NCBI GenBank assembly: GCA_024403675.1
Contig: JAKSRH010000007.1
Span: forward strand, 1 to 64,000
Direction of reading: 5' to 3'
Source: Saccharofermentans sp.
GTDB taxonomy: Bacteria; Bacillota; Clostridia; Saccharofermentanales; Saccharofermentanaceae
DNA length: 64,000 nt
Below, one piece after another: positions 1-64,000 of this stretch (positions within the stretch are counted from its first letter, which is position 1; each line of letters opens with the position of its first letter). The translations under genes were made by a program, and so were the position numbers. The notes beneath the pieces are model-generated. The model saw only the letters and a program-made list of their open reading frames with translations. It made no database searches and was not told where the DNA came from.

Positions 1-462
1 TGCAAAAAGGTCGCGTTTGTTTATGGCTGTCATATCTGCGGGATTGATGCAAAGAAGGAAAAGTCCCACCAGTCCCATCGCAACGCAAAGCCATATAATT
101 AAGCGGTGTCTTTTGCCAAGGAATGTGCCTATGATTGGTACGAAGAACATGTAAAAGGCAGTGATGAATGCAATTTTGCCTGCGGTGGAATAATAAAATG
201 CGTACTGCTGCAAGTTGCTGGCAAAGAAGAAAATCACGCCAAGGATTACGCCTTTTTTTATGGTGTGCATGCTAGTTTTTGGACACTTGATAAGGATAAA
301 TGTACCAAGCACTGCCGCGCCTATGAGGGTGCGGATACCGTTAAAAGTAAATGCTTCAATTGACTCCATTCCCACGCTTTGGGCAACGAAGGAAGACCCC
401 CATATTATGGCGGTCATGAGAAGCATTATTATTCCTTTTGGCGATGACTTTTTGTTGTTCAT
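1..462 (-). CDS. EamA/DMT-family membrane transporter, 5' part only
   Basis: Reading leftwards from 462 the frame stays open to the window edge, so the C-terminal part lies outside. The translation starts MNNKKSSPKGIIMLLMTAII and continues with hydrophobic helices typical of the first EamA repeat of drug/metabolite transporters: WGSSFVAQ in helix 1, then FNGIRTLIGA in helix 2 and FITAFYMFFVPIIGTFLG. Such proteins export amino acids or other small metabolites across the cytoplasmic membrane, but the substrate cannot be read here. No strong ribosome site precedes the chosen ATG, and a GTG codon about 12 codons upstream in the same frame is possible. It is on the same strand as metY, downstream of it. 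Confidence 0.85.
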   Translation of the reverse strand, partial: MNNKKSSPKGIIMLLMTAIIWGSSFVAQSVGMESIEAFTFNGIRTLIGAAVLGTFILIKCPKTSMHTIKKGVILGVIFFFASNLQQYAFYYSTAGKIAFITAFYMFFVPIIGTFLGKRHRLIIWLCVAMGLVGLFLLCINPADMTAINKRDLFA

Positions 463-554
463 GGGGAGTATTTTACCACGACAATAAATATCCGCCACCC
501 CGCAGTCCCTAATGAAAGGAAGCGAGATGGCGGAACAAGGAACGCCTTGGTTAA

Positions 555-1853
555 TTAAAGATTCTCAAAAGCCTGCTTGAGGTCAGCGAGAATATCATCA
601 ATATGCTCAGTACCGATGGAGAGACGGATTGTGGACTGTGTGATGCCCTGGAGTGCGAGCTCCTCATTGTTGTCCTCGGAGTGAGTTGTGGATGCTGGGT
701 GGATAGCAAGTGACTTAACATCTGCTACGTTAGCGAGGAGTGAGAAGAGGTTCAAGTTGTCGATGAACTTCTTAGCCGCATCAGCGCCACCCTTAATTTC
801 AAATGTGAAGATGGATCCACCACCGTTAGGGAAGTACTTCTTATAAAGGGCCTGCTGGTTAGGATCTGTTGTAAGTGATGGGTGAGATACGCTTGCAACC
901 TGTGGCTGCTCAGAAAGGAACTTAGCAACCTTGAGTGCGTTTTCTACGTGACGCTCAACTCTAAGAGAAAGTGTCTCTAAGCCCTGAAGGAATACGAAAG
1001 CATGAACAGGGGATAAAGTAGCACCTGTGTCTCTTAAGAGAATTGCTCTGATGTATGTAACGAATGCTGCTGCTCCGACGTCTTTGGCGAAGCTTACACC
1101 ATGGTAGCTTGGGTTTGGATCAACGAGCCATGGGTATTTTCCAGCAGCAATCCAGTCGAATTTACCAGAGTCAATGATGACACCACCGATAGATGTTCCG
1201 TGACCACCAATAAACTTTGTAGCGGAGTGAACAACGATGTCAGCACCATACTCGATTGGACGTACGAGGTAAGGAGTTGCGAAAGTGTTATCTACGATTA
1301 CTGGTACGTTGTGCTTGTGTGCGATTTCTGCGATCTTTGCTATATCTACAACCTCGGAATTAGGGTTACCAAGTGTCTCAATCTCAACTGCCTTTGTGTT
1401 TTCCTGGAATGCTGCCTCGAGTGCGTCGTAATCAAAAGGATCTACGAAAGTTGTCTCGATACCGTAATCAGGAAGTGTGTGCTTAAGAAGGTTAAATGTG
1501 CCTCCGTAAATGTTAGAAGCTGCGATTACGTGATCGCCTGCGTGAGCTGCAGCCTGGATAGCGTATGTGATAGCTGCTGCACCGGAACCTACTGCAAGTG
1601 CTGCGACACCACCCTCGAGTGCTGCGATTCTCTCTTCAAAAACGCCCTGTGTTGGGTTTGTAAGTCTGCCGTAAATGTTTCCTGCATCTCTAAGACCGAA
1701 GCGGTCAGCAGCGTGCTGTGAGTTATGGAAAACGTAAGAGGATGTAAGGTAAATAGGTACTGCTCTTGCGTCTGTTGTTGGATCTGGATTTTCCTGTCCT
1801 GCGTGAAGCTGGATTGTTTCAAAATGATAATTATTGTCGTATGTGTAAGCCAT
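555..1853 (-). CDS. metY: O-acetylhomoserine sulfhydrylase (PLP-dependent Cys/Met metabolism enzyme)
   Basis: This 432-residue protein has the full length and motifs of the MetY branch of the Cys/Met metabolism PLP family. It opens with FETIQLHAGQENPDPTT, and the PLP lysine sits in HSATKFIGGHG. The extra segment between that lysine and the C-terminal domain separates MetY from shorter cystathionine gamma-synthases. It should make homocysteine from O-acetylhomoserine and sulfide in the cytoplasm. The start follows AAGGAG with good spacing. Upstream lies a consensus promoter with two inverted repeats and a roughly 215-nt leader that contains a short ORF. Downstream, on the same strand, is the transporter at 1-462, with a weak inverted repeat (CCGCCA/TGGCGG) between them. 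Confidence 0.93.
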   Translation of the reverse strand: MAYTYDNNYHFETIQLHAGQENPDPTTDARAVPIYLTSSYVFHNSQHAADRFGLRDAGNIYGRLTNPTQGVFEERIAALEGGVAALAVGSGAAAITYAIQAAAHAGDHVIAASNIYGGTFNLLKHTLPDYGIETTFVDPFDYDALEAAFQENTKAVEIETLGNPNSEVVDIAKIAEIAHKHNVPVIVDNTFATPYLVRPIEYGADIVVHSATKFIGGHGTSIGGVIIDSGKFDWIAAGKYPWLVDPNPSYHGVSFAKDVGAAAFVTYIRAILLRDTGATLSPVHAFVFLQGLETLSLRVERHVENALKVAKFLSEQPQVASVSHPSLTTDPNQQALYKKYFPNGGGSIFTFEIKGGADAAKKFIDNLNLFSLLANVADVKSLAIHPASTTHSEDNNEELALQGITQSTIRLSIGTEHIDDILADLKQAFENL

Positions 1854-1916
1854 GGTAGTAATCTCCTTAAATAAATGTAATTTTTTTGTTTGTGTTAAAA
1901 ATTATGTGATTGTGTT

Positions 1917-1929
1917 GCGGTTATACCGC
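1917..1929 (-). other. Hairpin in the metY leader
   Basis: GCGGT-TAT-ACCGC is a perfect 5-bp inverted repeat. It lies 12 nt beyond the stop codon of the leader ORF and about 64 nt before metY. No U-run follows it, so it is not a simple terminator. It could act together with translation of the leader ORF. Confidence 0.4.
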
Positions 1930-1941
1930 GGGAGTTTGGCT

Positions 1942-1995
1942 TCACATTCGTCCCTGTCTGTAATTGTGTCTTGTTTCCTTTTGTATTGTAAACAT
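1942..1995 (-). CDS. Short leader ORF (17 aa) in the metY 5' UTR
   Basis: The peptide MFTIQKETRHNYRQGRM is preceded by AAGGAG nine bases before its ATG, a ribosome site as good as that of metY itself. It lies wholly within the roughly 215-nt leader that the strong promoter at 2075-2103 would make, and a small hairpin follows its stop. The layout fits a leader peptide controlling metY expression. The peptide is not Cys- or Met-rich apart from its ends, so classic codon-starvation attenuation is not obvious. I do not recognise the sequence. Function is inferred from position only. Confidence 0.5.
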   Translation of the reverse strand: MFTIQKETRHNYRQGRM

Positions 1996-2041
1996 GGTTT
2001 GCGTCTCCTTGTTTTGTCTTCCAATTCATTTGTGTTATGTT

Positions 2042-2066
2042 AATTCCTACAATTCCTGTAGGAGTT
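2042..2066 (-). promoter_or_regulatory. Palindromic operator candidate just after the metY start site
   Basis: TCCTACA (2045-2051), five bases, TGTAGGA (2057-2063) is a perfect 7-bp inverted repeat. It extends to 11-bp arms with one mismatch. It covers the predicted start of transcription and shares TTCCTA with the second repeat at 2088-2110. An Rrf2/CymR-type sulfur regulator would be a natural candidate, by inference. Confidence 0.5.
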
Positions 2067-2074
2067 ATGTGTGA

Positions 2075-2103
2075 ATGATACAGGAGTATTCCTACCTTGT
2101 CAA
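2075..2103 (-). promoter_or_regulatory. metY promoter
   Basis: On the minus strand, TTGACA (2103-2098), 17 bases, TATCAT (2080-2075). This is a near-consensus housekeeping promoter. Transcription would start near 2068 and give a leader of about 215 nt. Confidence 0.75.
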
Positions 2104-2110
2104 TAGGAAT
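2088..2110 (-). promoter_or_regulatory. Inverted repeat over the metY -35 box
   Basis: ATTCCTA (2088-2094), nine bases, TAGGAAT (2104-2110) is perfect in both arms. The -35 hexamer lies inside it, so a bound protein would block polymerase. It pairs with the related repeat at 2042-2066. Confidence 0.5.
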
Positions 2111-2140
2111 TGGGATATTTGATTGAAAAAATATTTTGGG

Positions 2141-2170
2141 TTGACCCTCATGGGGGGTGAGGGGTACTAT
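2141..2170 (+). promoter_or_regulatory. mgtE promoter with inverted repeat in the spacer
   Basis: TTGACC (2141-2146), 18 bases, TACTAT (2165-2170). The spacer carries CCCTCA (2145-2150), seven bases, TGAGGG (2158-2163), a perfect 6-bp inverted repeat well placed for a repressor. The leader RNA to mgtE would be about 267 nt. Confidence 0.6.
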
Positions 2171-2217
2171 GGAAAAGGCTTAAAAAGCTTAAATATTTTT
2201 AACGGAGGTGGACCACT

Positions 2218-2295
2218 ATGGACGGTTGCGATAGTAAAGGCCGAAGTAGCAATGACGGTGACCAATGGTTTTCATCTCTTGTTATTATTGGATGA
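2218..2295 (+). CDS. Short leader ORF (25 aa) upstream of mgtE
   Basis: The ORF begins MDGCDSKGRSSNDGDQW and ends SSLVIIG. It follows a strong GGAGGTGG ribosome site at 2204-2211. It is translated in the same direction as mgtE and lies inside its leader, ending about 150 nt before the gene. The N-terminal half is rich in Asp, Ser and Gly, and the end is hydrophobic. The position suggests a translated leader sensing Mg2+ or translation state, but I do not recognise it. The leader does not match the M-box consensus as far as I can tell. Confidence 0.45.
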   Translation: MDGCDSKGRSSNDGDQWFSSLVIIG

Positions 2296-2443
2296 TTGAT
2301 TAGTTGTCGTCATTTTATTTCGAATTACTACACAACTCATGACAATTGAATATTGCTAACTGTGTTAGTGCGCGCTTTTTTGCGTAGCTAGCGCGGGTGG
2401 TGTGTTCTGTGCGTAAAAAACACTTAGATGAGGAGAACTTAAA

Positions 2444-3832
2444 ATGAACGAGAATACACAGACGAATTATGTAGCACAGTTACTGGAGCTTTTCCGCGGC
2501 TCAAACTTGGGCCAGGACTTCCAGGAACTTTTAAACGAATACCATGACAGCGATATCGCTGATGCTCTCGAGCAGTTGTCGGAGGAGGAACGTGCTCGCG
2601 TTTACCCTCTTATTGGCGCTGAGCGTTTGGCGGAAATCTTCGCATACATTGAAGATGCTGATGAGTATTTGCAGGAAATCTCTGCGGAGGATGCTGCGGA
2701 GATTATCGAGAACATGGATTCTGAAGATGCTGCCGATGTCCTTGACGAAATGGACGAAGAATCCAAGCAGATTCTTGTTGATCTCTTGGACGAAGAGACA
2801 TCCCGTGACATCGAGAAAATCTTGTCATATGAGGATGACGAGATTGGTTCAGAGATGTCCACTGACTTCGTGGTAATTAAGCGTGGTTTGTCCGTGCGTG
2901 GCGCAATGAGTGAGCTCGTGTCTCAGGCTGGTGAGAATGACAACATTTTGACCTTGTATGTTGTTAATGAGGACGAGACTTTTTTTGGAGCTATCGATCT
3001 CAAGGATTTGATTCGTGCCCGTAAGACTGATGACCTAGAGGATATTATCTCGACAACATACCCTTACATTAGTGACCGCGATAAGATTGGCGAGTGTCTT
3101 GAGCGAATCAAGGATTACGCCGAGGATTCTATTCCTGTCTTAGATAGCGCCCGCAAGATTGTAGGTGTATTCACATCACAGGATATCGTAGAGGTAGTTG
3201 ATGATGAGATGGGTGATGACTACGCTAAGCTCGCTGGTTTGACCGCAGAGGAGGACCTTAACGAGACAACTACTGAAAGTATGCGTAAGCGTTTGCCTTG
3301 GCTTATTATTTTGCTTGTTCTTGGCCTTGGTGTATCGAGTGTGGTTGGTGTGTTCGAGACAGTGGTAGCAGTACTTCCACTTATTATTTGCTTCCAGTCT
3401 TTAATCTTGGACATGGCAGGTAATGTTGGCACACAATCACTTGCTGTGACAATTCGCGTACTTATGGACGAAAATCTTACTGGCGTTCAGAAGGTAAAGC
3501 TTGTGTTTAAGGAAATGAAAGTTGGCCTTAGTAATGGCTTGTTCCTTGGTACAGTGGCTTTTGTGTTTGTATCTTTATACATCTATATATTTAAGGATGT
3601 GCCTTTGGAGAATACTTTGCTTATTGCAGGATGCGTTGGCGTGGCGCTCATGGTGACTATGATTATTAGTAGTCTTGTGGGTACATTGGTGCCAATGTTC
3701 TTCCACCGTATTCATGTGGATCCAGCAGTGGCATCAGGTCCGCTCATCACGACTGTGAACGACTTGGTGGCAGTGGTGACATATTATGGATTGTCCTGGC
3801 TTCTTTTGATTAATATTTTGCATATTGTTTGA
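2444..3832 (+). CDS. mgtE: MgtE-family magnesium transporter
   Basis: This 462-residue protein shows the standard MgtE order. An acidic superhelical N domain with the repeated DAADVL/DAAEII signature occupies about residues 20-125. Two CBS domains follow at about 130-250, and five membrane helices fill about 285-462. The membrane part carries the MgtE pore residues around LDMAGNVGTQS and the last helix segment near GPLITTVNDLVAVV. It moves Mg2+ into the cell, and the acidic N and CBS domains close the channel when cytoplasmic Mg2+ is high. ATG follows AGGAG. It is single, with its own promoter, a short ORF in the leader and a strong terminator. Confidence 0.95.
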   Translation: MNENTQTNYVAQLLELFRGSNLGQDFQELLNEYHDSDIADALEQLSEEERARVYPLIGAERLAEIFAYIEDADEYLQEISAEDAAEIIENMDSEDAADVLDEMDEESKQILVDLLDEETSRDIEKILSYEDDEIGSEMSTDFVVIKRGLSVRGAMSELVSQAGENDNILTLYVVNEDETFFGAIDLKDLIRARKTDDLEDIISTTYPYISDRDKIGECLERIKDYAEDSIPVLDSARKIVGVFTSQDIVEVVDDEMGDDYAKLAGLTAEEDLNETTTESMRKRLPWLIILLVLGLGVSSVVGVFETVVAVLPLIICFQSLILDMAGNVGTQSLAVTIRVLMDENLTGVQKVKLVFKEMKVGLSNGLFLGTVAFVFVSLYIYIFKDVPLENTLLIAGCVGVALMVTMIISSLVGTLVPMFFHRIHVDPAVASGPLITTVNDLVAVVTYYGLSWLLLINILHIV

Positions 3833-3859
3833 TTTGGTTGAATGATTTTGGTATGGTGG

Positions 3860-3891
3860 CCGCCGCTTCCGTTTGGGGAGTGGCGGTTTTT
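3860..3891 (+). terminator. Terminator after mgtE
   Basis: A GC-rich stem (CCGCCGCTTCC / GGGGAGTGGCGG) with a GTTT loop is followed by a U-run. Confidence 0.8.
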
Positions 3892-3934
3892 GTTGTTGGG
3901 ATGTTTTGTCGGGGTGGCATTGTTTGTTTTTTTG

Positions 3935-4065
3935 TGGCTTGTAGCTATGATGGTAGCCATTTTGAAAAAATTGGCTACAAGTGTGGCTACAAATAGGCAA
4001 AAATGCATGTTTGTAGACTATTTGGTAGCCCAAAATTTGAATTTGGCTACAGGTTTGGCTACGCA
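3935..4065. repeat. Dispersed GTAGCCA/TGGCTAC repeat, copy 1
   Basis: This stretch is built of variants of TTGGCTACAA and its complement. It aligns along its length with the reverse complement of 12843-13036, including a shared core AGGCAAAAATGC. It can fold into several hairpins. Short open frames cross it on both strands, and one reads HFCLFVAT in both copies, but none has a convincing ribosome site. It lies between the mgtE terminator and the PD-(D/E)XK-like gene. Confidence 0.7.
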
Positions 4066-4087
4066 GTCACTTGCATAGTTGAATGAA

Positions 4088-4108
4088 TGTCGGAAATTGT
4101 AGAAATTT
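4088..4108 (+). promoter_or_regulatory. 21-bp box shared with the paralogous gene at 43.6-44.5 kb
   Basis: The box begins TGTCGGAAATTG and ends TAGAAATTT. It is identical over 21 bp to 44539-44519 on the other strand. In both places it lies about 65 bp before the start codon of one of two paralogous genes, and both boxes are followed by a run of C. The match at the same distance points to a shared regulatory site. Confidence 0.6.
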
Positions 4109-4173
4109 GTACCCCTTTTCTTGTGTTTTTGATGCTACTTTAGAGGTATCAGATATGAAGAGAGGGTTGTTGA

Positions 4174-4923
4174 ATGAATAGGCACTTTTCGCAGGAGTAT
4201 TTAAGTATAAAAGTCAGTCATCTGAAAGACGAATTGGATAAACTACCTAATTTAAGATTGAATATGCATCGAGGTAAATTAGTTGTATGTTCTCGGGAAA
4301 AGAAAAATGGTAAAAATACTAAATCTGTGCATCTTCTTAAGGGAAAAGAGTTGGAGAAGGCATTGGCTGTCGTAGAGCGACGCAAATCGTTAAAAAACAA
4401 AATTAATCAGTACAGCGTTTATCTTGATAAGGAAACAATTGTGAGGAAAATAGAAATTGACCTCGAACCTCCGCACGTTCTTCCAATAAGTCTTAAGGAA
4501 ACCATGATTCCCGATAGTAACACGATGTACCCTAAGAAAAACGATTACTGGCATAGGAAAATACAGATGAGGTCCAGGCTCGAGCTTCAGACGGCGGCTG
4601 CGCTGGATTCACTGGGACTAGAGTTTTACTATGAGCCTGCGCTGGAAATAAATGGGAAGACTTACTATCCGGATTTTGTGGTGTTTTTGCCAGAGTTGGG
4701 GTGTTGCTTTATTATTGAGTGCCTTGGGATGGTGAATAGTACAGAGTATGTGTATAACAATATGAATAAGATGGCGAATTATATTTTGGCGGGGATTATT
4801 CCAAGCAAAAACATTTTAACTTTCTGCGGCACGGATACTATGATGCCATCTATTGATGAGATGAAGACGGATATTGTTAATCTAGTGAACAAAATGACGG
4901 CAAGTAGGGTGAGTGTGGCGTGA
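4174..4923 (+). CDS. PD-(D/E)XK nuclease-like protein, paralogue 1
   Basis: The 249-residue protein has a basic, helical N-terminal half. The C-terminal core, about residues 132-185, has MRSRLE, then LDSLGLEFYYEP, NGKTYYPDFVVF and CCFIIECLG. The order E, PD and hydrophobic-E-x-x matches the PD-(D/E)XK fold. The usual K (or the EHxG seen in relatives) is replaced by ECLG, so activity is uncertain. A paralogue at 43628-44455 shares the block from PDFVVF to IIECLG almost unchanged. ATG follows GAGAGGG. The gene stands alone between mgtE and carA, with an upstream box shared with the paralogue. DNA or RNA processing is possible but the function is unknown. Confidence 0.7.
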   Translation: MNRHFSQEYLSIKVSHLKDELDKLPNLRLNMHRGKLVVCSREKKNGKNTKSVHLLKGKELEKALAVVERRKSLKNKINQYSVYLDKETIVRKIEIDLEPPHVLPISLKETMIPDSNTMYPKKNDYWHRKIQMRSRLELQTAAALDSLGLEFYYEPALEINGKTYYPDFVVFLPELGCCFIIECLGMVNSTEYVYNNMNKMANYILAGIIPSKNILTFCGTDTMMPSIDEMKTDIVNLVNKMTASRVSVA

Positions 4924-4944
4924 CAAATATGGCTCAATTTCACA

Positions 4945-4973
4945 TTGACTTTTTATTAATAAAGGAATATATT
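4945..4973 (+). promoter_or_regulatory. carA promoter
   Basis: TTGACT, 17 bases, TATATT. It lies directly before the leader hairpin at 4991-5025, so the hairpin is transcribed as part of the carA leader. Confidence 0.75.
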
Positions 4974-4985
4974 TTTACCCAATAA

Positions 4986-5025
4986 GCAAGGGCGCTTTGA
5001 CACGTTGGGGTCAGAGCGCCTTTTT
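4986..5025 (+). terminator. Leader terminator (attenuator candidate) before carA
   Basis: GCAAGGGCGC (4986-4995) leads into an 11-bp stem (4991-5001 with 5010-5020) and five U. The hairpin comes after the promoter and before the gene, so it should cut off most transcripts unless something prevents it. The same GCAA-GGCGC start occurs before glnN (twice) and amt. Confidence 0.7.
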
Positions 5026-5077
5026 GAGGGTTTATACGACGAATTTTGGAAAATGATGCAGAAATAAGGAGTATTTT

Positions 5078-6196
5078 ATGGAAAAGTTAAATCCCAGAAA
5101 AATAATCCTTGAGGACGGAACCGAGTACCTCGGATACGGGTTCGGAAGCCTCTCGGAAAAGAAGTTGGAATTAGTATTCAACACTTCTATGGTAGGTTAT
5201 CAGGAGATTCTCTCTGATCCTTCTTACACTGATCAGGCGGTAGTAATGACTTACCCAATCATCGGTAATTACGGAATCAATGACGAAGATAATGAGACAA
5301 AGGTTCCAAGTATTGGTGCTCTTATTGTTAGAGATTACGCACCAGAGCCATCTAATTTTAGATGTACTCAGACGCTTTCAGATTACATGGCACAGTATGA
5401 CATCGTTGGTGTTCAGGGCGTCGACACAAGAGAAATTACAAGAAAGATAAGAAACTATGGTAGCTGCAAAGTGCTCATCACAAGTCCTGACGTGACAGTG
5501 GAGCAAGGTGTAGCTATTCTTAAAGAGTGGGATTTTGCACACGATCAGGTATCAAGAGTAAGTACAAAAGAAATCGTTACTTACGAGCCAACTGCAATCC
5601 CAGAGAGTAACGACGGTAAGGTATTCCACGTAGTTGCAGTTGACTGCGGCATGAAGCTCAATATCGTTCGCTGCATGAATGAACTTGGTATCAAGGTGAC
5701 AGTAGTTCCTTGGAACACTCCAGTAGAGAAGGTGCAGGAGCTTAATCCAGATGGAGTATTCCTCAGCAATGGTCCTGGAGACCCAACTGATGTAGTTCCA
5801 ACAATCGAGCTCGTTAAAGCACTTCATGGCAAGTATCCAATTTTTGGTATTTGTCTTGGTCATCAGATTTTGTCACTTTCATACGGTGCTCAGACTTATA
5901 AACTTAAGTTCGGACACAGAGGTGGTAACCACCCAGTTAAGAATGTAATCACAGATAAGATTGAGATTACTTCTCAGAATCACTCCTTCGCAGTTAAAGA
6001 TGAGTCTATGGCTGGTACAGGATTAACTACAACACACATCAACATGCTCGATAACACTATCGAGGGTGTTTGCCATAAGGGCGACAACGCTTTCTCTATT
6101 CAGTATCACCCAGAGTCTGCGCCAGGACCACAGGATAGTAAATATCTCTTCGCGCAGTTCATTAATATCATGAAGGGAGGATCTTTGTATGCCTAA
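5078..6196 (+). CDS. carA: Carbamoyl phosphate synthase, small (glutaminase) subunit
   Basis: At 372 residues it has the usual length and two domains. The N-terminal CPSase domain (about 1-150) begins with [13 protein letters not shown]. The C-terminal class I glutamine amidotransferase has the nucleophile Cys259 in GICLGHQ and the His-Glu pair in YHPESAPGP. It frees ammonia from glutamine and passes it to CarB for carbamoyl phosphate, used in pyrimidine and arginine synthesis. ATG follows AAGGAG. It overlaps carB by 8 bp, so the two are co-transcribed and probably coupled in translation. The leader hairpin links it to glutamine-using genes elsewhere in the window. Confidence 0.97.
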
Positions 6197-9100
6197 GAGA
6201 ACAGACCTTAAGAGAATTCTTGTAATCGGTTCCGGTCCTATCGTTATTGGACAGGCGGCTGAGTTTGACTATGCGGGCACACAGGCCTGCCTCGCGCTCA
6301 AGGAAGAAGGTTATGAGGTTATCCTTTGTAATTCTAACCCAGCGACAATCATGACTGACCCTGCTATCGCAGATAAGGTTTATATGGAGCCACTTACTCT
6401 TGAGTACATCGCGAAAATCATCCGTAAGGAGAGACCAGACGCTATCCTTCCAGGTATCGGTGGACAGACAGGTCTTAACCTTGCAATGCAGCTTTCTACT
6501 AAGGGTGTCCTCGCCGAGTGTGGTGTAGAGCTTCTTGGTACAAGCTTTGATTCTATCGATCAGGCTGAGGACAGAGAGCTTTTTAAACAGCTTTGTATTG
6601 ACCTTGGCGAGCCAATTCTCCCATCTCTCATTGCAGAGTCCATGGAGGAGGGTGTTGATGCTGCCAAAAAGATTGGTTACCCAGTTGTAATTAGACCTGC
6701 GTTTACACTTGGTGGTACAGGTGGTGGATTTGCTGACAACGAGGAGGAGCTTCGCGAAATTTTGAAGAACGCTCTCGTTCTCTCTCCAGTGCATCAGGCA
6801 CTTATCGAGAAGTCTGTTAAGGGTTATAAGGAAATTGAGTACGAGGTAATCCGTGACGCTAACGATACAGCTATTACAATCTGTAATATGGAAAACATCG
6901 ACCCAGTTGGCGTACACACAGGTGACTCTGTAGTAGTTTGTCCTTCACAGACACTTACTAACAAGGAGTATCACATGCTTCGTGACAGTGCGCTTAAGAT
7001 TATCCGCGCGCTCAAGATTGAAGGTGGTTGTAACGTACAGTTCGCCCTCGACCCAGTTTCTTTTGACTATTACCTCATCGAGGTTAACCCACGAGTTTCT
7101 CGTTCTTCTGCACTTGCATCCAAGGCTTCTGGTTATCCAATTGCTCGTGTATCTGCGAAGATTGCTGTTGGTTATAGACTCGATGAGATTCACCTTGCTA
7201 ATACACTTGCAAGTTTCGAGCCATCACTTGACTATGTAGTTTCTAAGCTTCCACGTTTCCCATTTGATAAGTTTACTGATGCAAATAACAAGCTCGGTAC
7301 TCAGATGAAGGCAACAGGTGAGGTCATGAGTGTTGGACGTACAATGGAGGAGTCACTTCTTAAGGGTATTCGTTCCCTTGAAATTGGTGTGTTCCATCTC
7401 CACTCCAAGCAGTTCGACGACAAGACAACTGAGGAAATGCTCGAGTATATTAAGGACGGTACAGATGACCGTATTTATGCTATCGCTGAGCTTCTCCGTC
7501 GTGGTGTTAGCCGTAAGGAAATTCACCTCAAGACTAAAATCGATATGCTCTTTATCCGTGTGTTCGACAATATCGTTAAGATGGAAGCAGAACTTGGTGC
7601 TAAGAAGGGCGATATTGAGGCTCTTAAGGAAGCAAAGAAGATGGGCTTTAGTGATCTCGAGGTTGCCAAGCTATGGGGCATGACAGCACATCAGGTATTT
7701 GATGTACGTAAGGAGCACGGTATCTTCCCATCCTATAAGATGATTGATTCCTGCGCATCCGAGTTCGAGAGTTATATTCCTTATTTCTACTCTACTTATG
7801 AGGGTGAGAATGAGTCTCAGATTGACGCTAAGGAGAAGATTATCGTTCTTGGTTCTGGTCCTATCAGAATCGGTCAGGGTGTAGAGTTTGACTACTCTAC
7901 AGTACATGCCGTAAAGACAATCCAGTCTTCTGGTTATCAGGCTATTATCATTAACAACAATCCAGAGACAGTATCTACTGACTACACAACTTCCGATAAG
8001 CTTTATTTTGAGCCACTTTGTGTAGAGGATGTAATGAACATCATTGAGCTCGAGAAGCCAAAGGGCGTTATTGCTACACTCGGTGGTCAGACAGCAGTTA
8101 ACCTTGCTGAGCCACTTCGTGAGTATGGTGTAACTATTGTTGGTACTGACTGTGACGCTATCGAGCGTGCTGAGAATAGAGACGCTTTCGAGAAGGTTCT
8201 TAAGGACCTCAATATCCCACAGCCAAAGGGTCAGGCCGTAACTAACATTGAAGACGGTGTTAAGGCGGCAGAGGAGATTGGTTATCCAGTTCTTGTAAGA
8301 CCTTCCTTCGTACTTGGTGGTCGTGCTATGCAGATCGTATCTAAGGAAGCCGACCTTCGTAACTATCTTAAGACAGCTGTTGAGATTGATGTTGATAAGC
8401 CAGTTCTTGTTGATAAGTACATCCGCGGACGTGAGGTAGAGGTTGACGGTGTTTGCGACGGCGTTGACGTATTTGTTCCAGGCATCATGGAGCTTGTAGA
8501 GCGTACTGGTGTTCACTCTGGTGACTCCATCTCCGTATACCCACCATTCTCTATCTCCGACAAGGTAAAGGGTACAATCCTTACTTATGCTAAGAAGCTC
8601 GGACTTGGTATCGGTATCGTTGGTCTTTTTAACATCCAGTTTATCGTAGATGATGACGACAATGTTTATATCATTGAGGTTAACCCGCGTTCTTCACGTA
8701 CAGTTCCTTTCCTTAGTAAGGCAACTGGTTATCAGCTCGCTGATATCGCCACAAAGGTAATCCTCGGTGAGTCTTTGAAGGAGCAGGGTATCTTTGGTCT
8801 CTATCCAGAAGAGAAGGATCGCTATTACGTTAAGGCGCCTGCGTTCTCTTTCTCAAAGCTTAAGGGTATGGACTCTTATCTCTCACCTGAGATGAAGTCT
8901 ACTGGTGAGGCTATCGGTTATGATGAGAAGCTCCACCGTGCAGTTTATAAGGCTCTTATTGCTTCTGGTATTAAACTCCAGAACTACGGTACTGTAATGG
9001 TAACTCTCGCTGACGAGGATAAGGAGGAAGCACTCCCACTCGTACGTCGTTTCTATGAGCTTGGATTTAATATCGAGGCTACTATCGGTACTGCAGAGTT

Positions 9101-9368
9101 CCTTAAGGAGCACGGCATCAGAACACGTATCCGTCGTAAGCTTTCTGAGGGATCCGACGAGATTCTCCGTTCCATCCGCGCAGGTTATGTAAGTTACGTA
9201 ATTAATACACGTGCTATTAAGTCTGGTATTCACTATGAGGATGGTGTGGCTATCCGTCAGTGTGCTACTGAGAATAACGTAACTATTTTCACATCACTTG
9301 ATACAACACGTATGCTTCTTGATGTGCTCGAGGAGCTTACTATCACAGTATCAACAATTGATGCATAA
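6189..9368 (+). CDS. carB: Carbamoyl phosphate synthase, large subunit
   Basis: The 1059-residue protein has two homologous ATP-grasp halves. The first starts with [14 protein letters not shown] and the second with [20 protein letters not shown]. Glycine-rich loops FTLGGTGGG and FVLGGRAMQ are present, and both halves have IEVNPR metal/ATP motifs. The last part, about residues 930-1059, is the methylglyoxal-synthase-like allosteric domain. It joins bicarbonate, ammonia from CarA and two ATP into carbamoyl phosphate. ATG follows GGAGG inside the end of carA. A terminator follows the stop. Confidence 0.97.
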
Positions 9369-9397
9369 ATTAATCTACAAAATATGATTAAATAAGG

Positions 9398-9427
9398 ACC
9401 GAAGTCCAGTGCGGGCTTCGGTTTTTT
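9398..9427 (+). terminator. Terminator after carB
   Basis: CCGAAGTCC (9399-9407), a 5-base loop, GGGCTTCGG (9413-9421), then six T. Confidence 0.85.
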
Positions 9428-9474
9428 ATTGTATACTATACGGGTAATTAAATTTGATAAGTGAGGACAAGACC

Positions 9475-9897
9475 ATAGGACTTTTTGATCGTTTTAAGAA
9501 AAAAGAGAAACCACAGCCAGAACGTACAGTCGTAACTGGTATTTATCTCAAAAAAGAAAAATCTACAATGAAGAAGATGTACGGCAAGGAAGCTTTTGCT
9601 CAGGAGAAGCTCCGTGGAAAAGTACTTGCTACTATTATGAGAGTTAACTTTGCTAAGGTTAAGCTTACTAACAAGAACTTTCAGCGTGGTAGAAGAATTG
9701 AGAAGAGCAGTGACATGATTTATCCAATCCCACTTGCTATCAATCCTAATATCCTTGAGTTTGGTAGAGAGTACTACTTTACAATGGAGAATGGCTTTGT
9801 AGTAAAGGTGTCTCCTGTTAATGGTAAGATGAAGAAAAAGCCTTCATCCTACGACAAGCAGAAGGCTAAGGGTAAGGATAAGAAAAAGAAGAAATAA
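9475..9897 (+). CDS. Small basic protein of unknown function, apparent ATA start
   Basis: From 9475 the frame reads (ATA)GLFDRFKKKEKPQPERT. This is a common way for small cytoplasmic proteins to begin, and GAGG at 9463-9466 is 8 nt upstream, ideal for ribosome binding. The codon at that point is ATA, not ATG. The only normal start in frame before it is TTG at 9454, which lacks a ribosome site and is only about 10-20 nt after a TATACT -10-like box. The protein is about 140 residues long and its C-terminal 30 residues are mostly Lys, including SYDKQKAKGKDKKKKK. The middle segment is beta-rich. I do not recognise the family. A terminator follows. Confidence 0.6.
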   Translation: MGLFDRFKKKEKPQPERTVVTGIYLKKEKSTMKKMYGKEAFAQEKLRGKVLATIMRVNFAKVKLTNKNFQRGRRIEKSSDMIYPIPLAINPNILEFGREYYFTMENGFVVKVSPVNGKMKKKPSSYDKQKAKGKDKKKKK

Positions 9898-9923
9898 ATC
9901 GATAATAGATTAGATTATTAATA

Positions 9924-9962
9924 TGGGCCTTCGCACCATTTAGGTGCGGAGGTCTTATTTTT
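9924..9962 (+). terminator. Terminator after the small basic protein gene
   Basis: The stem GGGCCTTCGCACC / GGTGCGGAGGTC with a 5-base loop is followed by a TTATTTTT tract. Confidence 0.8.
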
Positions 9963-10049
9963 GTGTGCAAAATTGGCACGATATTGAGCGGTAAGGTGGG
10001 TGTAGCTTGGGGATAACAAAAAGTTAATCCGAATCCAGGAGGTAAAAAC

Positions 10050-11369
10050 ATGGATACAAAAGCTATGTATAAATTAAGTTATGGCTTATTTGTCTTGACC
10101 GCCAAAGATGGTGATAAGGACAATGGATTTCTCACCAATACTGCAATCCAAGTCACTTCTCAGCCAAATCAACTTAGCGTCTGCATTAATAAGAGAAATC
10201 TTACACACGATATTGTTATGAAGACCGGAGTGTTTACTGTGTCTACACTTTCACGAGATGCCAACCTTGATATCTTTACTCGCTTTGGTTATCAGTCAGG
10301 AAAGGACGTGGATAAGTTCGCTGATTTTACTGACTGCAAGCGTGGCTCTAACGGCATCTATTACATTACTAAAGGCACAAACTCATATATTTCTGTGAAG
10401 GTCTTGAAGACCGTGGACCTCGGTACACATACCATGTTTGTGGGAGAGGTTACAGATATGGAGGTACTTTCTGACCAGGAGTCAATTACTTATGACTATT
10501 ATCAAAATCACATAAAGCCTAAGCCAGAAACTGTTGGTAAGTCTCAGGATGGTAAAACAGTCTGGCGCTGCAGTGTTTGTGGTCACGAGTATGTAGGCGA
10601 TGAGATGCCAGATGACTATATCTGTCCTGTTTGCCAGCATACGGCGGATTACTTCGAGCAGGTCACACCTCTTGTAAATGAGATGACAAGTATTGCCAAG
10701 AGAACAGGCGCAGCAGTTGCTGTAGTGTTCCATGATGTTAAAGACTCAATAAGCAAAAATATATATAAATCGGAGGTAAAAATTATGTCGAAATGGATTT
10801 GCCCAGTATGTGGTTATGTACATGAAGGTATGGAAGCCCCAGAGGAGTGCCCGGTGTGTCACACAAAAGGTGCAACATGGACGAAAATGGACGGTAACAT
10901 GAATCTTGCTGCCACCCATGAACTAGGTATTTATGATAAGACGGTTAGAAACAATTCAAACGTATCAGAAGAGGACAAGAAGTACATCCTCGAACAACTC
11001 TTGGGAAACTATAACAGTGAGTGTTATGAGGTTGGCATGTATCTTTGCATGTCACGTATCGCGCACCGTGAGGGTTACCCAGAGGTGGGATTATATCTAG
11101 AGAAGGTTGCTTTGGAAAAGGCTAACCATGCAGCTAGATTTGCTGAGCTTCTTGGTAAGGACCTTGAGCCAAAGTTGATGGTGACAACAAAGGACAACCT
11201 TCAGTGGAGAGTTGACTGCGAGTACGGCACTACAGAGTCTAAATTTAATCTTGCTCACTGCTGTAAGAAATATGACCTTGATGCACTTCATGACTCAATT
11301 CATGAGATGGCTCGTGATGATGCCCGCTTCGGCAAGGCTCTCGAAGGAATGCTAAAGAGATACTTTTAA
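10050..11369 (+). CDS. Flavin reductase-rubredoxin joined in frame to a reverse rubrerythrin
   Basis: One 439-residue frame holds three parts. Residues 1-150 are an FMN-binding split-barrel flavin reductase (MYKLSYGLFVLTA). Residues 170-205 are a rubredoxin (CSVCGHEY ... CPVC). From residue 246 there is a second rubredoxin (CPVCGYVHEG ... CPVC) followed by a ferritin-like diiron domain (GNYNSECYEVGMY, EKANHAARF). This second half is a complete reverse rubrerythrin. It has its own ATG at 10785 and a perfect GGAGG at 10772-10776, with no stop codon before it. The joining segment reads like translated spacer (KDSISKNIYKSEVKI). Both a fused protein and a separate 194-residue rubrerythrin could be made. 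The likely role is reduction of peroxide or oxygen in an anaerobe. Confidence 0.88.
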   Translation: MDTKAMYKLSYGLFVLTAKDGDKDNGFLTNTAIQVTSQPNQLSVCINKRNLTHDIVMKTGVFTVSTLSRDANLDIFTRFGYQSGKDVDKFADFTDCKRGSNGIYYITKGTNSYISVKVLKTVDLGTHTMFVGEVTDMEVLSDQESITYDYYQNHIKPKPETVGKSQDGKTVWRCSVCGHEYVGDEMPDDYICPVCQHTADYFEQVTPLVNEMTSIAKRTGAAVAVVFHDVKDSISKNIYKSEVKIMSKWICPVCGYVHEGMEAPEECPVCHTKGATWTKMDGNMNLAATHELGIYDKTVRNNSNVSEEDKKYILEQLLGNYNSECYEVGMYLCMSRIAHREGYPEVGLYLEKVALEKANHAARFAELLGKDLEPKLMVTTKDNLQWRVDCEYGTTESKFNLAHCCKKYDLDALHDSIHEMARDDARFGKALEGMLKRYF

Positions 11370-11400
11370 GTAATATTTATTGAGTTTGTAGTTTATTGGA

Positions 11401-11425
11401 GGAGCTGCTACGGTGGCTCCTTTTT
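11401..11425 (+). terminator. Terminator after the rubrerythrin gene
   Basis: GGAGC, a loop and GGCTCC, followed by five T. Confidence 0.7.
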
Positions 11426-11489
11426 ATGTGGTTTTTTATTTGTGGCAACGTGGGCTATAATTAGTTGATTAAACTTCGGAGGGGGACCC

Positions 11490-12821
11490 ATGGGCCAGAA
11501 GAAACCAACCAAAAGACAGCACATGCAGATTAAGTGGCATGATATCGTTAAGAGCGATTCGGACATCCCGGCAAAGGCGGCACCACTTAAAGAAAAGACA
11601 TCTCTCGTTGGCAGAGTCGGCAGTATGATGCTTGCGTGCGGAACTAGTGCGTGGAGAGTTCGTGCGGCCATGAATAAGATTTCTGGCACACTTGGAATTT
11701 CCACTAATATTGATGTGGGCCTCACCACAATTCACTATACATGTATCGAAGATGGCAAACACTATAGTCAGACTATCGCGCTTCCTACCACTGGTGTAAA
11801 TACAGATAAACTTATGGATATGGAGATGTTTATTGACTCCTTTGATGAGAGGGCGAGTGAGATTAGCGTGGAGAAAATCCATGGGATTTTGGACGAAATC
11901 GATTCTCATAAACCTACTCGTAAAGCATGGCAGCTTGGTCTCGCAGCTGGCGTGGCATGTTGTGCATTTACTTTTCTTTTGGGTGGCGGTCCTATCGAGA
12001 TGATCTGCGCTTTTATTGGCGCGGGAATCGGTAATTTTATTCGTAAACTTATGCTTGAGCGTAAGCTGTCACTTCTTGTTAATGTGGCGATTAGTGTACT
12101 CGCATCATGTCTATCTTATGTGCTGGCAATTAGAATAATGGAGTTGGCGTTTAATATGCCAGCGACTCATCATGCGGGATATATTTGTGCGATGCTTTTT
12201 ATTATTCCGGGATTCCCTTTGATTACTGGTGGTATCGACCTGGCGAAGTTGGACCTCAGGTCTGGAATCGAGAGGATTACTTATGCGGTGCTTATTATAG
12301 GTACGGCGACACTGGTTGGCTGGGTGACCGCTATGACAGTTCAGTTTAATCCTGAGGATTTTGCGGCTATGAATATTAGTATGCCTGTTAAGATTGCGCT
12401 TCAGGTGATCATGAGTTTTATCGGTGTATTCGGGTTCTCTATGATGTTTAATAGTCCTGTGAAGATGGCGGTGACAGCAGGCTTTATTGGAACTATCACC
12501 AATGTGTTAAGGCTCGCACTTATCGAGGCGTTCGCATTGCCACTTGGCGTATCTGCATTTATCGGCGCATTCCTTGCAGGAATCTTGGCATCTATTATCA
12601 AGCGCAACGTGGGTTATCCACGAATCTCATTGACTATCCCATCTATCGTAATTATGGTGCCAGGTATGTTTATGTATAAGGCGATTTATTACTTCGGTCT
12701 TTATGATTTGTCGACAGGCGCGGATTGGCTCACGAAGGCGATTCTTGTCGTTGTAGCATTGCCTCTGGGATTGGTCTTTGCTCGATTCTGTACAGATAGA
12801 GATTATAGGCATTGTAGTTGA
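11490..12821 (+). CDS. ThrE-type threonine/serine exporter
   Basis: The 443-residue protein combines the two halves of the ThrE family in one chain. The N-terminal half, about residues 1-240, has a soluble start with TSAWRVRAAMNKISGTLGI and then membrane helices. The C-terminal half is hydrophobic, with FIGAFLAGILASI, PSIVIMVPG and MYKAIYYFGL. About ten membrane segments can be counted. Members export threonine, serine or related small molecules by proton exchange. The substrate here is inferred. ATG follows GGAGGGG, and TATAAT lies upstream near 11453-11458. It is single-gene, and the repeat at 12843-13036 follows it. Confidence 0.85.
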   Translation: MGQKKPTKRQHMQIKWHDIVKSDSDIPAKAAPLKEKTSLVGRVGSMMLACGTSAWRVRAAMNKISGTLGISTNIDVGLTTIHYTCIEDGKHYSQTIALPTTGVNTDKLMDMEMFIDSFDERASEISVEKIHGILDEIDSHKPTRKAWQLGLAAGVACCAFTFLLGGGPIEMICAFIGAGIGNFIRKLMLERKLSLLVNVAISVLASCLSYVLAIRIMELAFNMPATHHAGYICAMLFIIPGFPLITGGIDLAKLDLRSGIERITYAVLIIGTATLVGWVTAMTVQFNPEDFAAMNISMPVKIALQVIMSFIGVFGFSMMFNSPVKMAVTAGFIGTITNVLRLALIEAFALPLGVSAFIGAFLAGILASIIKRNVGYPRISLTIPSIVIMVPGMFMYKAIYYFGLYDLSTGADWLTKAILVVVALPLGLVFARFCTDRDYRHCS

Positions 12822-12842
12822 TTGAGTGTCGGGGGCACAGCT

Positions 12843-13036
12843 AGCTTTGTAGATAACCTTGTAGCCAACCTTGTATCCAACTTTGTAGCCAAATCACGAC
12901 TTTTGGCTACAAAACGGTCTACAAATGCGCATTTTTGCCTGTTTGTAGCCACGGTCGTAGCCAAATTTTATGAAATGGATACCATTTTGGCTACGAGGCA
13001 CCGTAGAGATTTGTAGCGACGGTGTAGAAACGTCGC
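12843..13036. repeat. Dispersed GTAGCCA/TGGCTAC repeat, copy 2
   Basis: The left end has four tandem units of about 12 bp (variants of CTTGTAGCCAAC). A perfect 12-bp inverted repeat follows, TTTGTAGCCAAA / TTTGGCTACAAA, and then further copies of the same word. It is inverted relative to copy 1 at 3935-4065. An open frame through it (12822-13016) reads LLATKRSTNAHFCLFVAT but has no ribosome site. I treat it as a structured non-coding repeat. The rest of 13037-13202 shows nothing else beyond the lipoprotein ribosome site. Confidence 0.7.
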
Positions 13037-13202
13037 AGAGATGCTATAAAGCCATCATGAATCTACAACAAACCACCACCCAAGCACCACATCCGGAGAA
13101 AAACTTCGTCTCAACTCCTCGACTGCGAGGAAAAAGGATGAACAATGATACCTATACTTATACATGTTGAAAATAAATTACATATTTGAAGGAGATAGAT
13201 AT

Positions 13203-13994
13203 ATGAAGAGCAGAAAGATTATGGCGGTTTTGTTGGCGGCATCTATGGCAGTGGGAATGTTCTCACTTACAGCGTGCAGTAAGGATGATAGTAAAGAGAA
13301 AGATAGCAAGAAGCACGAGCGTCGCAATGACGATGATGAAGACGAAGATGATGATGACGACGAGCCAGATGAGACAAAGGATGAGAAGCCAGAGGAAACA
13401 GAGAAAACAGAGAAGCCAGAAGAGACTGGGGATGACGGATTGTTGCCAATGGCTCCAGACGGTGTGTTTGTGAATACAGTGCCAGTAGATTACGATAGAT
13501 CTGGTCTTGATAATGAGACAGCATCTGCTGTAGATAGTGCTTTGTCATATATCACATATACAGGCTTTTCCAGAGAGGGACTTATTAAGCAATTAACTTC
13601 ACCTTATGGTGAGGATTTGGATGAGGAGTTGGCAGTGGCTGCTGTTGATTTCTTGGAGGATAACAACCTTGTAAATTGGGATGATGAGGCTATCGAGTGT
13701 GCGGAGGGTTATGTTACATATCTTTCTGTTTCGAGACAGGCTGTTTATGATTATCTTTGCGGCGACTACGGTGATGGATTTACACTAGAGCAGGCAGATG
13801 TTGCTATCCAGTACGTGGAGGAAAATGGCATTGCTCATTGGGACCGCGAGGCAGTGGAAGCATTGAAGGAATTGCTTTCCTACGATATTGAGATGACATA
13901 TGATGAGACTTTGGAATACCTCACATCTGACTGGGGCGGAAAGTTCACAGAGGATGAGGCAGTACATGCAATGGACGAGCTCGGCGTTAAGTAA
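13203..13994 (+). CDS. Lipoprotein with three Ltp-type repeats
   Basis: The 263-residue protein starts with a lipoprotein signal ending FSLTAC. A long acidic Asp/Glu/Lys linker follows (about residues 25-80). Three repeats of about 47 residues come next. Each has an Ala-rich helix, a Tyr-x-x-(F/V)S-x-x motif (TYTGFSREGLIKQL, TYLSVSRQAVYDYL, SYDIEMTYDETLEYL) and an aromatic end (NWDDE, HWDRE). This matches the host cell-surface lipoprotein (Ltp) repeat family, some members of which block phage DNA entry (superinfection exclusion). The protein should be lipid-anchored outside the membrane. The start at 13203 follows AAGGAG. A role in phage exclusion is inference. Confidence 0.8.
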   Translation: MKSRKIMAVLLAASMAVGMFSLTACSKDDSKEKDSKKHERRNDDDEDEDDDDDEPDETKDEKPEETEKTEKPEETGDDGLLPMAPDGVFVNTVPVDYDRSGLDNETASAVDSALSYITYTGFSREGLIKQLTSPYGEDLDEELAVAAVDFLEDNNLVNWDDEAIECAEGYVTYLSVSRQAVYDYLCGDYGDGFTLEQADVAIQYVEENGIAHWDREAVEALKELLSYDIEMTYDETLEYLTSDWGGKFTEDEAVHAMDELGVK

Positions 13995-14052
13995 GACGTA
14001 AGTCAGACGGGCAAATTAAGCTAAACACAAAATTAAAAGGTTAATATATTTG

Positions 14053-14077
14053 GGGCGGCCGCGAGGCTGCCTCTTTT
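14053..14077 (+). terminator. Terminator after the Ltp lipoprotein gene
   Basis: GGCGGCC-GCGA-GGCTGCC, then TCTTTT. Confidence 0.75.
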
Positions 14078-14089
14078 GTGAGAGAAAAA

Positions 14090-14146
14090 TTCGCGTAAAA
14101 AACAATTCCTATAGTAAGGCAGGTGTGCTGTCTCACTATTTTTAAT
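14090..14146 (+). repeat. Cassette leader element E1
   Basis: TTCGCG (14090-14095), 14 bases, TATAGT (14110-14115). A hairpin (GTAAGGCAG / CTGTCTCAC) and TATTTTT follow. It lies directly before the ribosome site of the gene at 14165. It is one of six such elements in this region. Confidence 0.65.
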
Positions 14147-14164
14147 GAAAAGAGGTAAACAAAA

Positions 14165-14770
14165 ATGAGAAAAGTTGCAAAAGTATTTTTGATGGTCCTG
14201 ATTGTCTTGGCTGTGCTATTAGTAGTAATTAATAGGATTACCTATTATATGTGCACAAAGACACTGTCAAATCTTCCGGTAACGGGTGCTAGTGTGATTA
14301 AGGCACTAGATGAACAAGGGATAAATAGTCCTCTAGTTAATGAAGATGGATTGATCATCTTTGAACAATACTATTTTGATGGTGACCCCAAAAATAACTA
14401 TCACATAAGTGGACGCTATGAAGTGTGTGACGATGTAGAAGAGGCAGGAATTCTCTTTGATGATATTCTCTTGGAATCACGAAGACTGAATCATCAAGAT
14501 GAAATAGATATATGTGAATTTCCATATTATCAGATGGCCAAGTGTTTCTTTGTGGAAACAGATAGAAGTTATACTGCGTGTTATCAGTCAGGTAATAAGG
14601 TGTTCTTCATATCGGCAAGTGCTATGGAAGAAAGTGATAATTCCTTGCCACAAGCAGGTATCGACAGTGTTAAGGAGATTCTGAATAGTCTTGAAATGCC
14701 ACTTCACGATAGTCCAGTTATATTCGCGTCAAAAACCATTCTTATAGCAGAGAGATTTAACCATAACTAA
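14165..14770 (+). CDS. Membrane-anchored protein of unknown function
   Basis: The 201-residue protein has one N-terminal membrane anchor (about residues 7-27, FLMVLIVLAVLLVVI) and an outward-facing domain with no motif I recognise. Its last 16 or so residues (from VIFASKTIL) are encoded by element E2, which suggests the original 3' end was replaced or cut by that element. ATG follows AAGAGG. It is flanked by E1 upstream and E2 at its 3' end and belongs to the run of small accessory genes. Confidence 0.7.
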   Translation: MRKVAKVFLMVLIVLAVLLVVINRITYYMCTKTLSNLPVTGASVIKALDEQGINSPLVNEDGLIIFEQYYFDGDPKNNYHISGRYEVCDDVEEAGILFDDILLESRRLNHQDEIDICEFPYYQMAKCFFVETDRSYTACYQSGNKVFFISASAMEESDNSLPQAGIDSVKEILNSLEMPLHDSPVIFASKTILIAERFNHN

Positions 14771-14780
14771 AAGTCTCTCA
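14723..14780 (+). repeat. Cassette leader element E2
   Basis: TTCGCG (14723-14728), 14 bases, TATAGC (14743-14748), then GAGAGA and TCTCTC arms and an AT-rich end. It overlaps the last codons of the gene at 14165 and precedes the ribosome site of the next small gene. Confidence 0.6.
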
Positions 14781-14806
14781 ATATTATAAGAAAGGAGGTG
14801 GCTACA

Positions 14807-14980
14807 GTGCTCATCTATAGGATTGAAAGGTGTGCTGAAGCTGGAGACCCTAATTGCTTTTACTACATCGAGTATCGCAGAGAGGGAAGAGTAATAGCTA
14901 TGTACAAAATCACACACTACAAAGTGCATGACAATAAAGGTGCACACTACAAAACAACTACTGATTTACTCAATGCCTGA
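14807..14980 (+). CDS. Small protein of unknown function (57 aa)
   Basis: The frame begins at GTG 14807, eight bases after a full AAAGGAGG. A GTG at 14798 in the same frame overlaps the ribosome site and is unlikely. The product starts MLIYRIERCAEAGDPNCFYY and ends TTTDLLNA. It is polar, with no membrane segment and no known motif. It sits between elements E2 and E3. The strong ribosome site is the main support. Confidence 0.6.
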   Translation: MLIYRIERCAEAGDPNCFYYIEYRREGRVIAMYKITHYKVHDNKGAHYKTTTDLLNA

Positions 14981-15040
14981 AATGACAGTGATGATACTTT
15001 GCCCAGCTGGCTTAAGGTGTTGGTAAGTAGGTAACAAAAA

Positions 15041-15105
15041 TTCGCGCGTAAAACAAATTGTATAGAAGAAAAGGGGACTTACCTGATGGTGAGCCTCCTT
15101 ATTTA
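15041..15105 (+). repeat. Cassette leader element E3
   Basis: TTCGCG (15041-15046), 14 bases, TATAGA (15061-15066). A long imperfect hairpin (AAGGGGACTTACC / GGTGAGCCTCCTT) and TATTT follow. It precedes the FtsH-like gene. Confidence 0.65.
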
Positions 15106-15120
15106 TGAAAGGAAGAAATT

Positions 15121-16386
15121 ATGAGTGCATTTGATAAGGTAATCGGTTATAAGAGCATTAAAGAAGAACTTCTTAAGATTGTAGATATGGTGAAAAATAG
15201 AGATGTGTATCAGGAGATGGGAACTAAACTTCCACGCGGTATTCTTCTTACGGGTAACCCAGGCATGGGAAAAACATTGATTGCTAGCTGTTTTGTGGAA
15301 GATACGGGACTGCCTGCGTTTATCATCAGAAGAGATAATGGTAATGATGATTTTATCAAGAAGGTGATAAATACCTTTGAGGAAGCAAAAGCAAATACTC
15401 CATCTATCGTAATATTAGATGATATGGATAAGTTTGCTAATGTGGATGTTAAGTATAGAAATGCTCCTGAATACATAGCAGTTCAGACAGGTATCGATAA
15501 TGTAAGTGGTAGTGATGTAATTGTGTTTGCTACTGTGAATAATTTGGAAAAGCTTCCAGAGTCACTTGTAAGATCTGGTAGATTTGATTTCAAGTTTGTT
15601 CTTGATAAGCCATCACGCAGTGAAGCTAAGGAGATAATTCAGTATTTCTTATCTGATAGAAAAGTGGATAAGGAGCTGGATTATGAGAATCTATATAGGA
15701 TGGTAAGTGATAAATCTTGTGCAGATCTTGAGTCAATAATCAATAAGGCGACATTATATGCAGGTATGGAACGCAAGCGTTATGCTGATATGGATGATCT
15801 AGTTCGTGTGATTAGAGAGGAGTATTTTGAATTTCATAATACTAATAAGAATGCTGATTATGATGCTAGAAAGGTGGCACTCCATGAAGCAGCTCATCTT
15901 GTGGTAAGTGAAGTGCTTGTTCCGGAAAGTGTTGGCATGGTAGCAATAAAGAAGACGGGGGACAAATCGCATGGTGGATTCGTTCATTTGTGTGAGCTAA
16001 AAGATGACATTCGCTATGATGTTCTAATTAGTCTAGCGAGTAGGGCTGTCATGGACCTTTACTATAGCGATATGGTTAATTATGGAGTGTCAGGCGATTT
16101 GGAATCAGCACACAAGATAATCAAGAATATGATTCTAAATAATGCTACAAATGGATTTGCTCACTATGATCCAGATCCATACAAAATGAATATTGACCGC
16201 GAAAGTAAAGTTGTTATTGCAAGTGAACTTGAAAGGTATCTAACTATTGCCAGAAAAATACTTATTGATAACCGCTCGTTCTTGGATGCAATAAGTAACG
16301 CTCTTTATGAGAAAGAGACACTGTTATATTCAGATGTTCAGGAGATAAAGAGTAAGGTACATATAGTGACTCCGTCTTTGTTCTAA
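15121..16386 (+). CDS. Soluble FtsH-like AAA+ metalloprotease
   Basis: The 421-residue protein has an AAA+ module. Walker A is GNPGMGKT (residues 45-52), Walker B is IVILDDMDK, sensor 1 is FATVNN, and arginine-finger region SLVRSGRFD follows. After it comes a peptidase M41-like domain with the zinc site HEAAH (His255, Glu256, His259) and a candidate third ligand Asp in VSGDLESAH. All catalytic parts of FtsH are present. The N-terminal membrane helices are absent and the chain is much shorter than FtsH (about 600-650). It should be a cytoplasmic ATP-driven protease with an unknown target. ATG follows AAAGGAAG. Elements E3 and E4 flank it, marking it as part of the accessory gene run. Confidence 0.82.
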   Translation: MSAFDKVIGYKSIKEELLKIVDMVKNRDVYQEMGTKLPRGILLTGNPGMGKTLIASCFVEDTGLPAFIIRRDNGNDDFIKKVINTFEEAKANTPSIVILDDMDKFANVDVKYRNAPEYIAVQTGIDNVSGSDVIVFATVNNLEKLPESLVRSGRFDFKFVLDKPSRSEAKEIIQYFLSDRKVDKELDYENLYRMVSDKSCADLESIINKATLYAGMERKRYADMDDLVRVIREEYFEFHNTNKNADYDARKVALHEAAHLVVSEVLVPESVGMVAIKKTGDKSHGGFVHLCELKDDIRYDVLISLASRAVMDLYYSDMVNYGVSGDLESAHKIIKNMILNNATNGFAHYDPDPYKMNIDRESKVVIASELERYLTIARKILIDNRSFLDAISNALYEKETLLYSDVQEIKSKVHIVTPSLF

Positions 16387-16445
16387 TTCGTGTGAAATAC
16401 AATTCGTATAACAAGAGGCCACCAGTGTTGGTGGTCTATTGTTAT
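16386..16445 (+). repeat. Cassette leader element E4 (identical to E5)
   Basis: TTCGTG (16387-16392), 14 bases, TATAAC (16407-16412), then the hairpin GGCCACC-AGTGTT-GGTGGTC. Positions 16386-16434 are identical to 17361-17409 over 49 bp. The remaining 150 bp before the next gene are AT-rich with no recognised feature. Confidence 0.7.
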
Positions 16446-16597
16446 ATCGATTATTTATTTGTATTTGAGAATTTGATTAATGTAATTTATCCAAGAATGT
16501 GAAAACTAATTAATTTATAGAATGTATATTAACAATAATACGAATCTAAAATGATTCAGAAAGGAGCACATCGTAAATTCAAAATTATGGAGGTACT

Positions 16598-16984
16598 ATG
16601 AGCGAAAAGACACCAAAGAAAATTGCCAAGAACAGTTTAAAAGAAATAAATGATTTAGGTAATAATAGTTCTAACGGCATAGTACAAAATACAAAAGCAG
16701 GAATAGATGGTTTTTCTAAGGCTGAGATTTATACTGATGGTAGTCCGGAGATTATAGATGTTTATAAACATGCAGTTGAAGATTCCGAACCCAATGTACG
16801 TCTCGCAGCTATAGAAGCAATAGATCGCAAAGAGGAGCATTTATATCAATTACAACTAGATGCAAACCGAAAGAAAATGAAAATAACTTTTTGGGGTTTA
16901 CTGAGTATGTTTGTTGTGACAGTTGTACGTGTAATTGCACCCTATATTCCAAGCATAATTGCAAGTTTAAAAAAAGCAGAATAA
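16598..16984 (+). CDS. Small tail-anchored membrane protein of unknown function
   Basis: The 128-residue protein has a polar N-terminal region and a helical middle (VRLAAIEAIDRKEEHL). There is one membrane segment near the C terminus, about residues 97-120 (FWGLLSMFVVTVVRVIA). ATG follows GGAGG. The form suggests a tail-anchored protein facing the cytoplasm. I do not recognise a family. Confidence 0.7.
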   Translation: MSEKTPKKIAKNSLKEINDLGNNSSNGIVQNTKAGIDGFSKAEIYTDGSPEIIDVYKHAVEDSEPNVRLAAIEAIDRKEEHLYQLQLDANRKKMKITFWGLLSMFVVTVVRVIAPYIPSIIASLKKAE

Positions 16985-17033
16985 CTGATTCGTAACTTAA
17001 AAGTTAGTGTTTTTACGATGTGTTTCTAAATTG

Positions 17034-17066
17034 CACCCTGAGAATAATTGTATTCTCAGGGTGTTT
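17034..17066 (+). terminator. Strong hairpin between two small genes
   Basis: A perfect 13-bp stem (17034-17046 with 17051-17063) with an ATTG loop and a TTTATT end. It terminates the gene at 16598. There is no TTCGYG box here, unlike the neighbouring intergenic regions. Confidence 0.8.
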
Positions 17067-17081
17067 ATTAAAGGAGGTTGT

Positions 17082-17306
17082 ATGTTTGGTAAGTTTGATA
17101 AATGGTTAAAAACCGCTTCTGATGAAGAATTAATGGCAGTATATGATAAGGAACGAATTGAATACTTCTATATATATGGTAAACGCAGTAAGAAAATGGA
17201 GAAAATAAATGATGAAATAACTCGTCGTTCTGTGAAAAAGGATATATCATCAGATGATTCTCCAAAATCAAATCGCCGCTGGACGGATACAAATAGATGG
17301 GAATAA
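17082..17306 (+). CDS. Small charged protein with RWTDxNRW tail (74 aa)
   Basis: ATG at 17082 follows AAAGGAGG. The product begins MFGKFDKWLKTASDEELMAV and ends SNRRWTDTNRWE. It is highly charged, probably helical, with an aromatic C-terminal motif. I recall similar small uncharacterised proteins in Lachnospiraceae accessory DNA but cannot give a function. It is part of the run of short genes at 14-18 kb. Confidence 0.65.
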   Translation: MFGKFDKWLKTASDEELMAVYDKERIEYFYIYGKRSKKMEKINDEITRRSVKKDISSDDSPKSNRRWTDTNRWE

Positions 17307-17360
17307 AATTATGATGATATGTATGTGATTTGGTAATGAAATTAATTGACTGCTAATTAT

Positions 17361-17415
17361 ATTCGTGTGAAATACAATTCGTATAACAAGAGGCCACCAG
17401 TGTTGGTGGCCTTAA
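17361..17415 (+). repeat. Cassette leader element E5 (identical to E4)
   Basis: TTCGTG (17362-17367), 14 bases, TATAAC (17382-17387), hairpin GGCCACC-AGTGTT-GGTGGCC. It precedes the ribosome site of the gene at 17436. Confidence 0.7.
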
Positions 17416-17435
17416 TTGTATTAAGGAGGTGTTAC

Positions 17436-17783
17436 ATGTTTTCGGTAAAAGAATGGTTAGTAATAGCGATTGCGATAATTGTTGCAGGTGTAGAAGCTTT
17501 TGTGTTAGCAAAAGTGTTTGTAATTTGTAAATTTGACTGGTTGCCAGAAAGTATCAAGTGGACTAGGTACAAGTATTTGGTGAGGTTTGAATCATGTAAT
17601 GGTCAGTTTGTCGACTATATTTACAAAGATGAAATAGCTTCATATATAAGCTATATAAAGCTCCGAGTAAAATATGGTCGAGACAGAGTTGAGAGAGTTA
17701 CATTAACGAGAAAAGAACAGATTAATTATGGGTTAAAACCGAATAGAAATTTCGCGCAAAATACAAAGGTAATAGAGAGGTAA
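17436..17783 (+). CDS. Small membrane-anchored protein of unknown function (115 aa)
   Basis: ATG at 17436 follows AAGGAGG. Residues 7-31 form one membrane helix (WLVIAIAIIVAGVEAFVLA). The rest is a basic, probably beta-rich domain. The last ten residues (from NFAQNTK) are encoded by element E6, the second case in this region where such an element forms a gene's 3' end. No family recognised. Confidence 0.65.
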   Translation: MFSVKEWLVIAIAIIVAGVEAFVLAKVFVICKFDWLPESIKWTRYKYLVRFESCNGQFVDYIYKDEIASYISYIKLRVKYGRDRVERVTLTRKEQINYGLKPNRNFAQNTKVIER

Positions 17784-17802
17784 GTGGACCTTGCCTCTCT
17801 AT
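17751..17802 (+). repeat. Cassette leader element E6
   Basis: TTCGCG (17751-17756), 14 bases, AATAGA (17771-17776). This begins a long stem AATAGAGAGGTAAG / CTTGCCTCTCTATT followed by TTATT. It overlaps the end of the gene at 17436 and precedes that at 17825. Confidence 0.6.
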
Positions 17803-17824
17803 TTTATTAATTGGAGGAAAATAT

Positions 17825-18337
17825 ATGAAAGATTTAAAAGTTGGTACAGTAATCACATTTGCAAACATGGAGTGGAAAGTGCTTGAGGTAAATGAGGCAG
17901 ATCACACAGCACTACTGATTACAGATAAGCCTCTTTCTGAACCGCATCCATATCATGAGTTTTGTGAAGCGATTACGTGGGAGAAGTGCTCATTAAGGAA
18001 ATGGCTTAATAGTAATTTTATTAGTGAGAATTTTACAGATGAAGAAAAAACTATGTTAGTTGAGTGCGTAATCCATACACCAGATAATAAAATCTATAAC
18101 AGACTAGGTGGTAATCCGACAAAGGATAAGGTGTGGATTCCGAGTAGTGAAGAAATAGAAAAGTATTTCCCAACTAACGAAGAACGAGCTAATGGCCAAT
18201 TTACATGGTTACGAGACCCTGGGTTCTATCAGTTCAGAGCAAATTGTATTCGTAAAGATGGAAGTATTAGTAGAAGTGGGGATAGTGTGGGGAATAGGAA
18301 TAGTGTATTTTTGACGGTAAGAATTGTGATTAATTAA
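17825..18337 (+). CDS. DUF6273-like protein
   Basis: The 170-residue protein has the pattern I associate with DUF6273: W-x-x-C-SLRKWLNSNF near residue 55, FTDEEKTML, and a C-terminal block FTWLRDPGFYQFRANCIR followed by DGS and a final beta strand. Such domains look like formylglycine-generating-enzyme or C-type-lectin relatives and often occur in variable accessory proteins. No signal peptide or membrane helix is visible. ATG follows GGAGG, directly after element E6. The function is unknown, and the domain call is from memory of the motif. Confidence 0.6.
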   Translation: MKDLKVGTVITFANMEWKVLEVNEADHTALLITDKPLSEPHPYHEFCEAITWEKCSLRKWLNSNFISENFTDEEKTMLVECVIHTPDNKIYNRLGGNPTKDKVWIPSSEEIEKYFPTNEERANGQFTWLRDPGFYQFRANCIRKDGSISRSGDSVGNRNSVFLTVRIVIN

Positions 18338-18416
18338 ATGTGGAGTTATATAGGGGATATCATATTAGTGATAGTGTTAATAATAAAAATATGAACATTC
18401 CTAATTTCAAAAAATA

Positions 18417-18447
18417 GCCACAAGGATAAAAAATTTATCCTTGTGGC
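18417..18447. terminator. Bidirectional terminator between convergent genes
   Basis: A perfect 14-bp stem (18417-18430 with 18434-18447) with an AAA loop. It lies between the plus-strand gene ending at 18337 and the minus-strand gene ending at 18454. Confidence 0.8.
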
Positions 18448-18453
18448 ATTTGG

Positions 18454-18732
18454 TTATTTATTTAATATGTGCTTCTTTACTTGTTCAGGATAATCATATA
18501 TAAAACGTTGGTTTTCGCGGTTGTTCATCGTTTTTAATTCTTGTTCAATATTTATAATTGCTTGCATGGTTTTTACCATTAATAATAATAGGAATATTGA
18601 TAGTATTCCAGAAAAAAGCAATACAATGAAATATAGAGTTGGAAATTCTATTGTTTGAACAACAGGTGTTGGATCAGCTGTGTTTGGGTTGTAAAAACCT
18701 GAGTCTAAAAGTAAAAGAAGTAAATTGTTCAT
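18454..18732 (-). CDS. Small single-pass membrane protein (92 aa)
   Basis: The start at 18732 follows GGAGG. A start ten codons upstream lacks a ribosome site. One membrane helix is visible (FIVLLFSGILSIFLLLLMV), followed by a polar helix ending in EQVKKHILNK. It lies 30 bp after the lipoprotein gene on the same strand and is probably co-transcribed with it. No family recognised. Confidence 0.65.
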   Translation of the reverse strand: MNNLLLLLLDSGFYNPNTADPTPVVQTIEFPTLYFIVLLFSGILSIFLLLLMVKTMQAIINIEQELKTMNNRENQRFIYDYPEQVKKHILNK

Positions 18733-18762
18733 AGTTATATCCTCCGTGATAGTTAGTAACAA

Positions 18763-19845
18763 TTATAAAAGGTCAGAAATTGGCACCATTTCATCAACAT
18801 AATCATTAGGATTTACAAAGCCGAATTCTTCAATCGTGTCATTAGCATACGAAACAGACATTGAGCTAATAGAATACTGTTCTAGGGTAGATGTGTCTAT
18901 GCGTAATATTTCCATTTTTATAGAACAGGTGTTGCCAATGATTCTTATTTTATATTCTTTTTCAGAAAGCATGATAATCATTGTTGTATCGTTATCATAG
19001 TTAATTACACATGCTTTTGAATCTTTGTTAAGTTCGTCAAATTGAGATAATATATCTGATATTTCATATTCTTCAGGGGCAGAATCATAAAATGTAATTC
19101 CTATAAAGTCATCTGATCCATTGATATTATTTATTATGACCATCACAAAGATACGCTCTTCTGAAGGTGAAAAATAATATTTGAAATTATCTCCCCCAAA
19201 ATCGGATGAAATAGGTAAATTTTCAAAATTTGGATATCCTAAATTTTCTACATATGGAATGAATTCTGATGGGTTATCCATATATGAAGGTAGTGGTGGA
19301 AGTGGTGCCTTTAAGCTAAGGTTAGATACAATCTCATGATACAAGTCAGAAGTTTCTTCAGGGTTAGTAATTCTCCATTTGTTGTTGTTTTTTATAACGT
19401 GTATTTCGATTTCATAGTTCTCATTGTCTGCCTTCTTTAAGGATTCCATATAAATTTCTAGTGGACATTCAGAATCGAGAGTAGATGTTTTGGACATTCC
19501 CAATTCAACTGTATATGAAATTTCGGTAGATGATACTGCATTGGAATCTGTTAATGTGACATCTGTTTCTGCTAAAAGCCATTCAAGGACTGTTATTTGC
19601 TCTGGTGATAAATCATCAAAATTGAAGGTGTTTACACCGTCGATTGTGCAAGAAGCAGCGGAACGGTAGTCGAGATTAATTAATTCAGTGAAATATTTTA
19701 TAACAACTTGTTCTGCAGCATCCATATCGTCGGAACTTACACATCCGGATAGAATAAAAGAAATAGATAAAATAATAGATAGAAGAATGCTTTGTAATTT
19801 ATAGGATTTTCTCATTGTTTTTCTCATAGTAGTGTTGTTATGCAT
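18763..19845 (-). CDS. Lipoprotein of unknown function
   Basis: The 360-residue protein has a basic start, a hydrophobic stretch and the lipobox FILSGC. The first domain after it (EQVVIKYFTELINLDYRSAA ... KWRITNPEE) resembles that of the lipoprotein at 44702-45682 (VVTEYMDYICATKYSKAA ... RYLIANPES), so the two probably share an NTF2-like fold of the DUF4878/DUF5105 kind. The second domain is not recognised. The ATG at 19845 has no clear ribosome site, and ATG at 19827 is an alternative. The promoter region is shared divergently with the gene at 20061. Confidence 0.7.
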   Translation of the reverse strand: MHNNTTMRKTMRKSYKLQSILLSIILSISFILSGCVSSDDMDAAEQVVIKYFTELINLDYRSAASCTIDGVNTFNFDDLSPEQITVLEWLLAETDVTLTDSNAVSSTEISYTVELGMSKTSTLDSECPLEIYMESLKKADNENYEIEIHVIKNNNKWRITNPEETSDLYHEIVSNLSLKAPLPPLPSYMDNPSEFIPYVENLGYPNFENLPISSDFGGDNFKYYFSPSEERIFVMVIINNINGSDDFIGITFYDSAPEEYEISDILSQFDELNKDSKACVINYDNDTTMIIMLSEKEYKIRIIGNTCSIKMEILRIDTSTLEQYSISSMSVSYANDTIEEFGFVNPNDYVDEMVPISDLL

Positions 19846-19931
19846 GAATTGACCATATAAGTTGAGTTTGTTACATGACTAGTCTGCAATATTGGGATAA
19901 ATACTCTATGTCAATTGTGTTAATAAAAATA

Positions 19932-19960
19932 GAATTATGTCATGGCATGACCATGGCATA
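19932..19960. promoter_or_regulatory. Palindrome in a divergent promoter region
   Basis: The word CATGGCAT occurs twice with three bases between. The first copy is inside the perfect 13-bp palindrome GTCATG-G-CATGAC. It lies between divergent genes and is a possible operator. Confidence 0.35.
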
Positions 19961-20060
19961 AATAATGGCGCGCCGTGATTTTTATCTTAATGTACATGGT
20001 TAGTTAATAAATGGTTCATAGTGAAAACCTATAATTCCTATATTGAGGTGACATAAATAT

Positions 20061-21014
20061 ATGAGTGCACGTAGACGCAAGTTGGGCGTTAAGGTTGGGT
20101 TAAGAAAACCTTCATTAAAGAAATCCATCAGAGCCAGAACAACTGGCAAATGGAAAAGACGAATGAAGAGAGCCGTAAACCCTTTTTATGGCAAGAAAGG
20201 AATGGGGTTTATTAAAAATCCAAGGCGTGCAATACGAAATAAGATATATCACAAAACTACATTTGGCATACGTGATGTGTTTCGGAGAAAGAAAAGTCGA
20301 AAGTCATCAGAGGGGGATGGCATGAAAAAGTTTATTAATGTAATTACGTGGGTTTTTGGATTTCCATTTAAATTGTATTTTTTGAGTAAGAAAAAAGGTA
20401 ATAATGGCTGTTTAACAAAGCTGTTAATGGTGCCAGTTGCTATTTTATATGTTTTATGGATGTTTGTTTTTACAGCTTTTTGTGCGGGTGTTATGGACAG
20501 CGGAAAAAAAGCAAATGAAGACCCCAACGTTAATGAAACATTAATTGTGGAAAGTACAGTAATAACAGATGTAAATGAAGAAACACAAGAAGTATTAGTG
20601 GAAGAAACAGAGAACGTTCCCGAAACAACAGAGACTTCTGTAATGGAATCTTCAAGTGTAAACACGACTGTGGCAAGTACAGAGCAAACAGTTAATGTTG
20701 AAAATGAAACTTCACCATCAATAGAAGAAGTTACTGCAACTAGTACAGAGGCAGAAACGATGCAAACAGAAGATACTGTAGCGACTATAGTCGAGACAGT
20801 AGCAGTTGATCCCGTTGTGGTTCCTATAGAACCGGTTGCAACCACTATTGCAGATACAAGCTCAGAGAGACATGAATATATACAAAATGCAAATAACAAT
20901 AAGATTCATAGAACTAGTTGTAGCTTTGGCCCACAAGAACAGAATCGTATAACAGTCTATCTGACGGATGAGGAACTTGCTAACAGTGATAGATGTCAGA
21001 GATGTTTTAAATAA
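20061..21014 (+). CDS. Membrane protein with C-terminal cysteine motif
   Basis: The 317-residue protein starts with about 95 strongly basic residues (RRRKLGVKVGLRKPSLKK). It has a membrane region around residues 95-150 with LMVPVAILYVLWMFVFTAFC. A Thr/Glu-rich linker of about 110 residues follows. The last 40 residues have HRTSC ... CQRCF, the H-x3-C ... C-x2-C pattern of small zinc-binding tails seen on some secreted nucleases. The basic N terminus could bind nucleic acid inside the cell, with the tail outside. Function unknown. ATG follows GAGGTGA. Confidence 0.6.
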   Translation: MSARRRKLGVKVGLRKPSLKKSIRARTTGKWKRRMKRAVNPFYGKKGMGFIKNPRRAIRNKIYHKTTFGIRDVFRRKKSRKSSEGDGMKKFINVITWVFGFPFKLYFLSKKKGNNGCLTKLLMVPVAILYVLWMFVFTAFCAGVMDSGKKANEDPNVNETLIVESTVITDVNEETQEVLVEETENVPETTETSVMESSSVNTTVASTEQTVNVENETSPSIEEVTATSTEAETMQTEDTVATIVETVAVDPVVVPIEPVATTIADTSSERHEYIQNANNNKIHRTSCSFGPQEQNRITVYLTDEELANSDRCQRCFK

Positions 21015-21070
21015 TAAGATATTTAGGGAGAGAATAACCAAATTAGCTATTAGTTTGAGAGGGAATATTA

Positions 21071-21802
21071 ATGAGTTGGAGAAAGAAGCTTTTTTATCTT
21101 GTTGAGTCGCCAGATGAAGACAATGATGAGAATGATAAGTTTGATGCGTATGACATAGTGATGATGATTGCTATCATCGTTAGTATTATTCCATTAGCAT
21201 TTAAAGAGACTAACAGAGTATTTGAGATAATTGATAAAGTAACAGTTACGATGTTTATTATTGATTACATACTTCGTTTGTTTACTGCAGATTTAAAACT
21301 TGGAAAAGGCGCTAAATCTTTCTTTGTTTATCCTCTTACACCCATGGCTATATTGGATCTTGTAACGATTCTTCCGTCAGTGACGATACTTAATAATGGG
21401 TTTAGACTTCTTAAGTTAGTTCGATTGTTGAGAACACTTAGAGCTTTACGTGTGTTTAAGACGTTTAGATATTCCAAAAACATACAATTAGTTCTTTCGG
21501 TTTTTAAGAAGCAGAAAGAAATATTGCTGGTAGTGTTTATGCTTGCTGTAGGATATGTGTTTGTATCAGCACTTGTTATTTTTAATGTTGAACCAGATAG
21601 TTTTACTTCATTCTTTGATGCTGTATATTGGGCAACAGTATCACTTACAACGATGGGTTATGGTGATATCTATCCGGTAACGATGGCAGGAAGAATGGTA
21701 ACAATGGCTTCTTCATTTATGGGAATAGCGGTTATTGCGCTGCCTGCAGGTATTATTACCTCAGGATTTATGGATGAATTGCATAGTAAGAAAATAAAAT
21801 AA
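21071..21802 (+). CDS. Voltage-gated-type potassium channel subunit
   Basis: The 243-residue protein has six membrane segments. S4 is rich in arginine (RLLKLVRLLRTLRALRVFK, about residues 112-130). The pore loop has the K+ selectivity filter TMGYGD (residues 194-199), followed by S6 (GIAVIALPAGI). The length and layout fit bacterial Kv-like channels that form tetramers. There is no cytoplasmic RCK domain. ATG follows GAGAGGG. It is about 55 bp after the preceding gene. Confidence 0.9.
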   Translation: MSWRKKLFYLVESPDEDNDENDKFDAYDIVMMIAIIVSIIPLAFKETNRVFEIIDKVTVTMFIIDYILRLFTADLKLGKGAKSFFVYPLTPMAILDLVTILPSVTILNNGFRLLKLVRLLRTLRALRVFKTFRYSKNIQLVLSVFKKQKEILLVVFMLAVGYVFVSALVIFNVEPDSFTSFFDAVYWATVSLTTMGYGDIYPVTMAGRMVTMASSFMGIAVIALPAGIITSGFMDELHSKKIK

Positions 21803-21894
21803 ATATTTTGTCGTTAATATATTTTCCATTGACCTCGATACTTGATAGAATTAATTCTGTTAGGCAGACATAAGCCTGCACAGGAGGATAGATA

Positions 21895-22449
21895 ATGGTA
21901 GATATAATTGAGACACTTAAAAGAGATATTGATGCGGCAGTGGCGCAGAAGGGCGATTGGAAGCCTGCTTATACTCAGTTGATGCAGGAAGTGTATAAAC
22001 AGGATGTTTTGTTCTTTGCGCTTTCGCGTGGTAGTTATGATGAGGAGACTCACACTAGTGTGCCTTTGATGTCCACTAAGGATTTCGGAGGACAGCCTGC
22101 ACTTTATGTTTTTACTGACGTTAACCTTGCAGGTGGCTGGATGAATGCATATAAGAATGTATCTCCTGATATGCAGTATGGTTTAATTGGCGCAATTAGT
22201 AAGGAGTCACATGGATTCCTGTATATTTTCGAGACGGCTAGAGCAATGGGTGCCCGTATGATTATGCTTGATGAGGGTGGCAAGTGGATTGGTCTTGATA
22301 TGGATACTTTCTTTGAGGCTAATGGTCTTGACGCTTCTAGTGTTAGTATGATCATGACTCAGAAAGAGGTGGAGGAACTTACTAGTGATAGTAGCAAGTC
22401 CGTGTCACTTCATTTCGCTAGGGTTCCTGCGATTCCACTTCAAAGGTAA
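21895..22449 (+). CDS. SseB-like protein
   Basis: The 184-residue cytoplasmic protein has the pattern of the SseB N-terminal domain: VLFFALSRGSYDEE, then PALYVFTDVNLAGGW, and a final part GKWIGLDMDTFFEANGL. SseB-like proteins are common in Firmicutes but their role is not known. ATG follows AGGAGG. The lipoprotein gene begins 15 bp later and is probably co-transcribed. The family call is moderate. Confidence 0.55.
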   Translation: MVDIIETLKRDIDAAVAQKGDWKPAYTQLMQEVYKQDVLFFALSRGSYDEETHTSVPLMSTKDFGGQPALYVFTDVNLAGGWMNAYKNVSPDMQYGLIGAISKESHGFLYIFETARAMGARMIMLDEGGKWIGLDMDTFFEANGLDASSVSMIMTQKEVEELTSDSSKSVSLHFARVPAIPLQR

Positions 22450-22464
22450 TAAAGGAGCAGCAAA

Positions 22465-23019
22465 ATGAAAAAGTTTATAAGTGTATTGTTAACAGGTTGT
22501 ATGGTGTTTGCTTTTGCGGCATGTGATAAGAATGATTCAACTAAGAAGGATACAGAATCTTCACGAGAAAGTAGGGTGGAAGAGACTGAGGAAAGCATTG
22601 TCGAAAGTAGCACAGAACCTACGGGCGAGGTGCCAACACAGCTTGGCGCTATAGATTCGAGTACATTTAGAACAGTTATGGGAAACCATAATTGTAGCGT
22701 TGGTAGTGGAGATGCCAAGCATGGTGAGAAGACGGTTTTATTAGCATCTACTTCTTCTTATATGACAGTTTTTGAATATCATTTGTTTAATAGTGAGTCT
22801 GATGCATCAGCTTTTTTTGAAGAGTCCCAAACAACTGCTTCAAATGTAGCTTCTGGTAGTAACGTTCAGATTACTGATAGCAGAATACAGTGGACAACAG
22901 AGTTTAATTATATTGTTGTTGTTTATGATGGTGATTTGGTAATTGTAGCAAATACAATGGCAGGTAATTCAGAACTTGCTTCCGAGATGGAGGGAATACT
23001 ATCTGAGTTGGGATATTGA
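22465..23019 (+). CDS. Small lipoprotein
   Basis: The 184-residue protein has the lipobox FAFAAC and a Ser/Glu/Thr-rich linker to about residue 55. The remaining domain contains MTVFEYHLFNSESDASAFF. The minus-strand lipoprotein at 23099-23884 has the similar EYNTPEEAQAFF in the same position, so the two may share one fold. Function unknown. The ribosome site AAGGAG lies 16 bp after the SseB-like gene. Confidence 0.7.
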   Translation: MKKFISVLLTGCMVFAFAACDKNDSTKKDTESSRESRVEETEESIVESSTEPTGEVPTQLGAIDSSTFRTVMGNHNCSVGSGDAKHGEKTVLLASTSSYMTVFEYHLFNSESDASAFFEESQTTASNVASGSNVQITDSRIQWTTEFNYIVVVYDGDLVIVANTMAGNSELASEMEGILSELGY

Positions 23020-23047
23020 TAAGCATTTATTAACAGTAAAGCATATA

Positions 23048-23089
23048 AAAGGTGTCAGGTTTAAAAACATAACCTGACACCTTTGTTTT
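23048..23089. terminator. Bidirectional terminator
   Basis: A perfect 14-bp stem (23048-23061 with 23071-23084) followed by TTGTTTT. It separates two convergent lipoprotein genes. Confidence 0.85.
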
Positions 23090-23098
23090 ATAGAAGTC

Positions 23099-23884
23099 TT
23101 ATTCATTATAGATTCGTATTCTGACTGTGACATCAGTTGGGATAGGTAACTGGTAGTAGTCGAAGAACATTTGGAATTTTTCTTGTATATTTACGGCGAG
23201 AGTGTTGTAGCGGACGATCATGACTTTGTTTCCTTCGAGGATTACTGACCATGACTTGGTAGAAGTGGATGTCGTGAGGTCGCACTTTGTGTTGATAAGA
23301 ATCGTGGTGCGGCCGTCTTCTACTATGTACTCTTCATCTGTGAATTCACGAGACATGCTACCTTCTTCAAGGAAATCGCATAAGAATACTGTGTATGCGT
23401 CGAAGAAAGCCTGAGCTTCTTCTGGTGTGTTATATTCTGCAAATATAAAAGCCTCTGAGTTTCCATCTGGACCACTTCCTAAAATAGTTGTAGTTGGAGC
23501 TCCCATGTCTACTTTGTATTTGAAGGAAACGATAGGATTACTAATAGATGCGTCGTTTATTACTGCAAACCAACCATGAGGTTGTGTTTCGTAGTTACAA
23601 TTGTACCAATCCTCCTCTGAAGAAATTTGAACCTCTTCAAAGCCAAGATATTCCATAGCATATATGAAGTGCTCTTGGTCAATTGGTGGTGCCATCAGAG
23701 GAACTCCTGACTCGGTTGCTTTGCTTGTTTCACTAGAATCGTCGTCATCTTCATCAAACTCGATTTCTATGTTTTTCTTATCCTTCTTCTTGGTCTCGTC
23801 GGATTTGGAGTCGGATTTGTTATTACATGCTGTCATGGAAAGTGTCATAGCTGATATAAGTAAAAGTGCAGGTAGTTTCTTCAT
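23099..23884 (-). CDS. Lipoprotein of unknown function
   Basis: The 261-residue protein has the signal MKKLPALLLISAMTLSMTAC and a Lys/Asp/Glu-rich linker. Its C-terminal domain has the EYNTPEEAQAFF motif, also seen in the neighbouring lipoprotein at 22465-23019. ATG follows AAAGGA. A TATAAT box lies about 40 bp upstream on the minus strand, with a TGACAT -35-like word 16 bp before it. Confidence 0.7.
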   Translation of the reverse strand: MKKLPALLLISAMTLSMTACNNKSDSKSDETKKKDKKNIEIEFDEDDDDSSETSKATESGVPLMAPPIDQEHFIYAMEYLGFEEVQISSEEDWYNCNYETQPHGWFAVINDASISNPIVSFKYKVDMGAPTTTILGSGPDGNSEAFIFAEYNTPEEAQAFFDAYTVFLCDFLEEGSMSREFTDEEYIVEDGRTTILINTKCDLTTSTSTKSWSVILEGNKVMIVRYNTLAVNIQEKFQMFFDYYQLPIPTDVTVRIRIYNE

Positions 23885-24100
23885 TAGTGTTGATTCCTTT
23901 GATGAAATATTTGATGGCTAGATTATAGGTCTTTGCTGAATGAATGTCATTAGAGTTATGAGTATCCTATAATTTAGTTTTTTTGATTCTCGCTTTTGAT
24001 GCCACATAATAACCCCACTTTGGTGACAACTCTGACACGTCTTTGTGAAAAGAAACTGACATCACGTTGGTAGACTAGAACACGTTTGGAGGTCAGAAAT

Positions 24101-24631
24101 TTGAGAGAATTTATTACACAAAATAAGACAGTATTATCAATTATGTTATGCGCTTCAACGGCATTCACATTTAGCGCTATGGGAAATCAAATAAGAGAAA
24201 ACATGCCCAATAAATCAGTAGAGAAAACGGCGAAATACTGGGAGACAACGCAGATAAAGGCAACGTCACTGCACAGGAAAGATGATGTGGTTAACGCGGC
24301 AATTTCTATGTTAGGACAGCCATATGTATCCTGCGGTGATACTCGTGATGGTGTAGACTGCTCCGGCCTAGTAGTGTATTGCTATAACCTTGTTGGCATC
24401 GAGTTACCACATAATTCCGCACGTTTGTGTGATGTGGGTGAAGAGATAGCTGAGGAAGATATTCAGCCAGGTGACATTGTGTGCTGGGACAATAACGGCA
24501 CAGGTGTGTGTGGCCATGTGGGTCTCTACATAGGTGATGGACAGTGCATCGAGGCGCGAGGTCGCCAGTGGGGCGTGGTATATTGTGAACTTGATAGATC
24601 CCCGCTTCTTACAATTCGTCGTGTAATGTAA
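24101..24631 (+). CDS. NlpC/P60 cell-wall endopeptidase, TTG start
   Basis: The chain of about 176 residues has an N-terminal hydrophobic segment (VLSIMLCASTAFTF) that could be a signal peptide or anchor. An NlpC/P60 domain follows. The catalytic Cys is in DCSGLVVYC (about residue 87), and the His is in VCGHVGLYIGDG. It should cut peptide cross-links or stems in peptidoglycan. TTG at 24101 is eight bases after GGAGG, and the earlier TTG at 24086 overlaps that site. It precedes a gene remnant. Confidence 0.85.
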   Translation: MREFITQNKTVLSIMLCASTAFTFSAMGNQIRENMPNKSVEKTAKYWETTQIKATSLHRKDDVVNAAISMLGQPYVSCGDTRDGVDCSGLVVYCYNLVGIELPHNSARLCDVGEEIAEEDIQPGDIVCWDNNGTGVCGHVGLYIGDGQCIEARGRQWGVVYCELDRSPLLTIRRVM

Positions 24632-24646
24632 GAAAACTAGTGATAG

Positions 24647-24778
24647 GATAAGAATGGTAGCGACGAGATTGGTGACGATGAATTTCGTAGTGCGTGTGTG
24701 GCATGTAATGTAGATCCTGACTCTATCACTTCTAGTGACCTTCGTGAGATTCAGGACAAACTTAACCGCCTCACTTAG
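24647..24778 (+). pseudogene. 3' remnant of a protein gene
   Basis: The frame between a stop at 24644-24646 and a stop at 24776-24778 reads as plausible protein (DEFRSACVACNVDPDSITSS, then DLREIQDKLNRLT). It has no start codon before the Val in the middle and no ribosome site. It looks like the C-terminal end of a lost gene. It slightly overlaps the stop of the minus-strand gene. Confidence 0.45.
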
Positions 24779-25121
24779 AATCTCGATAGCCTTTTCGCTT
24801 TAGACCGTTAACCATAGGGTCTAGCACTCCCTTGAAGGTTTTATTGAACCAGGATGTTTTGCCCCATAATTTAACTAGTTTGGGGCTTATGAAGTAGTAT
24901 GCGTGGATAAAGGCTCTTCCTGTTTTGTAGCGCTTTAAGTAGTCGTCACGAAAGTGGCGTAGCACCCAGACTTGAGGGCAGTCGTAGGATCCGTAGACAG
25001 AGGTCGCGATGTAGCAGCCTTCCTCTTCGCCATTACGACGTAGTTCTTCCTCGTCTTCTTCGTAGTCCTCATACTCAGCATCTTCGCTAGTGAAGACGTC
25101 ATCGTATTCGTCGTAACTCAT
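24771..25121 (-). CDS. CFI-box-type small protein
   Basis: The 116-residue protein begins with about 30 acidic residues. It then has CYIATSVYGSYDCPQVWVLR, followed by FRDDYLKRYKTGRAFI and a YYFISPKLVKLWG segment. The CYIAT-x-YGS-x-x-x-x-x-V-x-x-LR pattern matches the CFI-box C-terminal domain found on many bacterial proteins, whose role is unknown. ATG follows AGGAGGGG. Confidence 0.65.
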   Translation of the reverse strand: MSYDEYDDVFTSEDAEYEDYEEDEEELRRNGEEEGCYIATSVYGSYDCPQVWVLRHFRDDYLKRYKTGRAFIHAYYFISPKLVKLWGKTSWFNKTFKGVLDPMVNGLKRKGYRDSK

Positions 25122-25255
25122 AGTGGTGCCCCTCCTTTAGGTTTAGTGTAGCAAATATATAATAGATACAGAAGATTTTTTTGATGTGGTTGGATTGCTT
25201 ATTGTTGTGATACTATTTTTATAAAAAATGCTAGTTGCTTTGATTGGGAGAAAAT

Positions 25256-26479
25256 ATGGCTGATACTGATTTTGTAAATAGAGTTCTTGAATTTTGTTAT
25301 TACACCCAAAATCATAGAATTCATAAAAGTACAAATACTAATTATGTGCTTTATACTCAGGTTATTAATGCGATTAAAAAGGCCCTAGGAGATAACATTT
25401 ATAAAAATAATAGTGATGATTATAATTATTACTATTCTCGTGAAACGATTACTGCTAGGATTGCTGGAAATGCCATTGATTCTACTAATGGTAATATTAA
25501 TTATAATGCAAAGCTTTTTGATAAGCTTGGTAAATTTATTAATGAATTTTCTGATGCTCTAGATAAAAGAAAATTTTTAAAGGATAGCGTAAAGTCTTGT
25601 GATACTACAGAATCTAGCTTGATTGCGCTATTACTTTGGTCTAATCCGAAGTATTCATTAAGTGAGAAACATTACCTCTTGGATTACTTAATGTATGGTG
25701 GAAAGAGAGTATGTGAATCTGAAGAGAAGACAAATGAACCTGAAGATGGATCATGTGAAGCTGAAAAGGAAGAATACTGCTACGATACCTGGCTTGAGGA
25801 TAACATTAGTGAGTGCACTGATTGGCGTTTCTTTTATCGAAGTTTGGCAATAATCTCTAAGGATAAAGCTGGAGATGTTAAAATTGCTGACATGATAAAT
25901 ACTTACTTGGTGCATATTAATTCTGATAAGAAAATAGAAGATGATTGGTCTGTCGAGTCGCTATTTAGATTGTTTAATACAGAGGGACAAAGCATTAGAG
26001 AGCGTTATAGAATTGCGTCTTATTTAAAGACTCTTTTCGATATTGATTTTAATTTGCCTTCTAGATGGAGTTATATACCTACATTTCCTTTTCCTAAATG
26101 TGTTGATACAGAGAAGTCTTTTTATTACTTTGATGTAAATGAAGCTAATAAATACTGTTGTGATGTTTTTAAACAAAAATACGAGCGTGACATCTTGTTA
26201 GAAATTATGAATTCGACATTTACATTTGATGAGTATTGTGATGGTTATGAGTCTACTTGGGAATCACATATAGAAAATATTAGTATTTCTGAAGACGAAG
26301 AATTAGAAGTAGTTCTTGTGCCTAAAGAAACATTAATTGATGTAATAACAACCGATAATAAATATAAGTTGGACGATAATGGCTTGGATGCTTTGCTTAT
26401 ATACGATTATATTAAATATAACGACGGTGAAGTGGGTAATCATGTTCATGGTAGTAAGTTAGTGAAGGTTAGTTGGTGA
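25256..26479 (+). CDS. Unknown protein paired with a metallo-hydrolase
   Basis: The protein has about 408 residues, no signal peptide and no membrane segment. It is acidic and rich in Asn, Asp and Tyr. An acidic Glu-rich stretch around residue 165 may be a linker between two domains. I recognise no motif. The start at 25256 follows GGGAG. It ends four bases before the metallo-hydrolase gene, so the two are co-transcribed and probably act together. The codon use is AT-richer than carAB or the glt genes, which fits acquired DNA. Confidence 0.7.
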   Translation: MADTDFVNRVLEFCYYTQNHRIHKSTNTNYVLYTQVINAIKKALGDNIYKNNSDDYNYYYSRETITARIAGNAIDSTNGNINYNAKLFDKLGKFINEFSDALDKRKFLKDSVKSCDTTESSLIALLLWSNPKYSLSEKHYLLDYLMYGGKRVCESEEKTNEPEDGSCEAEKEEYCYDTWLEDNISECTDWRFFYRSLAIISKDKAGDVKIADMINTYLVHINSDKKIEDDWSVESLFRLFNTEGQSIRERYRIASYLKTLFDIDFNLPSRWSYIPTFPFPKCVDTEKSFYYFDVNEANKYCCDVFKQKYERDILLEIMNSTFTFDEYCDGYESTWESHIENISISEDEELEVVLVPKETLIDVITTDNKYKLDDNGLDALLIYDYIKYNDGEVGNHVHGSKLVKVSW

Positions 26480-26483
26480 ATTT

Positions 26484-27431
26484 ATGAAGGATAATGAAGT
26501 ATATATATTAAATGCATCGAGTAAAGCAAATCATGATAAAACGGGAAATACTTGTGTATATTATTATGATAACAGCATGGTTTTTATTGACTGTGGAAAA
26601 GCACGTTTCCTTGCGTTGGAAAATTATGAACCAAGAATAAATGAACTGTTGAAAAATCATAAAGCTCAAATTGAACAATTGTTTTTGGTGGTTACTCATC
26701 CTCATAAAGATCATTATACAACATTTAAAGATGTTGTAGAAATAATCAAACCTAAATCAGCTATGGCCATAGTATTTAAAATCCCAAGTAATAAAACATA
26801 CTCAGCTCAAGATACAGTTAGGCGTAATGATTATGACTTAAGAGTAAAAACTGAAATTAACAGTCTTAAAAAAATCACGTATAACAACGGAAAAAAGCTA
26901 AATGTATTAACTATTGAAATACCGGATAAAATGGAAAATGTACTTGAAGATATCCCAGGTGTTTCCGGCTATAACGGTATGGACACAACAATCTTAAATA
27001 ATGTTATTGTGTATGGTAATGAAGTAATTAACGACCTCAATCAAAAGTACGGTGAGCCTGATAAGATGTCTACAGAAAGATACATAAATGATGTCGGTGT
27101 TGTTGTAAAAATAAAAAGAGATAATGATAGCGTTCTTTTTACAGGCGATATGTCTTACCACTTTTGGTATGATGCCTATAAAAATGATATGGAAATAAAA
27201 CATATAGTACTTCCGCATCATGGTGGATCCTCTTGGATTGCAGATGTAGCTCAAGGTGTTACAAATACCCATTTCTATAAAGATGCTTGTGAGTTATATC
27301 TATCATCTATATATGACAACGTAATTGGAGATGAGAATAAGAATAATTCTCCAGCATATTTTGTAAAAGAAGCTTTTAATGTAGATCCAAAGAAAATTAA
27401 GTCTACAAAGGATGGCATGATAACCATCTAA
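26484..27431 (+). CDS. ComEC-like metallo-beta-lactamase-fold hydrolase
   Basis: The 315-residue protein has the MBL metal motif VVTHPHKDH (residues 69-77). A second ligand region is FTGDM, and a C-terminal HHGGSS resembles the soluble MBL domain of ComEC and related phosphodiesterases. It has no membrane segments. Such enzymes cut phosphodiester bonds in nucleic acids or nucleotides. It follows the unknown gene at 25256 by four bases. The pairing of an MBL enzyme with an unknown large protein is common in defence loci, but a defence role is inference here. Confidence 0.75.
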   Translation: MKDNEVYILNASSKANHDKTGNTCVYYYDNSMVFIDCGKARFLALENYEPRINELLKNHKAQIEQLFLVVTHPHKDHYTTFKDVVEIIKPKSAMAIVFKIPSNKTYSAQDTVRRNDYDLRVKTEINSLKKITYNNGKKLNVLTIEIPDKMENVLEDIPGVSGYNGMDTTILNNVIVYGNEVINDLNQKYGEPDKMSTERYINDVGVVVKIKRDNDSVLFTGDMSYHFWYDAYKNDMEIKHIVLPHHGGSSWIADVAQGVTNTHFYKDACELYLSSIYDNVIGDENKNNSPAYFVKEAFNVDPKKIKSTKDGMITI

Positions 27432-27481
27432 CTCGTACCGTGCTATAATAAAGCATTAAATCGAATAGGGTTATTAGTTTA

Positions 27482-29269
27482 ATGGTTTGGTACGTTTGTT
27501 TTGTTTTATCTATATTGACACTCTTGGTTTCTATCCAGAACGCTGTGGTTATTTCACGTAATTATAAATCTGGTCAGAACCTTAACGCATTTTATATAAT
27601 TTTTATTGGTGTGTTTTTAAGCTTAGCAGTTGCTATCACGCCTATCTTTTACCTTAACCTTCAGGGACACTCCGCATTTGGTCTTAAACTTGTCATGACG
27701 GTGCTTATCCAGACTTTGCAGGTGTTTACCGTTGACTCCTCTAGTGAGTTTATTTTTGACAACGTTGTTGGCGCTGCTACACCTCTAGCTGAGGGTTACT
27801 CCGCATATTTGGCGGTTCTTTTCTTTGTAGCACCAATTATGACTTTCGGATTTGTTTTATCACTTTTCCGTAATATCTTTTCCTTTGTTAGATACATCAC
27901 ACAGTATTGGAGTGATGTTTATGTTTTCTCTGAACTTAGTGAGAAGTCACTTTGCCTCGCGAAAAGCATCAAGAAAAACCACCCTAAGGCAACTATCGTG
28001 TTCACTAACGTAGATAAGGACGAGGGTACCGTTATCGCCGAGTATGTGGATATGGCTCGAGAGATTCATGCTATCCTTTTTCAAAAGGATATCGCGACTG
28101 TTAACCTTCGTCGCCATAGCTCTAAGGCTAATATGACTTTCTTTGCTATCGACGAAGATGAGAGTGAGAACATCACTAATTCTTTGAAACTTATTAATAT
28201 ATACGCGGATAGAGATAATACTTCGCTTTTTGTGTTTAGTACTTCTATTGAGGGCGAGATTGTATTCTCTAATTGCACTCCTTCTAAGCTTAAGATTCGT
28301 CGTATTAATGAGATTAGATCTTTAATTTACAACTTCCTATATAACGACGGACATCAGGTGTTCGAAAGTGGCGTCGGCCTTGATGGTAAGAAGACAATTA
28401 ACGCAATAATCCTAGGTCTTGGTCGTTATGGCACAGAGATGCTTAAGGCTCTTACTTGGTATTGTCAGATGGACGGGTATGAGGCTAATATCCACGCCTT
28501 TGATAAGGATCTAGAGGCGGGGTCTCGCTTCGCAGGTTTATGTCCAGATGTGGTGTCCGAGAAGTATAACGGAATAGATGTAGAGGGCGAGAGTCGCTAT
28601 AACATTAAGATTCATTCTGGTGTTGATGTTCGTAGTGGTGATTTTGCGTCTGAAATCGAGAAGATTGGTGCAGTGACATTCGTGTTCGTGTGCCTTGGAT
28701 CTGATAGCGAGAATATTAAGCAGGGTGCTAATATTAGAATGCTTTGTGAACGTTATGGTAGTAACCCATTAATTAAGCTTGTTGTTTATGGTACAGAGAA
28801 GACAAATGTTCTATCTGGCCTTACTAACTACCACGGCCAGCCATTCAATATCGATACTATGGGCGACCGCGAGACTTGTTATAGTGAAGAAGTCATCATG
28901 AGTAGTAAGCTCGAGAACTTGGCTTTGGCACGCCATATGAAATGGGGTAGTGAGCAGGAGTTCTGGAAGTATGAGTATAACTATAGATCTTCCATGGCGT
29001 CCGCTATTCATTTGCATGCGCGTATCGCTTGTGGTGTTCCTGGTGCAAACAAAAAGACAGAGGATTTGACTCCTAGTGAGCGCGATAGCTTGGAGATACT
29101 CGAGCACCGTCGCTGGAATGCTTATATGCGTACAGAAGGGTATGTTTATAGCGGTTCCCTTGATAGTAGTACGCGTAATGACCTCGCGAAAGTGCACCAT
29201 AATCTTGTAGCCTTCGGTAAATTGAATGAGGCAGATAGACGTAAAGACGGCGACGTAGGTACGCTCTAA
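27482..29269 (+). CDS. Membrane protein with NAD-binding (TrkA/RCK-like) and RyR-like domains
   Basis: The 595-residue protein has about four N-terminal membrane helices (residues 1-140). A first nucleotide-binding-like region follows (DVYVFSELSEKSLCLAKSI, TIVFTNVDKDEG). A Rossmann domain comes next, with INAIILGLGRYGTEMLKAL, followed by HAFDKD. The C-terminal 60 residues (LEHRRWNAYMRTEGYVYSG ... KVHHNLVAFGKL) resemble the RyR domain. This order is like a channel or membrane sensor gated by nucleotides. Bacterial RyR domains have been proposed to sense nucleotides in conflict systems. I infer a membrane effector or regulator and its exact role is unknown. Weak ribosome site. Confidence 0.65.
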   Translation: MVWYVCFVLSILTLLVSIQNAVVISRNYKSGQNLNAFYIIFIGVFLSLAVAITPIFYLNLQGHSAFGLKLVMTVLIQTLQVFTVDSSSEFIFDNVVGAATPLAEGYSAYLAVLFFVAPIMTFGFVLSLFRNIFSFVRYITQYWSDVYVFSELSEKSLCLAKSIKKNHPKATIVFTNVDKDEGTVIAEYVDMAREIHAILFQKDIATVNLRRHSSKANMTFFAIDEDESENITNSLKLINIYADRDNTSLFVFSTSIEGEIVFSNCTPSKLKIRRINEIRSLIYNFLYNDGHQVFESGVGLDGKKTINAIILGLGRYGTEMLKALTWYCQMDGYEANIHAFDKDLEAGSRFAGLCPDVVSEKYNGIDVEGESRYNIKIHSGVDVRSGDFASEIEKIGAVTFVFVCLGSDSENIKQGANIRMLCERYGSNPLIKLVVYGTEKTNVLSGLTNYHGQPFNIDTMGDRETCYSEEVIMSSKLENLALARHMKWGSEQEFWKYEYNYRSSMASAIHLHARIACGVPGANKKTEDLTPSERDSLEILEHRRWNAYMRTEGYVYSGSLDSSTRNDLAKVHHNLVAFGKLNEADRRKDGDVGTL

Positions 29270-29354
29270 AAATTCTTGAAATTTTTTTGCTCATTTTTTG
29301 AAAACCACACAATCTAATAAGTGAAAGACAAAACACGAAAGGTTGGCGGATCAG

Positions 29355-30335
29355 ATGAGTGAAAATAAGATTACAATCGAAGCAGTAAATTATATTACCA
29401 GTGAATGGATGAAGTTCCAGAGGGGTGAGCGTGAGCGTTTTATCGCGAGTGACATCGCGGATGACCTTGGCATGGAAGTTAATGATGTGCTGAAGACATT
29501 CTATTCGCTTAAAAAGGATGGCACCATCTCAGAGTATGTCCTTTTCTATGAGCTTGGTATTACTGTCGAGGAAGCATTTAATAATTTTCGTAATGGTATT
29601 CCTACAGAGGAGGATTATAGAGATAGTTTTCTCTACCTGGTGGCTAATAACTCCTTCGAAGGCAAGAACTTTCTCGATATCATGGCATCAGCAAGCCACA
29701 AACTCATTAAGAGTGCGAGAGATATTGTACTTCACGAATATGATGAGATTATTGATTATGTGGATGCACGCGTTGGCTATTTGGATTCTCACAAGAAATA
29801 TGTACTCGTTAAGAATATCATCTTCAGAATGGTGTTAGAACTTATTAATTCTGGTGTCCCTAATGTAAATATTCATGATCTCATTGGAACTAGTTTTGAA
29901 CTTCTTGAAGTCGAGAAAGACAGACCCATCGAGAAGGAAGTGAATGCATTTGAGTCTTGGGTAAATATGTATCGTAATGAGATTCCAACTTTGAAGATGT
30001 ACGAGGATGCACTTACGTGTATTAGAGTATCTTTGTCTCATCTTTTTATCACAGACAAGATGGACTTGCCAGAGTATTTGCTCCCTATCGCTGAGGTGTG
30101 CGCTCTTCGTTACTATAGATATATCTATGGTTATGTATCCACTCATCAGGGTGAGCTGACTTTGGCTCAAATGGGAGAAGTGTTTGGTAGTATCGTCAGT
30201 TATATTTCTGATAGATTCCTGAGTGAGAGTTTCATTAATTCTCGGTTTACAGAGGCTGTTATTGAACAGCTTATTGAACACGCATATACAGAGGAATACA
30301 TCAAGATTAAAGGTGAGATTCCTAAGTTCAAGTGA
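29355..30335 (+). CDS. Module protein X1 (paralogue of 32294-33262)
   Basis: The 326-residue protein is soluble. Its first 75 residues look like a winged helix (RFIASDIADDLGMEV ... LKKDGTISEYVLFYELGIT). The rest is all helical, with no known motif. It aligns over its full length with X2 at 32294-33262. Shared features are the (T/S)xYV(L/I)F(Y/N)ELG(I/V)T block, KKYVL, a RMVL block and ExCALxYYxxIY. It opens a module followed by a structured intergenic region and a Lon-like AAA+ gene. ATG at 29355 is preceded by only a weak GG-rich site. Confidence 0.7.
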   Translation: MSENKITIEAVNYITSEWMKFQRGERERFIASDIADDLGMEVNDVLKTFYSLKKDGTISEYVLFYELGITVEEAFNNFRNGIPTEEDYRDSFLYLVANNSFEGKNFLDIMASASHKLIKSARDIVLHEYDEIIDYVDARVGYLDSHKKYVLVKNIIFRMVLELINSGVPNVNIHDLIGTSFELLEVEKDRPIEKEVNAFESWVNMYRNEIPTLKMYEDALTCIRVSLSHLFITDKMDLPEYLLPIAEVCALRYYRYIYGYVSTHQGELTLAQMGEVFGSIVSYISDRFLSESFINSRFTEAVIEQLIEHAYTEEYIKIKGEIPKFK

Positions 30336-30375
30336 TAATGAATAGATTCATTACTGTGTAAGTCTTCTAATAAAT

Positions 30376-30393
30376 ATTGGAGGTATATAAGTC
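30376..30393 (+). repeat. Shared 18-bp word in the intergenic region after X1
   Basis: ATTGGAGGTATATAAGTC is identical to 33394-33411 after X2. Both are preceded by a TTCTNNAATAAA-like stretch. It contains a ribosome-site-like GGAGG. Confidence 0.65.
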
Positions 30394-30418
30394 GATTCTG
30401 GAGGTAGCTTATTGGTAA

Positions 30419-30514
30419 ATGAATTTGTATTCAGATATTTATCAGACATTCGCTTTTTACTATTTTTTTATTACATCAGAAGAAAGAATTTCAAGTCAAC
30501 AACTTATTAAATAG
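30419..30514 (+). CDS. Possible 31-aa ORF in the X1-AAA1 intergenic region
   Basis: The frame begins MNLYSDIYQTFAFYYFF and ends SSQQLIK. GGAGG lies 14 bases before the ATG, which is farther than usual. It overlaps the left arm of the inverted repeat at 30440-30548. Support is weak. It could be an incidental frame in a non-coding region. Confidence 0.25.
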   Translation: MNLYSDIYQTFAFYYFFITSEERISSQQLIK

Positions 30515-30548
30515 ATAGAAGCTTATCTTACACTTTGAGTGTCTGATA
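30440..30548. repeat. Inverted repeat TATCAGACA / TGTCTGATA
   Basis: Perfect 9-bp arms (30440-30448 and 30540-30548) with 91 bases between. A related pair (GTCAGAC/GTCTGAC) lies at the matching place after X2, at 33457-33539. Confidence 0.55.
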
Positions 30549-30581
30549 TTCGGTGTACTACTCACCATTTTTTACTAAATC

Positions 30582-30728
30582 TTGGCGGCTAATAACGCTA
30601 AGGTTTGGGACAAGGCGCGTAAATTGTGGCAATTAAGTATCGCAGTTGCCACGCATGCGGATTCATTTTTGCCCGACATGGATCCGCATGATGTACGTGT
30701 TTACTTTTCTGACGGGTATTTCATGTGA
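30582..30728 (+). CDS. Possible 48-aa ORF or gene remnant before AAA1
   Basis: From TTG 30582 the frame reads LAANNAKVWDKARKLWQLS and ends DPHDVRVYFSDGYFM, with protein-like composition. There is no ribosome site, and a stop lies just upstream. It may be a truncated remnant or a small protein with an unusual start. It ends about 20 bp before AAA1. In another frame the same DNA has a CxxC pair (YRSCHACGF). Confidence 0.35.
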   Translation: MAANNAKVWDKARKLWQLSIAVATHADSFLPDMDPHDVRVYFSDGYFM

Positions 30729-30749
30729 TTCTTAAGGAGATTTTTATAT

Positions 30750-32273
30750 ATGCGTAATTTCGCGAATATTAAGAGTGCAAAAATATGTGTAAGCCGCATT
30801 AGTCCAACTAATTCTGACGTGGGTTCTGAAGCGGATTCTAGTGCAGATTCCAAAGTAGGTTCTAACTCGGATTTCAACTTGAATTCGGAGGAGAATCGTG
30901 ATGTCAGAGAAAAGGTGTTTTGCGTAGTGAATTATGCTTATAGTAATGGTATTGCGATTCATGCAAGCGACGTGTTAAATCTTGTTAAAAATAAAGAAAT
31001 CATTTTGATTAAAGATGTTTGTGATTTTGTTGATTTTATTGCATTAATACAGCATTTTTCCAATCTTGAATATATGCTCGGATTTCTTGGGTTTAGGTTC
31101 ATGGCCAAGGCTGAAGTGGAGTTTTCATTTAATGAGGGGGAGTTTATTGAGGTCAGTATGGCTGATTCTAGATGTGTAAATCTTAATGTCTGTAGTGGTG
31201 TGTTCTCTGCCATTGGACAGACTATGACTAGGGGAATGAATGCTGTTAGGGTTGGTGGTTCTAGAAGGAATTATAAGAACCCTCTTATTCGCAAAAGTGA
31301 TTTGCCTGTAATCAAAGAGATTCTTTCTGGCAAGGATAATGCTGAAAAGAATGGATATAGAAAGTCAAAGGCGGTCGCAGATTATTGTAATCTTGTGGTG
31401 GCCCCAACTAAGTTTAATGATATGACGCCTGAAGTTCAGTATTCCGAGGTTTATTCACTCATGGCTCAGAATAATCTTCCTCCGGAGGTTATTGATCAGC
31501 TTTGCCCAGCGATTCGTCGCTATATTGCTAAGGGTGAGATAAGCCCTATCCTCATGATTGGTGAGGGCGGTATCGGCAAGACTATGACAGCTCAGATAAT
31601 TAGTAATATTCTTGGTATCCCATTTAAACAGATTAGTGCGACGAATATGGCGACTAGTATGGGGTTTGCTGGTACCGCTGCTCACTATACTTGCGCTGAT
31701 GTAGGAGAACTTACTCGATTGATGCTTGATAACGGACAGTGTAATGTATCGATGCTCATCGATGAGATTGATAAGTGTCAGGCAGGTGGAAGTGGTGTCA
31801 ATCTCGAGAATGAACTTCTTAGTGTGTGTGATGGTTCTCGCTGCATCATGGATAAGTTCATGGGAATTGAGGTTAACTTGTCTAAGACCCTCATTTTTCT
31901 TACTGCTAATGATGAGAGTGCTATCTCGCCTTATCTTCGTGATAGATGTGTAAAGGTGTATTTCCCTAAGCCTACTCTGGATCGCTTGGAGACTATTGTT
32001 CTTAGAAAGTTTTTTTACATGGCTACGGATGATGTGATTAATGAACATCTTGATTATGACGAGGATGTTCTTACTAGAGGAATTCAGAAGCTTTGGGATA
32101 AGGGTATCCGTTCTTTCAGACCTTATCTTAATTATATTGACGCTTTATATCATGTGGTGGAGAAGACTTACTTCGAGACAGGTAATGATGTTGTGATCTC
32201 TGATCAGATGGTAGATGGAATTGTGGATAAAGTACGTAGTTCTTACGGAAATACTATTGGTTTTAGTTCTTAA
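30750..32273 (+). CDS. Lon-like AAA+ ATPase, module copy 1
   Basis: The 507-residue protein has an unrecognised N-terminal domain (about 1-180), then an AAA+ domain. Walker A is GEGGIGKT (271-278), Walker B is LIDEIDK (about 336-342), sensor 1 is IFLTAND and the arginine region is YLRDRC. The sequence between them (ISATNMATSMGFAG) is of the Lon/MoxR kind. A helical lid follows. There is no peptidase domain and no catalytic Ser-Lys dyad. It aligns with the second copy at 34531-36042 along its length. It probably remodels a partner protein or nucleoprotein. ATG follows AAGGAG. Confidence 0.78.
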   Translation: MRNFANIKSAKICVSRISPTNSDVGSEADSSADSKVGSNSDFNLNSEENRDVREKVFCVVNYAYSNGIAIHASDVLNLVKNKEIILIKDVCDFVDFIALIQHFSNLEYMLGFLGFRFMAKAEVEFSFNEGEFIEVSMADSRCVNLNVCSGVFSAIGQTMTRGMNAVRVGGSRRNYKNPLIRKSDLPVIKEILSGKDNAEKNGYRKSKAVADYCNLVVAPTKFNDMTPEVQYSEVYSLMAQNNLPPEVIDQLCPAIRRYIAKGEISPILMIGEGGIGKTMTAQIISNILGIPFKQISATNMATSMGFAGTAAHYTCADVGELTRLMLDNGQCNVSMLIDEIDKCQAGGSGVNLENELLSVCDGSRCIMDKFMGIEVNLSKTLIFLTANDESAISPYLRDRCVKVYFPKPTLDRLETIVLRKFFYMATDDVINEHLDYDEDVLTRGIQKLWDKGIRSFRPYLNYIDALYHVVEKTYFETGNDVVISDQMVDGIVDKVRSSYGNTIGFSS

Positions 32274-32293
32274 TTTATAGGAGGATTTATTTT

Positions 32294-33262
32294 ATGACTA
32301 TGGATACAGTGGAATATATTATTGATCAGTATTGGAAGTATATGAATGGTATACGTGATCGGTTCGACATAGAAGAACTTTCCTGTGAGACGGGTGAGGA
32401 CTATGAAAATGTGTCGATTATTGTTGATTCCATGGAACACAGGGGTGAGGTTAGTAATTATGTTATTTTTAACGAACTTGGGGTTACTCCTGAGGATCTT
32501 GTCGAGTATCAGAGACTTAGGATTCCAAGTAATGAAGCCTACAATAACAGCGTGAATTTTTTATTATTCGAAAACGAATATATTGGGGATGATTTGGCAG
32601 AGATTGATTCACTTTGTGATGGGGTCTCTAAGGCGGCTGCCTACAATATAGTTTTCCGTTGGTTCGAAGATATTTGGAAGTATATCAATGAGAAGTGCCC
32701 TGATCTTGGGGATGATAAGAAGTATGTGCTTCTGATGAATGTTATTGAACGTATGGTGCTTGATGTGCTTAGTACAGGACTTTGTAGTGGTTTGACTATG
32801 AAAGACATGATAGAGAGAAACTTTGCCATTTGTGCAGTGGCTAAGGACTGTGAAATTGAGCCTGAGGCTAATGCGTTCGAGGATACGGTAGATAACTATA
32901 GACTTGATATTCCATCGTGTGAGCAGTTCAGAGATTTGTGTTCATGTCTTAAGGTGTCCTTAAAGCTTCTTGATGAAGAGGATAGTGACGATATCCCTGA
33001 TTACTTGAGAATAGTCGCTGAAAGATGTGCTCTTAAGTATTATGAGCATATCTATTCCATTATTAAATTCAATAAAGACAAGCTTACTAATTTTGAAATG
33101 GGTAATATATTTATAGGGGTATTATCTTATATTGCAGACTTGTTTTTGGAGCGTAATTTCCTCGCATCTCTTCCACAGGGGGATGGAATAAAGCGTCTCG
33201 TGGAGCATGCATATATGTACAGATTTATTCTTATGAAGGGTTATGTGCCTAATCTTGGTTAA
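32294..33262 (+). CDS. Module protein X2 (paralogue of 29355-30335)
   Basis: The 322-residue protein has the same plan as X1: a winged-helix-like start (RFDIEELSCETGEDYENV ... HRGEVSNYVIFNELGVT) and an all-helical body with KKYVLLMNVIERMVLD and ERCALKYYEHIY. It follows AAA1 by 20 bp with AGGAGG as ribosome site, so X1, AAA1 and X2 may be partly co-transcribed. The X1/X2 divergence is high, so the duplication is old. Function unknown, with DNA binding suggested by the N terminus. Confidence 0.7.
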   Translation: MTMDTVEYIIDQYWKYMNGIRDRFDIEELSCETGEDYENVSIIVDSMEHRGEVSNYVIFNELGVTPEDLVEYQRLRIPSNEAYNNSVNFLLFENEYIGDDLAEIDSLCDGVSKAAAYNIVFRWFEDIWKYINEKCPDLGDDKKYVLLMNVIERMVLDVLSTGLCSGLTMKDMIERNFAICAVAKDCEIEPEANAFEDTVDNYRLDIPSCEQFRDLCSCLKVSLKLLDEEDSDDIPDYLRIVAERCALKYYEHIYSIIKFNKDKLTNFEMGNIFIGVLSYIADLFLERNFLASLPQGDGIKRLVEHAYMYRFILMKGYVPNLG

Positions 33263-33393
33263 TTGTTTTAAAATGCCTAATTTTTGCCGAAAATATGTTT
33301 GCATTTTGTTTGGAGTGGAGTTATAGTTAATGCAATAAGACAATTACTTTGGAGAAATTCCGATTCGATAGTAGCTTAATCTTCTTTAATAAA

Positions 33394-33411
33394 ATTGGAG
33401 GTATATAAGTC
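33394..33411 (+). repeat. Shared 18-bp word in the intergenic region after X2
   Basis: This is the second copy of ATTGGAGGTATATAAGTC (see 30376-30393). Confidence 0.65.
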
Positions 33412-33456
33412 ACTAGAAGATAGATTCAGATGCTGACGAATTAGGATATTAACAAT

Positions 33457-33539
33457 GTCAGACTACATTGAAAACCAAAATTTAGAAAACCACTTTTTTG
33501 TAAACCAAAATTTAGAAAACCATATTTATTAAGTCTGAC
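33457..33539. repeat. Inverted repeat around the iteron array
   Basis: GTCAGAC (33457-33463) and GTCTGAC (33533-33539) enclose four 15-bp direct repeats. The arrangement matches 30440-30548. Confidence 0.5.
33470..33529. repeat. Four tandem 15-bp iterons
   Basis: Units start at 33470, 33485, 33500 and 33515. Each has G(A/T)AAACCA followed by seven A/T-rich bases. The exact 15-bp period suggests an array for a DNA-binding protein. A single GAAAACCA also occurs near 29298-29306, before X1. Confidence 0.7.
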
Positions 33540-33660
33540 TTACACACATATACAATTTAGCCATTTGCCTACTAGGGGTAGGTGTCTCTTTCGGACTCCT
33601 TTTTTCCTTTGGCAGATATTGTTGTCTTAGAAATTATTATTTTTAAGGAGACTTTTAGTT

Positions 33661-34515
33661 ATGTGCAACTGTAATGATGATTACAGGGGTTACTGTAGTG
33701 ACCTCGTAAACAACGCTGTGTCAGATGAAGTATATGTAGATTCGGTAAAACGTCTTGCGTCTTCTTATGAAGAACGTAAGGTGAGTAACACATCCGTGAA
33801 GGACTTGCCCGAGTCCATGAAGACTGATGCTTGGAATGTGGTAATGCATGATACCAGACTTTTGATTAAACAGGTTAATAGCACCAAGGTTGAGGAAATT
33901 CACAGGGAGGATATTATCAATATTCACCTTGCAGATGCTTTTAAAGCGGCACTTAATTGTGATTTCACTAAGAATAATTTTTACAATTATGTCCCTACTG
34001 TTTTTAGTGACAGCATGAAGACTTTTTATATTGAAAATAACAATGGTCCGACTGTAAAGGAGTCTTATAATGCTGAATCTAATCGTCAGGCGAAGGCACG
34101 TAAGGTATTGGCAGAACAGCTTGGTCATATGCCTTCTGACGAAGAGTTTGCGAAGTATAGTGGAAAGACAATTAAAAGCGTCAAAGAACACAGAATTCAG
34201 TATGAATCTCGCCAGTCAGGGGAGCTTTTGCCTGAAGTTGCTGCTCCGAGAAAGGATCTCATTGATGAGATTTTTTATGGTGCCGTTAACATGGATGACT
34301 TCTACGATACGCTTACCCCTCGAGAGTTTAAGATTTACTCAATGGCGTATGGCGTAAATGGTGAAAAGAAGATGCCTCTTACTAAGTTGGCGAGTCACTT
34401 TGGTACTACAAAAAATAGTATTAATGCCACCCTTACTCTTATTGAGAGAAGGATGAATGATTTTCTCAAACCATACGGTATCGTGGCGGATTTTAAACGT
34501 AAAAAGTTGGTTTAA
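33661..34515 (+). CDS. Divergent sigma-70 family protein
   Basis: The 284-residue protein follows the order of sigma-70 regions 2 to 4. Around residues 58-125 is a degenerate region 2 (WNVVMHDTRLLIKQV, REDIINIHLADAFKAAL, NFYNYV). Around 138-180 is a good region 3 (RQAKARKVLAEQLGHMPSDE EFAKYSGK). Around 218-275 is region 4 with a helix-turn-helix (LTPREFKIYSMAYGVNG, LTKLASHFGTTKNSINATL). It may direct RNA polymerase to promoters of this island or bind the iterons upstream. ATG follows AAGGAG, and the AAA2 gene starts 15 bp after its stop. Confidence 0.68.
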   Translation: MCNCNDDYRGYCSDLVNNAVSDEVYVDSVKRLASSYEERKVSNTSVKDLPESMKTDAWNVVMHDTRLLIKQVNSTKVEEIHREDIINIHLADAFKAALNCDFTKNNFYNYVPTVFSDSMKTFYIENNNGPTVKESYNAESNRQAKARKVLAEQLGHMPSDEEFAKYSGKTIKSVKEHRIQYESRQSGELLPEVAAPRKDLIDEIFYGAVNMDDFYDTLTPREFKIYSMAYGVNGEKKMPLTKLASHFGTTKNSINATLTLIERRMNDFLKPYGIVADFKRKKLV

Positions 34516-34530
34516 TAATAGGAGGTTTAA

Positions 34531-36042
34531 ATGTGTAAATATGCGCACATTGATAGTTTGACCATGAGTTGTTCTCAGATTCGTGAGGAGGGCGAAGGTC
34601 TTAAATATGATAGAAGAAGACTTCGTTATTTGACGGCCTATGCCATTAATAATGGAATTTGTTTTGAGTATGACGACTTGATTAATGAGGCTAAGAATAT
34701 AGAAGTATCTTTATTGAGTGATGAGGTTAGCTATCTCGAATATATGAAGCTTCAGCAGATTGCTAGTAATATCGCTTATGTTGCTGCTCTTATTGGATAC
34801 AAGATTGAGTTTAGTATCGATGTAGAGTATCGATTTGATGGTGAGATGACTAAAGAGGATTTTGGAGACTTCCGTTCTGTGGATCTTAAGGTCTGTGATA
34901 ATTTGCTTTATAGCCGTGATGAATATAATCCTGTATTTGCTGGTGAAGAATATCCATGGGACTATGATATTGAGGCGATTTTGGGTATGGACGAGATGGA
35001 AAATCAGGCTGAGGTGAGTACGGTGGGCTTTGCTGAGAGAACGGAATTTATGAACCCTCTTCTTAGCAGGAAGGACTATGAGTCGATTCGTAAGATTCTT
35101 TCGGGTAATTATGACGCAGAAAAGAATGGTGCTCGTAGAGTTAAGTGTGTTTCGGATTTTTGTAATATCGGAATCGCACCGACTAGATTCGACAGTATGT
35201 CGGCGGTGGAGGTGTATAACTCGATTCGTAAAGCACTTGAAGAAGCAAATGTGCCATCTGTTATTATCAAGCTTTTGTGTCCAGCTCTTAGGAAGTATTG
35301 TGAAACCGGTGAATGGAAGCCTGTGATTCTGGTTGGAAAAGGCGGTGTAGGTAAGACTAAGACAGCTCAGATTATCGCAGATATTGTTGGTCTTCCTTTT
35401 AAACAGGTATCGGCTACTAACATGGCGACTAGTTTTGGTCTCGGGGGCTGTGCACCTCATTACACCTCGGCGGATTGTGGCGTGCTTACTAGACATATGA
35501 TTGATAATAGCGCGCTTAATGTGGCCTTTCTTGTTGATGAGATTGATAAGTGTCAGTCTGGAGGTAGTGGAGTTAATCTTGAATATGAGTTGCTTTCTGT
35601 GTGTGATGGTACTTCGCTCATTCACGACAAGTTTATGGGTATTGATGTTAACACCAGTCGCTGCATGATTTTTCTTACAGCTAATGATGAACGTGATATC
35701 TCACCTTATCTTCGTGATCGTTGTGAGATTATTCATTTTCCGGAACCAACTCTCGATCGTATTAAAGTGATTATTCTCAACAAGTTTTACACGAGAAAAA
35801 ACAAGGACTCAGTTCTTAAATATGTGGACTTTGATGAGAGTATTGTGACTGATGGCATTGATGTTCTTTGGGAAAGAGAGTGTAGGTCTTTCAGGGCTTA
35901 TGAGCACTTCCTTGATGAACTTTTCCGTGAAGTGGAAAGACGTTATTTTGAGAGTAATGGTAAGCCGATAGTATCCAAGGATATTGTTGAATTTATTGTT
36001 GGTAACATCCGTTCCGTGTATGGAAATAAAATTGGATTTTGA
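34531..36042 (+). CDS. Lon-like AAA+ ATPase, module copy 2
   Basis: The 503-residue protein has an N-terminal domain (about 1-170) related to that of AAA1 only loosely. Its AAA+ domain has Walker A GKGGVGKT (269-276), Walker B LVDEIDK, sensor 1 IFLTAND and YLRDRC. The blocks SATNMATS, IDKCQSGGSGVNLE and DKFMGI are almost the same as in copy 1. The C terminus ends YGNKIGF, as copy 1 ends YGNTIGF. No protease domain. ATG follows AGGAGG. It lies between the sigma-like and HIRAN-like genes, with short gaps. Confidence 0.78.
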   Translation: MCKYAHIDSLTMSCSQIREEGEGLKYDRRRLRYLTAYAINNGICFEYDDLINEAKNIEVSLLSDEVSYLEYMKLQQIASNIAYVAALIGYKIEFSIDVEYRFDGEMTKEDFGDFRSVDLKVCDNLLYSRDEYNPVFAGEEYPWDYDIEAILGMDEMENQAEVSTVGFAERTEFMNPLLSRKDYESIRKILSGNYDAEKNGARRVKCVSDFCNIGIAPTRFDSMSAVEVYNSIRKALEEANVPSVIIKLLCPALRKYCETGEWKPVILVGKGGVGKTKTAQIIADIVGLPFKQVSATNMATSFGLGGCAPHYTSADCGVLTRHMIDNSALNVAFLVDEIDKCQSGGSGVNLEYELLSVCDGTSLIHDKFMGIDVNTSRCMIFLTANDERDISPYLRDRCEIIHFPEPTLDRIKVIILNKFYTRKNKDSVLKYVDFDESIVTDGIDVLWERECRSFRAYEHFLDELFREVERRYFESNGKPIVSKDIVEFIVGNIRSVYGNKIGF

Positions 36043-36057
36043 CGGGGGATTATTAGT

Positions 36058-36363
36058 ATGGATATTTTTGTATCTATTGTTGATTGTGACTGCTTTTGGG
36101 GAACTGACATGCTTAGAAGAGGCGATAAGCTTACTCTTATAAAGGAAAAGGATAATCCATTTCCTGAGGCGATTCTTGCTGTGTATAAGCCCCTTGGTAG
36201 TATTGGTTATGTAGCGGATCTTTGCAGTGACAGTTTTTATAGTGCCGGAAGAATTTACGATAAGTTTCAGGATGAAGCGGAGGCTGAGATTTCCTTTATT
36301 CTTAGTGATGGAAGCGTAATTTGCAGGGTGAAGAATCTTGAGATGCCCAAGGTCGCGATGTAG
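36058..36363 (+). CDS. Small HIRAN-like protein
   Basis: The 101-residue protein carries GDKLTLIKEKDNPFPEAILAV followed by LGSIGYVADL. This is the pattern of the HIRAN domain (G-x-x-LxL-x-x-E-x-x-NPxxxxAIxV, then IGYV). HIRAN domains bind ends of single-stranded DNA at damaged or stalled sites. It is 15 bp after AAA2 and so part of the same transcript. The start follows GGGGG, a usable but not ideal site. Confidence 0.6.
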   Translation: MDIFVSIVDCDCFWGTDMLRRGDKLTLIKEKDNPFPEAILAVYKPLGSIGYVADLCSDSFYSAGRIYDKFQDEAEAEISFILSDGSVICRVKNLEMPKVAM

Positions 36364-36371
36364 GAGGTAAT

Positions 36372-36641
36372 ATGAGATGTAATTATTGTTATATTATTGC
36401 CCATAAAGAAGGATGTCCTGGAAGCTATGTTGTGAAGACCTTTTATGGTCCTACTGGTAAATCCCTTTATTCATATCTTAGGGCCAAGACTCGGTTCAGT
36501 GATGTGAAGATTAGTATTGCCAAGCGTGGCAAGAACTTTGACAACAACGGTCCTTATTTGTATGTATTCTCGGAGATTGAGTTTATACGTAAGGTAACAA
36601 GTTTGTGTAATGATTATATTGATAATGTGGTGGATCTTTGA
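36372..36641 (+). CDS. Small unknown protein (89 aa)
   Basis: It starts MRCNYCYIIAHKEGCPGSYV and is basic, with three Cys near the N terminus. The rest is probably alpha/beta. ATG follows GGAGG eight bases after the HIRAN-like gene, so it belongs to the same transcript, which ends at the terminator at 36671. Not recognised. Confidence 0.65.
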   Translation: MRCNYCYIIAHKEGCPGSYVVKTFYGPTGKSLYSYLRAKTRFSDVKISIAKRGKNFDNNGPYLYVFSEIEFIRKVTSLCNDYIDNVVDL

Positions 36642-36670
36642 TTTTGGTTGATTAATTATAATATGCGGTA

Positions 36671-36698
36671 GGAGAGCCTGATGGGCTCTCCTTTTTTT
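36671..36698 (+). terminator. Terminator closing the X/AAA/sigma/HIRAN cluster
   Basis: GGAGAGCC-TGAT-GGGCTCTCC followed by seven T. Confidence 0.9.
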
Positions 36699-36766
36699 GT
36701 GTGTCCGTTTAAAGGGACAGCCATGGGTATAGAATTAAGTCATACCAAGTGAAGGAGGAGAACATT

Positions 36767-36886
36767 ATGAGGAGAGAAACTAGAGATCATTTGGATAGAG
36801 TAGGCGCAGATCTTTTATTGATTCTTGTCATGATTATTTGTATTCCTATTGCTTTTTTCGATGAGATTAGTAAACGTCGTTTTTGA
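36767..36886 (+). CDS. 39-aa membrane peptide
   Basis: ATG follows AAGGAGGAG. The product has a charged start (MRRETRDHLDRVGAD), one membrane helix (LLLILVMIICIPIAFF) and a basic end. Small membrane peptides of this form can be toxins or regulators. A strong ribosome site supports translation, but no function can be assigned. Confidence 0.55.
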   Translation: MRRETRDHLDRVGADLLLILVMIICIPIAFFDEISKRRF

Positions 36887-36940
36887 AAAAATAAAGAGGC
36901 TCTTTTTATGCGGGTGAGATATGTATATTGGAAGTGAAGT

Positions 36941-37177
36941 ATGAATGAAAAAAGGTATGATATAGATGGTAATCCATTTTCTTTTCCTAGCGTTGAATTA
37001 GATAAGCGTGAGGTGTCTAAAATTATTCATGAGGTAAATGAGGTTTACTTTAAGAAATATGTTGGAAAAAAGTATATTATTCATAGATCATTGGATTTGA
37101 ATAACAATTACTGTATATACTATTTAGAAATACATGGTTTTTCAGACTACAATATAGTAGAAAAGTTTTACGACTAG
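36941..37177 (+). CDS. Small unknown protein (78 aa)
   Basis: It starts MNEKRYDIDGNPFSFPSVEL and is charged and soluble. A weak GGAAG site precedes the ATG. The next gene starts eight bases after its stop. Not recognised. Confidence 0.5.
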   Translation: MNEKRYDIDGNPFSFPSVELDKREVSKIIHEVNEVYFKKYVGKKYIIHRSLDLNNNYCIYYLEIHGFSDYNIVEKFYD

Positions 37178-37185
37178 GAGTTGCT

Positions 37186-37407
37186 ATGAAAGTATTGATA
37201 GAAAAAATAATGAAAATTCCAGATGTTTATGATGATTTCGTTTTAGGGGTAGTTAATTATGCCAAGATGAATCCAGATCATGTTGTTGTTTTGAATGAAT
37301 TTATGGATAGTAAAAAAGATGTTATGACATCTGACGTAGTGGAATTTATTATGAAACAACCTGATTTTCACACATATAGTGCAAACTTAAAAAAGAATGT
37401 TTCGTAA
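37186..37407 (+). CDS. Small unknown protein (73 aa)
   Basis: It starts MKVLIEKIMKIPDVYDDFVL and is probably helical. ATG follows AGGAG and lies eight bases after the preceding ORF, so the two are likely co-transcribed. The macrodomain gene follows by 18 bp. Its length and helical form would fit an immunity or antitoxin-like protein, but there is no direct evidence for that. Confidence 0.55.
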   Translation: MKVLIEKIMKIPDVYDDFVLGVVNYAKMNPDHVVVLNEFMDSKKDVMTSDVVEFIMKQPDFHTYSANLKKNVS

Positions 37408-37425
37408 ACTAACTAAGGAGAATAT

Positions 37426-37923
37426 ATGAAGATTTTTGTCGGTGATATTACAACTTTAAAGTGCGACGCAATTGTTAATGCTGCTAATCAGTCACTTCTT
37501 GGAGGAGGTGGTGTAGATGGTGCTATTCATAGAGCTGCAGGACCAAAGCTGGTGGAGGAGTGTCGTACTCTTCATGGATGTCAGACTGGTGATGCAAAGA
37601 TTACGCTTGGATACAATTTGCCTGCGAAGCATGTTATCCATACAGTAGGCCCTGTATATAGTGGAGATAATACAGATCCAATCAAGCTCGCCTCTTGTTA
37701 CACGAGATCTCTTGAGGTGGCGAAGGAGAATGATTTACATAGCATTGCCTTTTCGGCTATTTCCACAGGAGTGTATGGTTATCCAATTAAGGCTGCGACT
37801 ATTGTAGCGGTAAAGGCAGTTCGTTCTTGGCTTGAGGCAAACCCTGATTATGAGATAGATGTTATATTTTGTTGCTTTAGTCAGAATGCCGCTAATGTTT
37901 ACCAGGAAGTGCTTAATTCTTGA
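37426..37923 (+). CDS. Macrodomain protein (ADP-ribose binding/removing)
   Basis: The 165-residue protein is a single macrodomain. It shows GDITTLKCDAIVNAANQSLL, GGGGVDGAIHRAAG, TGDAKITLGYNLPAKHVIHT and the late loop ISTGVYGYP. These are the ADP-ribose-binding and catalytic loops of the YmdB/MacroD type, which release O-acetyl-ADP-ribose or remove mono-ADP-ribose from proteins. ATG follows AAGGAG. It is the last gene before the nitrogen region. Confidence 0.9.
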   Translation: MKIFVGDITTLKCDAIVNAANQSLLGGGGVDGAIHRAAGPKLVEECRTLHGCQTGDAKITLGYNLPAKHVIHTVGPVYSGDNTDPIKLASCYTRSLEVAKENDLHSIAFSAISTGVYGYPIKAATIVAVKAVRSWLEANPDYEIDVIFCCFSQNAANVYQEVLNS

Positions 37924-37948
37924 CGTAAATTATCAAGAAAATTTATTC

Positions 37949-37977
37949 TTGACACCTTCGTCTCGTAGCGATATATT
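37949..37977 (+). promoter_or_regulatory. glnN promoter
   Basis: TTGACA, 17 bases, TATATT. The start point near 37984 puts both leader hairpins inside the glnN transcript. Confidence 0.8.
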
Positions 37978-37986
37978 AACTGCGTA

Positions 37987-38030
37987 AGAAGCAAAGGCGC
38001 TTTGGAAGTAATTCCAAGGCGCTTTTTATT
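37987..38030 (+). terminator. glnN leader hairpin 1
   Basis: AGAAGCAAAGGCGCTT (37987-38002) opens a stem GCGCTTTGGA / TCCAAGGCGC (37997-38006 with 38013-38022), followed by a long T-rich tract. It is terminator-like and sits between promoter and gene. Confidence 0.75.
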
Positions 38031-38052
38031 TTTTATTATTTGATTACTTTCG

Positions 38053-38098
38053 AGAAGCAATGGCGCTTCGGGAGGCAGTACCTCTCGAGGCTTTTTTA
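38053..38098 (+). terminator. glnN leader hairpin 2
   Basis: AGAAGCAATGGCGCTT (38053-38068) repeats the start of hairpin 1 with one change. The stem GCTTCGGGAGG / CCTCTCGAGGC with loop CAGTA ends in six T. There are two attenuator-like hairpins in tandem before glnN. Confidence 0.75.
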
Positions 38099-38131
38099 TT
38101 TCTCGAGCAAGTTGAAAGGAGAATGAATAAC

Positions 38132-40228
38132 ATGGAAAAGATCCCAGAACTTTATGGAAGTCTTGTATTTAATGACAAGGTAATGAGAGATAAGCTCCCA
38201 AAGGATATTTACAAGGCGCTTAAGAAGACAATTGAGAAGAATACACACCTTGAGCTTGATGTAGCTAACGCAGTTGCAATCGCTATGAAGGAGTGGGCAG
38301 TAGAGAATGGTGCTACACACTTTACTCACTGGTTCCAGCCACTTACAGGTACTACAGCTGAGAAGCACGATTCCTTTATTAATCCAGTAGGTAACGGCGA
38401 AATCATCATGGAGTTCTCTGGTAAGGAACTCGTTAAGGGTGAGCCTGATGCTTCTTCCTTCCCATCTGGTGGTCTTCGTGATACATCTGAGGCTAGAGGT
38501 TATACAGCTTGGGATCCATCAAGCTATGCATTCATTAAGGATGGCACACTTTGCATTCCTACAGCATTCTGCTCTTACACAGGTGAGGCTCTTGATAAGA
38601 AGACTCCACTTCTTCGTTCTATGGATGCTCTTTCTAAGGAAGCAACAAAGGTTCTTAATATCATTGGCGCAACAGATGTAGAGTCTGTTACAACAACAGT
38701 AGGTCCTGAGCAGGAGTACTTCCTCATTAATAAGGAAGATTACGCAGCTCGTCGTGACCTCCTCTTTACAGGTAGAACACTTCTTGGTTCTATGCCTCCT
38801 AAGGGTCAGGAGATGGAGGACCATTACTTCGGTACAATTAAGCCACGTGTAAGTGCTTTCATGCACGACCTCGACTTAGAGCTCTGGAAGCTTGGTATTC
38901 CAGCTAAGACAAAGCACAATGAGGTTGCTCCTTGCCAGCACGAGCTTGCTCCAGTATTTGATACAACTAATGTAGCTGTTGATCACAACCAGCTCACAAT
39001 GGAAGTTATGAAGAAGGTAGCTGACAAGCACGGTTATGTTTGTCTCCTCCATGAGAAGCCTTTCGCAGGTATTAATGGTTCTGGTAAGCACAACAACTGG
39101 TCCATGAGCACAAATACGGGTGTTAACCTCCTTGATCCAGGTAAGACACCTGCAGATAACGTAAAGTTCCTCGTATTCCTCGCAGCAGTTATCAAGGCTG
39201 TTGATGATTACGCAGATATGATGAGACTTTCTGTAGCTTCTGCTGGTAACGACCACAGACTTGGTGCTAACGAGGCTCCTCCAGCAATCATCTCCATCTT
39301 CCTTGGTGATGAGCTTACAGCAGTAATCGAGTCTATCGAGAATGATACATTCTTCAGCAAGGCTGATAACGTAACAATGGAGATGGGTGCTAAGGTTATC
39401 CCACACTTCACAAGAGATACAACAGATCGTAACAGAACTTCACCATTCGCATTTACAGGTAACAAGTTCGAGTTCAGATCCCTTGGTTCTTCTGCTTCTG
39501 TTGCAGATCCTAACGTAATCCTTAACACAGCAGTTGCTGAGGTTCTCTCTCAGTTCTCCGCTGAACTCAAGGATGTAGCTGCTGATGAGATGGACGCTGC
39601 AGTTCACGCACTCATTAAGAAGACAATCATCGAGCACAAGAGAGTTATCTTCAACGGTAACGGTTACTCTGCTGAGTGGGTTGAGGAAGCTGCTAAGAGA
39701 GGCCTTTATAACCTCCGTTCTACACCAGAAGTACTTCCTACATTCCTTGCAAAGAAGAATGTTGATCTCTTCACAAGCCACGGTATCTACACAGAGTCTG
39801 AGATTCATTCTAGATATGAGATTATGCTTGAGAACTACTGCAAGATTCTCCACATCGAGGCAAAGACAATGAAGGATATGCTCTATCATGACTTCATGCC
39901 AGCTGTATCTCTCTATGTTGATTCTCTTACAAACTCTATCATCTCTAAGAAGAGTATTTCTGAGGCAATCAAGACAACAGCAGATGAGAAGATGCTTGCT
40001 AAGATTGTTGACCTCTATGAGGAACTCTCAGTTGTTACAGAGAAGCTCGAGGCAGATATTGCTACAGCTGAGGGCATGGATGACTTGCTCGCTACTGCAA
40101 ACTTCTACCATGAGACAGTTATGGGTGATATGAACGATGCTCGTAAAATCGCAGATACAATCGAAGAGTATCTCCCAGAAGATTGCATCCCTTATCCAAC
40201 ATACAGCAAGATGCTCTTCTACGTTTGA
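38132..40228 (+). CDS. glnN: Glutamine synthetase type III
   Basis: The 698-residue length and sequence are those of GSIII. It begins MEKIPELYGSLVFND and has TTVGPEQEYFLI, CQHELAPVFDTTNVAVDHNQ, FAGINGSGKHNNWSM and ATP/metal residues in GNDHRLGANEAPPAI. It joins ammonia and glutamate to glutamine as a dodecamer. The start at 38132 has GAAAGGA at proper spacing, and an ATG nine bases upstream is too close to that site. It is single-gene between the leader hairpins and the amt leader. The tandem hairpins suggest control by transcription attenuation in response to nitrogen. Confidence 0.95.
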   Translation: MEKIPELYGSLVFNDKVMRDKLPKDIYKALKKTIEKNTHLELDVANAVAIAMKEWAVENGATHFTHWFQPLTGTTAEKHDSFINPVGNGEIIMEFSGKELVKGEPDASSFPSGGLRDTSEARGYTAWDPSSYAFIKDGTLCIPTAFCSYTGEALDKKTPLLRSMDALSKEATKVLNIIGATDVESVTTTVGPEQEYFLINKEDYAARRDLLFTGRTLLGSMPPKGQEMEDHYFGTIKPRVSAFMHDLDLELWKLGIPAKTKHNEVAPCQHELAPVFDTTNVAVDHNQLTMEVMKKVADKHGYVCLLHEKPFAGINGSGKHNNWSMSTNTGVNLLDPGKTPADNVKFLVFLAAVIKAVDDYADMMRLSVASAGNDHRLGANEAPPAIISIFLGDELTAVIESIENDTFFSKADNVTMEMGAKVIPHFTRDTTDRNRTSPFAFTGNKFEFRSLGSSASVADPNVILNTAVAEVLSQFSAELKDVAADEMDAAVHALIKKTIIEHKRVIFNGNGYSAEWVEEAAKRGLYNLRSTPEVLPTFLAKKNVDLFTSHGIYTESEIHSRYEIMLENYCKILHIEAKTMKDMLYHDFMPAVSLYVDSLTNSIISKKSISEAIKTTADEKMLAKIVDLYEELSVVTEKLEADIATAEGMDDLLATANFYHETVMGDMNDARKIADTIEEYLPEDCIPYPTYSKMLFYV

Positions 40229-40274
40229 TAGCCTGAGCGCTTGATAACACTTGGCCCAGCGGTGGGCAGCTAAA

Positions 40275-40301
40275 TTAACCGTTTTTCATTTTCCATATAT
40301 T
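40275..40301 (+). promoter_or_regulatory. Candidate amt promoter
   Basis: TTAACC and TATATT with 15 bases between. The spacing is short and this is only a candidate, but the -10 box lies just before the GCAAAGGCGC leader start, as in carA and glnN. Confidence 0.4.
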
Positions 40302-40306
40302 CATAC

Positions 40307-40345
40307 GCAAAGGCGCGTAGCTTTTCCCGGAGCTATGCGCCTTTG
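40307..40345 (+). terminator. amt leader hairpin
   Basis: GCAAAGGCGC (40307-40316) enters an 11-bp stem GGCGCGTAGCT / AGCTATGCGCC (40312-40322 with 40331-40341), followed by TTTGTAATTT. It uses the same leader word as glnN and carA. Confidence 0.65.
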
Positions 40346-40403
40346 TAATTTATGGAAGATCTTTACATAAGAGTGAAAAACAAAAAAAGGAGGAAAAGAA
40401 AAA

Positions 40404-42182
40404 ATGACACAGGAATTATTAGACGCAATTAATTCCGAAGTATTCGGAGTATGGTTCCTTATCGGAGCTGCGTTGGTATTCTTTATGCAGGCTGGTTTCG
40501 CTATGGTTGAGGCTGGTTTCACAAGAGCAAAGAATGCCGGAAACATTATTATGAAAAACTTGATGGACTTCTGTATTGGTACAGTTTGTTTCATCCTTTT
40601 GGGCTTCGGCCTTATGTTATCTGAGGATTATGTAATGGGTCTCTTTGGTAAGCCTAATCTTCAGATCCTTACTGATTTTTCAGGATTCATGAACAGTGGT
40701 AATGCTTCTGCATTCGTGTTCAACCTTGTATTCTGTGCTACAGCAGCTACAATCGTTTCTGGTGCTATGGCAGAGAGAACAAAGTTCATTTCTTACTGTA
40801 TCTATTCAGCTTGTATTTCCCTTTTCGTATATCCAATCGAAGCTGGTTGGGTTTGGAATTCACAGGGATGGCTTGCAAAGATGGGATTCATTGATTTCGC
40901 TGGTTCTGCAGCAATCCACACTGTTGGTGGTGTAGCCGCTCTCATCGGTGCTTGTATCCTTGGACCTCGTGTTGGTAAGTATGTTAGAGATGAGAATGGT
41001 AAGGTTGTTAAGGTAAACGCTATCCTTGGTCACAATATCGTAATTGGTGCTCTCGGATGCTTCATCCTCTGGTTTGGATGGTATGGATTTAACGGTGCAG
41101 CTGCTACAGATGGTCCTCAGCTCGCAGCAATCTTCATGACAACTACAGTTGCTCCTGCTGTTGCTACAGTTGTTACACTTATTTACACATGGGTAAAGAA
41201 CGGTAAGCCTGATGTATCTATGTGTTTGAACGCTTCTCTTGCTGGTCTTGTAGGTATCACAGCTGGTTGTCACACAGTTGACGTCGTTGGTTCAATCGTA
41301 ATCGGTGCAGTTGCTGGTCTCCTTGTTGTATGGGTAGTTGAGTTCCTCGATCTTAAGCTTCATATCGATGATCCAGTTGGTGCTTGTGGAGTTCACCTTG
41401 CTAACGGTATCTGGGGTACACTTGCTGCTGGTCTTTTCTCTACAAGCAAGGCTTCTGCTGGTATTGATGGTCCTATCTATGCAGCAATTCACGGTGGTGA
41501 TATCGCTGCTGGTTGGAAGGTATTCGGTGTTCAGTGCCTTGGTATCGCATGTATCATTGCTTGGACAGCAGTAACAATGCTTATTGTATTTATGGCTATT
41601 AAGAAGACAATTGGTCTTAGAGCTAGCAGAGAAGATGAGATTGAAGGTCTTGACATTACAGAGCATGGTCTCCCAACAGCATATGCTGGTTTTGCTCTTA
41701 AGCCACAGGCTATTATCGAGGGTGAGAACGCTCCAGTTATGGTAACAGGTGATACACCAGTTGCTGAGGCAGTTGAAGTTAAGGCAGTTCCTACATTTGA
41801 TGCAGTTACTACAGATGCTGAAGGTCATACATTTACAAAGATTGAGATCATCTGTAAAGAGGCTAGACTCGATGCTCTTAAGAATTCTCTTATGAACATT
41901 GGTATTACTGGTATGACAGTATCCCACGTTCTTGGATGTGGTGTTCAGAAGGGTAGACAGGAGTACTACAGAGGTGTTGCTGTCGAGGCTTCACTCCTTC
42001 CTAAGATTCAGGTTGATATCGTAGTATCCGCAGTACCAGTAAGCACAGTTATTGATGCAGCTAAGAAGGCTCTCTACACAGGTCATATTGGTGACGGTAA
42101 GATCTTCGTTTACAACTGTCTCGACGTTGTAAAGGTAAGAACTGGTGAGACAGGTTTCGCAGCTTTGCAGGATGCTAACTAA
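40404..42182 (+). CDS. amt: Ammonium transporter with fused PII domain
   Basis: The first 410 residues or so form an 11-helix Amt channel: MQAGFAMVEAGFTRAKNAGN, PIEAGWVWNSQGWL, AAIHTVGGVAALIGA and the FGWYGFNGAA helix. After a linker, about residues 475-590 form a complete PII (GlnB/GlnK) domain: TKIEIICKEARLDALKNSL, then a T-loop region KGRQEYYRGV and GDGKIFV. The channel lets ammonium in. The covalent PII domain probably closes or tunes it in response to ADP/ATP and 2-oxoglutarate. The GRQEYYRG loop keeps a Tyr at the site of modification in free PII. ATG follows AAAGGAGG. A terminator follows. Confidence 0.95.
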   Translation: MTQELLDAINSEVFGVWFLIGAALVFFMQAGFAMVEAGFTRAKNAGNIIMKNLMDFCIGTVCFILLGFGLMLSEDYVMGLFGKPNLQILTDFSGFMNSGNASAFVFNLVFCATAATIVSGAMAERTKFISYCIYSACISLFVYPIEAGWVWNSQGWLAKMGFIDFAGSAAIHTVGGVAALIGACILGPRVGKYVRDENGKVVKVNAILGHNIVIGALGCFILWFGWYGFNGAAATDGPQLAAIFMTTTVAPAVATVVTLIYTWVKNGKPDVSMCLNASLAGLVGITAGCHTVDVVGSIVIGAVAGLLVVWVVEFLDLKLHIDDPVGACGVHLANGIWGTLAAGLFSTSKASAGIDGPIYAAIHGGDIAAGWKVFGVQCLGIACIIAWTAVTMLIVFMAIKKTIGLRASREDEIEGLDITEHGLPTAYAGFALKPQAIIEGENAPVMVTGDTPVAEAVEVKAVPTFDAVTTDAEGHTFTKIEIICKEARLDALKNSLMNIGITGMTVSHVLGCGVQKGRQEYYRGVAVEASLLPKIQVDIVVSAVPVSTVIDAAKKALYTGHIGDGKIFVYNCLDVVKVRTGETGFAALQDAN

Positions 42183-42216
42183 TTAATAATCAATATTGAT
42201 TTGCATTTGGTTTAAG

Positions 42217-42247
42217 GCGACTCCTCTTCGTGAGGGGTCGCTTTTAT
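42217..42247 (+). terminator. Terminator after amt
   Basis: GCGACTCCTC, a loop, GAGGGGTCGC, then TTTTATTTG. Confidence 0.8.
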
Positions 42248-42291
42248 TTGTGTTTATTTTCTTTACTTTCTTTTTAAGTTTCTGGTAGCAC

Positions 42292-42359
42292 TTAACTTTC
42301 GCCCAAAAACATTTGTAGCAAATCCAAACTTTATCTTTAAACTTTATTAACTTTCGCCC
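42292..42359 (+). promoter_or_regulatory. 13-bp direct repeats before the gene pair at 42.4 kb
   Basis: TTAACTTTCGCCC occurs at 42292-42304 and again at 42347-42359, 55 bp apart. A CTATAAA box follows the second copy near 42371. They are possible regulator sites for the two membrane-protein genes downstream. Confidence 0.45.
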
Positions 42360-42410
42360 CTTAAGATAAACCTATAAAACAAATTCGTTGTAAATTGCAG
42401 GGGGTGCTAC

Positions 42411-43013
42411 ATGGCTGTTAAGAAACCAGTTGTTGTTAATACAAATACAGGTAAGATTAATTACTCACAGGACGAGAGTGGCGCGTATATTTTTACTTGC
42501 TACCGTCGCCTCACACGTAAGGATAAAAAGGCGGGAATCGCTGTTGACGACAAGACTCCAGTTATTACTTTTAAGCTCGACAAGCCAGATGAGTTTAAGT
42601 GCTCGTACTTTAGCGTGACTGTTGGTGGCACATTTGATGAAGCGCTTATCAAGGAGTTTATTGAAAGAATTGACAACCTTGTTTCTGATGAAGAGATAGT
42701 TTTCTTCCGTGGTTCTGTTTCTGAGATGGGTAATAATGAGGTTCTTGTGGCTGCCCTTCGAGAGGTGGGTTTTGCCCAGGAAGATGACGTTATCGAGTAT
42801 GAGCAGAAGGTGGGTGGCAACCTCGCCATTTGGATGTCCATTGGTACATCACTTGGTGTTATATTTGGCCTTAATAGTAGCATGATTTACTTAGCAATAG
42901 GTATCGGTGCAGGTATGTGCTTTGGAAGCTTTCTTGATGCTGAGGCTAAAAAGAAACGTGTAGCACTTAAGATTGCTCGTGGCCACAATATTACCGAGAC
43001 AGTAGAGGAATAA
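42411..43013 (+). CDS. Membrane protein of unknown function
   Basis: The 200-residue protein has a soluble N-terminal domain of about 130 residues. Two short membrane segments follow (IWMSIGTSLGVIFGL and MIYLAIGIGAGMCFGSFL) and then a basic tail. ATG follows GGGGG. The next gene begins right after its stop, so the pair is co-transcribed and possibly coupled. No family recognised. Confidence 0.7.
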   Translation: MAVKKPVVVNTNTGKINYSQDESGAYIFTCYRRLTRKDKKAGIAVDDKTPVITFKLDKPDEFKCSYFSVTVGGTFDEALIKEFIERIDNLVSDEEIVFFRGSVSEMGNNEVLVAALREVGFAQEDDVIEYEQKVGGNLAIWMSIGTSLGVIFGLNSSMIYLAIGIGAGMCFGSFLDAEAKKKRVALKIARGHNITETVEE

Positions 43014-43475
43014 ATGAAAAACTTCGAGAAAGTCATATACTGTGCAGTGAACGAAAGTTATAAAAATACGCCATCTTCTATTGGCGATTTTGAACGCGAT
43101 GCCATTGTCGGTTTTGCCTCCTCTAAAGGCATCGCTAATCCTGAGAGTTATGTCAACGAGCGCTTTATGTCATGTGTGTCTTCTGGCGGAAAGTCAGATT
43201 ATGATCTCAAAATGTGGGCCATCTACGGTGTCATTTTGGGTGTTGCAGGCATAATCGGCGCCGTGACTTTTACTCTTTTGACCAGTGCGTGGTTTTTGGG
43301 TGTATGTTTTACTTTTGCGGCTTGCCTTACCCTCGGTAGTTTCTGGTCTATCCTTAGTCGAAGCGGTAACATGCGTTATATCGCCAACGTCTGGCGCACG
43401 GCTATCCAAAAGCCCGGCGAAAAGGACTTGTCTGAAATTTTAAAGTCCATGGAGATTTATATTTCTACTCATTGA
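43014..43475 (+). CDS. Membrane protein of unknown function, partner of the preceding gene
   Basis: The 153-residue protein has a soluble start, two membrane helices (IYGVILGVAGIIGAVTF and WFLGVCFTFAACLTLGSFW) and a soluble end. Its ATG begins at the base after the upstream stop, so translation is likely coupled. Its domain order, soluble then two helices then soluble, resembles that of its neighbour. Not recognised. Confidence 0.65.
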   Translation: MKNFEKVIYCAVNESYKNTPSSIGDFERDAIVGFASSKGIANPESYVNERFMSCVSSGGKSDYDLKMWAIYGVILGVAGIIGAVTFTLLTSAWFLGVCFTFAACLTLGSFWSILSRSGNMRYIANVWRTAIQKPGEKDLSEILKSMEIYISTH

Positions 43476-43496
43476 TGTTAGGGTGTTTTTTTGACT

Positions 43497-43527
43497 GGCG
43501 CTTCTCACTTGATTGAGGGGCGTTTTT
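43497..43527 (+). terminator. Terminator after the membrane-protein pair
   Basis: An imperfect stem GCGCTTCTCA / TGAGGGGCG is followed by six T. Confidence 0.65.
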
Positions 43528-43547
43528 TATTTGAATTCTAATTTTAT

Positions 43548-43646
43548 ATTCTAAATTTCGCGGAATTAGGAGTCAAAGATAGAATATCACCTGTTTTTTC
43601 TAACTTTGTATTCTTATTTTCGCGAAATTAGAACACGAAATTAGAA
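43548..43646. repeat. Repeated TTCGCGAAATTAGAA palindromes
   Basis: There are two near-palindromes centred on CGCG (43551-43569 and 43611-43633) and a third half copy (CGAAATTAGAA at 43636-43646). They overlap the 3' end of the minus-strand PD-(D/E)XK-like gene and encode its last codons. Confidence 0.5.
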
Positions 43647-44455
43647 CCACTACCACAACAATCATCACAATAAATGATTGTTGCCAAATTTCGTGTAGCA
43701 TTATTGATTAGGTTAATTATATCGTTTTTTATATCTTCGTCTGTTGGAATATAAGATTTGGTTCCACAGAGTAAAAGAAGGTTTTGATTAGGGTAGAGGC
43801 CAAAATTCATATAATCTATGAATTTAGATTTGTTGCGGTGTAAATACCTAATATCGTCCACTTTTCCTAGACATTCGATTATAAAACAACAACCAAGTTC
43901 AGGTAAAAATACCACGAAGTCTGGATTGTATATTTCTCCATTGATTGTTATTGAGACTTCGTACATGTACTCTAGTCCCAAAGAATCCAGTATGGTGGCT
44001 ACGGATTTTTCGAATCTTGAACGCATTTGAATGCCGTTATGCCAATAATCACCTTCTTTTTCGTGTGGATTATTATCTGGCACTAGACGATCTTTAATTT
44101 GTATTGGAAAGCATCGAGGTGGGCGAAGCTTAACTTGATATTGAGAGTAGTTATGATTATAAAGACGTCTTAATCGTGAATACTCTCTTTTTAGTTGTTT
44201 TCTACATCTAGCTACGTCAGCATATTTTTTACCTTGTGGTGATGAGATAATGTGTTGGTGTCGAATAGTTTGGTTATTAATTTTTTCTGATACATAAACC
44301 ACCTCGCACTTGCCGTGTTTGCCGAGGGTCACATTGGGGAGGCGGGTGAGCATGTTCTCGAGGTATTTCATTTTTACAATTATGTATTCGCGGCTGTATT
44401 CAGCGGGCGTGGAAGATACTAAGCGAGTTGTTAAGTTTGTCCTTACATGAGCCAT
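43628..44455 (-). CDS. PD-(D/E)XK nuclease-like protein, paralogue 2
   Basis: The 275-residue protein is a paralogue of the one at 4174-4923. The shared core is DYWHNGIQMRSRFE, LDSLGLEYMYEVSI, then PDFVVFLPELGCCFIIECLG and a C-terminal (I/L)LLLCGT. The fold prediction and the ECLG change in the active-site triplet are the same. The start at 44455 follows GGAGGT, and an upstream ATG has no ribosome site. Its last residues (CCGSGSNFVF) run into a set of palindromes. The 21-bp upstream box is identical to that of paralogue 1, so both may be under one regulator. Function unknown. Confidence 0.7.
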   Translation of the reverse strand: MAHVRTNLTTRLVSSTPAEYSREYIIVKMKYLENMLTRLPNVTLGKHGKCEVVYVSEKINNQTIRHQHIISSPQGKKYADVARCRKQLKREYSRLRRLYNHNYSQYQVKLRPPRCFPIQIKDRLVPDNNPHEKEGDYWHNGIQMRSRFEKSVATILDSLGLEYMYEVSITINGEIYNPDFVVFLPELGCCFIIECLGKVDDIRYLHRNKSKFIDYMNFGLYPNQNLLLLCGTKSYIPTDEDIKNDIINLINNATRNLATIIYCDDCCGSGSNFVF

Positions 44456-44518
44456 TAAGAAACCTCCGAAATAATTATGAAAACAGCCTAGCATGCGGGG
44501 GTGCCAAATGGGGGTGCG

Positions 44519-44539
44519 AAATTTCTACAATTTCCGACA
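44519..44539 (-). promoter_or_regulatory. 21-bp box shared with 4088-4108
   Basis: On the minus strand it is identical to the box before paralogue 1 and lies at the same distance from the start codon. Two further TTGTCG words lie just upstream of it. Confidence 0.6.
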
Positions 44540-44701
44540 AAACACCGACAAAACACGACAATTAGACAAATAATGTTTATTTTAGACGCCAAAACCGCTA
44601 TAATATATGCCGTTTTTTGAAAATGCCGCAAAATGTGTCTTGGCGTAAACACATACAATAAAACGGCAGTATAAAGAAATGGAACAACAAAGGAGATAGA
44701 T

Positions 44702-45682
44702 ATGAAGATAGCAAAGAAAATTATGGCGGTGACTATCGCTTCCACTATGCTTTTGAGTACAGCAACAGCTTGTTCTCTCTTGGAAACTAAGGATAAGAAG
44801 AAGGACAAGAAGTTAGATGATGGTGATGTGCTTGAAGAGGTAGTTACTGAGTACATGGACTATATTTGTGCTACTAAGTACAGTAAGGCAGCTAAGCTCG
44901 CAGTTGATGGAGAAGATCCATTTACAGATGCTATTGATGATGCTGATTTTAATGACCTTCAGATTGGTGCGTTTAGTGTTATTGTTAAGAACACAGAGTA
45001 CGAGATTACAGATACTAATGAGAAGAAGGAAACAGTTACAGTTACACTTACAATTCCAGATGTAACTTCTGTCGAGGATGCTATCGACGAGAGCAGTTAT
45101 CTCACAGAGCTTGCTAAGTCAAGCGTAGATACTATCGAAGAAGAAGTTACTATTGAACTCGAGTACGATGATGACGAAGAGAGATATCTTATCGCTAATC
45201 CTGAGTCAATCTCTGATATTTATGTTGATGAGGCATATAAGGCAGATATTAAGAGTGAAGTTATTGTTGATGAGACTGTTCCAGTTGAATCAAGTGGTAG
45301 TGGTGACGTGATTGATAACGGATATTCAATTGATCTTGGTGGCGAGATTCAAGTTGTTCCTTTGTCTGATTTTGATTATGTAGAGTTCTATAGTGACTCT
45401 AGTTTCACAGAGCAGGTTGAGTCCTACAAGGTTGGCGACGAGGGTGTATACATCAAGTTCAAGACTTTGGATTACTATGATGCAGATGCTTGTTTCTATG
45501 TTGATGTTTATATTGATGGTTCTTGCGTTGTAAATCATCTTGAAGGAGCAATGCGTGATCCTAATGGAAGTGACTGGGGTGACATTAGCCTCGCTGGTCC
45601 TCTTCAGAAAGGTGCTTTCGAGATAATTATTACTGGCTTTAATGAGGAGCCTTTTGCATATATTATCTTTGAAGTTGAGTAA
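44702..45682 (+). CDS. Lipoprotein with NTF2-like and unknown C-terminal domain
   Basis: The 326-residue protein has a signal peptide ending LLSTATAC and a short Lys/Asp linker. A domain with VVTEYMDYICATKYSKAAKL and DEERYLIANPES follows, resembling the first domain of the lipoprotein at 18763-19845. After a Ser/Gly linker near residue 200 there is a beta-rich C-terminal domain. It is anchored outside the membrane. ATG follows AAGGAG. A hairpin that overlaps the pyrG promoter ends the transcript. Confidence 0.72.
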   Translation: MKIAKKIMAVTIASTMLLSTATACSLLETKDKKKDKKLDDGDVLEEVVTEYMDYICATKYSKAAKLAVDGEDPFTDAIDDADFNDLQIGAFSVIVKNTEYEITDTNEKKETVTVTLTIPDVTSVEDAIDESSYLTELAKSSVDTIEEEVTIELEYDDDEERYLIANPESISDIYVDEAYKADIKSEVIVDETVPVESSGSGDVIDNGYSIDLGGEIQVVPLSDFDYVEFYSDSSFTEQVESYKVGDEGVYIKFKTLDYYDADACFYVDVYIDGSCVVNHLEGAMRDPNGSDWGDISLAGPLQKGAFEIIITGFNEEPFAYIIFEVE

Positions 45683-45693
45683 GCATAATCAAT

Positions 45694-45726
45694 AAAGGAA
45701 ATTTGATTGACAAACCAAATTCCTTT
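45694..45726 (+). terminator. Terminator after the lipoprotein gene, overlapping the pyrG -35 box
   Basis: AAAGGAA (45694-45700) and TTCCTTT (45720-45726) with inner TTTG/CAAA pairs. The TTGACA of the pyrG promoter lies in its loop. Confidence 0.55.
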
Positions 45727-45735
45727 ATATAATAT
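45707..45735 (+). promoter_or_regulatory. pyrG promoter
   Basis: TTGACA (45707-45712) is followed by TATAAT at 15 bases or TAATAT at 17. It serves the pyrG-glt-gln-dap operon. Confidence 0.7.
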
Positions 45736-45741
45736 AAATAA

Positions 45742-47442
<1,701 letters not shown>

Positions 47443-47500
47443 AAGCGGTACAAAAATAAATTAAGTAAACAAACTTCTACGCAGTATGAAGGAGGAGAAT

Positions 47501-50500
47501 ATGGAAAATCAGTTTGAAATGAGTAAGAACCAGGGCCTTTACAGCCCACAATTTGAGCACGATAACTGCGGTATCGGTGCAGTGGTTAACATCAAGGGCA
47601 AAAAGAGCCACCAGATTGTTGATGACGCGCTCAAGATTGTAGAGAACTTGGAGCACAGAGCAGGTAAGGATGCTGAGGGAAAGACCGGTGACGGTGTTGG
47701 TATTCTTACACAGATTCCTCACAAGTTCTTTAAGAGCGTTTGTAAGAAAGAGGGCATCGCAATCGGCGGCGAGAGACAGTACGCTGTAGGTATGTTCTTC
47801 TTCCCACAGAATGAGCTTAAGAGAGCTCAGGCTAAGAAGATGTTTGAGGTAATCGTAGCAAAGGAAGGACTTAAGTTCCTTGGCTGGAGACAGGTTACAA
47901 CATATCCAAATGTTCTTGGTCAGAAGGCGATCGACAATATGCCATCTATCTGGCAGGGCTTCGTAGAGAGACCTAACTGGGCAGAAAAGGATCTCGACTT
48001 TGATCGTAAACTTTATATCATTCGACGTGTATTCGAGCAGAGTTCTAATAAGACTTATGTTCCATCACTTAGCTGCAGAACAATCGTATATAAGGGTATG
48101 TTCCTTGTAGATCAGCTCCGTACATTCTTTGCTGACCTTCAGGATAAGAATTATGAGTCTGCCATCGCTATGGTTCACTCCAGATTCTCTACTAACACAA
48201 ACCCATCCTGGGAGCGTGCACATCCTAACAGAATGCTCGTTCATAACGGTGAGATTAACACAATTAAGGGTAATGCAGATAAGATGCTTGCTCGTGAAGA
48301 GACAATGCACACAGATGCATTCTCAGCAGAGGATATGACAAAGATTCTCCCTGTTATCTCATCTTCCGGATCTGACTCCGCTATGCTCGATAATACACTC
48401 GAGTTCCTTCTCATGTCTGGTATGGAACTTCCACTTGCTGCTTCCATCCTTATTCCTGAGCCATGGGCACACAATGATACAATTTCCCAGGAAGGAAGAG
48501 ACTTCTATCAGTACTACGCTACAATGATGGAACCATGGGACGGTCCTGCTTCCATTCTCTACTCCGATGGTGATGTAATGGGTGCTATCCTTGACCGTAA
48601 CGGATTAAGACCATCAAGATATTATGTAACAGATGACAACAGACTCATCCTCTCTTCTGAGGTTGGTGTGCTTGATATTGATGAGGCTCATATCCTTAAG
48701 AAGGAGAGACTACACCCTGGTAAGATGCTCCTCGTTGATACTAAGGAAGGACGCATCATTTCTGATGATGAGCTTAAGGCAAGATATGCTAATAAGGAGC
48801 CTTATGGTGAGTGGCTTGATTCTAACCTCATGACACTTAAGGATGTTAAGATTCCTAACCATAAGACACCAACATATGAGACACCTGAACTCATGAGACT
48901 TCTTAAGAGCTTCGGTTACTCTTACGAGGAGTACATGGAGGAAATCGAGCACATGGCTCTCACAGGTAGTGAGCTTATTGGTGCTATGGGTATTGATACT
49001 CCACTTGCAGTTCTTTCCAAGGAACATCAGCCACTTTTCAACTACTTCAAGCAGCTTTTTGCGCAGGTAACAAACCCACCTATCGATGCTGTAAGAGAGA
49101 AGATCGTTACATCTACAACAGTTTATGTAGGTAAGAACGGTAACCTCCTTGATGAGAAGGCTGAGAACTGTCACGTAATAAAGATTGAGAACCCAATCCT
49201 TACTGATACAGACCTTATGAAGATTGCTTCTCTTAATAAGCCTGGCTTTAAGGTTGCAAAGGTTTCAATCCTTTACTATAAGAGCACACCAATCGATACA
49301 GTACTTGAGCACCTTTTCGTAGAGGTTGATAAGGCTTACTCTGATGGCGCTACAATTCTTATCCTCTCCGACAGAGGCGTAGATGAGAACCACGTTGCTA
49401 TCCCATCACTTCTCGCAGTTGCTGCAGTACATAAGCACCTCGTTCAGACAAAGAGATGTACAGCAATGTCTCTTATCCTTGAGTCTGGTGAGCCTAGAGC
49501 AGTACACCATTTCGCTACACTTCTTGGTTTTGGTGCTTCTGCTATTAACCCATACCTCGCACATGCATCTATTGCAAAGCTTATTAAGAACGACATTCTC
49601 GATAAGGATTACTATGCTGCTGTTAATGACTACGATAAGGCAGTTATCAGCGGTATCGTTAAGATTGCTTCCAAGATGGGTATTTCCACAATCCAGTCTT
49701 ACCAGGGTAGTAAGATGTTCGAGGCAATCGGTATTTCAAAGAGTGTAATTGATAAGTATTTCACAGGCGTTGTAAGCCCAGTTGACGGTATCACACTTGA
49801 GGATATCGCTGAGGCTTCTGACAAGCAGCACTCCAAGGCATTTGATCCACTTGGACTTGCTACAGAGATGGCAATCCCATCTGCAGGTCGTCACAAGATG
49901 AGATCCCAGGGTGAGCTCCACAGATACAACCCACGTACAATCCATATGCTCCAGAAGTCAACACGTGATGGTAACTACGATGAGTTCAAGCAGTACACAT
50001 CCATGGTTGACGCAGAAGAGACAGGTTACCTCAGAAGCCTTATGGACTTCAACTATCCAGAGGCTGGTATCCCACTCGATGAAGTAGAGAACGAGATGGA
50101 TATCGTTAAGAGATTTAAGACAGGTGCTATGTCTTACGGTTCTATTTCCGGTGAGGCACATGAGGCACTTGCAATTGCTATGAACCACCTCCAGGGTAAG
50201 TCAAACTCCGGTGAGGGTGGCGAAAGTGATGAGCGTCTCGAGTCTGCAGGTACAGACCACGACAGAAGTTCTGCAATCAAGCAGGTTGCTTCTGGTAGAT
50301 TTGGTGTAACAAGCCGTTACCTCGGATCTGCGAAAGAGATTCAGATTAAGATGGCACAGGGTGCTAAGCCAGGTGAGGGTGGACATCTCCCAGCTAAGAA
50401 GGTTTACCCATGGATTGCTAAGACAAGACACTCCACACCAGGTGTATCTCTTATCTCTCCTCCACCTCATCACGATATCTATTCCATCGAGGACCTTGCA

Positions 50501-52051
50501 CAGCTTATCTATGACCTTAAGAACGCTAACAAGAACGCACGTATCTCTGTTAAGCTCGTATCTGAGGCAGGTGTAGGTACAGTCGCTGCAGGTGTTGCCA
50601 AGGCTGGTGCTCAGGTAGTACTTATCTCTGGTTACGACGGAGGTACAGGTGCTGCTCCATTAAGCTCCATCCACAACGCAGGTCTCCCATGGGAGTTAGG
50701 TCTTGCTGAGACACATCAGACACTCATTTCTAACGGACTTCGTCAGAGAGTAGTAATCGAGACAGACGGTAAGCTCATGAGCGGACGTGACGTAGCTATC
50801 GCAGCTATCCTCGGTGCAGAGGAGTTCGGCTTCGCTACAGCACCACTCGTAACTCTCGGATGCGTAATGATGAGAGTATGTAACCTTGATACATGTCCAA
50901 TGGGTGTTGCTACTCAGAACCCTGAGCTTAGAAAGAAGTTCATCGGTAAGCCTGAGTATGTTGAGAACTTCATGATCTTCGTAGCTAGAGAGCTCCGTGA
51001 GTACATGGCTAAGCTCGGTGTAAGAACAATCGATGAGCTCGTTGGTAGAACAGACCTCCTTAAGAAGAAGGACGGACTTACAGGTAATGCTTCCAAGGTT
51101 GATCTTTCTAACATCCTTGCAAAGACACCTGATACAGACTGCACATTCTCCGCTGAGCACATCTACGATTTCCAGCTCGAGACAACTAAGGACGAGGCAG
51201 TTCTTCTTAAGGATAAGAAGATTCTTAAGGCTATCGCTGAGGGTACAAAGGCTACAGCTAATGTTGAGATCGTTAATATCGACAGAACATTCGGTACACT
51301 TCTCGGTGCTGAGATTACACGTAATCATCACGAGGGTCTCCCTGAGGATACAATCACAATTAACTGCGTAGGTGCAGGTGGACAGAGCTTCGGTGCATTT
51401 ATCCCATCTGGTCTTACAATGACAATTACAGGTGATGCTAACGACTACCTCGGTAAGGGCTTGTCAGGTGGTAAGATTGTTGTTAAGGCTCCAGATAACG
51501 CAGGTTACGATGCAGAGGATAATATCATCGCTGGTAACGTTGCACTCTACGGTGCTACATCTGGTGAAGCTTATATCGCTGGTATGGCAGGTGAGAGATT
51601 CTGTGTAAGAAACTCTGGTGCATATGCTGTAGTAGAGGGTGTTGGTGAGCACGGTTGTGAGTACATGACTGGTGGTCGTGCAGTAGTACTCGGACCTACA
51701 GGTAAGAACTTCGCTGCTGGTATGAGTGGTGGTATCGCTTACGTTTACGATGAGCACAACCTCCTTTACAGAAACCTCAATAAGGAAATGGTTCTTATGG
51801 AGAAGGTAGAGAACAAGACAGACATCGAGGAACTTAAGACAATGCTCGAAAAGCATGTTCAGTACACAGGTTCCCAGAAGGCTTCCAAGATTCTCGAGAA
51901 CTATACAGAGAACCTTTCCAAGTTCAAGAAGATTATCCCTGAGGATTACAAGAGACTGATCGCATATACAGGTCAGTTTGAAGAGCAGGGTATGAGCCGC
52001 GAGGATGCTCAGATTGAAGCATTCTATGCATGTACAGGAAGCAAGAACTAA
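47501..52051 (+). CDS. gltB: Glutamate synthase (GOGAT), large subunit
   Basis: The 1516-residue protein has the four standard parts. First is an N-terminal glutaminase whose nucleophile Cys23 follows a 22-residue propeptide (EHDNCGIGAVV). Then come a central domain, an FMN-binding synthase domain with GEGGHLPAKK and VSEAGVGTVAAGVAKA and an Fe-S cysteine cluster (CNLDTCPMGVATQ), and last a beta-helix GXGXG domain. It makes two glutamate from glutamine and 2-oxoglutarate. The start at 47501 follows AAGGAGGAG. gltD follows after 14 bp. Confidence 0.97.
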   Translation: MENQFEMSKNQGLYSPQFEHDNCGIGAVVNIKGKKSHQIVDDALKIVENLEHRAGKDAEGKTGDGVGILTQIPHKFFKSVCKKEGIAIGGERQYAVGMFFFPQNELKRAQAKKMFEVIVAKEGLKFLGWRQVTTYPNVLGQKAIDNMPSIWQGFVERPNWAEKDLDFDRKLYIIRRVFEQSSNKTYVPSLSCRTIVYKGMFLVDQLRTFFADLQDKNYESAIAMVHSRFSTNTNPSWERAHPNRMLVHNGEINTIKGNADKMLAREETMHTDAFSAEDMTKILPVISSSGSDSAMLDNTLEFLLMSGMELPLAASILIPEPWAHNDTISQEGRDFYQYYATMMEPWDGPASILYSDGDVMGAILDRNGLRPSRYYVTDDNRLILSSEVGVLDIDEAHILKKERLHPGKMLLVDTKEGRIISDDELKARYANKEPYGEWLDSNLMTLKDVKIPNHKTPTYETPELMRLLKSFGYSYEEYMEEIEHMALTGSELIGAMGIDTPLAVLSKEHQPLFNYFKQLFAQVTNPPIDAVREKIVTSTTVYVGKNGNLLDEKAENCHVIKIENPILTDTDLMKIASLNKPGFKVAKVSILYYKSTPIDTVLEHLFVEVDKAYSDGATILILSDRGVDENHVAIPSLLAVAAVHKHLVQTKRCTAMSLILESGEPRAVHHFATLLGFGASAINPYLAHASIAKLIKNDILDKDYYAAVNDYDKAVISGIVKIASKMGISTIQSYQGSKMFEAIGISKSVIDKYFTGVVSPVDGITLEDIAEASDKQHSKAFDPLGLATEMAIPSAGRHKMRSQGELHRYNPRTIHMLQKSTRDGNYDEFKQYTSMVDAEETGYLRSLMDFNYPEAGIPLDEVENEMDIVKRFKTGAMSYGSISGEAHEALAIAMNHLQGKSNSGEGGESDERLESAGTDHDRSSAIKQVASGRFGVTSRYLGSAKEIQIKMAQGAKPGEGGHLPAKKVYPWIAKTRHSTPGVSLISPPPHHDIYSIEDLAQLIYDLKNANKNARISVKLVSEAGVGTVAAGVAKAGAQVVLISGYDGGTGAAPLSSIHNAGLPWELGLAETHQTLISNGLRQRVVIETDGKLMSGRDVAIAAILGAEEFGFATAPLVTLGCVMMRVCNLDTCPMGVATQNPELRKKFIGKPEYVENFMIFVARELREYMAKLGVRTIDELVGRTDLLKKKDGLTGNASKVDLSNILAKTPDTDCTFSAEHIYDFQLETTKDEAVLLKDKKILKAIAEGTKATANVEIVNIDRTFGTLLGAEITRNHHEGLPEDTITINCVGAGGQSFGAFIPSGLTMTITGDANDYLGKGLSGGKIVVKAPDNAGYDAEDNIIAGNVALYGATSGEAYIAGMAGERFCVRNSGAYAVVEGVGEHGCEYMTGGRAVVLGPTGKNFAAGMSGGIAYVYDEHNLLYRNLNKEMVLMEKVENKTDIEELKTMLEKHVQYTGSQKASKILENYTENLSKFKKIIPEDYKRLIAYTGQFEEQGMSREDAQIEAFYACTGSKN

Positions 52052-52065
52052 GGAGGTAACTAACC

Positions 52066-53574
52066 ATGGGAAAAGCAACAGGTTTTATTGAATATGAGCG
52101 TCGTGATGGCGCAGTAGTACCTCCTAGTGAGCGTATGAAGAATTTTGATGAGTTCCACAAGAGCCTTACTCTTGAGGAACAGCAGAAGCAGGGTGCACGC
52201 TGCATGGCATGCGGTGTTCCATTTTGTCAGGCAGGTACAATGATTGGAGGTATGGCTTCTGGCTGTCCTCTCCATAACCTCGTACCTGAGACAAACGAGC
52301 TTGTTTACAGAGGTAACTGGGAGCAGGCTTACTACAGACTTAGTATCACACACGGACTTCCTGAGTTTACTTCAAGAGTATGTCCTGCACTTTGTGAGAA
52401 CGCATGTACTTGCGGACTTAATACAGAGCCAGTTTCAACAAAAGAGAATGAGCGCGCTATTATCGAGTACGCTTATGATCACGGCCTTGTAAAGGAAGAA
52501 GAGCCAGCAGTTAGAACAGGCAAGAAGATTGCTATTATCGGTTCTGGTCCTTCCGGACTTTCTGCTGCACAGCTTCTTAACAGAAGAGGACACAGTGTAA
52601 CAGTATATGAGCGTAACGACCGTGTAGGTGGACTTCTCAGATACGGTATCCCTAACATGAAGCTTGATAAGAGAGTTATCGACCGTCGTGTTAACCTCAT
52701 GAAGAAGGCTGGCATTCAGTTCGTAGTTAACTGCAATGTTGGTGTAGATATTACAGGTGAGGAACTCCTCGCTAAATACGACCGCGTTATCCTTTGCTGT
52801 GGTGCTTCTAATCCACGTGATCTTAACGCACCTGGTCGTGATGCTAAGGGTATTTATTTCGCAGTAGATTATCTTAAGGAAGTATCCAAGAAGCTTATGG
52901 ATCTCGGATACGATGCAGAAGAGCTTATGGAGTCCACAGACTTCAGCTTCAAGTCCTTAAAGGGTAAGAAGGTAATCGTAGTAGGTGGTGGTGATACAGG
53001 TAATGACTGTGTTGGTACATCAATCCGTCTTGGTGCTTCTTCTGTAACACAGCTCGAGATGATGCCAAAGCCATCTGAGACAAGACTTCCATCTAACCCA
53101 TGGCCAGAATGGCCACGTATCCTTAAGACTGACTACGGTCAGGAAGAGGCTATCGTGCTTTCTGGTTCTGATCCACGTATCTATCAGACAACAATTACTG
53201 AGTTCATTAAGGACAAGAAGGGCCATCTTAAGGCAGTTAAGATTGTATCCCTCGAGCCTAAGAAGGATCCTAAGACAGGTCGTATGAATATGGTTCCTGT
53301 AGAGGGTACTGAAAAGGAACTTAAGGCAGACATGGTTCTTATTGCTGCAGGATTTTTGGGTTCTGAAAGTTATGTTCGTGATACTTTCGGTGTAGAATGT
53401 AATGCAAGAACTAATGTAGCAACAGCTGATGGTTCTTACGAGACAACAAAGGACAGAGTATTTACAGCAGGTGATATGCACAGAGGACAGTCTCTTGTAG
53501 TATGGGCCATCGCGGAGGGCCGTCAGGTAGCTAAGGCAGTTGATGAGTCTCTCATGGGTTACTCTAACCTTTGA
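52066..53574 (+). CDS. gltD: Glutamate synthase, small (FAD/Fe-S) subunit
   Basis: The 502-residue protein begins MGKATGFIEYERRDGA. It has the N-terminal [4Fe-4S] cysteines (CMACGVPFCQ, GCPLHN, CPALCENAC), an FAD-binding GSGPSGLSAAQ and an NAD(P)H-binding GGGDTGNDC. It passes electrons from NAD(P)H to GltB. ATG follows AAGGAGG, 14 bp after gltB. glnA follows by 42 bp. Confidence 0.97.
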   Translation: MGKATGFIEYERRDGAVVPPSERMKNFDEFHKSLTLEEQQKQGARCMACGVPFCQAGTMIGGMASGCPLHNLVPETNELVYRGNWEQAYYRLSITHGLPEFTSRVCPALCENACTCGLNTEPVSTKENERAIIEYAYDHGLVKEEEPAVRTGKKIAIIGSGPSGLSAAQLLNRRGHSVTVYERNDRVGGLLRYGIPNMKLDKRVIDRRVNLMKKAGIQFVVNCNVGVDITGEELLAKYDRVILCCGASNPRDLNAPGRDAKGIYFAVDYLKEVSKKLMDLGYDAEELMESTDFSFKSLKGKKVIVVGGGDTGNDCVGTSIRLGASSVTQLEMMPKPSETRLPSNPWPEWPRILKTDYGQEEAIVLSGSDPRIYQTTITEFIKDKKGHLKAVKIVSLEPKKDPKTGRMNMVPVEGTEKELKADMVLIAAGFLGSESYVRDTFGVECNARTNVATADGSYETTKDRVFTAGDMHRGQSLVVWAIAEGRQVAKAVDESLMGYSNL

Positions 53575-53616
53575 TTAGTGTGAATATGTGAATATATGGA
53601 ATCCGGAGGAAAAACG

Positions 53617-54906
53617 ATGACACAAGATGAGATTTTTGATTTGATTGACGCAGAGGGAGTGGAGTTTATACGGCTTCAGTTTACAGATGTTTTTGGAAGA
53701 CTTAAGAACATCGCTGTAACTCCTTCACAGATGGAAAAGGTGTTTCTTAACAGATACTCTTTCGAGGGTTCTGCTGTATTTGGTGAGAGATATTACTCAG
53801 AGGAAAAGTTATATCTCTTCCCAGATTTAAATACTTTCATGATTCTTCCATGGAGACCACAGCAGGGTAAGGTAGCAAAGATTGTTTGCGATATCTGCTA
53901 CGAGGACGGAATGCCTTTCGAGTGCGATTCACGTTATATTCTTCAGAAGGCACTTAAGAAGGCTGCTTCTAAGGGATATGAAGTATGTGTTGACCCTGAG
54001 TGCGAGTTCTTCCTCTTCCACACAGATGAGAATGGACTTCCAACAACAACAACTCACGAGATGGCAGGCTATATGGATGTAGGTCCTGTAGATTTCGGTG
54101 AGAATGCCAGAAGAGATATTGTGCTTATGTTAGAGGAGATGGGATTTGATATTGAGTCTTCTCACCATGAGCATGCGCCTGCTCAGCATGAGATTAACTT
54201 TAAGGAGGCTGAGGCTCTTAAGGCTGCTGATAACATTCAGACATTTAGATTTGCAGTAAGATCCATCGCCAAGAGATTTGGTCTTTATGCGACATTTATG
54301 CCAAAGCCAGTAAATGGTGTGGCAGGTTCTGGTATGCACACAAATATCAGAATCAAGAAAAATGGTAAGAATATTTTCAGAAGTGATGATGAACTTACAA
54401 CTCAGGAAGGACTTAACTTTATTGGTGGAATCTTAGCTCACAGCAAAGCTCTTGTAGCACTTGCTAATCCAATAGTTAATTCCTATAAGAGACTTATTAA
54501 TGGTTATAACGCACCAAGCATTATTGCATGGGGCGATAAGGGTGAGAAGACACTCGTAAAAGTTAATAAGAAACTTCACGATACTAAGATTGAACTTAGA
54601 TTCCCAGATGGTTCATGTAACCCATACCTCATGCTTGCTACATGTATCGAAGCAGGTATTGATGGTATCGAGAAGGGCCTTATGCCAGGTGATAAGTTTG
54701 AGCGTAATGATTCTATTGATAAGTACGATAAGCTTCCAGAAAATCTCAAGGATGCAATTTGTTGCCTTAATGCAGATTCATTTGTTAAGGAGACACTTGG
54801 TGCTGAGTTTACATCAATCTTCTCTGAGATTAAAACAAATGAGTGGAATGATTACATGATGGAAGTTTCTGAATGGGAACTTAGAAGATATTTGACAAAG
54901 ATCTAA
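53617..54906 (+). CDS. glnA: Glutamine synthetase type I
   Basis: The 429-residue protein begins MTQDEIFDLIDAEGVEFIRL. It has the GSI metal and substrate motifs: SSHHEHAPAQHEINF, a GSGMHTN segment, YNAPSIIAWG and RFPDGSCNPYLM. The short length and lack of an adenylylation-type Tyr loop fit the Firmicutes GSI-alpha form, which is controlled by feedback and not by AMP attachment. The start at 53617 follows GGAGG. The cell thus has both GSI in the glt operon and GSIII (38132-40228) with its own leader. The ANTAR gene follows after 13 bp. Confidence 0.95.
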   Translation: MTQDEIFDLIDAEGVEFIRLQFTDVFGRLKNIAVTPSQMEKVFLNRYSFEGSAVFGERYYSEEKLYLFPDLNTFMILPWRPQQGKVAKIVCDICYEDGMPFECDSRYILQKALKKAASKGYEVCVDPECEFFLFHTDENGLPTTTTHEMAGYMDVGPVDFGENARRDIVLMLEEMGFDIESSHHEHAPAQHEINFKEAEALKAADNIQTFRFAVRSIAKRFGLYATFMPKPVNGVAGSGMHTNIRIKKNGKNIFRSDDELTTQEGLNFIGGILAHSKALVALANPIVNSYKRLINGYNAPSIIAWGDKGEKTLVKVNKKLHDTKIELRFPDGSCNPYLMLATCIEAGIDGIEKGLMPGDKFERNDSIDKYDKLPENLKDAICCLNADSFVKETLGAEFTSIFSEIKTNEWNDYMMEVSEWELRRYLTKI

Positions 54907-54919
54907 CGAGGGAGGCACC

Positions 54920-55456
54920 ATGGGCAATATCGTTGTAGTAATGCCCAGACAGGATGACGCCAATCGAGTAGGAGATATCATCAAACGAAGTGATATTTGG
55001 GAAGAAGTAATTGTTTGCTCTACAGGCGCTGATGTACTTCGAGTAGCAGTCGAACAGGACATAAGTGTTGTAATCGGCACAAAGAAGTATAAAGACATGG
55101 GATATGAAGAAATGGTAGGTTACTTGCCAGCCGGTGTCAAAATGCTGCTTCTTACCAAGGATGCTTCTCTGGTTCCATTCACAGACCTGGTAGTTAAGGT
55201 CATGATGCCATTTAGTAGTCTTGACCTTATAAGTACCCTTAGAATGATGCTTCCATCCGTAGCAGGGATGCGTAAACGTAAACCGGCTAAAAGGTCGGAA
55301 GCAGACCAGAAAATTATTGATGATGCCAAGAAACTTCTTATGGAGCGTAATGGCATGACTGAGCCAGAAGCTTTCAGATTTATTCAGAAAGCTAGCATGG
55401 ATACAAGAAGAACCATGCTGGAGTCGGCTCAGATGATACTTGTTACAGATGGCTAA
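54920..55456 (+). CDS. nitR: NitR-like ANTAR-domain transcription antiterminator
   Basis: The 178-residue protein starts with a degenerate receiver-like domain (NIVVVMPRQDDANRVGDI, lacking a clear phospho-Asp). It has a short basic linker (RKRKPAKRSEAD) and a C-terminal ANTAR domain of about 55 residues (KKLLMERNGMTEPEAFRF, IQKASMDTRRTMLESA). ANTAR proteins bind hairpins in nascent RNA and stop terminators forming. NitR next to glnA and gltAB in clostridia controls those genes. Here it sits 13 bp after glnA. The leader terminators before carA, glnN, amt and pyrG are candidate targets, but their loops do not clearly match the known hexaloop consensus. Confidence 0.85.
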   Translation: MGNIVVVMPRQDDANRVGDIIKRSDIWEEVIVCSTGADVLRVAVEQDISVVIGTKKYKDMGYEEMVGYLPAGVKMLLLTKDASLVPFTDLVVKVMMPFSSLDLISTLRMMLPSVAGMRKRKPAKRSEADQKIIDDAKKLLMERNGMTEPEAFRFIQKASMDTRRTMLESAQMILVTDG

Positions 55457-55484
55457 TAAAGTCTGGTGCACGTTAGGAGAGTAT

Positions 55485-56348
55485 ATGAAGATAAAATTCG
55501 ACAAAATGGAAGGTTGTGGAAACGACTATATATATATAGACGGCAGCCAGTGTGAACTGGAGCCTTCAATGAAGCCTGACTTTGTACGTAAGGCAAGTGA
55601 CAGACATTTTGGAATTGGATCTGACGGAGTTATTTTTATTATTCCATCTGAGATTGCTGACTTCGAGATGGAGATGTGGAATAGCGATGGTACTCGTGCT
55701 GAGATGTGCGGTAACGGCATCCGCTGTGTAGCAAAATTTGTATTTGATCATAAAATGGTATCTGACGCATGTGCCAAGTCTCATGAGGTAGATATCGAGA
55801 GCATGGGCAAAATTAAGCATATTAAGGTTTTCTGTAATGAGGAAACAGGTGAGGTAGAACTTGCAGAAGTTGATATGGGTGAGCCAATCCTCGAGCCTGA
55901 ACTTATTCCTGTTACAGCAGCCTCTGGTCCTGTGGTAGATGCGCCTATTATTGTAGATGGCAAAGAGTATCATATGACCTGCGTATCCATGGGTAATCCT
56001 CACGCGGTTGTTTTCGAGGATCCTGACACAGTTGGTCTACATGAGGTAGGCCCGAAATTCGAGAACCACGAGTGCTTTCCTAAGCGTACTAACACAGAGT
56101 TTGTGCGAGTAATCGACGAATGCAATGTGCGTATGCGTGTGTGGGAGAGAGGTGCTGGTGAGACACTGGCGTGCGGCACAGGATGTTGTGCTACAGTGGT
56201 AGCATGTGTGCTTAATGGTAAGACTTCTCGTGCAATTGATGTGCACCTTCTCGGAGGTATCGTCAATGTTCGATGGGACGAGGAGACTAACCACGTTATT
56301 ATGACTGGTCCTGCGACTACAGTTTTTGAAGGTAATATTGAATATTAA
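55485..56348 (+). CDS. dapF: Diaminopimelate epimerase
   Basis: The 287-residue protein starts MKIKFDKMEGCGNDYIYID. The two catalytic Cys are in EMCGNGIRCVAKF and LACGTGCCATVVA. It turns LL- into meso-diaminopimelate for lysine and peptidoglycan. The start at 55485 follows AGGAGAG. The frame is open upstream through the nitR end, but no ribosome site supports that. It is 28 bp after nitR, in the same operon. Confidence 0.95.
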   Translation: MKIKFDKMEGCGNDYIYIDGSQCELEPSMKPDFVRKASDRHFGIGSDGVIFIIPSEIADFEMEMWNSDGTRAEMCGNGIRCVAKFVFDHKMVSDACAKSHEVDIESMGKIKHIKVFCNEETGEVELAEVDMGEPILEPELIPVTAASGPVVDAPIIVDGKEYHMTCVSMGNPHAVVFEDPDTVGLHEVGPKFENHECFPKRTNTEFVRVIDECNVRMRVWERGAGETLACGTGCCATVVACVLNGKTSRAIDVHLLGGIVNVRWDEETNHVIMTGPATTVFEGNIEY

Positions 56349-56374
56349 TTTGAATTGAAAGGCGGAAATATAAA

Positions 56375-57595
56375 ATGGTAAAGGTAAACAGCAATTACGG
56401 TAAGCTTCCAGGAAGTTACCTTTTCTCCACAATCGGAAAGAAGGTAAGTGCATATCAGGCAGCTAATCCAGATAAGAAGGTAATTCGACTTGGTATCGGT
56501 GACGTAACACGTCCTCTTACACCATCTATTATCGGTTCTCTTCATGGCGCAGTAGACGAAATGGCTGACGCGGCTACATTTAAGGGCTATGCTCCTGACC
56601 TTGGTTATGACTTCCTTCGTCACGCTATTTGTGAGGGTGATTATAAGTCCCGCGGATGCGACATCAGTGACGACGAGATTTTCGTAAGTGACGGTGCAAA
56701 GTGTGATTCTGGTAATATCCAGGAAATCTTCGGTCTCGATAATAAGATCGCAGTTTGTGATCCAGTTTATCCAGTATATGTTGACTCCAATGTTATGGCT
56801 GGTCGCGGCGGCACATATAACCCAGAGACAGGTATGTTCTCTGACATTATTTACATGCAGTGCCTCGAGGAGAATGGATTTGCTCCACAGCTCCCAACTG
56901 AAGTACCTGACATCATTTATCTTTGTTTCCCTAATAACCCAACTGGCGCTACTATCACAAAGGCAGAACTCCAGAAGTGGGTTGACTATGCTAATGAACA
57001 TGAGTCAGTAATCATTTACGACGCAGCTTATGAAGCATATATCTCTGAGGCTGATGTACCACACTCCATCTATGAGTGTGAAGGTGCACGCACATGTGCT
57101 ATCGAGCTTCATTCTTTCTCTAAGAATGCTGGCTTTACTGGTGTTCGTCTCGGCTATACAGTAATTCCTAAGGATCTCGTTCGTGATGGCGTTGCACTTC
57201 ACGGCCTCTGGGCTCGCCGCCACGGTACAAAGTACAACGGAGCTCCATACATCATCCAGAAGGCTGGAGCTGCTGTTTATACACCAGAGGGACAGGCTGA
57301 GATTCGCGGATTGGTTGATTACTATATGCGTAATGCATCTTATATTTTGAACGGATTGAAGGACGCAGGTTTCTCCGTTTCTGGTGGTGTTAATGCTCCT
57401 TACATTTGGCTCAAGACTCCAGACAAGATGACATCTTGGGACTTCTTCGATTATCTCTTGAATGAGGTGAATATCGTAGGTACACCAGGATCTGGATTTG
57501 GTCCTTCTGGTGAAGGATATTTCCGTTTGACAGCTTTTGGTTCTTATGAGAACACAGTTGAAGCGGTTGATAGATTTAAGAATATTAAGTTGTAA
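56375..57595 (+). CDS. dapL: LL-diaminopimelate aminotransferase
   Basis: The 406-residue PLP enzyme has FPNNPTGATI, YDAAYEAYI and the PLP lysine in HSFSKNAGFTGVRLGY. The N-terminal part (KLPGSYLFSTIGKKVSAY) is typical for DapL. It makes LL-diaminopimelate from tetrahydrodipicolinate with glutamate as donor, in one step. Its presence in the glutamate/glutamine operon fits that use of glutamate. ATG follows AAAGGCGG. It is the last gene before a strong terminator. Confidence 0.96.
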   Translation: MVKVNSNYGKLPGSYLFSTIGKKVSAYQAANPDKKVIRLGIGDVTRPLTPSIIGSLHGAVDEMADAATFKGYAPDLGYDFLRHAICEGDYKSRGCDISDDEIFVSDGAKCDSGNIQEIFGLDNKIAVCDPVYPVYVDSNVMAGRGGTYNPETGMFSDIIYMQCLEENGFAPQLPTEVPDIIYLCFPNNPTGATITKAELQKWVDYANEHESVIIYDAAYEAYISEADVPHSIYECEGARTCAIELHSFSKNAGFTGVRLGYTVIPKDLVRDGVALHGLWARRHGTKYNGAPYIIQKAGAAVYTPEGQAEIRGLVDYYMRNASYILNGLKDAGFSVSGGVNAPYIWLKTPDKMTSWDFFDYLLNEVNIVGTPGSGFGPSGEGYFRLTAFGSYENTVEAVDRFKNIKL

Positions 57596-57625
57596 TTTAT
57601 TGTTTATTGCATCCTGTTTTGTTCG

Positions 57626-57655
57626 AGGCCTCCTTTTTGCAGGAGGCCTTTTTTG
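57626..57655 (+). terminator. Terminator of the pyrG-dapL operon
   Basis: AGGCCTCCT, a six-base loop, AGGAGGCCT, then TTTTT. Confidence 0.92.
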
Positions 57656-57717
57656 CTTGTAGCTTTTCGCGCGTTTGCTTGTATTCGAGTAGCTCTCCCA
57701 CACCCAGCGCTCCGACA

Positions 57718-57760
57718 AAAAATAACCCTATCACTCAGTCAGAAAACTTTGTGATAGGGT
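57718..57760 (-). terminator. Terminator after the barstar-like gene
   Basis: On the minus strand, ACCCTATCAC and GTGATAGGGT arms are followed by TATTTTTTG. Confidence 0.8.
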
Positions 57761-57770
57761 CTTTACATTG

Positions 57771-58058
57771 TTACTTAACAATCAGCAGTGAACTATCAGA
57801 TACTTGATAAAACTCATGAGCAACTCGTTTGAAAATATTAATAATAGAATTACCATATCCGACAAGTTCTTCAGGAAGAGTATCAATTCCAATGATTGTT
57901 ATCTCTGTTCTTTTCTTAATGAAGACTGTAGAAACGCAATCGTATAAAGCATCGAGGTTGCGACCATAATAATCGGGAAGTGGAAGGGAGCTGACGAGAA
58001 TATCCTGGATGCCTTCTTTTGACGTGGCGCCAGCAAAGTTAATTGTAATTCTTTCCAT
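57771..58058 (-). CDS. Barstar-like ribonuclease inhibitor
   Basis: The 95-residue protein has the barstar pattern LPLPDYYGRNLDALYDCV followed by an edge strand (EITIIGIDTLPEE). The region with Tyr, Asn and Asp is the part of barstar that plugs the barnase active site. It has no signal peptide and should stay in the cytoplasm to protect the cell. It starts two bases after the stop of the barnase-like gene. Its ribosome site AGGAGG lies inside that gene. Confidence 0.88.
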   Translation of the reverse strand: MERITINFAGATSKEGIQDILVSSLPLPDYYGRNLDALYDCVSTVFIKKRTEITIIGIDTLPEELVGYGNSIINIFKRVAHEFYQVSDSSLLIVK

Positions 58059-58060
58059 AA

Positions 58061-58714
58061 TTATTCCTCCCCGTAAAGTAAAGTGAATGACTCGTAGTGG
58101 TCAGAAGTATAGTAGATGAGACCGTCGTTGGAGTAGATGATTCTCTTAGGTCCTCGGCTTTTTGCACCAAGTGTATCGATATCGCACTCGTGATAGTCAC
58201 GGCCAGATTTAGTAGGGAGCAAGCCCTCGTAGTTGCCAAAATAGTCTCCGCCGATACACATGCCTGGTGCGTAATCTTCAAGTGATCCACCTTCCCAGCC
58301 GAGTTCACGAGCTTCATTCTTTGTCATGAAGTTGTGTGGCAACTCACCGTAAGTGTAGATGTAAAGAGCAACGTCATCTTTGCTTGTGTAAGTGCCGTCG
58401 ATGTCGATGGCATGCTCGTCATTTAAAGTTTCTACTGGGACAGCTTCTGTTTCAGTTGCCTTTGTTGTGGCTTCTGTGGCCTCTGTTTCTTTTGAAGTCT
58501 CTTTAGAAGTTTCAGCAGAAGTTCCCTCAGAAGTTTCAGCAGGTGCTACTGTGGCTTCTACTGTAACTGTAGTCTCTTCGGAGGCGTCAGCAGTTTCTTC
58601 AGCTTCAACCTCGTCGAGCAATACATCTAATAGCTCGTCGCAGCCTGTGAACATGAGACAAGTGCCAAGGAGCATTGTAATTGTTATAAAAAGTGCAATC
58701 AATTTCTTGTGCAT
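58061..58714 (-). CDS. Barnase-like ribonuclease made as a lipoprotein
   Basis: The 217-residue protein has a lipoprotein signal (LMFTGC at 20-25) and a Thr/Glu/Ala-rich linker of about 75 residues. A barnase domain follows: LPHNFMTKNEARELGW, CIGGDYFGNYEGLLP, RDYHECDIDTLG, RIIYSNDGLIYYTSDHYESF. The catalytic Glu, Arg and His of barnase all have counterparts (ECDID, RIIYS, SDHYE). The cell would carry an active RNase on its outer surface, with the barstar partner guarding the cytoplasm. ATG follows GAGGGAGAG. Family members are usually freely secreted, so lipid anchoring is unusual. Possible roles are competition with neighbours or nutrient use. Confidence 0.88.
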   Translation of the reverse strand: MHKKLIALFITITMLLGTCLMFTGCDELLDVLLDEVEAEETADASEETTVTVEATVAPAETSEGTSAETSKETSKETEATEATTKATETEAVPVETLNDEHAIDIDGTYTSKDDVALYIYTYGELPHNFMTKNEARELGWEGGSLEDYAPGMCIGGDYFGNYEGLLPTKSGRDYHECDIDTLGAKSRGPKRIIYSNDGLIYYTSDHYESFTLLYGEE

Positions 58715-58878
58715 AAGGTTCTCTCCCTCTTGCTTTAATTATGTAGTAATAATAACAGAAAAAAATTTTTTAAAAAATTTTTCGAAAAATAAAACCTAAC
58801 ATAAAACTCCGCCTGTCTTCTTGGTGTAAAGGCTAAGATAGCTAACCAATAGATAAATAAACTGGTCCTGGTTATTAC

Positions 58879-58971
58879 ATGCTTGCAGTGGGGGCGACTT
58901 TGATTATTGTCTTTAGCGTAATTTGGGTAAGACATGATTTGGCTGTAAAAAAGAAACAGGCTGTAGATTAA
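58879..58971 (+). CDS. Possible 30-aa membrane peptide
   Basis: The peptide MLAVGATLIIVFSVIWVRHD ends in KKKQAVD. It is one hydrophobic helix with a basic tail. The stop is directly followed by a terminator, which supports a transcript ending here. No good ribosome site precedes the ATG, so translation is uncertain. The rest of 58715-59015 is AT-rich with no other feature. Confidence 0.4.
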   Translation: MLAVGATLIIVFSVIWVRHDLAVKKKQAVD

Positions 58972-58990
58972 GGGGGATTACCCCCTTTTT
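58972..58990 (+). terminator. Terminator before the trp leader
   Basis: GGGGG-ATTA-CCCCC followed by five T. It insulates the trp operon from upstream transcription. Confidence 0.9.
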
Positions 58991-59015
58991 CTTACTCTAG
59001 AATGATAACAAAATC

Positions 59016-59047
59016 TTGACTTTAGCGCGCAAAAGTGGTTTTATATT
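59016..59047 (+). promoter_or_regulatory. Candidate trp promoter
   Basis: TTGACT (59016-59021) and TATATT (59042-59047). The spacing is long at about 20 bases, so the exact -10 box is uncertain. It lies just before the T-box. Confidence 0.4.
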
Positions 59048-59057
59048 ACCTAGTTAA

Positions 59058-59325
59058 ACCGTTGATGCGGAGATAAAGGTAGTTACGACTTCACAGAGAG
59101 CCTGCGATGATGAGAATCAGGTAAGACACGGATTATCAAATGGACCGCTGAGGGCGCAGTCAAATGTATTAATACAGAGTATTCTGCGACGTAAGGCACA
59201 CGTTAGGAGGCCGGGGTATGGTAGTACCCGCAAGCGCATGAGTAATAGCTCATGAATCAAGGTGGCACCGCGGATTAGTATTCGTCCTTGACAGAAAATA
59301 GTTTCTGTCGGGGCTTTTTTTATTT
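59058..59325 (+). ncRNA. Tryptophan T-box riboswitch
   Basis: The leader has the T-box sequence AAGGTGGCACCGCGG (59259-59273). It is followed by a terminator stem GACAGAAA / TTTCTGTC with a T-run (59284-59321). The specifier codon in stem I is read as UGG at 59141-59143 (AAATGGACC), matching tryptophan. Uncharged tRNA-Trp would bind the specifier and T-box, favour the antiterminator and switch on trpE and the genes behind it. Confidence 0.93.
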
Positions 59326-59367
59326 CTACCAGAATTAAAGGCACCGGCAAACAATTAGGAGGCCAAC

Positions 59368-60855
59368 ATGAACATTTTACCGTCACTTGAGACAGTAAAG
59401 GAGATTGCAAACACAAAGGAGTACAAGGTGCTTCCAGTAAGTGCTGAGATCCTTTCAGACTTTACAACTCCAATCGAAGTCGTTAAGACACTTAAGAAAG
59501 CATCCACTCACTGCTATATGCTCGAGTCTGCTCAGGCAAATGAGAAGTGGGGACGCTACACATTCCTCGGTTATGAGCCAAAGATGGAAGTTACATGTCA
59601 CAACGGAAGCATGTCCATCACAAAGGGTCAGGCAACTGAGACTTTCGAGACAACAAATCCATCCCAGAAGATTAGAGAAATCCTTGCAGGTTATAAGAGC
59701 CCAAGCTTTGATTATCTTCCTTCTTTTACAGGTGGTTTCGTAGGCTATTTTTCTTACGACTACCTTGCATATAGTGAGCCAACAGTTAAGCGTGACGTAG
59801 AGGATCCAGAAATCTTTAAGGATGTGGACATCATGCTTTTCGACACTGTTATCGCTTTTGATAATGTTAAGCAGAAGATTATCCTTATGGTTAACATCCA
59901 CGTGGATGAGGGTGCTAATCTTGAGGCAGAGTACACACGTGCCAAGGCAGAACTTGCTAGCCTTGCAAGTCTTCTAAAGTATGGTGAGAAAGTAGTAGAA
60001 AAGCCAGGTAAGCTTCTTGGTGAAGTTACACCTATCATGAACAAGGAAGAGTACTGTGGCATTGTAGAGAAGGCTAAGCACCACATTAAGGAGGGAGATA
60101 TCTTCCAGATTGTGCTTTCTAATAGACTTAGCGCACCTTATGAGGGCAGTCTTCTTAATGCATATAGAGTATTAAGAACAATTAACCCATCACCTTACAT
60201 GTTCTATTTTGCAGGTACTGATGTAGAGGTAGCAGGTGCTTCTCCAGAGACACTTGTTAAGCTCGAGAACGGAGTTCTCCACACATTCCCTCTCGCAGGC
60301 ACACGTCCAAGAGGAAAGACAGACGAAGAGGATAAGGCTCTCGAGGCAGATCTCCTCGCAGATGAGAAGGAACTTGCTGAGCACAACATGCTCGTTGACC
60401 TCGGTCGTAACGATCTCGGTAAGATTTCTAAGTTCGGTACAGTAGAAGTAGAGAAGCTTAGAGCAATCGAGCGTTATTCACATGTTATGCATATCGGTTC
60501 CACAGTAAGAGGCGAAATCCGTGATGACAAGGATGCACTTGATGCTATCGAGGCGGTGCTTCCAGCAGGCACACTTTCTGGTGCACCTAAGATTAGAGCA
60601 TGTCAGCTTATTGGTGAACTCGAGAATAACAAGCGTGGTATCTATGGTGGTGCTATCGGTTATATCGATTTTACAGGCAATATGGACACATGTATCGCTA
60701 TTAGAATTGCATATAAGAAGAACGGCAAAGTATTCGTTAGAAGTGGCGCTGGTATCGTAGCAGACTCCGTACCTGAGAAGGAGTTCCAGGAGTGCATTAA
60801 TAAGGCTAAGGCCGTAGTAAGAGCACTCGAGATTGCAGGGGAGGACGCATTATGA
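59368..60855 (+). CDS. trpE: Anthranilate synthase component I
   Basis: The 495-residue protein has an N-terminal domain with YMLESAQANEKWGRYTF. The LES motif there is the usual tryptophan feedback site. The C-terminal chorismate-binding domain has FQIVLSNRL, SPETLVKLENG, FPLAGTRPRGK and GTLSGAPKIRA. With TrpG it makes anthranilate from chorismate and glutamine. ATG follows AGGAGG. It overlaps trpG by 4 bp and is first gene of the operon under the T-box. Confidence 0.97.
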   Translation: MNILPSLETVKEIANTKEYKVLPVSAEILSDFTTPIEVVKTLKKASTHCYMLESAQANEKWGRYTFLGYEPKMEVTCHNGSMSITKGQATETFETTNPSQKIREILAGYKSPSFDYLPSFTGGFVGYFSYDYLAYSEPTVKRDVEDPEIFKDVDIMLFDTVIAFDNVKQKIILMVNIHVDEGANLEAEYTRAKAELASLASLLKYGEKVVEKPGKLLGEVTPIMNKEEYCGIVEKAKHHIKEGDIFQIVLSNRLSAPYEGSLLNAYRVLRTINPSPYMFYFAGTDVEVAGASPETLVKLENGVLHTFPLAGTRPRGKTDEEDKALEADLLADEKELAEHNMLVDLGRNDLGKISKFGTVEVEKLRAIERYSHVMHIGSTVRGEIRDDKDALDAIEAVLPAGTLSGAPKIRACQLIGELENNKRGIYGGAIGYIDFTGNMDTCIAIRIAYKKNGKVFVRSGAGIVADSVPEKEFQECINKAKAVVRALEIAGEDAL

Positions 60856-61415
60856 TTTTACTTATTGATAATTACGACAGCTTTTCCTACAACCTCTATC
60901 AGTTCGTAGGTGAGATTAATCCAGATATTAAGGTTATCCGTAACGATGAGATGACTGTAGAAGAGATAAAAGCCTTAAATCCTGAGCGCATTATCCTTAG
61001 TCCAGGTCCAGGTAGACCAGAGGACGCAGGCATCATTATTGAGGCAGCACAGGAACTTGGTAAGACAATTCCTACACTTGGTGTTTGTCTTGGCCATCAG
61101 GCTATTTGTGCCGCTTTCGGAGGCGTTGTTACTTACGCAGGTGAGCTTATGCACGGTAAGCAGAGTGTAGTTAAGCTTGATTCATCCTGTAAGCTTTACG
61201 AAGGACTTCCTGAGCAGGTTCCAGTAGCTCGTTACCATTCACTTGCTGCAGACCCTGATACACTTCCAGATTGCCTTAAGGTAACAGCAGTTACACTTGA
61301 TGGTCAGATCATGGCAGTACAGCACACAGAGTACCCAATCTATGGTGTACAGTTCCATCCAGAGTCAATTCTTACTCCAGATGGTAAGCAGATGTTAAGA
61401 AATTTTTTGAAATAA
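60852..61415 (+). CDS. trpG: Anthranilate synthase component II (glutaminase)
   Basis: The 187-residue class I glutamine amidotransferase begins [20 protein letters not shown]. It has [12 protein letters not shown], the nucleophile in GVCLGHQAI and the His-Glu pair in FHPESILT. It supplies ammonia to TrpE. Its ATG lies inside the trpE stop region (4-bp overlap), after GGGGAGG, so translation is coupled. Confidence 0.97.
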
Positions 61416-61434
61416 TAATTGGAGGGCAAAACAA

Positions 61435-62457
61435 ATGATTAAAGAAGCAATCGCTAAAATCGTATCCAAGCAGGACCTCACATACGATGAGGCTTACACA
61501 GTAATGAATGAGATCATGAATGGTGAGACAACACCTACTCAGAACGCCGCATTTCTTGCTGCACTTTCTACAAAGTCAGCTAAGGCAGAGACAATCGATG
61601 AGATTTCTGGTTGTGCTACAGCAATGAGAGAGCACGCGCTCACAGTAAATCATGATATGGACGTGCTCGAGATCGTAGGTACAGGTGGAGACGGAGCACA
61701 CAGCTTTAATATCTCTACAACATCTGCTTTCGTTATCGCTGCAGCTGACGTAAAGGTAGCTAAGCATGGTAACCGTGCAGCTTCTTCCAAGTCTGGTACA
61801 GCCGACTGCCTCGAGGCACTCGGTGCTAACATCGGTATTGAGCCAGAGAAGTGCGTTGACCTTCTTAAGAAGGTTGGATTCTGTTTCTTCTTCGCACAGA
61901 AGTATCACTCTTCCATGAAATATGTTGGTGCTATCCGTAAGGAACTTGGTTTCCGTACAGTGTTTAACATTCTTGGACCTCTCACAAACCCAGCTAAGCC
62001 AGCTTACTACCTCCTCGGTGTATACGATGAGTATCTCGTAAACGTAGTAGCACAGGTTCTTCCATCCCTCGGTGCTAAGCGTGGTCTCGTTGTTTATGGC
62101 CAGGATAAGCTTGATGAGATTTCCATGAGCGCTCCAACAACTGTTTGTGAGTTTGTTGGCGACATGAGCAAGACATATGTAATTAAGCCAGAGGACTTTG
62201 GCTTCGAGCGTTGCTCCAAGGAAGACCTCGTTGGTGGTACACCAGAGGAGAATGCTCAGATTACTATCGACATCCTCGCTGGTAAGGAGCAGGGACCTAA
62301 GAGAAATGTAGTTCTCATGAATGCAGGTGCAGCTCTTTATGCAGCAGGTAAGGTTGATTCCATTGCAGCTGGTGTTAAGAAGGCTGCTGAGATCATCGAC
62401 AGTGGTGCAGCTCTTGAGAAGATGAAGCAGTTCGTAGCGGAGTCTAAGAACGTATGA
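61435..62457 (+). CDS. trpD: Anthranilate phosphoribosyltransferase
   Basis: The 340-residue protein has the PRPP-binding [35 protein letters not shown] and [11 protein letters not shown]. It joins anthranilate to PRPP. ATG is 19 bp after trpG with GGAGG. It overlaps trpC by 4 bp. Confidence 0.97.
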
Positions 62458-63239
62458 GTAATATCTTAGAGACAATTGCTGAAGCTACACGCGTTCGTGT
62501 GGCAGAAGCTAAGAAGGCATTTCCACTAGGAGATATTAAGGCTGCTGCTTATGCTGCACCTAAAGGCGATTTTGCTTTCGAGAATGCCCTCGCAGCTGAT
62601 GGCATGTCCTTTATCTGTGAGTGCAAAAAGGCTTCCCCTAGCAAGGGCATAATCGCCGAGGATTTTCCTTATGTGGATATTGCACGTGAGTATGAGGCAG
62701 CTGGCGCATCTGCCATTTCTGTCCTCACTGAGCCACAGTGGTTTAAAGGATCCCTTGAGTATCTTCGTGAAATCGCAGCAGAAGTAAAGACACCTTGCCT
62801 TCGAAAGGACTTCACTGTAGATGAGTATATGATTTACGAGGCCAAGCTTGCAGGAGCTTCTGCAGTGCTTCTTATCTGTTCCATCTTGGACGAGGCGACT
62901 TTGAAAGAGTACATTACTATTTGTGATGAACTCGGTTTGTCTGCCCTCGTGGAGGCGCACGATGAGGACGAAGCTAACATGGCAATTCGTTCTGGCGCAC
63001 GTGTGATCGGCGTTAATAACCGTGACCTCAAGACATTTACAGTAGATCCTACTAATTGCCTCAGACTTCGCGCGCTTATCCCAGATAACATTTTGTTTGT
63101 GGGCGAAAGTGGTGTGAAGACAGCAGAAGATATCAAGACACTTTACGACAATAAGGTAGACGCAGTGCTTATCGGTGAGTCATTTATGAGATCTCCTGAT
63201 AAGGTGGCGTTCCTCGCGGAGCTTAAGAAACTTATATGA
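62454..63239 (+). CDS. trpC: Indole-3-glycerol phosphate synthase
   Basis: The 261-residue TIM barrel shows [13 protein letters not shown] with catalytic Glu and Lys, [23 protein letters not shown] and FVGESGVKT. It closes the indole ring. It overlaps trpD and trpF by 4 bp each. Confidence 0.96.
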
Positions 63240-63862
63240 GTACAGCAATAAAGTTTTGTGGACTTCGCCGTAGCGAAGATATAGAGTTTGTTGCTTCACT
63301 TGGAGCGGAGTATGCGGGCTTTATTATGTCACCAAAATTTTGGCGATATGTAGCACTAGAAGATGTGGCTACACTTCGTCAAGGTTTACCTAAGACCACA
63401 AAAGTTATTGGCGTATTTGTGGATGAAGATGTATCCTATGTGGCGGAGTGCATTAACGACGGCGTGATAGATATCGCGCAGCTTCACGGCAATGAAACCG
63501 AGGACTACATTAAAGAACTTCGTGAGATGACTTCTGGCAAAGCAGTTATCACAAAGGTATTTCTTATAAAGTCAGAGGAAGACATCGATGCGGCACGCAA
63601 ATCTTCAGCAGATTATGTGCTACTTGATTCAGGTGTCGGAGGTACTGGTCAGACATTTGACTGGACCTTGATTCGCGATATTGGCCGTGAGTATTTCTTA
63701 GCTGGAGGACTTAATCCAGACAATGTCGCTGATGCAGTTACCAAGTTTCACCCAATGGCAGTAGATGTCAGCTCTGGTGTGGAGACAGATAAATTAAAAG
63801 ACTTCGCGAAAATGCAAAAATTCGCACAGGCCGTAAGAGGAGGAAAATATGACACAGTCTAA
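63236..63862 (+). CDS. trpF: Phosphoribosylanthranilate isomerase
   Basis: The 208-residue barrel begins [18 protein letters not shown], with the catalytic Cys in KFCGL. It has [12 protein letters not shown], a [16 protein letters not shown] segment and a late [10 protein letters not shown]. It precedes trpC's step in the pathway. It overlaps trpC and trpB at its ends. Confidence 0.96.
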
Positions 63863-64000
63863 AGGTAGATTCGGAGTACACGGTGGACAGTACATCCCTG
63901 AGACTCTGATGAATGCGGTTATCGAGCTCGAAGAGGCTTATAACCACTATAAGAATGATCCTGAGTTCAACCGTGAGCTTCAGGAGCTTTTCAATGAATA
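63848..64000 (+). CDS. trpB: Tryptophan synthase beta chain, 5' part
   Basis: The frame starts [20 protein letters not shown] inside the end of trpF (15-bp overlap), after GAGGA. About 51 residues are present before the window ends. GQYIPETL and the following helix are typical of TrpB. trpA probably follows outside the window. Confidence 0.93.

What the first reader, a model, noticed from the sequence alone, without database searches (positions are those of the whole stretch)
14090..17802. Six copies of a TTCGYG-N14-TATA element with variable terminator hairpins, one before nearly every small gene
At 14090, 14723, 15041, 16387, 17362 and 17751 the pattern is TTCG(C/T)G, exactly 14 bases, then TATARN (AATAGA once). 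A terminator-like hairpin whose sequence differs between most copies follows, and then the next gene's ribosome site. The 14-base gap is too short for a normal -35/-10 pair. Either an unusual promoter class drives these genes through a leader terminator, or the element is a recombination or insertion site that joins gene cassettes.
Basis: seen in the sequence. Interest (0 to 1): 0.76.

Follow-up and report, generated by a model that had tools for sequence, protein, structure and literature searches.

The report
Bacterial genes wearing phage-type promoters
Six short DNA switches in front of small bacterial chromosomal genes match the early-gene promoters of a large group of bacterial viruses that carry an unusual RNA polymerase of their own, so these genes may be read only when such a virus infects the cell.

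Summary
The six elements are real, far above chance, and in the own genome found only in this cluster. They are promoters, not recombination sites. A profile built only from phage sequences ranks exactly these six first in the window. The class, (T)TCGCR-N6-ACA-N5-TATAAT, recurs on the coding strand in front of early genes of tailed phages that carry a conserved YonO/QDE-1-like RNA polymerase (phrog_4291). It occurs in nine of eleven cultured polymerase phages (Streptomyces, Arthrobacter, Gordonia, Rhodococcus, Microbacterium, Curtobacterium, Lactococcus, saliva). It occurs in none of six polymerase-free phages, nor in SPbeta. The window locus lies between housekeeping genes, and no credible polymerase was found in 85 genomes of the genus. 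Its genes (an FtsH-like AAA+ protein and small membrane proteins) are not phage homologues. In bacterial copies a hairpin lies between promoter and gene; in phages a terminator-like hairpin usually lies upstream instead. The AAA+ neighbourhood, two elements and a covarying hairpin recur in a second species. Best reading: a chromosomal accessory operon under phage-type early promoters, probably switched on by a phage-encoded factor. Promoter class: strong. Phage-triggered expression: inferred, about even odds. Not tested: transcription, binding, phenotype.

The parts
14090..14115 (+). promoter element 1, TTCGCG-N14-TATAGT; upstream of the 201-aa gene
   Evidence: phage-only profile score 32.1, best in window
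14111..14139 (+). leader hairpin 1
   Evidence: z -1.9; terminator-like
14165..14770 (+). 201-aa protein with N-terminal hydrophobic segment; homologue in L050 (32%)
   Evidence: no Pfam or PHROG match
14723..14748 (+). promoter element 2; overlaps the 3' end of the 201-aa frame
   Evidence: 13.2
14750..14779 (+). leader hairpin 2; outer pairs change together with those of L050 5797
14807..14980 (+). 57-aa protein; homologue in L050 (33%)
15041..15066 (+). promoter element 3; upstream of the AAA+ gene
   Evidence: 15.1
15071..15100 (+). leader hairpin 3; hairpin kept in the relative G038 although the element is absent there
15121..16386 (+). FtsH-like AAA+ protein (AAA plus weak Peptidase_M41), 421 aa
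16387..16412 (+). promoter element 4 (TTCGTG); starts directly after the AAA+ stop codon
   Evidence: 16.4
16407..16446 (+). leader hairpin 4
   Evidence: z -6.2
16598..16984 (+). 128-aa protein, weak HEAT match, C-terminal hydrophobic segment
17082..17306 (+). 74-aa protein, the only gene of the run without its own element
17362..17387 (+). promoter element 5, identical to element 4
   Evidence: (17.4)
17386..17419 (+). leader hairpin 5
   Evidence: z -2.9
17436..17783 (+). 115-aa protein, N-terminal hydrophobic segment
17751..17776 (+). promoter element 6 (AATA in place of TATA)
   Evidence: 15.5
17771..17803 (+). leader hairpin 6, terminator-like
   Evidence: (z -4.0)
17825..18337 (+). 170-aa DUF6273 protein

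Best explanation
Each copy is a promoter of a distinct class, with contacts TCGCR at about -30, ACA at about -19 and TATAAT at -10, roughly one helical turn apart. Elsewhere this class is the multi-copy early promoter of a large group of tailed phages that carry a conserved YonO/QDE-1-like RNA polymerase. Here it drives a chromosomal cluster of small accessory genes around an FtsH-like AAA+ protein. Between promoter and gene each copy has a hairpin in the predicted 5' leader. The most likely working (inferred) is that the host enzyme reads these promoters poorly, because no -35 box is present. A phage-encoded factor then switches the genes on during infection: either the phage polymerase itself, or an activator bound at -30. 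The leader hairpins stabilise these short mRNAs or hold back background host transcription.
For: Shown: (1) A profile from 83 phage elements only ranks the six copies as the top six of the window (32.1 to 13.2; next 9.3; random-sequence maxima up to 7.9) and ranks first the three copies in relative G038. (2) In 15 viral contigs plus one prophage, TTCGCR to TATAAT spacing is 14 in 44 cases and never more than 1 at any other spacing. In cultured phages chosen by polymerase, not by motif, it is 26 against 2. (3) Without being imposed, ACA is present in 109 of 116, and CGC at -30 in 102 of 118. (4) Matches lie only on the coding strand, in early regions and near the polymerase gene. (5) Polymerase found in 9 of 13 motif-bearing viral records, against 250 of 50,697 cultured phage records; motif in 9 of 11 polymerase phages, 0 of 6 others. 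(6) The -30 box varies with polymerase lineage: TCGCR at 48% identity or more to the L111 enzyme, TCACA in CHPC971 (44%), none in P078 (41%). (7) Two elements are conserved in place between orthologous genes of two species. (8) Downstream hairpins in 11 of 16 bacterial copies against 9 of 82 phage copies, p = 7.5e-7. (9) No -35 box: at most 2 of 6 matches to TTGACA.
Against: No transcription, binding or phenotype data. The -10 is sigma-A-like, so host transcription cannot be excluded. Elements precede early genes, whereas YonO of SPbeta transcribes late genes (PMC5467207) and SPbeta lacks the motif. FP_oengus has the polymerase but no detected motif. No phage of this host was identified.
Confidence: 0.6

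Rival explanations
1. The promoters descend from this phage class but now work as ordinary host promoters. The locus is a remnant, or a domesticated early-gene module, of such a phage or of a mobile element, read by host sigma-A RNA polymerase, perhaps under a local regulator.
For: The -10 matches sigma-A. The locus is AT-rich (0.32-0.37 against about 0.44 in the flanks). Small membrane proteins also fill the phage early regions. The AAA+ homologues of the genus lie in mobile-element-like loci.
Against: No -35 box. The genes have no relatives in the phages with this motif. No structural, integrase or polymerase gene was found beside the array. The -30 and ACA boxes remain conserved although the genome lacks the phage.
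Confidence: 0.3
2. The elements are recombination sites that join gene cassettes, like integron attC sites.
For: One element per small gene; two copies identical over 49 bp flank two genes; variable hairpins.
Against: The same class precedes phage genes and tRNA-like genes with fixed promoter spacing. Gene order is conserved across species. No attC-like core; no recombinase among window proteins scanned.
Confidence: 0.04
3. The conserved stretch belongs to the upstream gene's terminator and has no promoter role.
For: Terminator-like hairpins follow five of six copies; two elements overlap upstream reading frames.
Against: In phages the terminator lies before the element, and most phage copies lack a hairpin after it. 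The element has a -10 and a predicted leader of 42-52 nt in five of six copies. In G038 the hairpin before AAA+ persists without the element.
Confidence: 0.04

Closest known systems
Early promoters of tailed phages with YonO/QDE-1-like RNA polymerase (phrog_4291; e.g. Arthrobacter phage Circum, Streptomyces phages Rima and Scap1, Rhodococcus phage ReqiPepy6)
   Same: TCGCR, ACA and TATA boxes with identical spacing; many copies, one before each small gene, one strand
   Different: Here on a bacterial chromosome without the polymerase; the hairpin lies after the promoter; the genes are unrelated to the phage genes
YonO late promoter of SPbeta (PMC5467207)
   Same: Phage group with a polymerase of the same broad kind
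   Different: YonO reads one late operon, and its promoter sequence was reported as undetermined; SPbeta has no copy of this motif
Promoter motifs of the two RNA polymerases of Thermus phage P23-45 (PMC10770324)
   Same: A repeated conserved motif assigned to a two-barrel phage polymerase by start mapping and ChIP-seq
   Different: Different motif (AT-rich or GC-rich) and distant enzymes; here no start mapping exists
T4 MotA-type middle promoters (from own knowledge)
   Same: Canonical -10 with an activator box centred near -30 in place of a -35
   Different: Different box sequence, no MotA homologue identified, additional ACA box
SPBRE, MrpR binding site of SPbeta (PMC10516654)
   Same: Repeated phage regulatory element upstream of many genes
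   Different: 15-bp repressor site; SPbeta, which carries SPBRE, has no copy of the present element

Membership tests
Early-promoter class of phrog_4291 phages | TCGCR, N6, ACA, N5, TATA at fixed spacing | tested here: met
   Top six window hits of a phage-only profile; single-base departures in 14723 (ACC), 16387 and 17362 (TCGTG), 17751 (AATA)
Early-promoter class of phrog_4291 phages | Several copies, one strand, directly before small genes | tested here: met
   Six copies, all +, predicted leaders 42-52 nt in five
Early-promoter class of phrog_4291 phages | Genome encodes the polymerase | tested here: not met
   No credible match in own genome or genus; own genome only 89% complete
Early-promoter class of phrog_4291 phages | Transcription starts just after the -10 | not testable with these tools
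   Needs 5'-end mapping
Promoter recognised by the YonO/QDE-1-like polymerase itself | Motif tracks presence and lineage of the polymerase | tested here: inconclusive
   Strong co-occurrence and lineage-dependent -30 box, but other core genes are shared too
Ordinary sigma-A promoter | -35 box TTGACA at 16-18 bp | tested here: not met
   At most 2 of 6 matches; none of the six is found by the sigma-70 scan
Integron attC site | RYYYAAC and GTTRRRY core pair | tested here: not met
   None in 13.9-18.6 kb
Intrinsic terminator (the hairpins) | GC-rich stem followed by a U-tract | tested here: inconclusive
   Five of six pass a lenient scan; only 2-5 T in the 8 nt after the stem
Known anti-phage defence system | PADLOC model match over the whole protein | tested here: inconclusive
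   AAA+ matches IetA only through its ATPase region; the other proteins have no match

The most novel reading that the evidence does not exclude
The TCGCR-N6-ACA-N5-TATAAT element is the recognition sequence of the YonO/QDE-1-like phage RNA polymerase family. The bacterial locus copies it so that an anti-phage gene cluster is transcribed by the invader's own polymerase, while leader hairpins stop the host enzyme but not the phage enzyme.
Probability: 0.2. Interest if true: 0.9.

Novelty: new variant of a known kind. Interest (0 to 1): 0.72.

Why it matters
The promoter read by YonO-like single-chain phage polymerases was reported as unknown (PMC5467207). A motif that tracks this polymerase across phages of Actinobacteria and Firmicutes gives a directly testable candidate. 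It also marks bacterial loci that may sense infection by being transcribed with phage machinery, a way to find infection-triggered genes without homology to known defence systems.

Tried and rejected
Recombination/cassette reading: rejected. Rfam: no match at gathering threshold; sub-threshold hits chance-like. The whole-stretch DNA search against phages and plasmids found nothing. The bare pattern TTCGCR-N8-20-CTATARY is not enriched in the genus, so this is not a host-wide promoter class. Most of the 24 genome-collection matches of the strict pattern are chance; Eubacterium ramulus (a prophage with the polymerase) is the clear exception. SPBRE/MrpR: SPbeta lacks the motif. Viral relatives of three of the small proteins: none. 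Literature on a promoter motif of these phages: none in the held library with the terms used; subscription papers are not covered. A direct check of the crAss phage polymerase paper was not possible.

Full report
What was checked. They are unique to this cluster in the own genome. They are at zero background in 115 genomes of the family, apart from one relative. The conserved stretch is about 26 bp: TTCGC(G/A)-N2-AAAAACAATTCC-TATAGT. Elements overlap or abut the end of the upstream gene and precede the next start by 42-52 nt of predicted leader, 179 nt for element 4.

Conservation with the genes. The AAA+ protein has a 60% identical homologue in a second species, G038. There the 201-aa and 57-aa neighbours are also present in order (32-33% identity), and two of the three elements found there sit before the same two genes. 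Outer hairpin pairs change together between the species (CTTATA/TATAAG against CCTATA/TATAGG). Before AAA+ the hairpin is kept in G038 although the element is not. Related loci in other members of the genus show TTCGCA-N14-TATA with a GC-rich hairpin and then a ribosome site.

The class is a phage promoter class. A stringent pattern (TTCGCRNNNAAAACAANTNCTATA) retrieved 15 viral contigs, 13 of which carry several copies in the fetched stretch, each before a small gene and often right after a terminator. Since one copy per contig was imposed by the search, the informative facts are the extra copies. Spacing 14 holds in 44 cases and no other spacing in more than one. All matches in the 12 full records searched lie on a single strand per record. 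Nine of 13 of these records encode phrog_4291, named RNA-dependent RNA polymerase, the YonO/QDE-1 kind; the records without it are fragments of 20-26 kb. In cultured phages the enzyme is rare, 250 of 50,697 records. The sixteen copies aligned here all carry SGADFDGD, the metal-binding signature, and share 41-57% identity with the L111 enzyme across hosts of two phyla.

Non-circular test. Eleven cultured phages were chosen by polymerase and host, not by motif. Nine contain 3-16 copies on the coding strand. None of six polymerase-free phages and not SPbeta has any, and the reversed pattern gives one match in all 18 records. Lactococcus phage P078, one of the two negatives, has at least nine copies of a variant, TTTTACATACCC-TATAAT, without the -30 box; CHPC971 has TCACA in its place. 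Unforced conservation is strong: ACA in 109 of 116, CGC in 102 of 118. Late-gene regions lack copies. In Odesza and ReqiPepy6 a copy lies within a few kb upstream of the polymerase gene.

Membership of the window copies. A profile built from 83 phage elements alone ranks the six copies as the six best sites of the window. The window genome lacks the polymerase. In the genus one weak partial match exists among 85 genomes. Within the order (188 genomes), a strict form of the motif occurs only in the own genome, G038, G044 (a single site inside a reading frame) and a small phage-like contig of G151. In Eubacterium ramulus the copies sit on two contigs, one of which carries the polymerase.

Setting. 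The cluster lies between carAB/ThrE and glutamine synthetase III/ammonium transporter genes, in an AT-rich variable stretch. Its proteins are not related to proteins of the motif phages. PADLOC sees only an IetA-like ATPase region in AAA+.

Hairpin placement. In bacterial copies the 55 nt from the -10 onward fold better than shuffled sequence (median z -3.2, 11 of 16 below -2); in phage copies they do not (median -0.3, 9 of 82; p = 7.5e-7). Upstream hairpins show the opposite tendency: 37 of 83 phage copies against 2 of 16 bacterial copies. The bacterial elements are not fully independent, being from about seven loci. Five of six window hairpins pass a lenient terminator scan, but U-tracts are short, so a stabilising 5' stem-loop is as plausible as a terminator.

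Mechanism and status. Shown by sequence: class membership, phage association, gene linkage, hairpin placement. Inferred: that these are active promoters, that a phage factor is needed, and what the hairpins do. The three boxes, spaced about one helical turn apart with no -35 box, suit recognition by one protein along one face of the DNA. The candidates are the polymerase itself, whose ends give weak matches to helix-turn-helix families, or an activator working with the host enzyme. YonO in SPbeta reads late genes and its promoter was not defined (PMC5467207). P23-45 provides a precedent for motif-specific phage polymerases (PMC10770324). The bacterial locus would then be expressed on infection, as an anti-phage or satellite-like module; a relic of phage promoters under host control is the main rival.

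Noticed in passing
L054 10596-, L055 15849-, L056 15475-, L058 3918+, L060 9744+, L061 10137-: A variant, GACAATTTRCG-N14-TATAATCARGG, lies before the AAA+ homologue or nearby genes in mobile-element-like loci of the genus; spacing 14 again dominates (10 of 13).
   Followed up: partly
window 30750-32273 and 34531-36042: Two AAA+ ATPases of similar size lie close together, each followed or preceded by an unknown protein of about 300 aa; possible duplicated two-gene modules.
   Followed up: no
window 32294-33262: Borderline Pfam match to the DNA mimic ocr (25.2 bits against a cut-off of 25), next to the AAA+ genes.
   Followed up: no
window 16386-16434 and 17361-17409: 49 bp identical copies of element plus hairpin arms, bracketing two genes; recent duplication or recombination.
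   Followed up: partly
L157 (Lactococcus phage P078, 20-40 kb): At least nine early promoters of the form TTTTACATACCC-TATAAT-GARAGGA without a -30 box; a natural variant for testing what the -30 box does.
   Followed up: partly
L009 777-848 (-): A tRNA-like gene with undetermined anticodon directly after one copy of the promoter in the Eubacterium ramulus prophage.
   Followed up: no
phage core genes, e.g. L160 14964-15785: A membrane protein family of about 270 aa (phrog_2152 in L107 and L109) is as widespread as the polymerase in motif phages and fragments; function unknown.
   Followed up: no
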